A DNA stretch of 41,284 nt, taken from NCBI GenBank assembly GCA_014360155.1, contig JACIYB010000004.1, positions 1 to 41,284 of the forward strand, in the 5' to 3' direction. This DNA comes from Syntrophomonadaceae bacterium (GTDB taxonomy: Bacteria; Bacillota; Syntrophomonadia; Syntrophomonadales; Syntrophomonadaceae). The translations under genes were made by a program, and so were the position numbers. How positions within the stretch are numbered: the stretch's first letter is position 1; the number at the start of each line of letters is the position of its first letter. Shown in pieces: positions 1 to 41,284 of this stretch. The notes beneath the pieces were generated by a model. That model searched no databases. It saw only the letters and a list, made by a program, of their open reading frames with translations, and had not been told where the DNA came from.

Positions 1-396
1 GGCTTTGCTGTCGCCGCGCAGCATCACATCAGGAAATATCGCCTGATATGCTGGATGCTGCGTCAGTTCGCGCGCCTGCCATGAGTTATTGGCCGCAAGT
101 CGCGCCGAGTAGCTTGTATGGATGAATTCTGAATCAGGCGCTTTGCCCAATGCCCACGCCATGAAGTTAATCACGGCCAATTCTGTTTTCGAATAACGCG
201 GCGGGATGTTGATAATCAGGCGCGTTGATTCGCCATTGAACACCCGCATCAGCGCGTCACAGATGATCTTGTGGTGATCCGCTCGAATCCACTGATAGCC
301 GCGACGTTGCTTGAACATCCAGCGGCTAAAGAAGTACAGGTCATCGCTTGCAAGAATCGCCGCCGCTTCGTTCTGCTGCTGGCTGTACTCTTGCAT
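1..396 (-). CDS. terL: Terminase large subunit, N-terminal part (continues across the circular join into 41284..39100)
   Basis: Minus-strand translation from ATG at 396: MQEYSQQQNEAAAILASDDLYFFSRWMFKQRRGYQWIRADHHKII...STRLIINIPPRYSKTELAVINFMAWALGKAPDSEF...; Walker-A-like PPRYSKTE; runs in frame into the 41284..39100 ORF via the 97-bp terminal overlap. Confidence 0.93.
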   Translation of the reverse strand, partial: MQEYSQQQNEAAAILASDDLYFFSRWMFKQRRGYQWIRADHHKIICDALMRVFNGESTRLIINIPPRYSKTELAVINFMAWALGKAPDSEFIHTSYSARLAANNSWQARELTQHPAYQAIFPDVMLRGDSKA

Positions 397-397
397 G

Positions 398-877
398 TTA
401 AATCTCGTCGAGCAGTTCTCTCGCTATGCTGCGGAATTCATCAGGCGATTGGATTGACCGACCATTGTTGATCTGCACAGCGACATCGGGCGACTTGCCG
501 ATCACGGTATCTTTCGCTTTCAGGATAGTGTCTGCCCGACGCTGGAAGTCCTGCTGCCCTTCACATGGATGGGCCATTGATTCCTTGACGTTCTGGAGTG
601 CTTGCACGTTTAGCCATTCTTGACGCTTTACGCGATCATCAACGGCGGTTTCTATTGCGGTCACGATGCGGTCATCATGGCCTTGCAAGGCTTGTTTATA
701 CTGGATTCCGGCGGTCACAATCGTGGCACCGTCGCGCTCAATTCCCTTGCAAATCTTATTGACTGCGCCCTTGCTGACTTCGTGCTTATCCGCGATGGAC
801 TGCTGGCTCAGTTGCCCGACTCGCCAATCAACAATGATCGAATCAACTATCGATTTATCAAGAGGTTTAGCGGCCAT
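398..877 (-). CDS. terS: Terminase small subunit-like HTH protein
   Basis: MAAKPLDKSIVDSIIVDWRVGQLSQQSIADKHEVSKGAVNKICKG...; immediately upstream of terL; GGAG RBS before 877. Confidence 0.7.
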   Translation of the reverse strand: MAAKPLDKSIVDSIIVDWRVGQLSQQSIADKHEVSKGAVNKICKGIERDGATIVTAGIQYKQALQGHDDRIVTAIETAVDDRVKRQEWLNVQALQNVKESMAHPCEGQQDFQRRADTILKAKDTVIGKSPDVAVQINNGRSIQSPDEFRSIARELLDEI

Positions 878-887
878 ACTCCGCCCC

Positions 888-917
888 AAAAGCAAAAAGC
901 CCCGCAATCGCAGGGCT
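888..917 (-). terminator. Rho-independent terminator in the leader of the late (terS) operon
   Basis: Minus strand AGCCCTGC-GATT-GCGGGGCT followed by TTTTTGCTTTT. Confidence 0.6.
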
Positions 918-999
918 AGTTAATAAATTCACGTCAAATAACGTGCCAATCCAATTTCGCGCTGATGCAAAAATACAACGCAAATATTAAACAAAGTGC

Positions 1000-1028
1000 T
1001 TGCGTTACTAATAACGCTTTGCTATTCT
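1000..1028 (+). promoter_or_regulatory. Putative sigma70 promoter
   Basis: TTGCGT - 17 nt - TATTCT, 50 bp upstream of ATG 1079. Confidence 0.45.
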
Positions 1029-1078
1029 TAACACATGGAAAGCAAACGTGCTGACCAGCAACGAACCGGAGAGATATC

Positions 1079-1363
1079 ATGAGTACAAAGCAACTGACCA
1101 TGCGTTCAAAAATCACAGTGCGCTGGACAACTAACCCTGGTGATATGGGTTATGACGGCAATCCATCTGATTGGGAGTCCGCGCCCGGAAAAACAATGTC
1201 ACTTCGCCGCGCGGCTGGCTTCAGTTATGAGCTGAGTCAGTTGGTCGGGCAGGGGACCTTTAAGCGCATCCAATACTCAAACGCTGGTCGTATCGTTTCG
1301 CTGGATGAAATCAAAGAAGTCATCGCAGCCCAAGAATACGCTTTATACCGCAGAAATCACTAA
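1079..1363 (+). CDS. Hypothetical protein
   Basis: 94-aa ORF, ggagag RBS, downstream of putative promoter. Confidence 0.6.
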   Translation: MSTKQLTMRSKITVRWTTNPGDMGYDGNPSDWESAPGKTMSLRRAAGFSYELSQLVGQGTFKRIQYSNAGRIVSLDEIKEVIAAQEYALYRRNH

Positions 1364-1394
1364 CCCGGCTCGGTGGGGCAACAAAGGAAAAATC

Positions 1395-1604
1395 ATGAAA
1401 ATCACAGCAAAAATCAACGGCACTGAAATTACAATCGACCTGCGTGTCGGCGAAGATAAAACCAACTACGCGGCCATCAAGCGTGCTTGTATTGATACCG
1501 GAAAGACGTTTAAGGAATCGGAGATTTTTATCCCAAACTTTCCAGAAAAAGGCCGGAGCCTTATCAAGAACGCCGGATTCATGAGCCTGTCTGCAAATGG
1601 ATAA
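1395..1604 (+). CDS. Hypothetical protein
   Basis: ORF MKITAKINGTEITIDLRVGEDKTNY..., RBS aaagga. Confidence 0.6.
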   Translation: MKITAKINGTEITIDLRVGEDKTNYAAIKRACIDTGKTFKESEIFIPNFPEKGRSLIKNAGFMSLSANG

Positions 1605-1764
1605 TCTTGAAAAACGCCGCGCTCAGAACGTAGCGCGACAGGCTCGGCACAAAGAAAGACTGGCTGCTCAAGGAATCAAGCAGCTTGTCATTCTAGCGCC
1701 TATCGATTTGCACGAGAAGATCAAAAAAGCTGCGTCGGAAATAATAGAAAATCACGCGAGGTGA
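1597..1764 (+). CDS. Small basic hypothetical protein
   Basis: MDNLEKRRAQNVARQARHKERLAAQGIKQLVILAPIDLHEKIKKAASEIIENHAR; overlaps previous stop. Confidence 0.5.
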   Translation: MDNLEKRRAQNVARQARHKERLAAQGIKQLVILAPIDLHEKIKKAASEIIENHAR

Positions 1765-1838
1765 TCCGTCAGTCAATTCGAACCGACGATAGCAGAATCA
1801 TACCCCTTAAAATGGGGATTCCAAGGAAGGCTAAGTTC

Positions 1839-2249
1839 CTATTGGTTATTTTCTTTTTCATCTGCACAAAGGGCGATTGCAACAGCCCTGATCGTTTTCT
1901 CTTTTACCTTCGCCAGAGCGCCAACTGAGCATCCAGCATCCCGCGCCATAATCATCCGCTTGATTGCCGGTGGCGTGTCTTTATCGAACCATCGGATATA
2001 CAGCGCCTTGATAACCGCTGCGTGTTTTTTGGATATGACGTGGTTAATCACGCGATCCATGTGCCGATGCTCAAAGGGGACAAATATCGTTTCCGATGAT
2101 TGGTCGATAAACGCCGTGCCAAAGCTCGGCTTATCCCATTTGTCGCACGGTGAATTTCCATACCCGAACGGATATTGGGTGCGCGCCCACTTCGCCCAGG
2201 CCTCTATCTCCGCGTCAATCTTCTTTGTCATTGCAGACATACTTGCCAC
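1839..2249 (-). CDS. Hypothetical; possibly Q-like antiterminator or sigma-like HTH protein
   Basis: Last gene of leftward early operon; ...IKRMIMARDAGCSVGALAKVKEKTIRAVAIAL resembles a C-terminal HTH. Confidence 0.4.
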   Translation of the reverse strand: MASMSAMTKKIDAEIEAWAKWARTQYPFGYGNSPCDKWDKPSFGTAFIDQSSETIFVPFEHRHMDRVINHVISKKHAAVIKALYIRWFDKDTPPAIKRMIMARDAGCSVGALAKVKEKTIRAVAIALCADEKENNQ

Positions 2250-2442
2250 TCCATAGAAAATCGATTGCCATCAGGTACAGGTTAAGCGAGCACTCGCCGC
2301 GCTCAAGGTTTCGGATATGGCGCTCACTGGTGAATAACTCATCAGCCAAATCCGCTTGTGTCATTGAGTGAATGCCATCCGGTTTGATCGACTGGCGTTT
2401 TTTCTTAATTTCCAATCCCGCCATCCGTGGGGTTTTACGCAT
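2215..2442 (-). CDS. XRE-type HTH protein
   Basis: ...MTQADLADELFTSERHIRNLERGECSLNLYLMAIDFL. Confidence 0.6.
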   Translation of the reverse strand: MRKTPRMAGLEIKKKRQSIKPDGIHSMTQADLADELFTSERHIRNLERGECSLNLYLMAIDFLWSGKYVCNDKED

Positions 2443-2707
2443 GTTTCCGATTCCGCGCTTCAGGATAGTGAGCATCGATCTGCTCCTGTGTGATGTACCG
2501 ACGACCGTGCAGCGCATACACCGGCCCCTGCTCGCACGTCATTAGGTCGTTCTCGTCGTAGTACACCCGACTGACACCTTGCGCTTTCAGATCCTTTTCA
2601 GCGCGTCGGAATTGGCGCAATTCCTGTCCGTTAGATTTTTTGTTTTCGTCTGTCAGGCGCTTGATTCGCACCAGTTCCATGCCTTCGATGAAGATGCTGT
2701 CGGTCAT
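2435..2707 (-). CDS. Hypothetical protein
   Basis: 90-aa ORF, overlapping operon starts/stops. Confidence 0.55.
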   Translation of the reverse strand: MTDSIFIEGMELVRIKRLTDENKKSNGQELRQFRRAEKDLKAQGVSRVYYDENDLMTCEQGPVYALHGRRYITQEQIDAHYPEARNRKHA

Positions 2708-3009
2708 TTCAAAACCCCCACTTTCCCCAAATTAACCAACTCGATCAGTGTTAAAACGATTGCCTTGTCCATCATTGCCCTGCGCTCCTCTCGTGATAGG
2801 TTTTTGCCGTTGCCAGCCTCGTGATGGCATGTAGAACAGATGGCTGCTGAGGCGCAATCCGCTGTTTTTTGCCCCATTCCTTTGCCTTCGTCTCGGTGAG
2901 CTGCTTCGGTGCCGTACGCACCGCACAACACGCAGCATTCGATGGAGCGAACGGCGGCCAGCCATTTGGGGTTTCGATAGGGGGTTTGACGTTGCAGCAA
3001 ATCTCTCAT
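2704..3009 (-). CDS. Small Cys/His zinc-binding phage protein (DUF1364-like putative nuclease)
   Basis: ECCVLCGAYGTEAAHRDEGKGMGQKTADCASAAICSTCHHEAGNGKNLSREERR. Confidence 0.6.
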   Translation of the reverse strand: MRDLLQRQTPYRNPKWLAAVRSIECCVLCGAYGTEAAHRDEGKGMGQKTADCASAAICSTCHHEAGNGKNLSREERRAMMDKAIVLTLIELVNLGKVGVLK

Positions 3010-3512
3010 CGCCCCGCCCCCATTGCTTCGCGACGCGTCCTAAATCGGCCCATAGCTTTGGCGTAGATATCTTCCGGGTACTGCAAGCGCGCGCCGATGT
3101 TCCCCGCGACCTGTTCGAGTTCATTGAGGTATATCGTGAAGTGCTCAACCGACAGATCGGCGGTACTGGCGGCCTTTTCGAACGCAGCCCAGTCGTTCGG
3201 GTAAAGCTCGGATAATTCGAACAGTCTGGGCGCGTGCGGGTAATCCTCCGGATAGCAGCACATCAGTGGCAGCAATCGGCTTTTCTTCATCAGCGAATGC
3301 ATTCCGTCCTTGCCGTCGCCGGTATAACTGCCCATGGTTTCGAGCCACATCCACATCAGCGCGTTTTGTGCATTTGAGCGCGTGATGGTCTTGGGCTTGG
3401 GCTTTTGTCGACTCACGGTGATATACAGCGGAACCGATACATCCGCGTTGCGCACTTCTTGCGCGAAAGCATCGCGCTCCCGTGGGTTTGTGATTGTGTG
3501 GAGGCCGTTCAT
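3006..3512 (-). CDS. NinB-like recombination protein
   Basis: ...PLYITVSRQKPKPKTITRSNAQNALMWMWLETMG...; gene context. Confidence 0.5.
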   Translation of the reverse strand: MNGLHTITNPRERDAFAQEVRNADVSVPLYITVSRQKPKPKTITRSNAQNALMWMWLETMGSYTGDGKDGMHSLMKKSRLLPLMCCYPEDYPHAPRLFELSELYPNDWAAFEKAASTADLSVEHFTIYLNELEQVAGNIGARLQYPEDIYAKAMGRFRTRREAMGAGR

Positions 3513-3763
3513 ACAAAATCATCCCCATCAATCCGCCGCTGGATGATGTGCTTCAGGTTTTCGGCCATTCCGAGTTGTAAAAGAAGATCACCCGACCCGG
3601 TGTAGTGGTTTCCGTGATCGCCATTCGCCAGCGTATAAACGGCGGTTAATTCGATCAACTCGCCGCTTTCCGCCATATCGAGCATTCGGCGCAGGCGGTC
3701 AATGGCTTGCTGGTTCGTGGCGACGGTTGGCGTGGTTAATTTGATTGTCTCTTGAGTGCTCAT
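3509..3763 (-). CDS. Hypothetical protein
   Basis: 84-aa ORF in overlapping operon. Confidence 0.5.
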   Translation of the reverse strand: MSTQETIKLTTPTVATNQQAIDRLRRMLDMAESGELIELTAVYTLANGDHGNHYTGSGDLLLQLGMAENLKHIIQRRIDGDDFV

Positions 3764-4107
3764 GGGTAAACCACCCCATCATCATTCCAGGCCCTAACCA
3801 CTTCTCCCGGCCATTTCTCCAGCAACGTTTCGAGAAGCGTTTCCGCCGTGTCGCTATCATCACCAGATACAGATCCGGCCTTCCCTGATGACAGCTTGTA
3901 ATCCAGCGAGGCGCGTTTCTTGGCAACCGGCTTCGGTACTTGTAGTTTCGCTTCAAGAATGCGAATAATCGTTGCCTTTTCCGCCTTGACGAACCCATGA
4001 AACTGCATCGGAACATCACGACCGAATAGCTCGCCGTCCTTGATGTAGAACGAGCCGCCTGCTTCGGTGATTTTGTCGAGCATGGCTGTGGTTTCTAGGG
4101 GGTTCAT
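3760..4107 (-). CDS. Hypothetical protein
   Basis: 115-aa ORF in overlapping operon. Confidence 0.5.
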   Translation of the reverse strand: MNPLETTAMLDKITEAGGSFYIKDGELFGRDVPMQFHGFVKAEKATIIRILEAKLQVPKPVAKKRASLDYKLSSGKAGSVSGDDSDTAETLLETLLEKWPGEVVRAWNDDGVVYP

Positions 4108-4886
4108 TTCTGCCCCCGTAACGCTTCAACAGCTTGAGCGCGTCGTTCTTCGATATCCCGGCGCTTCAACTCTGCGAGTTCGGCTTCGATCTCATCTGGA
4201 GATTTCGTTGCTTTCGCCGCGCCTTTGAATTCTTGAAGCCTTCGCATGAAATCCGCCTTCATGTTCGGCATTGGCGCGACCTTTCCGGTTAGGAATCCAG
4301 CTATCGCCTGCCCTTCCTTGGTCATCTGAACCCCGGCATCGGGGAGAAGCGCCTGGGCTCGCTCATGCGTCAACAGCCCACCAGAAACCGCCTCAGTGAT
4401 TGCCGTTTTTCTGCCTTCCTGATCGTGCCCCAGTGAAACGAACGCATTTGGCGCTCGCATCTCGGAGACCGCCTTTGACACCGCGCGGTCGTATGCCTGC
4501 TTGAACGCCATGCGTGCGCCAACCATGTCGCCTTCATCCATGATCGGTTTGCACATGCCGTATGCGTACTGCGCCTCATCCGTCCAGACAACGGTCAACG
4601 ATTCGTCGGAGGCGATGAGCGCCTTCGCCCACGCCTCATCCGCCGATAGCCACTTGCGCCTGAGGAAGTTCTGCGCCTCACGCACTACGTCGGCGACTTT
4701 TGGCGTGAACTGCCCACGTTCCGGATTGCGCCGGTGTAGCTTTAGCCCAGCAAGCACGGCTTCGAGCGGGTAGTCGGCCAAGTCTTCAAAAAACAAGCTC
4801 GTCATGTCTGCGCTGATTGGCTTGTCGTAGTAGTTCATCGTCGCGTCGAGCGCGTCTGCGAACTGATCGAAATCTGACTGAATCAT
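4104..4886 (-). CDS. Putative replication-associated protein (loader-like, next to the DUF1376 gene)
   Basis: 260-aa ORF; position directly downstream of the DUF1376 gene; 4-bp ATGA overlap. Confidence 0.5.
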   Translation of the reverse strand: MIQSDFDQFADALDATMNYYDKPISADMTSLFFEDLADYPLEAVLAGLKLHRRNPERGQFTPKVADVVREAQNFLRRKWLSADEAWAKALIASDESLTVVWTDEAQYAYGMCKPIMDEGDMVGARMAFKQAYDRAVSKAVSEMRAPNAFVSLGHDQEGRKTAITEAVSGGLLTHERAQALLPDAGVQMTKEGQAIAGFLTGKVAPMPNMKADFMRRLQEFKGAAKATKSPDEIEAELAELKRRDIEERRAQAVEALRGQK

Positions 4887-5788
4887 GATGTCACCCCCAC
4901 TACCTGATCATTGGTTCCCATGACCCTGCGTCTGGCTTCCGCGATGGCCGCAGCGTTTCTGGCTGTGCGCGGGCTTCCATTTGTCTGCGCCCGGTCAATC
5001 GCGTCAGTCCATCGCTCCTGCCTAAGGTAAGTCGCCGGGTTAGGGATGAATCCTCCAAGCCATTTGCGATCAGAGCCTGCGCGAAGTTGAATATCCGCTA
5101 TCAGCTCGTCAGCCTTGTCGTCGAGTCGTTTGCTTTTCCAGATTGCGAGTGATGGCTTCTTGCCTGCCTTTGCCGGATATGCCTGCCAAAACTCCTCGAA
5201 CCGGGATGTGGTTTTCATGGATGAGGAATTCGCGGTTTCGACAGTGTGTGAAGAACCGTTAGGTTCTTCTGTTTGGGGACTGGGGACTGGGGACTGGGGA
5301 CTGGTTAACGTGTTGTCACGCGTGACGCTTCCGTGATTCTCGCGTGATTCTTGCGTGTTGTAGTACTCGTCAATCATCCTTTCCAGTTCGGATGTTGTCG
5401 TTTTGATATGCGGTACTATTCCTATATCTCGAAGCGTCTCAAACAGTGATATACGGCGATCCCGTGCGCGTTTCTGGCGTTCGGCGGCGTCAGCTTTTTC
5501 CTTTTCGCGCTTTGGTTTTTTCTCGTGGTACTTCTCAATTTCCGCATCGATGCGCTTGTGAAAAATGCAGCCGTCATGCTCTTGAAAAAATTCTGAGACA
5601 ACGTACTCGGCGGAACTTTTTTCTTCTTTTGTGCGCGCTCGCGCTATCCGAAAAATGTCAGAAAGCGGTATCGGTTTTTCGCTGGCGTAATAACGATCCA
5701 TGAGCAGGTCATAAATGCCGAACTCAAGAGCTGATAAATGTGCCGTGTCTTTTGCTATATCGCCCAGGTGGCGTTCGTAGTAGTTCAT
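4883..5788 (-). CDS. DUF1376-type phage replication initiation protein
   Basis: MNYYERHLGDIAKDTAHLSALEFGIYDLLMDRYYASEKPIPLSDIFRIARA...; C-terminal ...FEEFWQAYPAKAGKKPSLAIWKSKRLD. Confidence 0.8.
   Translation of the reverse strand: MNYYERHLGDIAKDTAHLSALEFGIYDLLMDRYYASEKPIPLSDIFRIARARTKEEKSSAEYVVSEFFQEHDGCIFHKRIDAEIEKYHEKKPKREKEKADAAERQKRARDRRISLFETLRDIGIVPHIKTTTSELERMIDEYYNTQESRENHGSVTRDNTLTSPQSPVPSPQTEEPNGSSHTVETANSSSMKTTSRFEEFWQAYPAKAGKKPSLAIWKSKRLDDKADELIADIQLRAGSDRKWLGGFIPNPATYLRQERWTDAIDRAQTNGSPRTARNAAAIAEARRRVMGTNDQVVGVTS
5275..5302. repeat. Four tandem copies of 7-bp unit GGGGACT inside the DUF1376 gene
   Basis: ggggactggggactggggactggggact, read directly. Confidence 0.95.
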
Positions 5789-5791
5789 GGC

Positions 5792-6001
5792 CTACACCTC
5801 CTGCGCCAAGAACATCGCGCGCCATGAAGGGCATTCGGCACACAGATCAAGTGATTCTTGCAAGCCACCCCATCTGGCCTTCTTGAACTTGGCGGTGATG
5901 GCGGCAGTTTCGTACTTGTGCAACGGTCGTGGCTTCTCGTTTGCGGCTGCATTGATAGCGATGATTATTTCGCGTTCATTTTTAGAATTAAGACGGCCCA
6001 T
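5792..6001 (-). CDS. Hypothetical protein
   Basis: 69-aa ORF MGRLNSKNEREIIIAINAAANEKPR... Confidence 0.5.
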   Translation of the reverse strand: MGRLNSKNEREIIIAINAAANEKPRPLHKYETAAITAKFKKARWGGLQESLDLCAECPSWRAMFLAQEV

Positions 6002-6003
6002 GA

Positions 6004-7398
6004 TTACGCCATCTTCCCAATAAAATCGGGCAGTTTGATTTCTACTTTTGGATCGTATTCGGCTTTATCCAGCCGAGCGCCAAATACCTCTTTCTCGATG
6101 TGCGTTTTCATAATCCGCATCATGTTTTGCATCAGCATCTTGTGCTGCGCGTCTTTTCGCTGGATGTTCTCGACGACCGCGCCCTCGATATCCGCGCTCA
6201 CAATATGGACGTGGACTTCTTTGGTTTGCCCGAATCGCCATTGTCTGCGGATAGCCTGGTAGAACGATTCCCATGAGTCAGAAAGGCCGACAAACACAGC
6301 GTGATGGCTGTTTTGCCAATTCATCCCGAATCCAGCTATTTTTGGCTTGGTTACCAACGCCTTAACCCGGTTGTCCGAAAATTCCATCATTGATGATGTC
6401 TTCTTCTCCGGCGAATCAGATCCGGTCACTTCGACCGCGCCATCTATCAAGCCCGTGAGCAACTGGCTTTCGTCGTTCAGGTGGCACCAGACAAGAGCCG
6501 GTGAATCTATGCTATTGACGATTTCAGCAGCTTTTTTACACCGATCCTCTACCGTATCGCGCCGGGCTTGATTGCGCTCTAATAGGCCTTGCGCCGGCTC
6601 TACGAATAGGCCATTTTCTGGCGTTGTTTCAATGACGTGCTGGTGATAGTGGATGGGCGGCAATTCATAGCCAGACCCATCGAAACCAAGATCAGCTGGG
6701 CTTGTCAGGAAGATTGACCACGAAGCAAGCCACTCGAAGAATTTATCCCGACCGTGGCCCTTCAGGCGCCATTTTGACGTGTCGCCGCCATCGTGAATAA
6801 AGAACGTAGCGAGCATTTCCGTCTGCGTCATCACGCCAAGGAACTCAGCCTGGGTGCCAAGTTCCATAAAGTCATTCGGTGATGGTGTAGCAGAGCAGCT
6901 AAGGCGATAAGGCGTCTGGCTGAACGATTCGGTAATCAGTCGGCGCATCTTGCCGTCCATGCCTTTTAGGATGCTCGATTCATCGAGAACAACGCCATCG
7001 AACAGATCAAGGCAATCGGAAAACAAATGCAACTTCTCGTAGTTCGTTACATAGATGCCGCTTTTGCCCATTTCCGATGGGCTGGATATTTGCTTAACCG
7101 ATATGCCGAATTTTTTACCTTCTCGCTCGGTCTGTGACGCAACAGCGAGGGGTGCCAACACAATCACAATGCCGCCGGTTACACGCATTACCTGATCGGC
7201 CCAGGTTAACTGCGTGATTGTCTTGCCGAGGCCTGTATCGAGAAACAGCCCAGCGCGGCCTTTCTTGCACGCATATTTCACGCAGGCCGACTGATGCGGG
7301 AAAATCTCGGCAGGGAAAAATTCCTCTTTGGCCTGAAAACCAGCATCAATATTCGTGATTGCTTTTTGCTTTAGGAATGCCTGATATTCGGGAGTCAT
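6004..7398 (-). CDS. DEAD/SNF2-like helicase
   Basis: FPHQSACVKYACKKGRAGLFLDTGLGKTITQLTWA (Walker A), VVLDESSILK (DExx), LSCSATPSPND, QAIRRQWRFGQTKEVHVH (motif VI). Confidence 0.88.
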   Translation of the reverse strand: MTPEYQAFLKQKAITNIDAGFQAKEEFFPAEIFPHQSACVKYACKKGRAGLFLDTGLGKTITQLTWADQVMRVTGGIVIVLAPLAVASQTEREGKKFGISVKQISSPSEMGKSGIYVTNYEKLHLFSDCLDLFDGVVLDESSILKGMDGKMRRLITESFSQTPYRLSCSATPSPNDFMELGTQAEFLGVMTQTEMLATFFIHDGGDTSKWRLKGHGRDKFFEWLASWSIFLTSPADLGFDGSGYELPPIHYHQHVIETTPENGLFVEPAQGLLERNQARRDTVEDRCKKAAEIVNSIDSPALVWCHLNDESQLLTGLIDGAVEVTGSDSPEKKTSSMMEFSDNRVKALVTKPKIAGFGMNWQNSHHAVFVGLSDSWESFYQAIRRQWRFGQTKEVHVHIVSADIEGAVVENIQRKDAQHKMLMQNMMRIMKTHIEKEVFGARLDKAEYDPKVEIKLPDFIGKMA

Positions 7399-8369
7399 TG
7401 CGCAGCCTCCCCGAACAGATCCATCTGGGATTTCTTGGCTTCACCGAGATTGCGAACGGCCAGATTGAAGTAGGACGGCTTGAGTTCCGCGCCGATGAAC
7501 TTGCGCCCCATCTTTAGCGCCGTATAACCTTCGCTGCCAATTCCCATGAAAGGAGACCAAACGATGTCGTCCTTTGCGCTCCAGAGCTGCATACACCGCT
7601 CGATCACATCTAGCTGCAAGGGGCAGATATGGCGCTCATCGTCGCTATCCCTGGCGGTAACGTAGTTGAGCGTGTTCGTCTGGCGAATATCCATCCAGAC
7701 GGGTGAGGCGTATCGTTGCCAAATGTCGATGGCCGTTCCGTCGCCGCCGATCACATAGGCATTGTTCAGCCCATCTCGTTCAATCTCGGCGAACCCCATT
7801 GGCACATCGTCGCCAACGTAGTACTCAAGTGCGCCAGCAATCGGCTTATCGTTGTCGCCTAATTTGCGCATCACGATGATGTAATCAGCGATTCCCTGAC
7901 GGCTCATGCTTGAGTCTTTGATGATTGTTTTGTGGAGCAATCCGAGCGCTTTGGTTCGCTGCATTGCTACCACGGGGTCTTTCCAGATACAGATTTCTGA
8001 ATGGAAAACGAAACCGACCTTTTGATATTCGCGGATCAGTTCGCCGCGAAAATCACGAACTCCGATATAGCCGTGGTTTGTCTTGCTGGTCGGAAGATTC
8101 ATGCAGTGAATGGCGACAAGGCGACCTGGGCGCATGACGCGGTGGGATTCCGCAATCAAATGGCGATAGTGATGCCAGAATTGATCGCTTGATCTGCTGT
8201 TCCCCATGTCTCGATCACTGTTTGAGTACGTATATAGCGACTCAAAAGGCGGCGAGAACACAGAAAAATCAATTGAATCATCTGGAAGAGACATAGCCAC
8301 TTCTACCGTGTCGGCGTTGTACGCTGCAAAATCTTCTTGAATTACCTGATCAAGTACGTTCATAATCAA
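7395..8369 (-). CDS. N4/N6-type DNA methyltransferase
   Basis: DSIDFSVFSPPFESLY (SPPF motif IV), SPFMGIGSEGYTALKMGRKFIGAELKPSYFNLAVRNL (motif I-type, permuted beta class). Confidence 0.88.
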   Translation of the reverse strand: MIMNVLDQVIQEDFAAYNADTVEVAMSLPDDSIDFSVFSPPFESLYTYSNSDRDMGNSRSSDQFWHHYRHLIAESHRVMRPGRLVAIHCMNLPTSKTNHGYIGVRDFRGELIREYQKVGFVFHSEICIWKDPVVAMQRTKALGLLHKTIIKDSSMSRQGIADYIIVMRKLGDNDKPIAGALEYYVGDDVPMGFAEIERDGLNNAYVIGGDGTAIDIWQRYASPVWMDIRQTNTLNYVTARDSDDERHICPLQLDVIERCMQLWSAKDDIVWSPFMGIGSEGYTALKMGRKFIGAELKPSYFNLAVRNLGEAKKSQMDLFGEAAQ

Positions 8370-8459
8370 TTCACCTATGGATTAACCCGACGAGCCGCGC
8401 TAACGGCGTTTGAGTCGGGTTTTTTCTTGCCTGCAATTTCATGGCCGCAGACTTCGCCA

Positions 8460-8762
8460 TCATTCGAAACTCTCCGATTCCCAGCCACCGCCGAGCTTCT
8501 TTGCTCGAACCTTGAAAGCCTTGAATCGAAACGGGTACATATCAGCCGCAATCTTGATCTTGGCGCGTGCGTCGTCCATCCAGTACCCTTTGATCTCGTG
8601 GCACTCAATAACCCCGTCAGCGGCCATTACGGCGAAATCAGGGGTGTAAAAAGTGTTGTCCGCGAGGCGTAATTTCAGCCCTTCGAATTTGTGCCAGAGG
8701 ATTTCGCCAGCGTGTTTGAGCAGAACCAGGTGCGCGTCATACGCCTCCTCGGTTTTGTTCAT
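8460..8762 (-). CDS. DUF1064-like putative endonuclease
   Basis: MNKTEEAYDAHLVLLKHAGEILWHKFEGLKLRLADNTFYTPDFAVMAADGVIECHEIKGYWMDDARAKIKIAADMYPF; possible GTG start about 45 nt upstream. Confidence 0.7.
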   Translation of the reverse strand: MNKTEEAYDAHLVLLKHAGEILWHKFEGLKLRLADNTFYTPDFAVMAADGVIECHEIKGYWMDDARAKIKIAADMYPFRFKAFKVRAKKLGGGWESESFE

Positions 8763-8803
8763 CTTTCCGACTTTTAATCGGCCAAGGGCGAATGACTTAT
8801 TGC

Positions 8804-8887
8804 TCACTTCACACCCGCAATCGCACGAGCGATGATCAGCCCCAATGGGAAAGAGCCGACGATCCAAACAACGATAAGCGCGGTCAT
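8804..8887 (-). CDS. 27-aa hydrophobic peptide ORF
   Basis: MTALIVVWIVGSFPLGLIIARAIAGVK; ATGA overlap with upstream ORF. Confidence 0.35.
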   Translation of the reverse strand: MTALIVVWIVGSFPLGLIIARAIAGVK

Positions 8888-9045
8888 TTTCTGTACCTCT
8901 GGTGAATAATCTTTTCGCGTGTGGTGTCATACCCTTTGGCGAACAGGCCGATCAGTACAAACAGGATTGACACGACGATGAGAAGCGCCAGAATCGTGAT
9001 GACGACGACAAATACGGTTGCTGTTATCCATTCGAGGATGGTCAT
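8884..9045 (-). CDS. Small single-TM protein
   Basis: MTILEWITATVFVVVITILALLIVVSILFVLIGLFAKGYDTTREKIIHQRYRK. Confidence 0.5.
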   Translation of the reverse strand: MTILEWITATVFVVVITILALLIVVSILFVLIGLFAKGYDTTREKIIHQRYRK

Positions 9046-9236
9046 TGGTCATTCCTCGCGCACCACATATCCCGACACTCAGGCCCGCACCAGCGATTAC
9101 CAGACGGAACCGGCTCGTCACACTCAAGGCAATGGCCCGTAGGAATTGCAATCGGTGCTTCATGTTGAATCGCTTCAATCCGGCGACGTGTTTCCGTTTC
9201 GATTCGGTCGCTCGTTGTGTCTACGTCATCAGCCAT
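9042..9236 (-). CDS. Small zinc-ribbon protein
   Basis: ...TGHCLECDEPVPSGNRWCGPECRDMWCARNDQ; C4 motif. Confidence 0.6.
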   Translation of the reverse strand: MADDVDTTSDRIETETRRRIEAIQHEAPIAIPTGHCLECDEPVPSGNRWCGPECRDMWCARNDQ

Positions 9237-9465
9237 TTTTATTTATCCTTTTTAGTGGAAGCGCGTCATTTGCATTTGGGTAAATGTCTGGGTTTATGTC
9301 ATGCGGCGAGTATTCCCAATCGAGCGCCTCGCAAAGCTGGATGATGCGATCAGGTGGAACCCCTCGCTTAATCCATTGCGATACGCCTGCGTGTGTCATC
9401 TGAAGCTTTTCAGAGATGATGACTCGCGCCCCTTTCTTTTCGTGCCATGGTGTTTTTTTGTTCAT
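9229..9465 (-). CDS. Cro/YdaS-like HTH regulator
   Basis: MNKKTPWHEKKGARVIISEKLQMTHAGVSQWIKRGVPPDRIIQLCEALDWEYSPHDINPDIYP. Confidence 0.7.
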   Translation of the reverse strand: MNKKTPWHEKKGARVIISEKLQMTHAGVSQWIKRGVPPDRIIQLCEALDWEYSPHDINPDIYPNANDALPLKRINKNG

Positions 9466-9579
9466 GCGGCTAATTATGAAACAGAGCGTTACATATTGCA
9501 AGCATTGCAAGCCCTAGAAAATATTTATGCGCTATAGAAAATAACTCGCATCTTTTTCGATATTTTTTACAACTAACCG

Positions 9580-9608
9580 TTGCATTCCGTGAAACGCATT
9601 GTTAAAGT
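9580..9608 (+). promoter_or_regulatory. Putative rightward early promoter
   Basis: TTGCAT - 17 nt - TAAAGT in the AT-rich divergent intergenic region, 31 bp before ATG 9640. Confidence 0.5.
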
Positions 9609-9639
9609 ACACCTATCAACAACGAACGAGGTGAGCGAG

Positions 9640-9792
9640 ATGAGTGAATTTGATTACGGAATTGTGGCCGACTTCCTGAGCGAGAACTTTGCGTCGTTTG
9701 TGGCTCATGTTGGCAAATTTGAAGATGGCGATGCTGAGCTTGTTGCCGATTCGATTATTGAAGCGCTTGAAATGGAGGCGGGAAGAAAATGA
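9640..9792 (+). CDS. Hypothetical protein
   Basis: MSEFDYGIVADFLSENFASFVAHVGKFEDGDAELVADSIIEALEMEAGRK. Confidence 0.6.
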   Translation: MSEFDYGIVADFLSENFASFVAHVGKFEDGDAELVADSIIEALEMEAGRK

Positions 9793-9980
9793 TTACCAAA
9801 ATCCACGAAAGCGTTTTCCCTTTGCCGATCCGTGAGGACGCGGTGCGTCGTCAGATTGTCGATATGGGTGAGCGGTACATCGGCGCGAAGAAAGCTCGCC
9901 CAATGCCTGAAATGACCCGTGACGCGTTCCTGATGCGTCAGAGCCGTCGTCAGCGTGAAGTTATGCGGGGTGTGAAATGA
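9789..9980 (+). CDS. Hypothetical protein
   Basis: 63-aa ORF, ATGA overlap. Confidence 0.55.
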   Translation: MITKIHESVFPLPIREDAVRRQIVDMGERYIGAKKARPMPEMTRDAFLMRQSRRQREVMRGVK

Positions 9981-10315
9981 GCCTCGCAACCGCTGAACGA
10001 GTAGCCAACTCCCTCGCTTGGATGCTTTACGAGCAACAGCAGGAAGAAGCCGAAGCCATCGAGCAACTGGAAGTCCTTAAGTACGAGGAAATCCTCAGTG
10101 ACGCCGAGATGATGCATGAAGCCATGACGCACCTGTATCTGTCGAGCGACGAAAACCAGCGGCTTGTCGAGAACACGAACCACGCACTTGATGTTGCGAC
10201 ATGCGGAAAGGACATGGCGAAGATTTTCGAAGCCGCTCAGGGCATCGCTGACATGCGAGACAAGGCTGCGGCTATGTATGCGGAACACTTGGTTTCTGCG
10301 GCCATTAAGCATTGA
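9977..10315 (+). CDS. Hypothetical protein
   Basis: 112-aa ORF, ATGA overlap. Confidence 0.6.
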   Translation: MSLATAERVANSLAWMLYEQQQEEAEAIEQLEVLKYEEILSDAEMMHEAMTHLYLSSDENQRLVENTNHALDVATCGKDMAKIFEAAQGIADMRDKAAAMYAEHLVSAAIKH

Positions 10316-10369
10316 TTTTTAGCGAATCCGGTGCGCTTTTTCATCGGGGGTTTTTAAGGAATACATCGA

Positions 10370-10585
10370 ATGAAGATCAAATTTTATGGATTTTTAAGCA
10401 TTGAAGTGGCACTCGCTGCCGTGCAACGCAATGGCTACGCGCTCCAGTACGTCCCCGAATCGCTGATGACCGAGCCAGTGGCACTCGCTGCCGTGCAACG
10501 CAATTGCGACGCGCTCCAGTACGTCCTGAATATCGATTTGTTTAAGCGGATTGCGGATGCTTTGTCGATTGATATTGAGATTTAA
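10370..10585 (+). CDS. Small DUF4116-like repeat protein
   Basis: EVALAAVQRNGYALQYVPESLMTEPVALAAVQRNCDALQYV; two 24-aa units. Confidence 0.6.
   Translation: MKIKFYGFLSIEVALAAVQRNGYALQYVPESLMTEPVALAAVQRNCDALQYVLNIDLFKRIADALSIDIEI
10406..10525. repeat. Two 48-bp near-identical direct repeats with 72-bp period (10406-10453, 10478-10525)
   Basis: gtggcactcgctgccgtgcaacgcaat...gacgcgctccagtacgtc; 46/48 identical by eye. Confidence 0.9.
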
Positions 10586-10802
10586 CCCAAAGGCGACCAG
10601 CCGGAGGTGTTGCCGCATCAAAACAACACCGGCTGCGATTGATGGATGGGCAAAACAGCTACGCACTGACGCGAGACAGTGAACACGCCCCCTCCTCCCG
10701 CTTACCAGGCAATCGCCGAATGCCTCACGTCACGAGGCACTTATCCGAGAAGGTCATCATCCGATGGTTTTCTCCGATGAATCAAAAACAGAAGAGGTTG
10801 AT

Positions 10803-11189
10803 ATGAACATTGATGATTTAACTATTGGTCAAGCGCGTGAATTGGCTGCGTTGTTTTCGGCAACGAGTGTGCAGCAGTGCGCTCAATCCATGGGGGGAAT
10901 GATTGACAAGAAAGTAATCATTCGCACCTATTCCGCTGGCGTGTTTTTTGGCGTTCTGGCTGAAAAAGCAGGCAGTGAGGTGATTCTGAAATCAGCTCGT
11001 CGTATGTGGCAATGGAAGGCTGAAAAATCAATCAGCTTGTCTGGCTGCGCGATTTACGGGATTGATGAAAGTGCAAGCCGAATCGCTCCGGCTGTTGATT
11101 CGATTTGGCTTGAAGCAATTGAAATCATCCCATGCACGGAAGTGGCCATTGAAAGCATCGAGGGCGCGAAAGATGCCAAAGCTCAATAA
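10803..11189 (+). CDS. DUF6948-like phage protein
   Basis: ...KKVIIRTYSAGVFFGVLAEKAGSEVILKSARRMWQWKAEKSISLSGCAIYGID...WLEAIEIIPCTEVAIESIEG. Confidence 0.6.
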   Translation: MNIDDLTIGQARELAALFSATSVQQCAQSMGGMIDKKVIIRTYSAGVFFGVLAEKAGSEVILKSARRMWQWKAEKSISLSGCAIYGIDESASRIAPAVDSIWLEAIEIIPCTEVAIESIEGAKDAKAQ

Positions 11190-11448
11190 ACCAGAAGTCT
11201 CCGGCGACGGCTCCGGCTCCGGCTCCGGCTCCGGCGACGGCTACGGCGACGGCTACGGCTACGGCTACGGCTACGGCGACGGCTACGGCTACGGCTACGG
11301 CTCCGGCGACGGCTACGGCTCCGGCGACGGCTCCGGCTCCGGCTACGGCTACGGCGACGGCTACGGCTACGGCTACGGCGACGGCTACGGCGACGGCTCC
11401 GGCGACGGCTCCGGCGACGGCGACGGCGACGGCGACGGCTACGGCTGA
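11173..11448 (+). CDS. Gly-X (X = Asp/Ser/Tyr) dipeptide-repeat protein
   Basis: MPKLNKPEVS(GX)40G; start overlaps end of the DUF6948-like gene by 17 bp. Confidence 0.55.
   Translation: MPKLNKPEVSGDGSGSGSGSGDGYGDGYGYGYGYGDGYGYGYGSGDGYGSGDGSGSGYGYGDGYGYGYGDGYGDGSGDGSGDGDGDGDGYG
11203..11445. repeat. Array of 40 hexanucleotides GGC-[GAC|TAC|TCC]
   Basis: Read directly: 14 GD, 10 GS, 16 GY units, no other codons. Confidence 0.95.
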
Positions 11449-11461
11449 ATCAATGCCGACT

Positions 11462-11761
11462 GACCGCCGCAAGCGGTCGACCGTAACGGGGAGTGATCTG
11501 GAGCCAGTAACGCCGTCCCAGATCATTCCACCGATGCGGTGAACGCGCAGGCTGATGCGCGAATTGAATCTTTGCTTTGCCGCAAAGGGAAGAAATTCTT
11601 TGTTTGAAATGACACTTGGCTCGGGCAGCCGCTGTTTTGCGCGTACACATGTCGACGTGTGGTTTGAAACGGAAAACAAGAGTCCACAACCAAGATGCCG
11701 GAGATCAGCACCGGCCACCGCATCACTTATACGAGAGCGTATTCCATGCACGAATGCGCTC
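11462..11761 (+). other. Non-coding region with serial stem-loops (candidate structured RNA / bet leader)
   Basis: Stems 11462-11478, 11490-11529 (12 bp incl. one G.U), 11544-11561, 11575-11587, 11697-11715, 11735-11761 (10 bp incl. one G.U). Confidence 0.4.
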
Positions 11762-11787
11762 CCCGATGACAAATCCATAGGAGAAAT

Positions 11788-12612
11788 GTGATGACCAAAG
11801 AAATTGCTTTAGCCGGAAACAGAGCGCAGTTGGTGAAAGTGCTCCAGTCCAGCCTCTATGTTGGCTCAAAGGACGAATCCGTTGAAATGGTTCTGGACTA
11901 CTGCGAAGCAGCCGGTTTCGACCCAATGCAGAAGCCAGTCCATATCGTGCCAATCAATGCCAAAAACCCAGTCACAGGCAACTACGAGTGGCGCGATGTG
12001 GTAATGCCAGGCATCGGCCTCTATCGAATCCAGGCGGATCGCTCAAAGTCATTGGCTGGCATTTCTGAACCCGTTTTCGGGGAAATGATTCGCCGCGATT
12101 TCCGCGATAAGAACGGGAATGCCGTATCTGTGACCTTCCCTGAATGGTGCAGCGTGACAGTCAAAAAGCTCGTCGGTAATCACATCGTGGAATTCACCGC
12201 GAAGGAATACTGGGAAGAAAACTACGCCTCCGACTCAGGCAAGAGCGATGCCCCCAATTCAATGTGGCGCAAGCGTGTTCGCGGACAAATCGCCAAGTGC
12301 GCTGAGGCCCAAGCTCTTCGCAAGGCATTCCCTGAAGTTGGTAATGCACCGACTGCCGAAGAAATGGAGGGCAAAACACTTGAATCTCAAAGTCAGCCTT
12401 TGCGCCGAATTGAGGCAGAGCCACAGGAATATTCCCAAGAAGAATTCGACCAGAAGGTCGGCCAGTGGGAAGGAATCATCAGATCTGGCAAGCATTCGGC
12501 AAACAGCCTGATCGCCCAGATCGAGAGCAAGGGCAAATTTTTCACCATGGACCAGAAGATGACCCTTGCGTCTTTCGAGGTTCCAGAAGCACAGGTTGAG
12601 GAGGTTGAGTGA
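11788..12612 (+). CDS. bet: Bet/RecT-family single-strand annealing protein
   Basis: EMVLDYCEAAGFDPMQKPVHIVPI...MRDVVMPGIGLYR-like, PEWCSVTVKKL, EFTAKEYWEENYA, MWRKRVRGQIAKCAEAQALRKAFPE. Confidence 0.92.
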   Translation: MMTKEIALAGNRAQLVKVLQSSLYVGSKDESVEMVLDYCEAAGFDPMQKPVHIVPINAKNPVTGNYEWRDVVMPGIGLYRIQADRSKSLAGISEPVFGEMIRRDFRDKNGNAVSVTFPEWCSVTVKKLVGNHIVEFTAKEYWEENYASDSGKSDAPNSMWRKRVRGQIAKCAEAQALRKAFPEVGNAPTAEEMEGKTLESQSQPLRRIEAEPQEYSQEEFDQKVGQWEGIIRSGKHSANSLIAQIESKGKFFTMDQKMTLASFEVPEAQVEEVE

Positions 12613-12839
12613 TGATCAGTCAGGAAGAGTTAATGACCATTCTTGATTACAACGCGCAAACAGGTGTTTTCACTTGGAAAAAACCTCCAAAAGAACACGC
12701 TAGGTTATCCGGGAAAGAAGCGGGGACAAGGTCAACCAAATACATTTTGATCCGCATTAACAACAATAAATACAAGGCTCATCGCCTGGCGTGGCTTGCG
12801 ATTTATGGTGAATTTCCATCGGACGAAATCGACCACATC
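12609..12839 (+). pseudogene. HNH-AP2 homing endonuclease, 5' fragment (interrupted at DEIDHI)
   Basis: ...NNNKYKAHRLAWLAIYGEFPSDEIDHI then abrupt loss of similarity; continuation found at 13595. Confidence 0.85.
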
Positions 12840-12913
12840 GCAGAAGTCAGCGGCGCCGGCACGGCGTCCGCTGGACTGCCGGGTTATGCCGCCGGTGGAA
12901 ACGGAGAACGGAA

Positions 12914-13390
12914 ATGACGGACTACAAGAGCATGTTTGAACAGGCAGTGCGAACACTGGCCGCGATTGATGAAGCACTCGGGATAGGTAACGACGGATGC
13001 GGCGACCCAGACCAGACGCTGGCCGCGATTGCGGAATTGAAGGCTCTCCAAAAAATGGAGGCCCCACAACTGCGCAAGATACACCCGCTAGATTTTCCGA
13101 TTGAGGTTTTTCTAGCCGACCTAACAACACGACCCGCGAACATCATCCGGGCCGAACTAGCAGGGTTCGCCTTATACGCCGGGACAGGAACGTTCGACAT
13201 TGAGCCGCCTTTTACTGTGCGCCACCTGTGCATGTTCAGCCGCAGCGAAATGCGCCGCTGGCCGAACTTCGGGCGAAAGTGCCTAAATGAAGTGGAGGAA
13301 ATGCTGCGGGCTAGAGGCTTGCAGTTATGGGAGAACCACGACGAAAGATCGCTGCGCCTGCTGCGTGAGCATAAGGAGTATTTCAAATGA
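12914..13390 (+). CDS. Protein with RNA polymerase alpha-CTD-like helix-hairpin-helix region
   Basis: MTDYKSMFEQAVRTLAAIDEALGIG... + PPFTVRHLCMFSRSEMRRWPNFGRKCLNEVEEMLRARGLQLWEN resembling alpha-CTD (LTVRSANCL...[26 protein letters not shown]). Confidence 0.65.
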   Translation: MTDYKSMFEQAVRTLAAIDEALGIGNDGCGDPDQTLAAIAELKALQKMEAPQLRKIHPLDFPIEVFLADLTTRPANIIRAELAGFALYAGTGTFDIEPPFTVRHLCMFSRSEMRRWPNFGRKCLNEVEEMLRARGLQLWENHDERSLRLLREHKEYFK

Positions 13391-13593
13391 CGACAGTGAC
13401 CCGAGAAATGATCGGCGCTGCGCATGACGTGATGCTGGCAAAGGGCGACTTCGTTCTGTCCGCCAACCTGTTGGAGCGAGTCTATCTGGCGATGGAGCAG
13501 GCAGCGCCACCGCCACAAACACCGTTTTGCACCTGCCCAACGTGTGAGGCGCTGGCCCGCACGGTGATGATGGATCAGACGGGTGCGGCATAA
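13387..13593 (+). CDS. Hypothetical protein
   Basis: 68-aa ORF, ATGA overlap; ends at the right junction of the cassette. Confidence 0.6.
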   Translation: MTTVTREMIGAAHDVMLAKGDFVLSANLLERVYLAMEQAAPPPQTPFCTCPTCEALARTVMMDQTGAA

Positions 13594-13594
13594 C

Positions 13595-13852
13595 AATGGA
13601 GATAAGCACGACAACAGAATCGCAAATTTGCGGACAGCCACACCCCAGCAAAACCAAGCGAACAAAAGAAGAAACAAAGGGAAATCAACGCCAAAAGGTG
13701 TTCGGCTGCTTCCTAGTGGCCTTTATCAATCCCGAATAACGATAAATGGGAAACAGTTGTCTCTAGGGTCATTCAGAACCCATCAGGACGCAAGCGCAGA
13801 GTACATGAGAGTTGCCAAATCACACTACGGCCAATACGCGAGGGCTGACTAA
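13595..13852 (+). pseudogene. HNH-AP2 homing endonuclease, 3' fragment
   Basis: NGDKHDNRIANLRTATPQQNQANKRRNKGKSTPKGVRLLPSGLYQSRITINGKQLSLGSFRTHQDASAEYMRVAKSHYGQYARAD. Confidence 0.85.
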
Positions 13853-15510
13853 TGAAAATTCACGAACTAATTCAGGGAAGCGCCGAATGGCACGCATTCC
13901 GCGCCCATCATTTCACCGCCAGCGATGCGCCTGCAATGATGGGCAAGTCGAAATACAAGACACGCGCCCAACTGCTTCACGAGAAGGCGACCGGCATCAT
14001 TGAAGAGGTTGATGCGGCAACGCAGCGCCGTTTTGATGATGGCCACCGCTTCGAGGCTTTGGCTCGTCCATTGGCCGAGGCCATCATTGGCGATGACCTT
14101 TATCCGGTTGTCGGCTCAGAGGGCAAATACGGCGCGAGCTTTGACGGACTAACGCTTGGTCATGATGTCAACTTCGAGCACAAGACGCTGAATGCCAATA
14201 TTGCTGAATGTGCAGTTGCCGATGATCTGGACGAGCAATACCACATCCAAGTCCAGCATCAGATGATGGTATCCGGTGCCGAACGCACCCTGTTCATGGC
14301 TTCGCGCTGGGATGAAAACGATCAACTCATCGAGAAGGCCGAATTCTGGATCGAGCGCGATGACAAACTCATCGCAGAAATTGCGGCTGGATGGGTGCAA
14401 TTCGAAATTGATCGGGATAACTACGTTGCGCCGGTAATCGTCGAAAAGCCAAAAGGCGAAGCCGTGCTCGACTTGCCCGCGGTCATGGTCCAGGTTTCCG
14501 GTGATATCGCCATCACCGACAACCTGGATAAGTTCACCACCGCGCTCAAGACGTTTGTCGATGAAAAGCTGATCAAGAGGCCTGAGAGCGATCAGGATTT
14601 CGCGGATCTGGAATCACAGATCAAGACGCTCAAAAAGGCCGAGGAAGCGCTGGATTCCGCCGAAGCCAATATGCTGGCCCAAGTCGATTCCGTAGACACA
14701 GCCAGGCGCATGATTGATCTGGCGCGGAATCTGGCGCGTGATAACAGACTGATGGCCGAGAAGCTCGTTAAATCCGAGAAAGAGCGCATCAAAACCGATC
14801 GAATCATGTTGTCGCGCAATCAGTTCATGGATCACATTTCGGCGCTCAATGCCGAGATCAGTCCGGTGAAGATCGAAGGCGTAACACCTGATTTCAACGG
14901 TGCCGCGAAGAACAAGCGCACCATGTCGAGCCTTTACGATGCGCTGGACACCGAACTCGCCCGCGTCAAGATCGAAGCCGACGCACAAGCAAAGTGCATT
15001 AGAGCAAACCTTAATCACCTATCTAAGCATGCAGAATATCGGTTCCTATTTAACGACCTGGCGACTATTGCGCATAAGCCAAACGATGACTTTGCCGCGC
15101 TGGTATCGCACCGCATAAGCGAACACAAGCAGGCGGAAGAGGTGCGACTTGCCTCCGATCGCCAGCGAATGCAGCAACAAGCCGAAGCCGACGCGCGCGC
15201 CAAGATTGAAGCAGAGCAGCGCGAGGCTGATCGCGAAAAGGCCGAAGCCGGCGCGCGCGCCAAAGTCGAGGCCGAAAAGGTCACTGAGCATCCAGAAGCC
15301 GCCGATATCGCACGCACGATCATCGACAGCGCTCCGGATATCGCCAAGCGTAGCGCCGCACCCGAAAGCGAAAAGCTGCACACAACCACCATCGTGATTG
15401 AGCACTGGTACAGCGACGGCCTGGTGCTTGCCAATCTCAAACAGCTACTCGAAGAGCGCGGTTTCCCCGTGAAGTCGGTTCGCGTGGCTGAGCAGGAGGT
15501 TGAGGCATGA
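13852..15510 (+). CDS. YqaJ-family viral recombinase / exonuclease with long C-terminal extension
   Basis: QGSAEWHAFRAHHFTASDAPAMMGKSKYKTRAQLLHEKATG...SFDGLTLG...FEHKTLN...YHIQVQHQMMVSGAE. Confidence 0.9.
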   Translation: MKIHELIQGSAEWHAFRAHHFTASDAPAMMGKSKYKTRAQLLHEKATGIIEEVDAATQRRFDDGHRFEALARPLAEAIIGDDLYPVVGSEGKYGASFDGLTLGHDVNFEHKTLNANIAECAVADDLDEQYHIQVQHQMMVSGAERTLFMASRWDENDQLIEKAEFWIERDDKLIAEIAAGWVQFEIDRDNYVAPVIVEKPKGEAVLDLPAVMVQVSGDIAITDNLDKFTTALKTFVDEKLIKRPESDQDFADLESQIKTLKKAEEALDSAEANMLAQVDSVDTARRMIDLARNLARDNRLMAEKLVKSEKERIKTDRIMLSRNQFMDHISALNAEISPVKIEGVTPDFNGAAKNKRTMSSLYDALDTELARVKIEADAQAKCIRANLNHLSKHAEYRFLFNDLATIAHKPNDDFAALVSHRISEHKQAEEVRLASDRQRMQQQAEADARAKIEAEQREADREKAEAGARAKVEAEKVTEHPEAADIARTIIDSAPDIAKRSAAPESEKLHTTTIVIEHWYSDGLVLANLKQLLEERGFPVKSVRVAEQEVEA

Positions 15511-15839
15511 GCCGGTTCAGCAAGCAGGCAATGCAGATGGGGTCTCCTGTAATCACAACTGGGGGCGTTCTGGTCCATGACATTCAGGAGACATACAGCG
15601 GAAACGGCTTTTTCAGTGCGTCGATGAATAGCTACTGGAATGAAAACGGCACTTTCCTTTCGCCTTGCTACGTCCCTGATATGAACCTGATGACCATCAA
15701 GATCGAATCACCGGACGTGCAACTGCATGTAATCAAGGCCGGTTCCGCGCGTTTCTATCCGATGGTCCCGGTTCGGGGCATCGATCTGTCTGAGGTGCTG
15801 CGCGCGGCCCTGGCCAAAGCCGAAGGTGGTGCGGTATGA
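15507..15839 (+). CDS. Hypothetical protein
   Basis: 110-aa ORF, ATGA overlap. Confidence 0.6.
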   Translation: MSRFSKQAMQMGSPVITTGGVLVHDIQETYSGNGFFSASMNSYWNENGTFLSPCYVPDMNLMTIKIESPDVQLHVIKAGSARFYPMVPVRGIDLSEVLRAALAKAEGGAV

Positions 15840-16015
15840 ACGAAAACCAACTAAAGCGCCAGCAAGCCATCGATGCGCTTGAAGTCGCCATGATCGATCT
15901 TCGCGCCGGTAATCCATTGCCGCGCGTCATTTACAACGTTCAAACCGCGATGCTTTGTCTTGAATCGCTCAAGCGTTCGCGGAAGTCGGATATGAAGAAT
16001 GAGGTGAGGAAATGA
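15836..16015 (+). CDS. Hypothetical protein
   Basis: MNENQLKRQQAIDALEVAMIDLRAGNPLPRVIYNVQTAMLCLESLKRSRKSDMKNEVRK. Confidence 0.55.
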   Translation: MNENQLKRQQAIDALEVAMIDLRAGNPLPRVIYNVQTAMLCLESLKRSRKSDMKNEVRK

Positions 16016-16578
16016 ACACAAGCCAAACAACCAAGGCCGAGGAATTGGCGGCAATCTGGGATACCTATTCGAATGGTGATCAGTTTCAGGAGGCGTCCGA
16101 GATGACTGCTGAATTGCTGCGCAGTTTGTCTCAACAGCCGCCAGCACATGGAATAACACCATTCAATCCGCTGAATGCAGCAAGCAATGTCGATATGCGA
16201 TTGCCACAGCCGCCAGCAGTCAGCGACGACAAACCGGAGCCTGACTATAAAGCAATGTTTCATCGTGCCGTTACTGATATCGCCTTAATCGAGGAGGCGT
16301 TAGGAATTCCAGAAGAAGAAAGCGGTAAATCGGCGCATCGCTTGGCCGAAGCCGCTAAAGAACTCCGCCGCCAAGTCTTCTCGTATGAGTCGATGGTGGC
16401 TGATCGGGATGAGTGGTTGGCGAAGTACGGCGAAGTGATCAAAAACGCACATGAGGCTTTGGTTTTTGCCACCGACCGCATGATGGAACTTACAGATGAT
16501 CAATATCCAATAATTGAAGACGCAATTGATAGGGCGAAAAACACCATCGACGCCATGCGCGAAGGTGATCCGTCATGA
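16012..16578 (+). CDS. Hypothetical protein sharing a DYKxMFxxAV...I(D/E)EALGI motif with 12914..13390
   Basis: KPEPDYKAMFHRAVTDIALIEEALGIPEEES. Confidence 0.6.
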   Translation: MNTSQTTKAEELAAIWDTYSNGDQFQEASEMTAELLRSLSQQPPAHGITPFNPLNAASNVDMRLPQPPAVSDDKPEPDYKAMFHRAVTDIALIEEALGIPEEESGKSAHRLAEAAKELRRQVFSYESMVADRDEWLAKYGEVIKNAHEALVFATDRMMELTDDQYPIIEDAIDRAKNTIDAMREGDPS

Positions 16579-16907
16579 CCCTAACCAACACAGCAACAAT
16601 CCTGCGCCAAATTAACGCGGTAGGCGGATGCGCTGGGTATTTTAGCGACGAATTGGACGGCCAATTAGAGTCAATCAAAAATGGCCGGTCGAAAATGGCA
16701 GAGCATCGAAAAGAGCAGGCATTAAAAAAATACGCTGATGCCCTGATCGGATTGGGTAGACCGGCAACAGCGCGGGAAATAGCAGAATTGACTGGAACAA
16801 CGCCTGGGGCTGTCGTGCTTCACATTAAGAAGTACCCCGATCAATTCATCGTTACGGTTGAGAAACTGGTCGGTGTCAAAAGATTATGGATCGAATTGAG
16901 GAAATAA
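16575..16907 (+). CDS. Hypothetical winged-HTH-like protein
   Basis: ALIGLGRPATAREIAELTGTTPGAVVLHIKKYPDQF. Confidence 0.55.
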   Translation: MTLTNTATILRQINAVGGCAGYFSDELDGQLESIKNGRSKMAEHRKEQALKKYADALIGLGRPATAREIAELTGTTPGAVVLHIKKYPDQFIVTVEKLVGVKRLWIELRK

Positions 16908-16909
16908 AA

Positions 16910-17416
16910 ATGGCAAGTCGCGGAATTAATAAGGTCATCGTGCTGGGTGATGACTCAGAGGAGCGCTTAAGGCATCTACTCAGAAAAACAATAACCACTA
17001 AATATGGTTGCATGGAATTTCAGGGGTGCGTACAAGCCAATGGATATTCAAGGGCTACTGTATTTAGGAAAACTGATTATGCCCATAGACATGTTTATAG
17101 ACTTAGCCACGGTAAATTACCCGACGGACTGGATGTATGCCACAAGTGTGACAACAGGCGGTGCATTAATCCAGATCATCTATTTTTAGGAACTCGTAAG
17201 CAGAATATGCAGGATGCAGTTAGCAAGGGGAGGCAAGCCAAGGGATTTTCATTTCCACACACAAAGCTTTCTGATGCCGACGTTTCTGAAATCGTAACTC
17301 GCGCTAGAAACGGTGAAAAATACAAAAAAATCGCCATGCATTTTGGAATTTGCAAACAGCATGCTGGCAGCATCGCAATTAAAAATGGAGTAAGAAGAAA
17401 TGGCGTCTCTAAATAA
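16910..17416 (+). CDS. Free-standing HNH homing endonuclease (HNH_3-like)
   Basis: [53 protein letters not shown]-terminal HTH repeat; 3' end overlaps ssb start. Confidence 0.88.
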
Positions 17417-17849
17417 ATGGATAGGAATTGGCAACCTGGGTTCTGACCCTGAAATTCGTTACATGCCAAATGGAAAGGCAGTTGTAAATATAAGCATAGG
17501 ATGCAATGAGTCATGGAAGGACGAAAACGGAGATAAAAAGGAAAAAACGGAATGGGTAAAAATCGTATTTTTCAACAAGCTGGCAGAAATCGCCGGTCAA
17601 TACCTGAAAAAAGGCAGTCAGGTTTATATCGAAGGCTCGCTTAAAACCCGTAAGTGGCAAGGTCAGGACGGAACTGATCGCTATACGACAGAGATTGTGG
17701 CCAGCGAAATGCAGATGCTGGGCGGAAAGCCTCAAGGCGAATCAGAGCAGTCACCGCGTCAATCTGCTCCACGAACACAGCAAGCACCGGAGAATCGCGG
17801 CAAAGCGCCTGCGCGTGATGATTTTGAAGATTCGGACATTCCATTTTGA
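17400..17849 (+). CDS. ssb: Single-stranded DNA-binding protein
   Basis: [79 protein letters not shown]...acidic tail DFEDSDIPF. Confidence 0.97.
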
Positions 17850-17976
17850 ATGAGGGTGAATTAATGAGCGGATTTAACTTGGAAGAATTCAAGCGCGGCG
17901 TTCCTGCCTGTGACCGACTTGGAAAGGTCTGGATTTTCGACAGGATTGCGAGCGTGGAAAACTTGAATTACAGCTC

Positions 17977-18177
17977 TCGGGGCAAATCTCGGGACAAAGT
18001 TTGGGAATCCGTGGGGAATAGAGGGGAATCACTACGCGCAAAGCCTTGTAATGCTTGCCCCTGCGTTCCCCTTAGAACCAGTGGTAGCGGGTTCAATTCC
18101 CCCCACCTCCACCAATTAAAACAACAACTTGCATCGACTTCGGGGCAATTTCGGGGCAAAACATCCAAATTTGCCCC
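17977..18177. other. attP-like region: tRNA/tmRNA 3'-end sequence flanked by TCGGGGCAA repeats
   Basis: Core GCGGGTTCAATTCCCCCCACCTCCACCA 18087-18114; direct repeats at 17977, 17989 (1 mismatch), 18140, 18151; inverted TTGCCCC at 18055 and 18171. Confidence 0.55.
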
Positions 18178-18220
18178 TATTTCTTCTCTTTTCATTAACC
18201 GGCTATCGGCTTTCGATCTC

Positions 18221-18622
18221 TCAAAAAAACCGCGTATCCAGCCAGCTTTTACCATCCCATGGCCCCTGACCAAACGCACGCACTCCCGCCCAGATCATCC
18301 ATCTGCGCCATGCTGGAACGCCTGACACCTTTCCGGCTTCACGCAATACCGCATCAGCCGTCCGGCGTGACGTGATCTTGCTGGTATAGAGCCAGTCATG
18401 GATAACAGCCGCTTCCGTGCTGGTATCGCCCGCCAGCCAGAAAACGATTGGAAGCCGCGGCACACTGGCGAAATCGGTGCGGAATCCCTTTGGCGCCATG
18501 ATCGTCATTCGCGCCAGATCTGATTGATACCCGAAATCTTCATCCAGCGACCACAGTCCACGCCCTTCTGCTGCGTCGTTATCGATCAGGGTGACCTTAA
18601 GCTGATTCAGGAAGCGGGACAT
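18221..18622 (-). CDS. DUF1353-like phage protein
   Basis: APKGFRTDFASVPRLPIVFWLAGDTSTEAAVIHDWLYTSKITSRRTADAVLREAG. Confidence 0.75.
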   Translation of the reverse strand: MSRFLNQLKVTLIDNDAAEGRGLWSLDEDFGYQSDLARMTIMAPKGFRTDFASVPRLPIVFWLAGDTSTEAAVIHDWLYTSKITSRRTADAVLREAGKVSGVPAWRRWMIWAGVRAFGQGPWDGKSWLDTRFF

Positions 18623-18915
18623 TACCCACCAACCACGGGCGCATCAACGCCGCGAGCTTTTGCCTCAGCCTCGATTTGAGTTTGAGCGCTTGCCACGCCA
18701 GACGTAATCGCCGCCATGATCTGAGCAAGTTCTGGCGCTCCGGCTTGCTGCATCTGGATCAGTTTGACGATAATCGGTGCAATTGCCTCGGCTGTGGCCA
18801 CCCACGGATTGGATGCGCCGACGCCCGCTTGTACGCCCGCGAGGATGACCGGCAACAGTTGTTCGGCGGTCGTCAAGGCCGTTTGCTCTACGGTGCTGAT
18901 AGTTGAATTGCTCAT
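18622..18915 (-). CDS. Hypothetical protein of lysis region
   Basis: MSNSTISTVEQTALTTAEQLLPVILAGVQAGVGASNPWVATAEAIAPIIVKLIQ... Confidence 0.6.
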   Translation of the reverse strand: MSNSTISTVEQTALTTAEQLLPVILAGVQAGVGASNPWVATAEAIAPIIVKLIQMQQAGAPELAQIMAAITSGVASAQTQIEAEAKARGVDAPVVGG

Positions 18916-19271
18916 TTGATAACTCCCGCCGCTGTTGCGCCTGCCAAGATGGTGATGGTAGTCACTGCACTGGTGATCTGGGTGGTTGCCGTTGCGATGT
19001 CTTTGGGTGGCGCGCTGCATAGCGGCGTGATCTGGCGTGTGATGATCAGCACTTGCTTGAGCTGGTCGTTGTTCAACTTGTCGATATTGGCGATCACGGC
19101 TTTCTGTGCGCCGTTGTAGAGCAAGCATGACTGCATCCAGTCGGCTTGCAATTGGGCGGCACTGGCCGCGGCTTGTTGCTCTGTGGTGACCGGGGTCGCA
19201 TTTGGCGCGACTTGGGCGCACCCGCTCAGCAGGGCTGTTGCCGCAAGCGCGGCGAGGATGATCCGGTTCAT
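18912..19271 (-). CDS. Lipoprotein (possible spanin component)
   Basis: MNRIILAALAATALLSGCAQVAP lipobox. Confidence 0.65.
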   Translation of the reverse strand: MNRIILAALAATALLSGCAQVAPNATPVTTEQQAAASAAQLQADWMQSCLLYNGAQKAVIANIDKLNNDQLKQVLIITRQITPLCSAPPKDIATATTQITSAVTTITILAGATAAGVIK

Positions 19272-19444
19272 TTAGGTGATGCTCCCATGTGAAAAACGCC
19301 GATACCGACAAGCGCGGCCTGAATGCCCGCGATGAATGAATCCGCCGGGGCTTTGCCCAACATGACCAGAGCGCCCCAAGCGGAGAAAAGCAAAACAGCG
19401 GAAATGAATTTGATTGTCGAAGTGTTCAAAACGAATGCCTCCAT
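19268..19444 (-). CDS. Small membrane protein (holin-like)
   Basis: MEAFVLNTSTIKFISAVLLFSAWGALVMLGKAPADSFIAGIQAALVGIGVFHMGASPK; two hydrophobic stretches. Confidence 0.5.
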   Translation of the reverse strand: MEAFVLNTSTIKFISAVLLFSAWGALVMLGKAPADSFIAGIQAALVGIGVFHMGASPK

Positions 19445-19566
19445 TGGATGCCCAGCGAATCAATCTCTCCCGACTGGATGCTCGACACGACGCGAAAGCC
19501 GTAGACATAGGGCGTGTTGAGATTGATGGATGCTGTGAGGATCAGAGCGAGAATGGCCGCTGTCAT
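19426..19566 (-). CDS. Small hypothetical protein with N-terminal hydrophobic segment
   Basis: MTAAILALILTASINLNTPYVYGFRVVSSIQSGEIDSLGIQWRHSF; nested in lysis cassette. Confidence 0.4.
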   Translation of the reverse strand: MTAAILALILTASINLNTPYVYGFRVVSSIQSGEIDSLGIQWRHSF

Positions 19567-20027
19567 GAAACTGTGCCGCCAGCCTTTTTGTATGCGTCGA
19601 TCAGGTCAGAGAAAGAATTCTCATGCTGGTTGTATCCGGCGCCCGGGAAGCTGGCCCAGATCGGTGCACAGGCAATGATTGCGTCTGTGATTTTTCCAGC
19701 ATCGATCATGTCGATCGCGCCCTTTTCGCGGATTAACTCAAGCGCGGCCTTGTCTTGGCTGCCTGGAGAGAAATCCGGCAGCTTGAGCCGAAGCTTCAAA
19801 ACGGCCCAAGTTGGCGCGGTTATCTGGTACCGGCCTGCCGCACTGCTCCAAAGCTTGCTGTTGAGCTGCATGGTCACGCGGGGGTGATCATCGAATGAGT
19901 CGATCCGGCGCATCGATGCAGGCGTGCTGCCAACGATCACGTCATAGCCATTGTGATGCCCCACAGCTTGAGTGCCTTCTGAAAAGGCAATCATGTCGAG
20001 GAATGCGGTTTGATTACTCGTCGTCAT
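19563..20027 (-). CDS. Endolysin, lambda gpR-like transglycosylase
   Basis: FLDMIAFSEGTQ...NGYDVIVGS...DHPRVTMQLNSKLWSSAAGRYQI...LPDFSPGSQDKAALELIREKGAIDMIDAGKITDAIIACAPIWASFPGAGYNQHENSFSDLIDAYKKAGGTV. Confidence 0.93.
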   Translation of the reverse strand: MTTSNQTAFLDMIAFSEGTQAVGHHNGYDVIVGSTPASMRRIDSFDDHPRVTMQLNSKLWSSAAGRYQITAPTWAVLKLRLKLPDFSPGSQDKAALELIREKGAIDMIDAGKITDAIIACAPIWASFPGAGYNQHENSFSDLIDAYKKAGGTVS

Positions 20028-20508
20028 GGTGAATCACCTCAAGATCAGAGAACTTGTAACCATCCTTGAGGTACTTCTGAGCGAGCCAAAGCGAGAATGG
20101 CAAGTTGTGAATGCCCTCGTCCTTCCCGGTGTGGTGCTTCTTGCACAAAAGCAGACCCTGGACACGCATGTCGTCTACAAAATCCATCGGCTTTGTTGGA
20201 TCGAACTTGTCCCAAGCAAAATCTGGAAAGTCTGTCTTTACTCGCTCCCAATCAATTGGAGCATTGGCGAATGACCACTCAATGCCAAAGTGATGGGCCT
20301 CTAATGGCTCGCCAAGTTCTTCCTCAGTGGCATTGCAGATGAAGCATCGGCCCGGCACAGGATGCAAAGCCAAAACAGGCGCATTCGTGAAAATCGCCTT
20401 CTTTGACTGCTTGAAGAGCGCGGATGCTGCGCCGCGCTTCTCGTGACCTGGCGTTTCAACCTCAACCGTCAGCGTGTCTTTCAAATCGTGGGTCTCGGTG
20501 ACGCTCAT
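20014..20508 (-). CDS. HNH-like zinc protein in the lysis cassette
   Basis: GRCFICNATEEELGEPLEAHHFGIEWSFANAPIDW...GLLLCKKHHTGKDEGIHNLPFSLWLAQKYLKDG. Confidence 0.6.
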   Translation of the reverse strand: MSVTETHDLKDTLTVEVETPGHEKRGAASALFKQSKKAIFTNAPVLALHPVPGRCFICNATEEELGEPLEAHHFGIEWSFANAPIDWERVKTDFPDFAWDKFDPTKPMDFVDDMRVQGLLLCKKHHTGKDEGIHNLPFSLWLAQKYLKDGYKFSDLEVIHHDDE

Positions 20509-20783
20509 CAGACTTTCACCCCCTTAATCGCGCCCCAGATCACGGCGATACTTGCCCCAATACCTACGATCCACTTGATCACCGTCGGCACGCCTTTGAT
20601 CATTTCATAGGCTCGCGTCACATCCTTGATGTCAGACTTGATCTCGGCCTTCATCTCGTCGTGCTTGGCATCGATGTAATCCATCAGGAGGCGGATATCC
20701 TCACTGCCCCTGCTTCTGATTTCCGCAGCAATTGCGGCACGCTCCGCGCGTAGGCGCTCGATCTCTTTTTCAGCGTCTGACAT
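20508..20783 (-). CDS. Putative holin / membrane protein with C-terminal TM
   Basis: MSDAEKEIERLRAERAAIAAEIRSRG...VPTVIKWIVGIGASIAVIWGAIKGVKV. Confidence 0.5.
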   Translation of the reverse strand: MSDAEKEIERLRAERAAIAAEIRSRGSEDIRLLMDYIDAKHDEMKAEIKSDIKDVTRAYEMIKGVPTVIKWIVGIGASIAVIWGAIKGVKV

Positions 20784-20806
20784 GGTTCATCCTTTTCTCA
20801 GGGCAT

Positions 20807-20828
20807 AAAAAAACCGCCCGGAGGCGGC
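20807..20828 (-). terminator. Rho-independent terminator between tail-fibre and lysis genes
   Basis: Minus: CCGCC-tccg-GGCGG followed by T7. Confidence 0.65.
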
Positions 20829-20849
20829 GTTTCTTGGTTGGGGTTTTGA

Positions 20850-21428
20850 TTACCAGACGATGGCTTGCACCGCGCTCACGCTGGTCGCGGCCATGACCTC
20901 GGCCTTGAGCGTCTGCAAGTGCTGAAATGCCGCTGCGCCCTGAGCACCGAATGCTGCTGCCAAACCTTGCATGTCGGCGTAGGTGAACGGCACTTGCGTG
21001 TTATCAAGCGAAACCCAGTAGAACCCGGATGGGGTCGCAGCAGCGGCCTGGAACGCCAGCAGCATTTGCGTCAAGTTCGCCACGCTCTGCGGGTCGGCCT
21101 GATACGTCTTGGTGACTCCGCCCTTGCTGGTGTAGCTCACCGCCTGCTGGATCGCAGCGCCGTAGGACTGCCTGAGCGTTGCAATTTGTGAGGCTTGCGC
21201 TTGGGCCAGCAGCTGCGCCGCAGTGGGCGCGTTCGGGTTCGTCTGCGTCAGAGCGCCATTGACAACCCACCATTCGCCGGATTGGTTGGCCCATTCATCG
21301 GGCGTGACCGCAATGGTTTTAGCTGTGGATGGTGGCGAAGCGTAGGAAAATCGTTGTGTGTCCTGCCATTGCAAAACCTGTGCGGTATTCGTGTCGTAGA
21401 GAGCTTGTTGTGTCATGTTCATCACCAT
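20850..21428 (-). CDS. DUF4376 protein (tail fibre assembly-type)
   Basis: ...IATLRQSYGAAIQQAVSYTSKGGVTKTYQADPQSVANLTQMLLAF...GFYWVSLDNTQVPFTYADMQGLAAAF. Confidence 0.75.
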   Translation of the reverse strand: MVMNMTQQALYDTNTAQVLQWQDTQRFSYASPPSTAKTIAVTPDEWANQSGEWWVVNGALTQTNPNAPTAAQLLAQAQASQIATLRQSYGAAIQQAVSYTSKGGVTKTYQADPQSVANLTQMLLAFQAAAATPSGFYWVSLDNTQVPFTYADMQGLAAAFGAQGAAAFQHLQTLKAEVMAATSVSAVQAIVW

Positions 21429-22675
21429 TCAATCACTAAGAAGCCTGGAGCGCCGGCTGCGCCGTTGCCGCCAGCATTAGCCGCAGGACCATATACTCCA
21501 CCACCTCCACCACCACCAGATCCATAACCACCGGAAGCGTTTCCATTAATACCGGCTCCATTTGCGGCGCGTCCGCTGCCTCCACCTCCGCCGAACGGAT
21601 TAGAGGCACCATCACCACCGTTACCGGTATAGTTTCCGTCACTGCCGCCGCTCCCAGCAGGGTAGCCAGGGCCACCAGGGCCACCAGGGCCACCACCGGG
21701 TAGCCCGGCGGTTGTACTTGTCTGTCCAGCACCGCCACCACCTCCACCACCTCCGGCCAACGTCAGAAGTGTCGTTGCGCTGGTGGAGTCTGTCAGAACC
21801 GTATTGCCGCCAGTCGTACCATTAGCACCGCTCGCACCTGTATTCGCACCACCAGCCCCACCCACTCCGGCTGCTCCAATGGTGATAGAGAGGCTATCCC
21901 CCGGTGTGACGCTGATGGGCTGCTTGATGGTCGATTGACCTGCACCGCCTCCACCACCACCTCCGCCGCCTACGTTGCCAGAACTCCCCACTGTGCCACC
22001 ACCGCCAGCACCTCCACCACCGCCAGCAACGGCAGAAACCCAGATTTTGGTGACATTGGCAGGAACAACAAAGGTGCCGTTGGCAGTAAAAACAGACTTG
22101 TTTCCCCCAATGAAGGCACCTGCGAGCAGCCCCTTTGATTGGGCCATCAAATGAGCCACGTTATTCGTTGCGTCGTACTCGAACTCGTAATACCCACCTG
22201 CTTTGATTTCGCCGCCGACCATGGCAGCGCCGTTTACGTAGGCTGGAATGGCGCCAAGCCCGTTAGGATTAACAGTTGTGGCGCCGGTGTTGTCGGCAGC
22301 GGCTTTGATTCGGAATACCATTCCATCGGTGAGTGCAGTCGGAGCCGGTGAAAGCGCGATTGCAATGGCGTTTGCGGTACCGGTATCGATGGCGTAAGAC
22401 AAGTCGCCTCGAATCGCGCGCGCAAGATTGGCGAGGATCGTTGCTGTTGTTCCGTCATCGACTACATTCTGCCCGGTGGCATCGGCAATAAGCTGACCAA
22501 TTACGGACGCCATGATCGACGGCTGGCGAAGAATCTTGTTTAGCTCATTCGACGGCACGATTCCGGATGTTAAGCCGTTCTGCAAAAGCGTTGTTAATGC
22601 CGCGTACTGCGCCTGCGTGAGCACATTGGCCCCGCTTCCGACTGCATACGGCAGGAAGTCATTTGTTCCAGGCAT
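21422..22675 (-). CDS. Tail fibre / adhesin with long glycine-rich C-terminal domain
   Basis: ...TKIWVSAVAGGGGGAGGGGTVGSSG...GGPGGPGGPGYPAGSGGSDGNYTGNGGDGASNPFGGGGGSGR...GAAGAPGFLVIEW. Confidence 0.8.
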   Translation of the reverse strand: MPGTNDFLPYAVGSGANVLTQAQYAALTTLLQNGLTSGIVPSNELNKILRQPSIMASVIGQLIADATGQNVVDDGTTATILANLARAIRGDLSYAIDTGTANAIAIALSPAPTALTDGMVFRIKAAADNTGATTVNPNGLGAIPAYVNGAAMVGGEIKAGGYYEFEYDATNNVAHLMAQSKGLLAGAFIGGNKSVFTANGTFVVPANVTKIWVSAVAGGGGGAGGGGTVGSSGNVGGGGGGGGGAGQSTIKQPISVTPGDSLSITIGAAGVGGAGGANTGASGANGTTGGNTVLTDSTSATTLLTLAGGGGGGGGAGQTSTTAGLPGGGPGGPGGPGYPAGSGGSDGNYTGNGGDGASNPFGGGGGSGRAANGAGINGNASGGYGSGGGGGGGVYGPAANAGGNGAAGAPGFLVIEW

Positions 22676-22684
22676 GATTGATCC

Positions 22685-23332
22685 TTATTGTGGAGCGTTG
22701 AAGACGGCAATCGCGCCGGAATCGAGTCCGGCAAACGATGTGTTTTGAACATCAAGAGCAAAAATTGGCGCGTTGGCGCTAGGTGTGACATAGGAAAGAA
22801 CGCGTACGCCGCCGGGCTTTGCGTTCAGCAGTCCTTGTGTAAGCATGGCTAGGGTTAAGGCATCTGGAATTGCGCCAGTCAGCCCGATATACATCGTCAG
22901 ATCGGCGTTATCCTGAATGAATGGAACCAGAGCCGATCCCGCAAAAAGCGCGTCATAGATTGCATAAGCCTGAGTGAGTGAGCCATCCCACTGGTTATTG
23001 AGAATGCGCGCCCGAATGACAAGCCGGTATTGATCGTCCGGCAATTGCTCAAGTCCTTGCGTCGGTGTGTATGGCGTCCAGACAATGCCGCTATCCAAAC
23101 CGGGGGCGATATCTAGGCTAAAAAACACGTCCGTGATTGGCGTTTTGAGGTTGCGCGAAATACCTACCCATTGGCCGATAAAATCAAGCTGCTCACCGAC
23201 CGCGACATCGAGATCGAAAACACCATTGAGAGCCGATTGCATTGACGGCATAGGTCCTGTCAGCGCTGAAACCAGCGCCGTGAATTTGGGCTTCTGCGCG
23301 TGCTCGCTGGTGATTAAGTCGGTGTAGCTCAT
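22685..23332 (-). CDS. DUF2612-like baseplate/tail protein
   Basis: ALNGVFDLDVAVGEQLDFIGQWVGISR; position after baseplate J. Confidence 0.7.
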   Translation of the reverse strand: MSYTDLITSEHAQKPKFTALVSALTGPMPSMQSALNGVFDLDVAVGEQLDFIGQWVGISRNLKTPITDVFFSLDIAPGLDSGIVWTPYTPTQGLEQLPDDQYRLVIRARILNNQWDGSLTQAYAIYDALFAGSALVPFIQDNADLTMYIGLTGAIPDALTLAMLTQGLLNAKPGGVRVLSYVTPSANAPIFALDVQNTSFAGLDSGAIAVFNAPQ

Positions 23333-24540
23333 GCTGTCAGAGCCACATTAGCCACGGAGGAAACAGGCGCGGCATTGAACGCAATGGCAATATTGCTCGT
23401 TCCGGTTGGGTTTGCCGCAGTCCCGATTGCCAGCGATGTGATGGAGTATGTCGCGCTTAATGCGTCAAGCTGCGCCTGAGTCAATCCGCTCGATGATGTG
23501 GCCGCATCGCCGGACAGCGTAGCGGCTGCGTACATTTTTGCCATGTAGACAGTGCCACCGATGCCGCCCGCATTGATCGCCGCCGCAATGGCTTCTTGAA
23601 TCAAAGTTCCGGTTGTGGACACATAGCCAGTCAAAGGCACAATCGTGATGGCCGCGTATATCTGAATCTGCGCTAACTCGAACCAGTTGATCGTGATCGG
23701 CAGGCCGACAGGATCGGTTACTTGCTGCGAGGTCGTGCCATAGGTCTGCGTTCCGGGTGGCTTGCGTAGCTGGATAGCCTGCGCCACCGCGAGGACATTG
23801 CCACCGCCAACCACGGGGGATATTGAGTGGGCAGGAATACCGTTGGCATCAGCCACATCGGTGTCATTTTCGTACACCTCAAGAGCAGTCACACCGGGGA
23901 CATTGGCAATCGCGGCATAAATCGCGCCGATTACTGTCTGCGCTGGCTGGGCTGTTGACTTTGATTGGCGGATACGAAGCTGCGGATCTGTTTCCGCTGG
24001 TGCGCCGACAGTAGCCGCCGCTGGATTGGTGATCGACTGCCATCCCTGCGTAGGCGTGGATATTTTGGTGATCGTGTTCGCCTGGGCCGTGATCGCGCCG
24101 AGCGTTGCGCATGTCGCTGTGGTGGTTACGGTTCCACCAATACCAATCGTGACCAGAGCGGGTAGATTCCACTTGATCCCGTTCACGTCCTCGGCAACGC
24201 CATTGCTTATCTGTTTGCCAGCCTGCCCGACAATATCGACAACGGCTGTGCTGTTCGTCGGCACGAGCTTTGCCAGCCCGTTTATTTTCACCATCGACGC
24301 AAGGCCAGCGCCCTGAGCATATGCAGGAGAGAACGAGTTATAAGCCGCCACAATCGCATTGTTCGTGTCGGTGAATGCCTGAGCAAGAATGCCGATCAAC
24401 TGCCCGTCCTGGCTATCCGATCCCAGATAAACATCCGCGCCGAATATGCCCTGATAGACCGCCACCAAATCAGAGTAGATATCGGAGTATGTCGGCGCGT
24501 GAATGCCCGTTGCATCAATATAAACAGAGCGGATCGTCAT
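23329..24540 (-). CDS. Baseplate J-like protein
   Basis: ATGIHAPTYSDIYSDLVAVYQGIFGADVYLGSDSQDGQLIGILAQAFTDTNNAIVAAYNSFSP...GAPAETDPQLRIRQSKS. Confidence 0.85.
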   Translation of the reverse strand: MTIRSVYIDATGIHAPTYSDIYSDLVAVYQGIFGADVYLGSDSQDGQLIGILAQAFTDTNNAIVAAYNSFSPAYAQGAGLASMVKINGLAKLVPTNSTAVVDIVGQAGKQISNGVAEDVNGIKWNLPALVTIGIGGTVTTTATCATLGAITAQANTITKISTPTQGWQSITNPAAATVGAPAETDPQLRIRQSKSTAQPAQTVIGAIYAAIANVPGVTALEVYENDTDVADANGIPAHSISPVVGGGNVLAVAQAIQLRKPPGTQTYGTTSQQVTDPVGLPITINWFELAQIQIYAAITIVPLTGYVSTTGTLIQEAIAAAINAGGIGGTVYMAKMYAAATLSGDAATSSSGLTQAQLDALSATYSITSLAIGTAANPTGTSNIAIAFNAAPVSSVANVALTA

Positions 24541-24869
24541 TGAGGGATGCTCACTGTTGCTTGCCCGTAGGCGGTATTAATGGTGCATGTAACCGATAGG
24601 GCGCGATTTGGTGAAACGCTGCTTGAATAGCTGACGATTTCGGTCACGCCGGGCGTTGATAAAATACGCGACTTGATGGCGAAGTCATAGTTTCGGTTAT
24701 GACCAAGGATGCCTTGCATGTAGGGCGTGCCGTCTGTCACATCAAGGAACCATTCACCCTGCCAGAGCAGTAGCCGCGTTTTTACGGCCTGCGCGACGGC
24801 TTCTGGCGAATTGGCGAGGAATTGCCCGATGGTGTAATCGCCGTTTGCGTCCAGTGATCGGTAAATCAT
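24537..24869 (-). CDS. gp25-like baseplate wedge protein
   Basis: MIYRSLDANGDYTIGQFLANSPEAVAQAVKTRLLLWQGEWFLDVTDGTPYMQGILG. Confidence 0.75.
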   Translation of the reverse strand: MIYRSLDANGDYTIGQFLANSPEAVAQAVKTRLLLWQGEWFLDVTDGTPYMQGILGHNRNYDFAIKSRILSTPGVTEIVSYSSSVSPNRALSVTCTINTAYGQATVSIPQ

Positions 24870-25546
24870 TAATTCGGCCCTGCTGTTGTGCCGCTGCCCG
24901 GCTGAACGCCGCCATGAGTGTGCGTATTGATCGTGATGCCGCCGATGGTGCCGCCTGATGTACTGTTGTTGACCTTGCCATTCAGGTTGATGTTTGGCGC
25001 GGTCAGGTTTGCCGCCGTCGAGGCATTGACGTTCACATTCGCCGCGCTCAACGTCACTTCCCCGGGACCGACTTCCACATACTCCGCGCCGTCGTTGCTC
25101 CGAAGCTGTGTTGATGTCGCGCTGATATTGCCGATCACGCGCGGAACCGATGAAAAGCCGAGAACCGCAAAGCCATCTGATAAGTCGTGCATTCGCATCA
25201 CGGCCTGATTCTGAACGCCGCCTGACTGCCACCAAGCGTCGATGCATCGATTGGCGAACACGATCAAGCATTCATCGCCCTGCGCGACCGGAAACGTCAG
25301 CGTAAAGCCGCCGCCGCTCGGGAACTGAACCGGGCAGTCGAGAAGCACTGGAAGATCGACGTTTGTCGATACCCCGTCCTTGTCGAACTGGATTGCTCGA
25401 ATCGCTGGCTGAACCACCACTGTCTGCTCTGCCGCATTGAATGACTGGATGATTCCCGGCATCGATGTCCAGACATTCGCCAGCCGCCCATCAAAAGCCC
25501 TTGCCTGTGTGCGCTGCGGGTCGTTGAGAATCTCAAAGGCGTTCAT
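24869..25546 (-). CDS. Baseplate spike protein (gpV/Gp138-like)
   Basis: GIIQSFNAAEQTVVVQPAI...LPVLLDCPVQFPSGGGFTLTFPVAQGDECLIVFANRCID. Confidence 0.8.
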   Translation of the reverse strand: MNAFEILNDPQRTQARAFDGRLANVWTSMPGIIQSFNAAEQTVVVQPAIRAIQFDKDGVSTNVDLPVLLDCPVQFPSGGGFTLTFPVAQGDECLIVFANRCIDAWWQSGGVQNQAVMRMHDLSDGFAVLGFSSVPRVIGNISATSTQLRSNDGAEYVEVGPGEVTLSAANVNVNASTAANLTAPNINLNGKVNNSTSGGTIGGITINTHTHGGVQPGSGTTAGPN

Positions 25547-26478
25547 TAGTTGATGCTCGGGCCGTAGTTGAGCTGCTGCGCAAGTGCACCGGGGTCATAC
25601 GCGAACCGGCTATAACATACGAACTCCGAATACCAATCCTGCCCGCGTGTGTCACCGACATGGTTCACAAAGAGCAGCTTGTACGTTCCGTCTGCTGTCA
25701 GCGGCGGCGTGCTTTGTGTTTGATCCGGGCCTGTGTATGCGTTTGAATACCCGTACTGCCTGATCTGTGAGTTGTCCAGCTTCACAAGCATGTTCTGCTG
25801 CAGATTCGGGTTAAGCAGACACTTTCCGCTGATGCCGATCTCAGTTTGCTCAGGGAAGCCGATCAAGCCGGTGTCGCTGGTGATGACCGGAATATCGCCT
25901 TGCTTGTAGCCGCCGGTAACGACCACATCCAGTTCGCCATCGTCGGTAATGCACCACTGCGCGCCGATGGTTGATGCCTGGGCGGTAATGTGATCCCGGG
26001 CCATACCGAAGAACACAACACCGCGTGGCAATGTCGCGCCATTTTGTGGTGCTTGAATCGTGCCTGTATTGATGCCGACGTTCTTGCTGATCTGCCCGAG
26101 CCGCCCGATTGCATCCGAACCAGCCGCCATACTGAAATTAAGCATGGCGTAGTTGTAGAGCTTGTCCGATACGGCGGCGGTTACATCCAGATAGGTGTCG
26201 GTGCTGTTCTCGCGCCCATTACGCACTTGCACAATCTCGCCCTTGAATATCTGGTTGAAATTGCCCTCGTAACCAGCCGATACCATGATCTGGTCGCCCT
26301 CCTTCGTTATCAGGCGGGAGGTGGTTTTCGATAGGTTGTAAATCCGAATGTAGGCAGTCTTGGGCGTGTTCATCGTCCACGCGCGAATGTCGAACGTGAA
26401 GTGCATGTCCGTGAGGTCAATCAACTGGTTGCCAGAGATTACCGTCAGGCTCGCCTTGCGCTTGTATTGGGCTGTCAT
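25546..26478 (-). CDS. Baseplate hub protein
   Basis: Position between spike and baseplate-plug genes; ...FTFDIRAWTMNTPKTAYIRIYNLSKTT...GDQIMVSAGYEGNFNQIFKGEIVQV. Confidence 0.7.
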   Translation of the reverse strand: MTAQYKRKASLTVISGNQLIDLTDMHFTFDIRAWTMNTPKTAYIRIYNLSKTTSRLITKEGDQIMVSAGYEGNFNQIFKGEIVQVRNGRENSTDTYLDVTAAVSDKLYNYAMLNFSMAAGSDAIGRLGQISKNVGINTGTIQAPQNGATLPRGVVFFGMARDHITAQASTIGAQWCITDDGELDVVVTGGYKQGDIPVITSDTGLIGFPEQTEIGISGKCLLNPNLQQNMLVKLDNSQIRQYGYSNAYTGPDQTQSTPPLTADGTYKLLFVNHVGDTRGQDWYSEFVCYSRFAYDPGALAQQLNYGPSIN

Positions 26479-26780
26479 GGCGTTACCCAATACAGATTGG
26501 CCGTTGACCCGAGATTGTCATAAGTCGGCATGGCGTCAGAATCAACGCCGCTGGATTTGACCAGCAAATCGCCGCCAAGCATCAGGTAGGCGAATTGCTC
26601 AAGCAATGACGCGCCGGTTATCAGCGGGATGCCCGCAAGCACGCTATTCCCCGCGCTGTCGTTAATATCCATATACCAGGTATCGGTGCGCCAGATGATT
26701 TTTAACTGGTAAACCGAGCCATTGAGCGACACACGGAAATACTGCGAGTTTGGCTGCGTCGGAATCAGGTATGTGGTCAT
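26475..26780 (-). CDS. Baseplate plug-like (DUF6983-type) protein
   Basis: SVYQLKIIWRTDTWYMDINDSAGNSVLAGIPLITGASLLEQF. Confidence 0.65.
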   Translation of the reverse strand: MTTYLIPTQPNSQYFRVSLNGSVYQLKIIWRTDTWYMDINDSAGNSVLAGIPLITGASLLEQFAYLMLGGDLLVKSSGVDSDAMPTYDNLGSTANLYWVTP

Positions 26781-27325
26781 GGCAGAACGGTCTCCGTCAT
26801 TTGCACAGTGCCGCCATTCAACGGATAAGCAGTCGCGGACGGGTTGGCCTGATTAGAAGCGGGCGGCAATGATTGAATCTGCGTCTGCACGATGATGATT
26901 TCCCGGCACTGCATATCAACCTTGAGCGCGTTTTCCGTGTCCTGATCCGTGACCACTGAAAGCGATGTGATCAACATGTTCTTGTACTGGCGTTTTCCGG
27001 TAACGATATCGATCGGCACGGCGGATGCCTGAAGGTCGAGCAAGTGCTGATAAATCGTGTCGAGCGGGGTAAATGTGCCGCCGCCCCATCCGATAGATAG
27101 ATCAACTTCGACCGGCTCCTTGTATGCGTGATCGCTGATCTTTGAGCCCAATTCAGTCGGGTGGCTCGTAATCGTCAGCATGTCGTAATGACGCTCGGCA
27201 AGTGTCGCCTGCGCCACGATGCCGCCAATGCTGCGGAATGTTTTTGAGGTATTACCGAGCAGGGCCAGTGCGCCAGATACGCCGAGCGCAATCAGTCCGC
27301 CGCCAGAGGTATCAATCAGGCTCAT
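26777..27325 (-). CDS. Baseplate / Dit-like protein
   Basis: MLTITSHPTELGSKISDHAYKEPVEVDLSIGWGG. Confidence 0.65.
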   Translation of the reverse strand: MSLIDTSGGGLIALGVSGALALLGNTSKTFRSIGGIVAQATLAERHYDMLTITSHPTELGSKISDHAYKEPVEVDLSIGWGGGTFTPLDTIYQHLLDLQASAVPIDIVTGKRQYKNMLITSLSVVTDQDTENALKVDMQCREIIIVQTQIQSLPPASNQANPSATAYPLNGGTVQMTETVLP

Positions 27326-28968
27326 CGGTGCGCCCCTGCGGTGTTACGCGCCAACTGCTGCGCTACATGCGCCTGTGCCTTTTCCACTTCCTTGGCGGTC
27401 AGTTTGGGGTCGGTGGATCGCACGTTGATCGTGGTGTTGATGTTTTGGGCGATACCCATCCGGCGCGGGACTTCTTCGCCATAGTTGCCGGGTGACTCAT
27501 AATCCCGCGTAACGATTTCATTTAGTCGCGCCAGATTATGCGGATTTGCCTGCATCTTCTTCCATTCGGGCCGGTGTTTGATTTCCCATGCCGCGAAGTC
27601 AAGCTGATCGTTTACGTCCGCAGCCTGTAACGGGAACCCCATGTGCTTCATAAATAGGGCTTGGCGCGTCTTATCCCATTGGACCAATCCAAGATGACCT
27701 TGGTTGTGCGCATGAGGGTTAAACGATGACTCTTGTTGCATACTCGCGGCCATTGCCACGGCCTGCTCTCTAGTTAACCCATTAGCCATTAACCGCGCGA
27801 CCGCATACCTACTCTTTTGCCGAAGCGCATAGGTATTTGCGGCTGTTTTCTGCTTCTCAAGCGCAGCTTTTCCCGCATCTATATCGCTTTGTTTTCGAGG
27901 GAAGTCCATGCCATCGGCGCTTTTCTGCTTCTCAAGCGCAGCTTTTCCCGCATCTATATCGCTTTGTTTTCGAGGGAAGTCCATGCCATCGGCGCTTGAT
28001 GTTGGATTCAGCGCGGGGCTATAAGCCAATCCGCCGACAAGAGCGCCGAGCGGGCCAAGCCAGCTAACTCCGGCGACCTCTGCCGCTGTCAATCCACCGG
28101 AAGCAGCCGAAGCAGCCGCTCCACCGTAGATCAGCCTTTTAGCCAGCCCGAGCGCAACCATGCCCGCGCCAACTTCAGCGAGTGGCGGCGCAATGACGGA
28201 AAACTCCCCGATCAGCTTATTAAGCCAATTGTTATTATCGGCCATCAACAGATTGGACTTCTCAAGTGTCTTGTTGAGAATTTCCATCGGTGTGAGTTCT
28301 GCCGTGGCTTTATCCCCTTCGATATAAGCACCGGCAAGCCGATACTGATTCATTACGGCGTGGCCTTTTGCGCCAGCCTTGTCCATGCTGTTGCCTTCGG
28401 CTGCGCGGTACTTGTCGAGAGCAGCGCCGAACCCCTTTTGCCGCATTGCCAGCTCGGTGTTTTCATCAATGCCGAGCATTTCAGCGTACTGCTTGGCCTG
28501 GTACTGCGGCATTCCCTGGAATGCGTGCGCCAGATCCTTCATGATCGCAACAGTGTCGCGTGCGTGGCCCTTGTTGTCTTTCAGCTTGATACCGATTGAC
28601 GACAGGAATGCACCGGAGCCGGGATTGTTCCGAATAAACCCGGCAACACCTTCAAGTGATCCTTGCGCGCCGCCAGCCGACGAGCCGAAAGATGCCGCTG
28701 CTTTTTGCAGGGCGATAAGATCCGCGATATGCGTGCCAGTCCGGTTTGCCGCAAAACCAAGCTGCTCCATGCTGCGTGCGTAGTTAAGTGTGCCTTTCGC
28801 GGCAACCAGCCCCATTGCACCCAATGCCGCAGCCGCCTTCAATGATGTTTTTGCAAAGCTACCAATCTTGGACTCGGTGGTTTTTACGCCGTCGAGCAAG
28901 CGCCGCTGGCTGGCTTCGTCCTGCTGATATTTCAGCGAGACTAAAAACTCTTGAAGGGTATCAGCCAT
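27322..28968 (-). CDS. Tape measure protein with C-terminal phage tail lysozyme domain
   Basis: N-term coiled region; C-term GLTREQAVAMAASMQQESSFNPHAHNQGHLGLVQWDKTRQ...; directly after chaperone. Confidence 0.85.
   Translation of the reverse strand: MADTLQEFLVSLKYQQDEASQRRLLDGVKTTESKIGSFAKTSLKAAAALGAMGLVAAKGTLNYARSMEQLGFAANRTGTHIADLIALQKAAASFGSSAGGAQGSLEGVAGFIRNNPGSGAFLSSIGIKLKDNKGHARDTVAIMKDLAHAFQGMPQYQAKQYAEMLGIDENTELAMRQKGFGAALDKYRAAEGNSMDKAGAKGHAVMNQYRLAGAYIEGDKATAELTPMEILNKTLEKSNLLMADNNNWLNKLIGEFSVIAPPLAEVGAGMVALGLAKRLIYGGAAASAASGGLTAAEVAGVSWLGPLGALVGGLAYSPALNPTSSADGMDFPRKQSDIDAGKAALEKQKSADGMDFPRKQSDIDAGKAALEKQKTAANTYALRQKSRYAVARLMANGLTREQAVAMAASMQQESSFNPHAHNQGHLGLVQWDKTRQALFMKHMGFPLQAADVNDQLDFAAWEIKHRPEWKKMQANPHNLARLNEIVTRDYESPGNYGEEVPRRMGIAQNINTTINVRSTDPKLTAKEVEKAQAHVAQQLARNTAGAHR
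27846..27995. repeat. Perfect tandem duplication, 2 x 75 bp, in tape measure gene
   Basis: 27846-27920 = 27921-27995; encodes SADGMDFPRKQSDIDAGKAALEKQK twice. Confidence 0.95.
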
Positions 28969-29499
28969 TTTCGTTATGTGCCTTTCGGTCTAGGAAGTTG
29001 TTCATTCGCACGAAGTCGATCAATTGCAGCGAACCATCAAGCGCCGATTCATAACGGCACATGCCCGCGCCAATAGGGCGAAGGATAAAGTCCTCTGGGT
29101 CGCTCAGGAATCGCTCGCCAGCGGGTTCGTACCGAACACCAGACTGACGAGGCGCGAGAAAAAAGGGGCGATACCGTCCTTGAGTGCCATATAGACAAGC
29201 TCCATCAAGTCAGCCCCGTCGATATCCTCGAACATCATCTTTCCGGCGCTGGCGTTGTAGATATCCGTCCAGCTTGTGCCTGCCCGCCGCTTGATGACTT
29301 TTAGGGCTTCCTTAGTGACGAATTCAACATCCGCCAGAGGTGCTTGTGCCAATGCCTCGGAGAAAGCAGCCAGAGTAGCGTTCTCGCCAGCGATATGCAA
29401 AACCAATGGCGATACCTTCATACCAACATAAAGCTGCGTAAAGGCATCCATGCGCGACACTGAATAGGTGTGCTCGCCGATCTTGAATTCGGTAGCCAT
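28961..29499 (-). CDS. Tail assembly chaperone, -1 frameshifted long form (179 aa)
   Basis: Slippery C CCT TTT at 29167-29161; -1 frame open to TGA 28963-28961 encoding ...GERFLSDPEDFILRPIGAGMCRYESALDGSLQLIDFVRMNNFLDRKAHNENG. Confidence 0.65.
29104..29499 (-). CDS. Tail assembly chaperone, short form
   Basis: MATEFKIGEHTYSVSRMDAFTQLYVGMKVSPLV...; between tube and tape measure. Confidence 0.8.
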   Translation of the reverse strand: MATEFKIGEHTYSVSRMDAFTQLYVGMKVSPLVLHIAGENATLAAFSEALAQAPLADVEFVTKEALKVIKRRAGTSWTDIYNASAGKMMFEDIDGADLMELVYMALKDGIAPFFSRLVSLVFGTNPLASDS

Positions 29500-29939
29500 T
29501 ACGCGATGCTCGCAGCCAGCAATTCATCCATCTCGATGCCTTCCAGTTCCCACTCGTTCATCCCGCCTTCTTCGGCGTAGGTGACGACCGGCTGCTTCTT
29601 GAATGCGACCTCACGCAATGAGATCGCATCGCCAATGGATGAAACCACGGTGATGACGTTCTGGCCCCAGAGTGTCGAGCTGGTTTGCTGGAAGTTGTAC
29701 ATCGCAGACAGCAACGCATTCACCGGGCTATTTTTGAGCAGGCGAATAGTGATACCGGCGGATTTATCAGCACGAAGGCTGTGCATACCTGAGCCATCAG
29801 CGCCGATATCCATGCGGTTCTTGTCCTCGCGTGGCGTAATCGTAATGCCTTCCTTCGCTGCGCCACCGGTCAGTGTGAACGCGCCGCCTGGGCCTGCAAT
29901 CGCGCAATGTGTGTCGAGGAATGAGTAAGTTTTAGACAT
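29499..29939 (-). CDS. Tail tube protein (DUF3277-like)
   Basis: MSKTYSFLDTHCAIAGPGGAFTLTGGAAKEGITITPREDKNRMDIGADGSGMHSL. Confidence 0.8.
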   Translation of the reverse strand: MSKTYSFLDTHCAIAGPGGAFTLTGGAAKEGITITPREDKNRMDIGADGSGMHSLRADKSAGITIRLLKNSPVNALLSAMYNFQQTSSTLWGQNVITVVSSIGDAISLREVAFKKQPVVTYAEEGGMNEWELEGIEMDELLAASIA

Positions 29940-29963
29940 GGTGTCCTCTCAAATTTCGGGCAA

Positions 29964-29987
29964 TAAAAAACCCGCACAAGGCGGGTT
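29964..29987 (-). terminator. Rho-independent terminator between sheath and tube genes
   Basis: Minus AACCCGC-CTTGT-GCGGGTTTTTT. Confidence 0.65.
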
Positions 29988-30008
29988 GATTTGGGTTGTG
30001 TGGCCGGC

Positions 30009-31502
30009 TTAACGGTTGATATTCACGATCACGTCAACGGTGTGAATCGCGCCCGCCAGTTTCGCGGCAACCTGGAATGTCACGGACTTGCGTGCAGCAC
30101 GGTCGGCTGGGTTCTGGCTTGAGATTGGCGGGGCGTAGACGTAATAGCCTTTTGACAGGAAGTCATTCTGTTTCAATGAGCCGAACCCAGGCTGCGTCCA
30201 TGTTCCCGGTGCAAGCAGCCCGTTTGTAACTCCTTGGGCGCACACAAGCTCGATAGTGGTTGCAATGATGTGATTGCCCGCATCGGTCTGGGGAATCTTG
30301 GTCGGGTTGCTATACAGCAAGTTGTAGACGCTGTTCTGAATGTCGATAGCCAGCCAGTCCGCGCCGAAGATCGTGTCGATGAAGTCGCCGGAAGCCACAA
30401 CGCCGTTCTGAATGATCGCCGTGTTGTTGTCGTAGGCAACAAACACGTTGCAATTGAACCCGGTGAGCGCGGCAAGCTGGTTGCTGTTGATCTGCTCGGC
30501 AACCACGCCAGGCTCTGTCTTGTACATCAGCGTGATGACGGTGTTGTTCGCCGTGTAATCCGTGGTCAGGATGCGCGCCATCAGCGACACAACGGCATAC
30601 TTGGAATTGCTGCTGTACTGGGTCAGCGTTTTCTTGTAGCCGAGCTGCTTTAACTGGTATGCAATGTTCGTGGTGTCAGATGCAACCAGTACAGCCGCTT
30701 CTTGTGTGTTCACGCCGTAAGCGTGCTTGGTGTTCGCGCCTTCGACATAGGCCGCAATCGCCAGATGGTCGGCATCCTGCGCGCCATCAACGAACAGTCC
30801 GTAAAACTGCTGGCCGTATGCCGAATCGAACAGGGCAGCCGCCGAAACTGCGGTTTCAATCGCAATACCGTCGACCACATAAGCACCGGAGCTTGTCGCT
30901 GTGCCGCCGAGCATGGCGCTGATGTCGGTTCCCGTTGCAGGGGCGCTCAGGAAGCTATATTTGCTTGTTGCGCCCGTTGTGCCTGACTTGAACTCAAAGC
31001 GCTCGTATGAGGCATTCCAGACGACTGTCGCGCCAGGCTTCACCACGACGATAGCTGTTTGAATTGTTGACGCCACGCCGTTCAGGTTGGTGACGGCGCT
31101 GAAATTCAAGCCGGTGATTGCACTCGCTGTGCCGTCGATGGTCACATTGAACGCGCCAGCCGTCACCGCCTGCCATGTGGTCATCAACTGCTGCGCGGCG
31201 CTCAACGTCGCGCCGATCAACAGGCCAGCGGTAGCGGTAGCCGCCCATCGGCCAATCAGCAAGTTGCCCGGCTGAGGTGTTTGACCGAACCATTCCGTTG
31301 CAGCCAAATACTCAGGGGCAGTTGTCCCGAAGTCAGTCGCTACGCCGCTCAATGTCGAGTAGGTGCGCATCCGCTCAACCACGTTGATGACATCGGACGA
31401 GCCTAGAACAAGAAGATTGGACAGGCTTTGTGCCTGAGCCGGTGTTGATGCCAGATTAACGGCAACGGACACCAGCGAGGATGAAGGAAGTTGTGCGGCC
31501 AT
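30009..31502 (-). CDS. Contractile tail sheath protein (DUF3383-like)
   Basis: ...VINVVERMRTYSTLSGVATDFGTTAPEYLAATEWFGQTPQPGNLLIGRWA. Confidence 0.87.
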   Translation of the reverse strand: MAAQLPSSSLVSVAVNLASTPAQAQSLSNLLVLGSSDVINVVERMRTYSTLSGVATDFGTTAPEYLAATEWFGQTPQPGNLLIGRWAATATAGLLIGATLSAAQQLMTTWQAVTAGAFNVTIDGTASAITGLNFSAVTNLNGVASTIQTAIVVVKPGATVVWNASYERFEFKSGTTGATSKYSFLSAPATGTDISAMLGGTATSSGAYVVDGIAIETAVSAAALFDSAYGQQFYGLFVDGAQDADHLAIAAYVEGANTKHAYGVNTQEAAVLVASDTTNIAYQLKQLGYKKTLTQYSSNSKYAVVSLMARILTTDYTANNTVITLMYKTEPGVVAEQINSNQLAALTGFNCNVFVAYDNNTAIIQNGVVASGDFIDTIFGADWLAIDIQNSVYNLLYSNPTKIPQTDAGNHIIATTIELVCAQGVTNGLLAPGTWTQPGFGSLKQNDFLSKGYYVYAPPISSQNPADRAARKSVTFQVAAKLAGAIHTVDVIVNINR

Positions 31503-31513
31503 TGGTTGCCTCG

Positions 31514-32092
31514 TTATGTGATGTTGATGGTTTCAATTAGGCCGGTGTCGGTTTGAATCTGAACCGCTCCGGCAAGCAGGCTGAGAACTGGATAAGTGCG
31601 ACTGATCAGGCGGCGAAAGGTGATTTGCACATCAATGCGCTTTGTCCACTGCTCGTTGATCTGCATTGCCGCATTCTTTGGATCGCCAACACGAACAAGA
31701 GCGATGCCCTGTGAGTTCATGTATTCGCGGTTCTGGTCGAGCGACAAGCCGTCGCGCAGCAACGCCTCGGTAGCGCTGGCATTGGGGCCATAGAAGCTAA
31801 CGAGATTGATTAATTCCTGATTTCGGCAGATGGTGAAAATCTGAGTCGATTCATCGAACTCTTGCCACGCCACGCCGTCATCCTTGCGCTCAGTGACACC
31901 CTGGGCTATCCAGTTGGTGTTGCGTGCTGGCATATTTGGCGGGTCAGGCTGCCAGCGCGGGCGAACAAGTGACGAAGTGATGCCGGTCACGCCGGAGATC
32001 ACGCCATTGAAAAACCTATCAAGGGCTTCGTCGTCAAGTGGCGCGGTGCTGCCGGGCGATAAATAGCCGCCAGTTGCGCTGGTGTTAGCCAT
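31514..32092 (-). CDS. Neck/terminator-like structural protein
   Basis: LVRPRWQPDPPNMPARNTNWIAQGVTERKDD...ATEALLRDGLSLDQNREYMNSQGIALVRVG. Confidence 0.65.
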   Translation of the reverse strand: MANTSATGGYLSPGSTAPLDDEALDRFFNGVISGVTGITSSLVRPRWQPDPPNMPARNTNWIAQGVTERKDDGVAWQEFDESTQIFTICRNQELINLVSFYGPNASATEALLRDGLSLDQNREYMNSQGIALVRVGDPKNAAMQINEQWTKRIDVQITFRRLISRTYPVLSLLAGAVQIQTDTGLIETINIT

Positions 32093-32450
32093 TGTTCACG
32101 TCCTGCAGATCGGTGAGCTTGCAAACAGCGCGGGTATATCCAAACGATTGGTAGTCGTTGACGATGGCGACAACAAACGTCTGCCCCTTGTAGACGATCA
32201 AATCAGGCTGACCGCCAACAGTGGGCCCGTTCAATGGGCTGAGCGTGGTCACTTGAATCGTGTCCTGATACGTCTGCGCGTCATCAAAACGCATCATCCC
32301 TGTCTTGCTCGGGCTGGTGCATACCGCTTGAATCGTCGTGCTTGTACTGGTCACGGTCGTTTCGCCGTATTGGTTCACCACCTCGGCACGCTGCACGCGG
32401 GTGACCGGCTGCATGAACTCGGGATCAAGTGCATCGGCAACGTTAATCAT
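32085..32450 (-). CDS. Head-tail structural protein
   Basis: 121-aa ORF in canonical position. Confidence 0.55.
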   Translation of the reverse strand: MINVADALDPEFMQPVTRVQRAEVVNQYGETTVTSTSTTIQAVCTSPSKTGMMRFDDAQTYQDTIQVTTLSPLNGPTVGGQPDLIVYKGQTFVVAIVNDYQSFGYTRAVCKLTDLQDVNNG

Positions 32451-32940
32451 CGATCTGCTTCACAACGTAGGTGATTGATTGCTTTAATGCGCCGGTCACG
32501 ATCAGCGGCTTTTCACCGGCGAACCCTTTGCGCTGACGAGCCGCTATGGTTGATTCCTTCAATGCAGGCTCAATGCCGTTATTGATTGTCTGAACCACTG
32601 AGTTTTGCGCCATCAGGCCCGCGCCTTCGAGCGCCTTTTCTTCGATGCCGATTGGATCACCATTCAGTTTCAGTATCTTCTCGGCACCCTTGGCGAGTCG
32701 CTTCTGCGCGTCATTCCAGATAGCCCGAACGCCTGGAATCAGGAACGGGCGCGGCGGGATGTTCTTTTCAGGTGCGCCGAACTCGTTGATGAATCCGATC
32801 TGTGCATTTGTGATCGTGGCGTCATGCCGCTCGTTGCCCGTTTCATCAGACGGAATGCCCACCAGAACCTCACGCTTGGCGAATGACTCCATCGCCCGCT
32901 TGAGTTTCGGCAGATTGTCCTTGAGCTTCTTGACGCTCAT
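32443..32940 (-). CDS. Virion morphogenesis / gp10-like tail completion protein
   Basis: VLVGIPSDETGNERHDATITNAQIGFINEFGAPEKNIPPRPFLIPGV. Confidence 0.7.
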   Translation of the reverse strand: MSVKKLKDNLPKLKRAMESFAKREVLVGIPSDETGNERHDATITNAQIGFINEFGAPEKNIPPRPFLIPGVRAIWNDAQKRLAKGAEKILKLNGDPIGIEEKALEGAGLMAQNSVVQTINNGIEPALKESTIAARQRKGFAGEKPLIVTGALKQSITYVVKQIDD

Positions 32941-33320
32941 TGCGCGTTAACCTGCATCCCGCCTGCGCCCATCATCCGGGCAAGCTGAATCCACTGAACG
33001 CCGTATGTGGTCGCGTTGTACATGCCCGCGCCGGTGATCGTTACCGCCGCCGAGTCCATGGATACACTCACGCCATCAACGGCTTTTGCAGTCAGAACGC
33101 CCTTGACTTGACCAAGAGGCGTTCCGGCTGTTTGCGCGCTCGCATTGGCAGATGCCAGCACGAGATAATGCGCAGTTAATAGGGCCTGTCCTTGGCTTGC
33201 CAGCGATCCCCACCGAGCCACATTGATCAGGTTCGCAGCTACGGATAGCCAGAACGTGATGATTGCGGTATTCACTGAGGCGAACTCAGGAAAAATGGCG
33301 AGGAATTGCGCTGGTGTCAT
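32937..33320 (-). CDS. DUF4054-like head-tail connector
   Basis: MTPAQFLAIFPEFASVNTAIITFWLSVAANLINVARWGSLASQGQALLTAHYLVL. Confidence 0.75.
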   Translation of the reverse strand: MTPAQFLAIFPEFASVNTAIITFWLSVAANLINVARWGSLASQGQALLTAHYLVLASANASAQTAGTPLGQVKGVLTAKAVDGVSVSMDSAAVTITGAGMYNATTYGVQWIQLARMMGAGGMQVNAQ

Positions 33321-33325
33321 TTTGC

Positions 33326-33505
33326 TTACTCAGCTTTAGGCGCAGCTTTAGGCGCAGCTTTTGGCTTGCCTTCAATGTCGATGTGAATCTGGGCGAACCA
33401 GTGCTTCGCATCGGCATCGGGCATCTCTTTAACGCCCATCTCGTAACGAACCTTTTCGCCGTTGTCACGGGTCAGGGTGAACGGGGTGTGAACTACTACT
33501 TTCAT
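33326..33505 (-). CDS. Small structural-operon protein with Lys/Ala/Pro tail
   Basis: MKVVVHTPFTLTRDNGEKVRYEMGVKEMPDADAKHWFAQIHIDIEGKPKAAPKAAPKAE. Confidence 0.6.
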   Translation of the reverse strand: MKVVVHTPFTLTRDNGEKVRYEMGVKEMPDADAKHWFAQIHIDIEGKPKAAPKAAPKAE

Positions 33506-33514
33506 GGGTTTTCC

Positions 33515-34504
33515 TCAGATGCCGTCGCGGTAAGAGATTGTTTCGGTGTACACGGCCTCAACGACACCCAGACGGGCGTAGTAGTTGGTGTGCAGCCAGA
33601 TGCCCTGATACTGAACAGGAGTGGTCAACATGGTGGTCATCGGGAAACGGACCTTGTCGTATTCACGGGTGTAGGCAACCATGCGGTTTGTGCCGCCAGC
33701 GCCTGCGCCAGTCAGCCATTTAACCGGGTGGATTTCCAAAGGAACGCCGTTTTGCTCAAGACAAAGGCTGTTCTTGCTGATGTACTCGGCGATTGATGCG
33801 AAGGTGGCGCCGCCGATGGTCAATGGCTGCAACAGGGCAACGTACTGGACCGGGGGCACAAGGATTTGACGAGGCGCAACCGCAAAGCCGGAGTTGGTCC
33901 ATGTATCGACTTCGATTGAACGAACATCTGCGAGGATTTCCTGCGGGGTCTTGCTTGACCACAGCGGAGAAGATGACGCGCCGTTGGCCACATTAGATGT
34001 GTTCACATTAGGGTTATTGCACAAGCCGTACAGGTTCAAATCGGTGTCACCGGTATAAACCTGTTGGTCAATGTCCATGTTGTACTTGAGGCGGATTGCT
34101 TCGGCCTTCTGGCTGTCAATCGGGCGGCCTGTCTGCATGGCTGATTGCAGTTCTGGCAGCGTGTAGCTCAAAGCCATGCCCCACAGATTCAGCGGGCTGG
34201 CTGTCTTGCCAATATCAAGCTGCATATCAGGCATTGATGTTGCTGTCTTGCCGATCCACGCTTTACCGGTTGGGTTGGTACCGCCAACAGCCGCGAATGT
34301 GCTGTTAGTGAATGAGGAAAGCTCGTCACCGATGGTCACATCAGTACGAGGGTCGATGTCGCGGTGCCAGGTAACGGCAGCGAGCGGCATGTGCATTTGC
34401 TGGTCGAGGCGTTCCAATTCACCGATAAGGAAAGCACCGGCGCTATCCATGGTTGCCGAGTCAAACGTCAGCATGGCGTCTTTGGTGTAAAACTTCTTCT
34501 TCAT
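33515..34504 (-). CDS. Major capsid protein (DUF2184-like)
   Basis: MKKKFYTKDAMLTFDSATMDSAGAFLIGELERLDQQMHMPLAAVTWHRDIDPRTDVTIGDELSSFT. Confidence 0.85.
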   Translation of the reverse strand: MKKKFYTKDAMLTFDSATMDSAGAFLIGELERLDQQMHMPLAAVTWHRDIDPRTDVTIGDELSSFTNSTFAAVGGTNPTGKAWIGKTATSMPDMQLDIGKTASPLNLWGMALSYTLPELQSAMQTGRPIDSQKAEAIRLKYNMDIDQQVYTGDTDLNLYGLCNNPNVNTSNVANGASSSPLWSSKTPQEILADVRSIEVDTWTNSGFAVAPRQILVPPVQYVALLQPLTIGGATFASIAEYISKNSLCLEQNGVPLEIHPVKWLTGAGAGGTNRMVAYTREYDKVRFPMTTMLTTPVQYQGIWLHTNYYARLGVVEAVYTETISYRDGI

Positions 34505-34525
34505 GATTTTTTCCCTTTCAGAAAT

Positions 34526-34551
34526 GAAAAAACCCGCCACTAGGGCGGGTT
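34526..34551 (-). terminator. Rho-independent terminator just upstream of the capsid gene
   Basis: Minus ACCCGCC-CTAGT-GGCGGGTTTTTT. Confidence 0.65.
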
Positions 34552-34577
34552 GATTGGGTCGGGGTTAGTTGGGTCGA

Positions 34578-35342
34578 TTAAGCGCCGATGTTGTATGCAA
34601 TCTCTGCGTTGCCGTTGGAGTCGGCAGCCCCAGTGAAATAGGCGCCTGGCACTTTCACGGTGTTCTGCGACACGGCGATCGTGAACGAATCACCTGCGGC
34701 AAATGCCGTAGCACCAGCCGTGATGGTGAAAGACACGCCATCGCTGGAGGTGTACGCCGTGCCGGTGGTGCCATTGGCGCGCTCGAAACCGCTGGGGTCG
34801 AACACGCCAAACGTGGTTGCGCCGGTGAAAACGACACGCCAATTTCCGGCCGGCGTCGCCGCGGTCGCGGACAGCGATCCGATCGTCCCGTTGCCGGTAT
34901 TCGTGCCGGGCGTTCCAATCGGCGCTGGCGTGTCGGCAGCGGCTTCGACATCGCCAACAGCGGTGTTCGGAAGCGCGCCGTTCGCGGTCACGCGCACGTA
35001 GACGGGGCCATTCTTGGAGGGTGTGCCATTCGTCGATTTGACGGTCATGTAGCCCAGCTTCAGCACGTCGGTTTCGCCAGAGGTAGGCGGGGTCGAAACG
35101 CCCAGCGTGTTGCCGGACTGTGTTGGGAATGGGCGAACGTTGAAGCCGTAGATCAGCGCAGAGGTGTCGCCAGCACCGATTGGACGGACATGGCCTGTTG
35201 ACGCATCAACGGCAACAGGAACGCCGTACACGGTCGGCGGATTGGTTGAGAGGATGATGTTCGGCTCGATGTTGGTCGGAGCTTGCGAACGTGAGATAGC
35301 GCCAGGAATGCCGGAGGGCATGCGGTACAGGAAACTTGCCAT
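34578..35342 (-). CDS. Head decoration / structural protein
   Basis: Position between protease and MCP; ...SGIPGAISRSQAPTNIEPNIILSTNPPTVYGVPVAVDASTGHVRPIGAGD. Confidence 0.65.
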   Translation of the reverse strand: MASFLYRMPSGIPGAISRSQAPTNIEPNIILSTNPPTVYGVPVAVDASTGHVRPIGAGDTSALIYGFNVRPFPTQSGNTLGVSTPPTSGETDVLKLGYMTVKSTNGTPSKNGPVYVRVTANGALPNTAVGDVEAAADTPAPIGTPGTNTGNGTIGSLSATAATPAGNWRVVFTGATTFGVFDPSGFERANGTTGTAYTSSDGVSFTITAGATAFAAGDSFTIAVSQNTVKVPGAYFTGAADSNGNAEIAYNIGA

Positions 35343-35354
35343 TTTTTATGATCC

Positions 35355-36548
35355 TCAGAATTGTTTGGTGCGGGCGGCGCGCATTGCCGCAATGTTGGCC
35401 TTGAGCTGCTCACCCTTGGAGTAAATGGTGTCGGCAGTCTTGGATTTTTCGCTGTCCTTGGTGTTGTTGTGGTGCGCCATCATCGCGGCCACTGCATCGA
35501 ACGTAACGCCAAGCGCCACGCCCTTGAGCGACTTCAAGGAACGACCAGCAAGAACCGAGTTGATGATCTTCGCGCCAGCGTCGGTTGTGGACGCATGAGC
35601 AAGGACGGAGCGCTTTACTGCATCCAATCCGCCTTTTGCATCATTGGTTGCTTTGGGCTTGAATGCAGGGGCGATGATCGCGGCCTTGGACATAACGGCC
35701 TTAGCTGAGTCGCCGGTGTATTTCTCTACACCTTCCTCATCTTCGGTGGCGTCTTCATCTTCATCAGCTGTGGCGCTGTCTTCGTCATCGTCGCCGTTCT
35801 CGTCCGAGTCCTTGGTGGCGCTCAGTGCAGCGATAGCGGCCTCGATGCGTGAAAGGCGCTCTTCCATCGGATCGGCGTCGTCCTTGGTTTCGGGCTTATC
35901 TTCGGCGGTTGACATGTGAATATGCACATCGCCGCCATCTTCCTCTGGGATGGAGTCGAGCGTGGCCTTGATCGTGGCCTCGTCTTTGGTTCGGAATGCC
36001 GCCATGAGGCGGTCTTTGATGCTTGGCTTCATAGCGTCATGATCCTTAATAGAACAAGTGGAGCCGCACCGGCCTTTCGGCACGAGCGCGACGTGGTTAC
36101 CGACGATGCCCACTTGTCGGGCAAAGCCTGGTTGGGTTTGCTCGTAGTCGGCCTCGTAGCCGCACGAGACTTCACGCAAGCCGTTCTGCACGTCATTGAT
36201 CGCGTCGGCCTGCATGATTAAAAGATCGGCGACAAGGAGATTCCCCTCTTGCCGCACGTTGCTTACGGTGCCTACAGACACCTCTTGCCAGTTCTCAGGG
36301 CTTACGAGGTCATCCGGATGCAGATTGGTTACGGGCTTGCCTTCGAATGAAGCGATTGCCTCCGGCTTGAATACTTCGTCTGCATCGCGTGATACATTGA
36401 TGAAGCCGTTCTCGTCGGGGTCTGCGGGTATCTCGCCAGCGCCATAAAGCAACACACCAGTGCGCGCGATTGGCACATCCCGGCACAACAAAAAGCCCTC
36501 GGGTGTGAGGGCTTGTTTATCACCGATTTTTTCAGTGGTATGAATCAT
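35355..36548 (-). CDS. DUF2213-like prohead protease/scaffold protein
   Basis: TPEGFLLCRDVPIARTGVLLYGAGEIPADPDENGFINVSRDADEVFKPEAIASFEGKPVTNLHPDDLVSPENW; acidic C-terminal scaffold-like region. Confidence 0.82.
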   Translation of the reverse strand: MIHTTEKIGDKQALTPEGFLLCRDVPIARTGVLLYGAGEIPADPDENGFINVSRDADEVFKPEAIASFEGKPVTNLHPDDLVSPENWQEVSVGTVSNVRQEGNLLVADLLIMQADAINDVQNGLREVSCGYEADYEQTQPGFARQVGIVGNHVALVPKGRCGSTCSIKDHDAMKPSIKDRLMAAFRTKDEATIKATLDSIPEEDGGDVHIHMSTAEDKPETKDDADPMEERLSRIEAAIAALSATKDSDENGDDDEDSATADEDEDATEDEEGVEKYTGDSAKAVMSKAAIIAPAFKPKATNDAKGGLDAVKRSVLAHASTTDAGAKIINSVLAGRSLKSLKGVALGVTFDAVAAMMAHHNNTKDSEKSKTADTIYSKGEQLKANIAAMRAARTKQF

Positions 36549-36560
36549 TGGAGTACCGAA

Positions 36561-36983
36561 ATGAAAGCTTTAATCTTGGTTCTTTTGTCGCTGTTCTCGT
36601 TGCCGGTCATGGCTACGCCAGTCTGGTACATGCCCACAACGCAGGTTGTGGATGGCAAGCTGCTCTACATCGTCCTGACCGATACTCACTGGAAGGGATG
36701 CCCGTCCAGCATGATGAACGGCAGGCTTGTCGTCCGTCATGCGCTCGAAAAGGGCTACAACCGATATCCGATCTGCTGGCGTGATGACGGCGGCGACGGC
36801 GTAACTGTATATTTCCCGCACACGGGACAATGGTTCTATAACCAGAGCGTTGGCCTCGTTGATACGCCGGAAGCCCATGCCGCTTATCAGCGCATGATGG
36901 ATAAAGACAGAGCCGAAGCCAGACGCAAAGGCGAAGCGCTCAACCGCGCAATGGAAAACGAGTTTACAAATCGGGGACAATGA
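36561..36983 (+). CDS. Secreted protein, counter-oriented moron in head operon
   Basis: MKALILVLLSLFSLPVMA signal peptide; only plus-strand gene with clear coding character within the late head block apart from the nested HNH. Confidence 0.7.
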   Translation: MKALILVLLSLFSLPVMATPVWYMPTTQVVDGKLLYIVLTDTHWKGCPSSMMNGRLVVRHALEKGYNRYPICWRDDGGDGVTVYFPHTGQWFYNQSVGLVDTPEAHAAYQRMMDKDRAEARRKGEALNRAMENEFTNRGQ

Positions 36984-37695
36984 TCTCCATCGAGCACCGG
37001 CAGTTATAAATCTGTCCGGGGTGCGTCGTCGTCCCGTCGCTCAATGTCGGCGCGTGATCCAATTCGCAGACGACGCCTTCCATTTGGGCATGCGAGTGTC
37101 GAACGCTCTTGTCCCTCGATGTACGCCAAATGTAATGAGTCGCTCCAATCGCCTGCGCTCTGGTTTGCGTCAGCACCGATCCCGCGCGCGCAACCTCGGT
37201 TCGAGCTATCAGCGTGGCGCGTGATCTTGTCACCTCGCCAGTGCGATAAATCTCTTTCATCACTTCATCAGGCCGCTTGCCGCCGGTTCTGGCTTCGATT
37301 GCCAGTGCCTGCGCTCGAATACCGGCATCACGCGGCAGGCTGGTGATGTAATGCACCTGACGCTCTACAAAGTCGCGCATCTGCTCACCTGCTGGCGTTG
37401 CCTTGATGACGTCTTTGAGATTGCGCCCAATATCGACTGAGCGCTTGTTCCACGTCGCGTAGTCTTGAATGTCGATCTTCTCTGCCACGTTCTTGGCCGT
37501 TCGAATCGCCCATGGCTTGAGAATGTCAGTGTACGAATCAAGAGCCCGTTGCATTGCCTCAAGTCCGCTGATCGTCAACGGATCGTGGCTTTTAACGATC
37601 CGTTGAATTTCCGTCCCGAGTTGCCGCAACTGTCTGGCGTACTTCTCTGCGATCCAGTCCGACTTGTCGAATGGGTTGTGTCTATACTTCGCCAT
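36964..37695 (-). CDS. Mu gpF-like minor head protein
   Basis: TLIARTEVARAGSVLTQTRAQAIGATHYIWRTSRDKSVRHSHAQMEGVVCELDHAPTLSDGTTTHPGQIYNCRCSMEIIVPDL. Confidence 0.85.
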   Translation of the reverse strand: MAKYRHNPFDKSDWIAEKYARQLRQLGTEIQRIVKSHDPLTISGLEAMQRALDSYTDILKPWAIRTAKNVAEKIDIQDYATWNKRSVDIGRNLKDVIKATPAGEQMRDFVERQVHYITSLPRDAGIRAQALAIEARTGGKRPDEVMKEIYRTGEVTRSRATLIARTEVARAGSVLTQTRAQAIGATHYIWRTSRDKSVRHSHAQMEGVVCELDHAPTLSDGTTTHPGQIYNCRCSMEIIVPDL

Positions 37696-39118
37696 TCATG
37701 CCACCAAGCTCTTTTGGCGTGATGAATTGCTCGGGCTTGTCAGCTTCCGATTCTGCCTTCGGCGGCATATCATCGGCATCCTTAATGTCTTCATCGGTGA
37801 TGTTCGTAAACACACCGGTCAATGCGGATGACTGACGCAATTCTTTGAGCGCCGTTGCTTGACTGATGATTGACGATTCGAACGCCTTGATGACGGTATC
37901 GGCATCGACACCGGCAATATCTGACTTCTCTTTCTCGGTGACCAGCCATAGCGGGTTGAACGAGAACCGAAAGCCCTTGGGCAACTTGTCGCCGAGCACA
38001 GAGCGCGCGGTGATATCAAGAATCTTCGTCAGTGGTGCGCGCAGCTGGATGTTCTGCTGCTTTGCCAATCCATCGTAGTAGGTGCGCAAATCAGACTCAC
38101 CCGACGAATTCAGGCCGCCAGGTGACTGGCCGAACAACCGGATCAACGGGATTTGCAAAGCGCCGCTGATCTGCTGGCCGAATTGCAGCATCATGTCGCT
38201 CAATCCGCTGAACGAGTATTGCTGCGTGTCGAACTCATCCGTCGAGTCAAGCAGCGTGATTCCCTCGTTCGATTGGGTCTTGCGCATATTATCGATCTGC
38301 GCCTGCACGCCAGCCATAGCAGGCCCGCCGGCTGCGATAATGTCACGCAATCCTTCGATCTTCATCACGCGCAGATGCGCCTTGTACACCAACTGAGCCG
38401 CGCCCGTGCTGGTGCTGTCATAGCTCACCAACCGGTCATAAATGCGCTCTACAACCGATTCGCCCCACATGTTCTCGGTCTGCGCCTGGTTGAATGGCAG
38501 ATCAATACCTGTCATGCGGATGACGCGAGAGTAGTGAATCTTCGGGTACTTGCTTACGGATACCGGCGCTTGAACGACTGAGTAGAACTTCGGCAATCCG
38601 TAGTAATGCCCAAGCTCGTCCACCACGTCAGACACGGACGGCTGAACCATCCAGCGATCCAGCGGCATGATGCCCTTGAACTGGCCTTCGCCGATGGTGT
38701 CAATGTCCAGCGGCGTAGACGGGTCTTGCCCGTCGATCATGATGTAACCGAGCGCGCCGCCATAAAGCCGCGACCATTTGAGAACCTTGGTCAGCGATTG
38801 CCAAATCTGCAAATCTTCAATCGCGGCATGGAGCGCATCGTTTTCATCTGGCGTGAGCGTCGAGTTGAAATCAATGCCAGCGCGCGTCATGTCCTCTGCC
38901 GGGGCGTCGACAGCCATGCCGACCAACCATGAGCCGCGATACATCCATTCCAACTGGATGCGCATTCGAGTGATTGGGTTAAACCCATACGTCGAATTGC
39001 TGCTCTGATTGCTCGCGCCAATGCCCAATCCGGCTTGGAAATTCTGGAAGCTATCGAATGTAGCGTTTCCCTTTGCCTTGATGGTTGATCGGCGCTTCGT
39101 CATGCTAATTTTGCCCAT
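37682..39118 (-). CDS. Portal protein (DUF1073-like)
   Basis: RIQLEWMYRGSWLVGMAVDAPAEDMTRAGIDFNS...GRLFGQSPGGLNSSGESDLRTYYDGLAKQQN-type region. Confidence 0.85.
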   Translation of the reverse strand: MGKISMTKRRSTIKAKGNATFDSFQNFQAGLGIGASNQSSNSTYGFNPITRMRIQLEWMYRGSWLVGMAVDAPAEDMTRAGIDFNSTLTPDENDALHAAIEDLQIWQSLTKVLKWSRLYGGALGYIMIDGQDPSTPLDIDTIGEGQFKGIMPLDRWMVQPSVSDVVDELGHYYGLPKFYSVVQAPVSVSKYPKIHYSRVIRMTGIDLPFNQAQTENMWGESVVERIYDRLVSYDSTSTGAAQLVYKAHLRVMKIEGLRDIIAAGGPAMAGVQAQIDNMRKTQSNEGITLLDSTDEFDTQQYSFSGLSDMMLQFGQQISGALQIPLIRLFGQSPGGLNSSGESDLRTYYDGLAKQQNIQLRAPLTKILDITARSVLGDKLPKGFRFSFNPLWLVTEKEKSDIAGVDADTVIKAFESSIISQATALKELRQSSALTGVFTNITDEDIKDADDMPPKAESEADKPEQFITPKELGGMNGEV

Positions 39119-41284
39119 GTTCCTAGATTTGCGCCGCCGATAAGTTCACTGAACGCACGGCTTAATGCGTCGATCTGGTCATCGAATGAACCGTTTGGGA
39201 ACATCCGCATTTCGTTGATAAGTTGGTCGTTCCAGTCGCCGCGCAGAATCATTACGTTGCCTGCGTTGATCTGGGCGGCCAGTGGTTCGGCGCGTGTCAC
39301 CTTGTCGCCGGACTCCGGCGATGACCGCACACGAAACCCAGACAACTGCCGAGTCAGATACAAAACCTGAGTCTTGCCCGCCTGACCTGGATCTTGAGGA
39401 ATGCTCAACGGACATAAAGCGCCATCACGTCGAGCGGTATTCAGAATCGCCGCATCACGTTCATCAGGGCCGCATCGGACCCGCACCATGTCAGCGATGA
39501 CGAAGCGGCCATCTGGCAACTTCCCGATCTTGCCGCCCGCTGTCCAGTCGCCGTCAGTGGTTGACGCCAAATCCCAGCCACGCATCCAGGTGATTTGTCC
39601 GGCTGGTAGTGCGTCGATCGTCACCAGGTTGTCTGGCTTGATTACGCCGCCTTCTGCTGGGGCTGGTCGCTGCTGATATTGCCCCGCGAATGTGTACGGG
39701 CTTGCATCCTGCATCCGGCGTAAATCGTCGGCTGTGTGCTTATCAGGCCACAGCGCAGAGCCATCGTCGCGCAATGCCGACAAGCAGATATGATCCCACT
39801 GCTCGCCGTTTCCACCCTTGAGCAGCCATCCGCTCAGGTCATCCTCGTGCAATCGCTGCATGATCAGGATGATCGGGGTTTCCGGTGAGTTCTTCCGGCT
39901 TTCGAGCGTGTTCTGGAACCACTCGATGACGTTTGCTCGCATCACATCGGATCGGGCTTCGTCAGCCTTGTGTGGGTCATCGATCAGGATGCAATTTTTG
40001 ACCACCAAACCGGATTCGATGGTAAAATTATGATAATCATCAACGGTCAAGCAAAAGGTCACATCATCATGCCGAACGCGCTCAACGAGAACTGGCTTCC
40101 GGTACCCGGATATGAAGGGTTCTATTCCGTCAGCGACCACGGAAGGGTCAGAAGCGAAAGCCGGATGATCACCAATGCCGGAAGTGGCTATTCTTATACG
40201 CAGCCCGGAAAGCTGCTCAAGCCGAGCCGGGAAGGTAGCGGGCACGTCCGCGTCAGCCTGTCCAGAAAATCCAAGATCAGCTATACGTCTGTTCACTCGC
40301 TTGTGATGCTGGCCTTCGTTGGCGAGCGCCCGGAAGGTGCGGACATTTGCCACACCGACGGAAACCCCGCGAACAACAGACTCACCAACCTGCGATACGA
40401 CTCGCGCAGATCTAACATCATCGACAGCCAGCGGCATGGCACTTTCAGCGAGGCCGAAATCCACCCCGCCGCCATGCTCACCAACGACCAGGCATTGGCC
40501 ATCTACAACACTGTCGGCATAGCTGCCAACGATCTGGCTGCGCAATATGGCGTCTGTGCCGCCGTCATTAATCAAATCTGGCGCGGCGACACATGGAAGT
40601 CCGTCACAGGCGGAAAGCCCGTGATCGGAAGTCGAGGCGAGAAGACCTACCTCAGAACCATCTTGACCAAAAGCCATGCTGACTTCGCCATCGCCAACAG
40701 GGCCAACCGAACAGGACGGAAGGACGGGCGCGGGATCAAGCCCACCGCTTCCGCGCTTGGGGTTGATGCCGACGTGATTAAGACCCTGTATGCCGCCATT
40801 GACGCGGGGAAGGCAATCATCTACGCCGAGTGAATCAGCGCGCACCCATCCTCGGTTTGTCCAGAACCTGTGGTCTTGGGTGCACTCGACAATCGCGCCA
40901 TCGTCAAACGTCACGCGCCAAATATCGTTTGGCGGATTCTCGTGCCACGCAACCACCGGACGCAGAGCCATCCCGCCAGCGTAATCAAATGCCCAGACAT
41001 TGATTGTCATGCGCTCGCGCACGATGCGATCAATCGGTATCAGACCACTTTCTGTCCAAACTCGCGTTCCAACCGGAAAGCACCCGCCAAAGCCATCACG
41101 ATGCTTGCCAGCGCCATAGCCGGTAATCGTGCCACCAGAGCCAGCGGCATAAACCACGCCACCGGCTGATGTTTTCCATTCATCCTTGGCTTTGCTGTCG
41201 CCGCGCAGCATCACATCAGGAAATATCGCCTGATATGCTGGATGCTGCGACAGTTCGCGCGCCTGCCATGAGTTATTGGCCGCA
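39100..41284 (-). CDS. terL: Terminase large subunit, C-terminal part containing an intein (5' part at 396..1 through the circular join)
   Basis: ...TGYGAGKHRDGFGG|intein|CILIDDPHKADEARSDVMRANVIEWFQNTLESRKNSPETPIILIMQRLHEDDLSGWLL...; nuclease domain ...GWDLASTTDGDWTAGGKIG... Confidence 0.93.
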   Translation of the reverse strand, partial: AANNSWQARELSQHPAYQAIFPDVMLRGDSKAKDEWKTSAGGVVYAAGSGGTITGYGAGKHRDGFGGCFPVGTRVWTESGLIPIDRIVRERMTINVWAFDYAGGMALRPVVAWHENPPNDIWRVTFDDGAIVECTQDHRFWTNRGWVRADSLGVDDCLPRVNGGIQGLNHVGINPKRGSGGLDPAPVLPSCSVGPVGDGEVSMAFGQDGSEVGLLASTSDHGLSACDGLPCVAAPDLINDGGTDAILRSQIVGSYADSVVDGQCLVVGEHGGGVDFGLAESAMPLAVDDVRSARVVSQVGESVVRGVSVGVANVRTFRALANEGQHHKRVNRRIADLGFSGQADADVPATFPARLEQLSGLRIRIATSGIGDHPAFASDPSVVADGIEPFISGYRKPVLVERVRHDDVTFCLTVDDYHNFTIESGLVVKNCILIDDPHKADEARSDVMRANVIEWFQNTLESRKNSPETPIILIMQRLHEDDLSGWLLKGGNGEQWDHICLSALRDDGSALWPDKHTADDLRRMQDASPYTFAGQYQQRPAPAEGGVIKPDNLVTIDALPAGQITWMRGWDLASTTDGDWTAGGKIGKLPDGRFVIADMVRVRCGPDERDAAILNTARRDGALCPLSIPQDPGQAGKTQVLYLTRQLSGFRVRSSPESGDKVTRAEPLAAQINAGNVMILRGDWNDQLINEMRMFPNGSFDDQIDALSRAFSELIGGANLGTWAKLA
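39994..41082 (-). other. Intein (363 aa) inserted directly before the Walker B motif of TerL
   Basis: N-terminal CFPVGTRVWTESGLIPIDRI; block B-like DGAIVECTQDHRFWTNRGWVRADSL; C-terminal VRHDDVTFCLTVDDYHNFTIESGLVVKN followed by +1 Cys. Confidence 0.9.
40069..40833 (+). CDS. NUMOD4/HNH homing endonuclease encoded antisense inside the terL intein
   Basis: MPNALNENWLPVPGYEGFYSVSDHGRVRSESRMI (NUMOD4) ... SVHSLVMLAFVGERPEGADICHTDGNPANNRLTNLRYDSRRSNIIDSQRHG (HNH) ... HTH-like C-terminus; AAAAGG 10 nt before ATG. Confidence 0.92.
   Translation: MPNALNENWLPVPGYEGFYSVSDHGRVRSESRMITNAGSGYSYTQPGKLLKPSREGSGHVRVSLSRKSKISYTSVHSLVMLAFVGERPEGADICHTDGNPANNRLTNLRYDSRRSNIIDSQRHGTFSEAEIHPAAMLTNDQALAIYNTVGIAANDLAAQYGVCAAVINQIWRGDTWKSVTGGKPVIGSRGEKTYLRTILTKSHADFAIANRANRTGRKDGRGIKPTASALGVDADVIKTLYAAIDAGKAIIYAE
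41188..41284. repeat. 97-bp terminal redundancy identical to 1-97 except one base (41250 A vs 63 T)
   Basis: Direct comparison of both ends. Confidence 0.97.

Follow-up and report, generated by a model that had tools for sequence, protein, structure and literature searches.

A phage terL intein with a putative homing endonuclease gene nested on the opposite strand in codon register

On the usual view, inteins acquire their endonucleases as domains inserted into a shared reading frame. The gene for the endonuclease I-HmuI lies within a group I intron of a Bacillus phage. In the fractured genes reportedly described by Dassa et al. in 2009, a split intein is accompanied by a separate endonuclease ORF. 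Nuclear group I introns of Didymium carry antisense homing endonuclease genes (HEGs) (PMC9548176). For mycobacteriophage TerL inteins, Kelley et al. 2016 (PMC5050341) give a location in the ATPase domain near functional motifs, and describe them as splicing-competent, some with endonuclease activity.

The DNA analysed in the current study (the window) is a stretch of 41,284 nucleotides. The best explanation of its terL region, with a probability of about 0.88, is a lineage of mobile inteins that splice in cis, and for which a separate antisense NUMOD4-HNH gene, in codon register with the intein, would supply the homing endonuclease. The relevant features are as follows.

1-396, minus: terL codons 1-132, N-terminal part with Walker A PPRYSKTE (match to the TerL of locus L083 at 7-393; contig-end overlap and matching translation)
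41083-41283, minus: terL N-extein to ...KHRDGFGG (translation; alignment with TerL homologues)
40804-41082, minus: intein N-terminal splicing region, residues 1-93, with Cys1 and block B CTQDH (TIGR01445; AlphaFold2; Foldseek to inteins)
40105-40803, minus: intein linker, residues 94-326, its frame held open by the antisense HNH gene, predicted to be disordered (low pLDDT; no Pfam domain; identity below that of HNH)
39994-40104, minus: intein C-terminal splicing region, residues 327-363, TFCLTVDDYHNF ... VVKN (TIGR01443; AlphaFold2; conserved in 13 loci)
39103-39993, minus: terL C-extein from CILIDDPHK, with Walker B and the nuclease domain (Terminase_6C, TIGR01630); stop codon at 39100-39102
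40069-40833, plus: nested antisense homing endonuclease gene (putative), 254 aa (Pfam; I-HmuI, 1u3e; AlphaFold2; 22 further nested homologues)
~40087-40263, plus: NUMOD4 of the HNH gene (Pfam, E 8e-12)
~40291-40416, plus: HNH_3 of the HNH gene (Pfam, E 2e-9), with a C-terminal helical region beyond
40053-40059, plus: AAAAGGT, putative Shine-Dalgarno sequence of the HNH gene, antisense of the intein block F codons T-F
11788-15507, plus: RecT-like annealing and RecE-like exonuclease genes
30012-31502 and 35358-39118, minus: tail sheath, head protease, head morphogenesis and portal genes

The minus frame at 39100-41283 is open throughout (727 aa) and was identified as TerL by psiM2_ORF9/TerL TIGR01630 (92 bits, E 4.5e-26) and Terminase_6C (E 1.4e-16). 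A preliminary description, made from the letters alone, had placed an intein with N- and C-terminal splicing segments in this frame, and both NCBIfam intein profiles scored above their cut-offs (intein_Nterm TIGR01445, 34 bits against 24.5; intein_Cterm TIGR01443, 19.8 bits against 15.6). The intein spans 41082-39994 on the minus strand (363 aa), with the junctions GFGG/CFPVGT and VVKN/CILIDD, where the slash marks the border between extein and intein. The terL gene is not truncated, as its missing first 132 codons lie at the opposite end of the contig. The two contig ends share 97 bp (window 1-97 and 41188-41284) that are 99% identical. Joined across this overlap, the gene encodes a precursor of 827 aa, from which splicing would give a TerL of 464 aa, the length predicted in the preliminary description. 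The window is probably a complete phage genome, circularly permuted or terminally redundant, with terL spanning the junction, and the phage is contractile-tailed.

On the plus strand, profile searches recovered the complete NUMOD4 and HNH_3 protein that had been proposed there, so that the intein and endonuclease profiles suggested as a check on the two translations were all matched. The HNH stop codon (40831-40833) and the ATG, which faces intein residue His338, fall at the edges of the splicing blocks as first described, and the exact codon register of the HNH and intein frames was likewise confirmed in the window. Similarity to I-HmuI (1u3e) was found both with sequence profiles (E 1.4e-20) and with Foldseek (E 2.5e-8). 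His95 (catalytic) and Asn107 are invariant in 23/23 nested HNH proteins. The residue preceding His95 is Arg in 16 and Cys in 7 of the 23, where I-HmuI has Asp, and Arg or Cys is also found there in most free-standing HNH homologues. Based on its domains and on the catalytic His and downstream Asn, the protein is classed as a NUMOD4-HNH homing endonuclease without the I-HmuI-type Asp, with putative cleavage activity.

Structure prediction gave a different picture for each part of the intein. AlphaFold2 modelled a HINT fold from residues 1-93 together with 327-363 (pLDDT mostly 66-88 over blocks of ten residues), and gave residues 94-326 a pLDDT of ~22. A Foldseek search with the intein model returned inteins as the top matches (E 1.7e-7), including the Mtu RecA and Npu DnaE inteins. 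The HNH protein was predicted with a mean pLDDT of 77, the NUMOD4/HNH part being mostly at 84-95. With respect to class 1 inteins, Cys1 is present in every aligned row, block B Thr68 and His71 are invariant, and the C-terminal Asn is followed by Cys in 25/25 inteins examined. The penultimate His of block G is absent, and Lys, Ser, Ala or Gln is found instead; phage inteins that splice without this His are known natural exceptions (PMC5050341). In searches with Pfam and NCBIfam profiles, the sense frame of the intein matched no endonuclease domain, and in this respect the intein departs from canonical large inteins.

Homologues were searched using TerL, the HNH protein, and the intein N-half and C-half separately as queries. 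The preliminary description had asked whether other phages carry an antisense HNH gene at the same place in their terL inteins, and the same nested arrangement was found in 23 distinct, mostly metagenomic, TerL inteins (the window, Escherichia phage BUCT618, one MAG contig and 20 IMG/VR contigs). In the complete genome of BUCT618 (OM735461), terL is annotated as one gene and the HNH gene is unannotated; the MAG contig (L167) is labelled Deltaproteobacteria. At all 23 loci the intein interrupts terL and its HNH gene runs antisense in codon register, and HNH identity to the window protein goes down to ~30%. In the loci measured, the HNH gene starts 22-30 residues ahead of the intein C-terminus and stops at about intein residue 74-88. 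The putative HNH ribosome-binding site, which is the reverse complement of block F codons, is found at the same place as AGG in 19/23 loci and AAAG in 3/23, and in the remaining 1/23 as GAGGAGG slightly nearer. No sigma-70-like or consensus promoter was found on either strand of the region, and a terminator scan was also empty, so that early expression of HNH and late expression of terL, as suggested in the preliminary description, gained no support from promoter sequences.

Among the scans with the intein halves, which were blind to HNH, no strong member of the intein family was found without an antisense HNH gene or its remnant, except L254. This sequence (L254:3009-3820), which lies near a contig end, almost duplicates the TerL intein of L227 and has a frameshifted N-half; the frameshift reflects either decay or a sequencing error. 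Beyond these loci, BUCT618 terL had no match in E. coli genomes (near mode), the intein had none in plasmids, and the intein N-half, searched in 399 genomes of the phylum, matched at E<=1e-15 only the window's own genome. Long antisense ORFs opposite the HNH genes of L153, L147, L106 and L155 had no intein or TerL match and were set aside as ordinary antisense frames. HNH matches under 'RecB' (Lesedi, Aurca01) or beside 'recombinase' (SAC) were sense genes rather than antisense inteins.

The intein is an in-frame insertion, as 57 intein-less TerLs are continuous across the site. Three neighbouring Walker B insertion positions (GG/C-III-DD, xx/C-[IV]-DD and xx/C-DD) were seen among the 23 loci and, together with incongruent trees, characterize it as a mobile element. 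In the trees, L006 and L092 group with the window clade by TerL (90/92) and with the BUCT618 clade by HNH (100/99). L167 joins the window clade by intein (100/99) and by HNH (100/100), and its TerL lies elsewhere. These topologies indicate that intein and HNH move as a unit between unrelated TerLs. The intein-less locus L005 is 82% identical in DNA, and 55/56 bases match around the site (counted from the alignment). The position of the +1 Cys is mostly Ala in intein-less TerLs (L005-L082, Walker B), and in L005 it is Cys, which may mean that the intein targets an allele found in a minority of TerLs.

Remnants of the HNH gene persist in antisense in the mini-inteins L007 and L223. In the antisense frame of L007, the HNH start MPNEFNARWLSVPGYEGAY is joined directly to the HNH end AATDTGKPIIYAE, and this in-frame fusion indicates that the mini-intein arose by in-frame internal deletion. 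In the 13 loci aligned, the codon of an invariant His in the intein C-half (CAT) reads on the other strand as the HNH start codon (ATG). The mini-inteins keep that His, and this residue is an imprint of the overlapping HNH gene.

These data bear on the alternative that survives best, in which HNH would be a mobile gene of the free-standing type that inserted antisense into a mini-intein and is carried along without driving homing, its opposite frame being open only because TerL is essential. The HNH family is indeed mostly free-standing in phages (1345 records match), and mini-inteins without HNH exist. However, L007 keeps the HNH start and end, and is a deletion derivative rather than an ancestor. 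Moreover, no full intein of the family is without HNH or a remnant, the two ends of the HNH gene reach into the splicing blocks at a constant position, and intein and HNH travel together between unrelated TerLs. This alternative is considered unlikely.

An open intein frame requires an HNH gene free of TTA, CTA and TCA. Their absence from the window gene had been pointed out in the preliminary description, and was borne out in its 38 Leu and Ser codons (0 TTA/CTA/TCA) and over all loci. The other two antisense frames in the window hold 9 and 19 stops (3-28 stops each in the first 12 loci). For the window gene alone, this avoidance is only moderately unlikely (P ~0.001 to 0.016 under two nulls). 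In the 23 nested HNH genes, the three codons were found in 0/718 Leu and Ser codons, versus 292/1690 in 81 free-standing homologues. The expected number was 134.9 based on GC-matched free-standing homologues (log10P -67) and 136.5 based on the TerL extein codon usage of the same loci (log10P -71), where both values treat codons as independent although the loci are related. The check that had been suggested, whether the antisense frame is kept open more than codon usage predicts, thus came out clearly, with 0 observed versus ~135 expected, and a chance open frame was ruled out on these counts. The nine AT-rich loci alone would be expected to hold 82 such codons and held none, Leu being mostly CTT there.

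The substitution pattern differs between the two frames. Codon differences among related HNH genes at positions 1/2/3 numbered 1831/1328/3494, and in the window clade HNH identity was 63-73% versus 28-44% for the linker. The third-position excess and the higher identity of HNH indicate that HNH is under purifying selection, and that the linker is mostly a passive mirror kept open. Linker identity was slightly above expectation in some pairs (z up to 3.4), and more so in the very close pair L108/L201; this slight excess may come from recent common descent. As judged from sequence, the two genes are an overlapping dual-coding pair in which both frames are selected, HNH as seen in its substitutions and the linker as seen in the absence of stops.

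Under a second alternative, the conserved domain would be the linker encoded on the minus strand, and the HNH frame opposite it would be an antisense ORF that is decayed or open by chance. In GC-rich genes, the antisense frame in register does often lack stops by chance, and 5/10 free-standing HNHs at GC >65% have none of the three codons. However, both frames are also kept in AT-rich loci, the linker has no domain and is predicted to be disordered, the HNH protein matches Pfam and I-HmuI, and the substitutions favour the HNH frame. A decayed HNH gene was ruled out by this pattern and by the confident AlphaFold2 fold, leaving the alternative with hardly any probability. An assembly chimera or an ascertainment artefact, which might be suspected since the window is one MAG contig and the first loci were found via their open antisense frame, is just as implausible given that the 23 distinct loci come from independent assemblies, one of them the complete genome of BUCT618, and given that the intein-half scans, which required no open frame, yielded one broken copy only (L254, at a contig end).

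The intein with an antisense endonuclease gene is therefore retained as the preferred reading. The distinct architecture with an independently encoded endonuclease that had been proposed initially is supported by the anatomy of the locus and its conservation in 23 loci, zero antisense stops, purifying selection on HNH, a disordered and mostly unconserved linker, lateral co-movement of intein and HNH, and in-frame loss leading to deletion-derived mini-inteins. Weighing against it are the lack of a sigma-70-like promoter, the Arg or Cys before the catalytic His, the missing penultimate His and the metagenomic origin of most loci. Of the findings named at the outset as speaking against it, none was encountered: the HNH gene is not decayed, there is no conserved minus-strand domain, and there is no chimera.

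The mechanism that we infer for this intein comprises splicing, HNH expression, cleavage and homing. TerL would be translated as a single continuous 827-aa precursor, in which the HINT halves fold and the disordered linker, ~230 aa that correspond to the HNH gene read in antisense, is looped out, as endonuclease domains are in ordinary inteins. Cis-splicing would then yield the 464-aa TerL. The HNH protein would be translated from its own message and start, with the ribosome-binding site inside block F, and would cut intein-less terL at Walker B, after which repair would copy intein and HNH together. A more tentative suggestion, possible but doubtful, is that this is an old intein lineage in which dual coding uncoupled homing from splicing. 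HNH would be independently expressed from the opposite strand, with its start and ribosome-binding site embedded in the C-terminal splicing region, which is conserved. The HNH transcript, being antisense to terL, would in addition time or limit TerL production.

A published description of an antisense endonuclease gene within an intact intein was not found in the open-licence literature, and the architecture seems undescribed. It would represent another way to combine homing and splicing, in which an antisense endonuclease gene of free-standing type is acquired and its reverse reading is tolerated as a disordered linker. It is also one of the clearer fully embedded overlapping genes whose reality can be tested statistically. 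The loci L007 and L223 are natural mini-inteins with HNH remnants, and in BUCT618, an Escherichia phage isolate whose genome is complete, splicing, expression and homing are open to direct experiment.

Compared with canonical inteins, the window family shares the HINT halves and the position of the endonuclease between blocks B and F, and differs in that the canonical endonuclease is part of the same polypeptide. Such sense arrangements were found in a terminase gpA (L285, LAGLIDADG), in RecD2 (L229, LAGLIDADG) and in a portal-like protein whose intein has a sense HNH_3 in the same polypeptide (L256:1869-5090), in contrast to the antisense family. Split-intein fractured genes share with the window an endonuclease that is a separate gene between the intein halves, but there the host gene is in two pieces and the ORF is in sense (L228), whereas the window has a continuous precursor and an antisense gene. 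L228:1092-3921 encodes a SNF2-like helicase with a split intein, consisting of an N-half, a separate sense endonuclease-like ORF and a C-half.

The mycobacteriophage inteins are similar to the window family in lying in the TerL ATPase domain and in being, in some cases, class 1 inteins without the penultimate His, but no antisense nested gene is described in the available part of that study (PMC5050341). I-HmuI (1u3e) and the window HNH protein are both NUMOD4/HNH enzymes by domain content, and the Asp before the catalytic His of I-HmuI is replaced by Cys or Arg in the nested proteins. The antisense HEGs of Didymium (PMC9548176) likewise lie opposite the strand of a self-splicing element. However, the Didymium element is an RNA intron, and its antisense stretch therefore needs no open sense frame, whereas the intein stretch in the window would be read into protein from both strands, in a single codon register. 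The architecture thus parallels the antisense HEGs of group I introns under a far stricter constraint.

Follow-up and report, generated by a model that had tools for sequence, protein, structure and literature searches.

A probable homing endonuclease gene lies antisense, codon on codon, within an intein of a phage terL gene

The TerL protein of cyanophage Mic1 contains two inteins, one of which carries an endonuclease domain (PMC7156551). The ShiLan element is an HNH gene hidden out of frame, on the same strand, in a phage methylase gene, and it has no splicing domain (PMC11855218). Antisense homing endonuclease genes have been described in group I introns, and for one of their products, I-DsqI, both expression and activity have been demonstrated (PMC9548176).

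The locus analyzed here is an insert in a phage terL gene. Like canonical inteins, as represented by Mic1 TerL (PMC7156551), it has a Hint domain, Cys1, block B, a terminal Asn and a +1 Cys, and like the Mic1 intein it sits in a conserved catalytic site of TerL and appears to bring its own homing endonuclease. In contrast to canonical inteins, the endonuclease is a separate gene on the opposite strand, and a predicted disordered linker replaces the in-frame domain. As in ShiLan (PMC11855218), a phage HNH gene overlaps an insert that is open in the frame of the host gene. However, ShiLan combines a same-strand HNH gene with the lack of a splicing domain in a methylase that is not essential, whereas here the HNH gene is antisense, splicing blocks make the insert recognizable as an intein, and the host gene is terL. 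The arrangement shares with I-DsqI (PMC9548176) a homing endonuclease antisense to its splicing element, but the rDNA intron that hosts I-DsqI is untranslated and therefore imposes no codon constraint, whereas the intein described here lies in a protein gene and would be translated. Protein-level evidence sets the insert apart from an RNA intron: in 23/23 cases it is open in the terL frame and contains intein blocks. Our literature search found no antisense endonuclease within an intein; a preprint on actinobacteriophage inteins with 'non-canonical architecture' (bioRxiv 10.1101/2025.01.02.630785) might describe a similar arrangement. We consider it very probable that a mobile intein occupies the Walker-B site of terL here, its homing endonuclease being encoded by a separate, codon-on-codon antisense HNH gene.

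The window, that is, the whole stretch of 41,284 nucleotides that was analyzed, is one whole contig. Its two ends, 1–97 and 41188–41284, both lie in terL and share 97 bp that differ at a single position. The contig probably represents a circular phage genome that was opened within terL, the mismatch being a variant or an error. The C-terminal 727 codons of the terL precursor occupy 39100–41284 of the minus strand and continue across the contig ends into window positions 1–396; the ORF matches the terminase families PF17289, phrog_38 and TIGR01630. Elsewhere in the window, low-complexity repeats at 11062–11778 (GSGDGYG-like on the plus strand, VAVAVA on the minus strand) keep both strands open for several hundred bases. 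Two more plus-strand ORFs, 12609–12917 and 16886–17416, contain HNH-like sequence by eye, and the first of them looks truncated or frameshifted past PSDEIDHI.

The intein comprises 363 residues, Cys1 to Asn363 (39994–41082, minus strand). It is inserted between GFGG on one side and, on the other, a +1 Cys (CILIDDPHKADEA) that follows Asn363 directly and precedes ILIDDPHKADEA, in the Walker-B region of terL. The N-terminal splicing block, with Cys1 and the TxxH block, lies at 40834–41082 (minus), and the part of the C-terminal splicing domain that is outside the HNH gene, with the HNF block and the terminal Asn, at 39994–40068 (minus); alignment places both, and the corresponding profiles, TIGR01445 and TIGR01443, match residues 68–142 and 409–431 of the terL ORF, both above cut-off. 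Cys1, Thr68 and His71 are invariant in an alignment of 15 members. AlphaFold predicts both Hint halves (residues 1–97 and 320–363) confidently, and the top PDB matches of the Hint part are the RecA and DnaE inteins. With its N-block, C-block and predicted fold, and as an in-frame insert that is absent from homologues, the element is an intein with a Hint fold. In most cases, the intein has Lys or Ser in place of His as its penultimate residue; a penultimate His is common in inteins and dispensable in some. A separate observation concerns intein residue 338 (window 40069–40071), an invariant His. Since its CAT codon is the antisense of the HNH start ATG, it may be the HNH gene that keeps this residue invariant.

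The HNH gene runs from ATG to TGA at 40069–40833 of the plus strand (40833 being the last base of the stop codon) and encodes 254 amino acids. The protein matches PHROG HNH families and contains NUMOD4 and HNH_3 domains, both above gathering scores; it matches I-HmuI in sequence (E 5e-23) and in fold, and AlphaFold predicts a folded protein with a mean pLDDT of 79. Its residues His95, Asn107 and Asn116, invariant in 18 members, align with His75, Asn87 and Asn96 of I-HmuI, which we take to be the HNH motif residues of that enzyme. The combination of NUMOD4 and HNH and the motif residues are thus shared with I-HmuI (PDB 1u3e), but I-HmuI is encoded in an intron on the sense strand, its Asp74 aligns with Cys or Arg in the present proteins, at a position that is not conserved, and the window protein carries an additional region at its C terminus. 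Positions around Asn103 vary in some members. By its domains and motif residues, the product is a predicted NUMOD4/HNH_3 homing endonuclease of the I-HmuI-like type.

The start at 40069 is the one best supported by the alignment, with a conserved ATG and, 9 nt upstream, a Shine-Dalgarno-like AAAAGGT (40053–40059, plus) that is largely conserved in homologues. Because of this motif, and because the frame is interrupted by stops a short way upstream of that ATG in the homologues L089 and L095, the alternative upstream starts at 40030 and 39970 appear less likely. An ATG in the conserved place is not clear in L226, L227 and L253. AAAAGGT is antisense to Thr-Phe-Cys codons of the intein, and L092 has GAGGAGG instead. 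A TATGAT at 40029–40034 (plus) is a tentative candidate for the -10 element of the HNH gene; a similar motif recurs in many homologues ~35 nt upstream of the HNH ATG, and the His, Asn and Phe codons around it end in T in 38/56 instances versus 25.4 expected, a count that is uncorrected for relatedness. Scanning for consensus sequences near the HNH gene revealed neither a sigma-70 promoter nor a terminator. The start signal, together with the constraint on the protein, suggests that HNH is expressed from the strand opposite terL.

Over 40069–40833, the HNH frame on the plus strand and the terL/intein frame on the minus strand are both open and aligned codon exactly on codon, as an earlier note on this DNA, made from the sequence alone, had reported. 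Between homologues, the fastest-changing sites of the overlap are those at position 3 of the HNH codons (0.50–0.64), and amino acid identity is 0.62–0.73 for HNH versus 0.32–0.46 for the intein frame in the same columns. Outside the overlap, in the intein blocks that flank it and in the C-extein, position 3 of the terL codons changes fastest, and the strand that codes changes at both ends of HNH. That the folded protein of the overlap is encoded by the HNH strand is shown by substitution patterns, AlphaFold and PDB matches. Intein residues 98–319, most of which belong to the overlap, have a predicted pLDDT of ~26. Given this value and the codon-position divergence, the intein-frame middle (40069–40833, minus) is most likely a disordered linker, with the absence of stops as the sole visible constraint; the same two lines of evidence led us to reject a folded product of the intein frame in the overlap, and they bear out the earlier description of the minus-strand product as an antisense shadow.

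The register itself matters for this arrangement. When synonymous codons may be chosen freely, 23/23 HNH proteins can be encoded without any antisense stop in exact register, but the stops that no choice avoids sum to 42 and 36 over the 23 proteins in the other two antisense phases. Exact register is therefore the one antisense phase that can accommodate any HNH protein without amino acid change. Such stop-free accommodation may be the reason for the exact-register arrangement; common descent would keep the register too.

Relatives were gathered by scans of viral contigs and one scan of genomes. Cases were identified with profiles of the N-block, the C-block and HNH, requiring HNH between the blocks in any strand and frame, so as to avoid selecting on openness, and near-identical copies were removed before counting. 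The resulting set comprises at least 23 distinct terL inteins with an antisense HNH gene, at GC contents of 0.40–0.62. In 23/23, HNH is antisense and in exact register, the terL frame is open, and the intein interrupts terL at the Walker-B motif; the same search found no same-strand HNH inside this terL intein family. Functional phages with minus-strand stops in the intein, which the earlier note had named as counter-evidence, did not turn up among the relatives: where HNH lies between intein blocks, none has such a stop. Insertion points differ slightly among the cases (GG|CIIIDDP, I|CDDP and RG|CMILDDP). One case is a complete phage genome, that of E. coli phage BUCT618; all others are metagenomic or MAG contigs, among them L167 from a Deltaproteobacteria MAG. 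In the BUCT618 record (OM735461, L285:1001–1672), only terL is annotated, on the minus strand, and the antisense HNH gene has no annotation. The most divergent case, L253:1283–4231, has its intein directly after GKRG and ending in SHN before CMILDDP; its HNH frame extends over at least 317 codons at 40% GC.

Several candidates were rejected. Two of them pointed to host genes other than terL, but in both, Xanthomonas phage SAC (H68) and an Enterococcus phage polymerase match (H88), the HNH genes are same-strand neighbours and not antisense. Eight further matches (L093, L094, L097, L109, L132, L141, L150 and L158) have an antisense-open HNH gene and no recognizable intein blocks, and we discounted them as open by chance, most of them lying at GC-rich loci. 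A query built from 14 N-block sequences was too variable throughout to serve for a scan, an N-block-only query for the close group found no further contigs, and no second copy of the intein was found in relatives of the host genome. A phylum-wide search returned mostly N-block matches inside long open frames, plus a small number of weak hits to the shadow that were interrupted by stops.

Comparison of the window with two of its relatives points to mobility. The N-block of the intein is 82%, the C-block 92% and HNH 66% identical to those of L167, but the C-extein is only 40% identical; conversely, L102 has a C-extein that is 76% identical, versus 38% for the N-block and 44% for HNH. From these contrasts, intein and HNH appear to move as a unit between divergent terL genes, related terL genes carrying different versions, and distances between HNH proteins correlate with those between intein blocks across cases (Mantel r 0.61–0.65). 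In L005 (around 915–1970), the closest intein-less terL, the C-extein is 92% identical and the same junction is uninterrupted; this junction may be a site that lost an intein. Among 69 insert-less motif matches in terL relatives, the +1 residue is Ala in 62, Cys in 5 (including L005) and Gly in 2. L007:3048–3473 encodes a mini-intein of 142 amino acids, the antisense of which reads MPNEFNARWLSVPGYEGAY joined to AATDTGKPIIYAE and a stop. By its sequence, it arose when an internal part of the antisense HNH gene was deleted in frame; in the relative L089, the segment deleted in L007 is flanked by a 3-nt TAC repeat.

We weighed two other accounts of the HNH gene, both improbable and to the same degree. 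According to the first, it is a decaying relic that no longer works, and the intein need only stay open. The loss of the HNH core in L007, the Cys or Arg aligned to Asp74 and the variation around Asn103 would agree with decay, but the level of HNH identity and the fast third codon position indicate purifying selection on the protein, the three motif residues are invariant, and the start signal is largely conserved. According to the second, the gene product assists packaging instead of homing, and its overlap with terL serves co-regulation. HNH proteins are known to act as helpers of phage terminases (PMC11855218), and the linkage to terL holds in every case; nevertheless, the empty sites, the movement of intein and HNH between divergent terL genes and the mini-intein devoid of HNH fit homing better, and NUMOD4/HNH_3 is an I-HmuI-type architecture.

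If the intein frame must stay open, the constraint should be visible in the codons of HNH, because in exact register stops in terL arise only from HNH TTA, CTA and TCA codons. For the 16 Leu and 22 Ser codons of the window gene, the codon usage of 28 curated window genes leads to an expectation of 6.07 antisense stops, and 0 are seen. A mostly open antisense frame in simulated back-translations had been set beforehand as the outcome that would speak against selection; with phage codon usage, the frame was open in only ~0.1% of trials. When the 23 genes are pooled, a procedure that overstates independence because the cases share ancestry, CTA and TCA account for 0/456 codons versus 465/2047 A-ending codons in six other four-fold boxes, and TTA for 0/61 of TTA plus TTG versus 446/760 A-ending codons for Gln, Lys and Glu. 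AT-rich cases are strong even singly (P 1e-6 for L090 and 5e-7 for L095).

As a control, we used 116 distinct free-standing HNH genes. Of these, 1/25 at GC below 0.47, 1/32 at 0.47–0.57 and 20/59 at 0.57–0.75 are without antisense stops, versus 9/9, 7/7 and 7/7 of the antisense cases in the same bins; free-standing genes of similar GC use TTA, CTA and TCA freely. The content of Leu plus Ser is equal in cases (0.130) and controls (0.127), and the avoidance is therefore synonymous. GC content explains part of the openness, as the earlier note had anticipated from GC-rich codon usage. That the frame is open through such usage only, with no selection, has almost no chance of being correct and was rejected: the 59% GC of the window gene and the stop-free fraction of GC-rich controls agree with it, but the window alone gives P(open) ~0.001, below GC 0.57 stop-free genes number 16/16 among the cases and 2/57 among the controls, and other A-ending codons are used normally in the same genes. 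The within-gene control, the matched free-standing genes and the AT-rich relatives support the selection against TTA, CTA and TCA that the note had proposed. It had also called this constraint rare: the constraint stands, but it is not a one-off, recurring in at least 23 terL inteins.

For the mobile intein with an antisense homing endonuclease, we propose the following scheme. The terL mRNA would be translated straight through the HNH antisense, so that a long disordered linker would join the two halves of the splicing domain; the linker frame is open, and its product is predicted to be disordered. The intein would then splice out and free TerL. The HNH protein, made from the opposite strand, would cut intein-less terL, and, as the distribution suggests, intein and HNH would be copied jointly into the allele that lacks them. 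A TTA, CTA or TCA codon in HNH would truncate TerL, since the shadow belongs to the TerL precursor, and purging of such codons would account for their observed absence. In exact register, this purge is always possible by synonymous choice.

These results indicate that the endonuclease of an intein can be a separate antisense gene. We think it likely that the cases represent a widespread class of mobile inteins with an antisense endonuclease gene, placed in the only antisense phase in which synonymous changes suffice to eliminate every stop. An essential host gene would then police the silent codons of the endonuclease, which would be expressed independently of the intein polypeptide and of terL. 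Annotation hides such antisense HNH genes, as in BUCT618. At this locus, two genes overlap naturally on opposite strands over a long distance, under a clear, testable rule (no TTA, CTA or TCA) and with AT-rich replicates, and selection exerted on silent sites by another gene is therefore directly measurable. The findings also suggest that mini-inteins, and inteins with unrecognizable middles, may hide antisense endonucleases.
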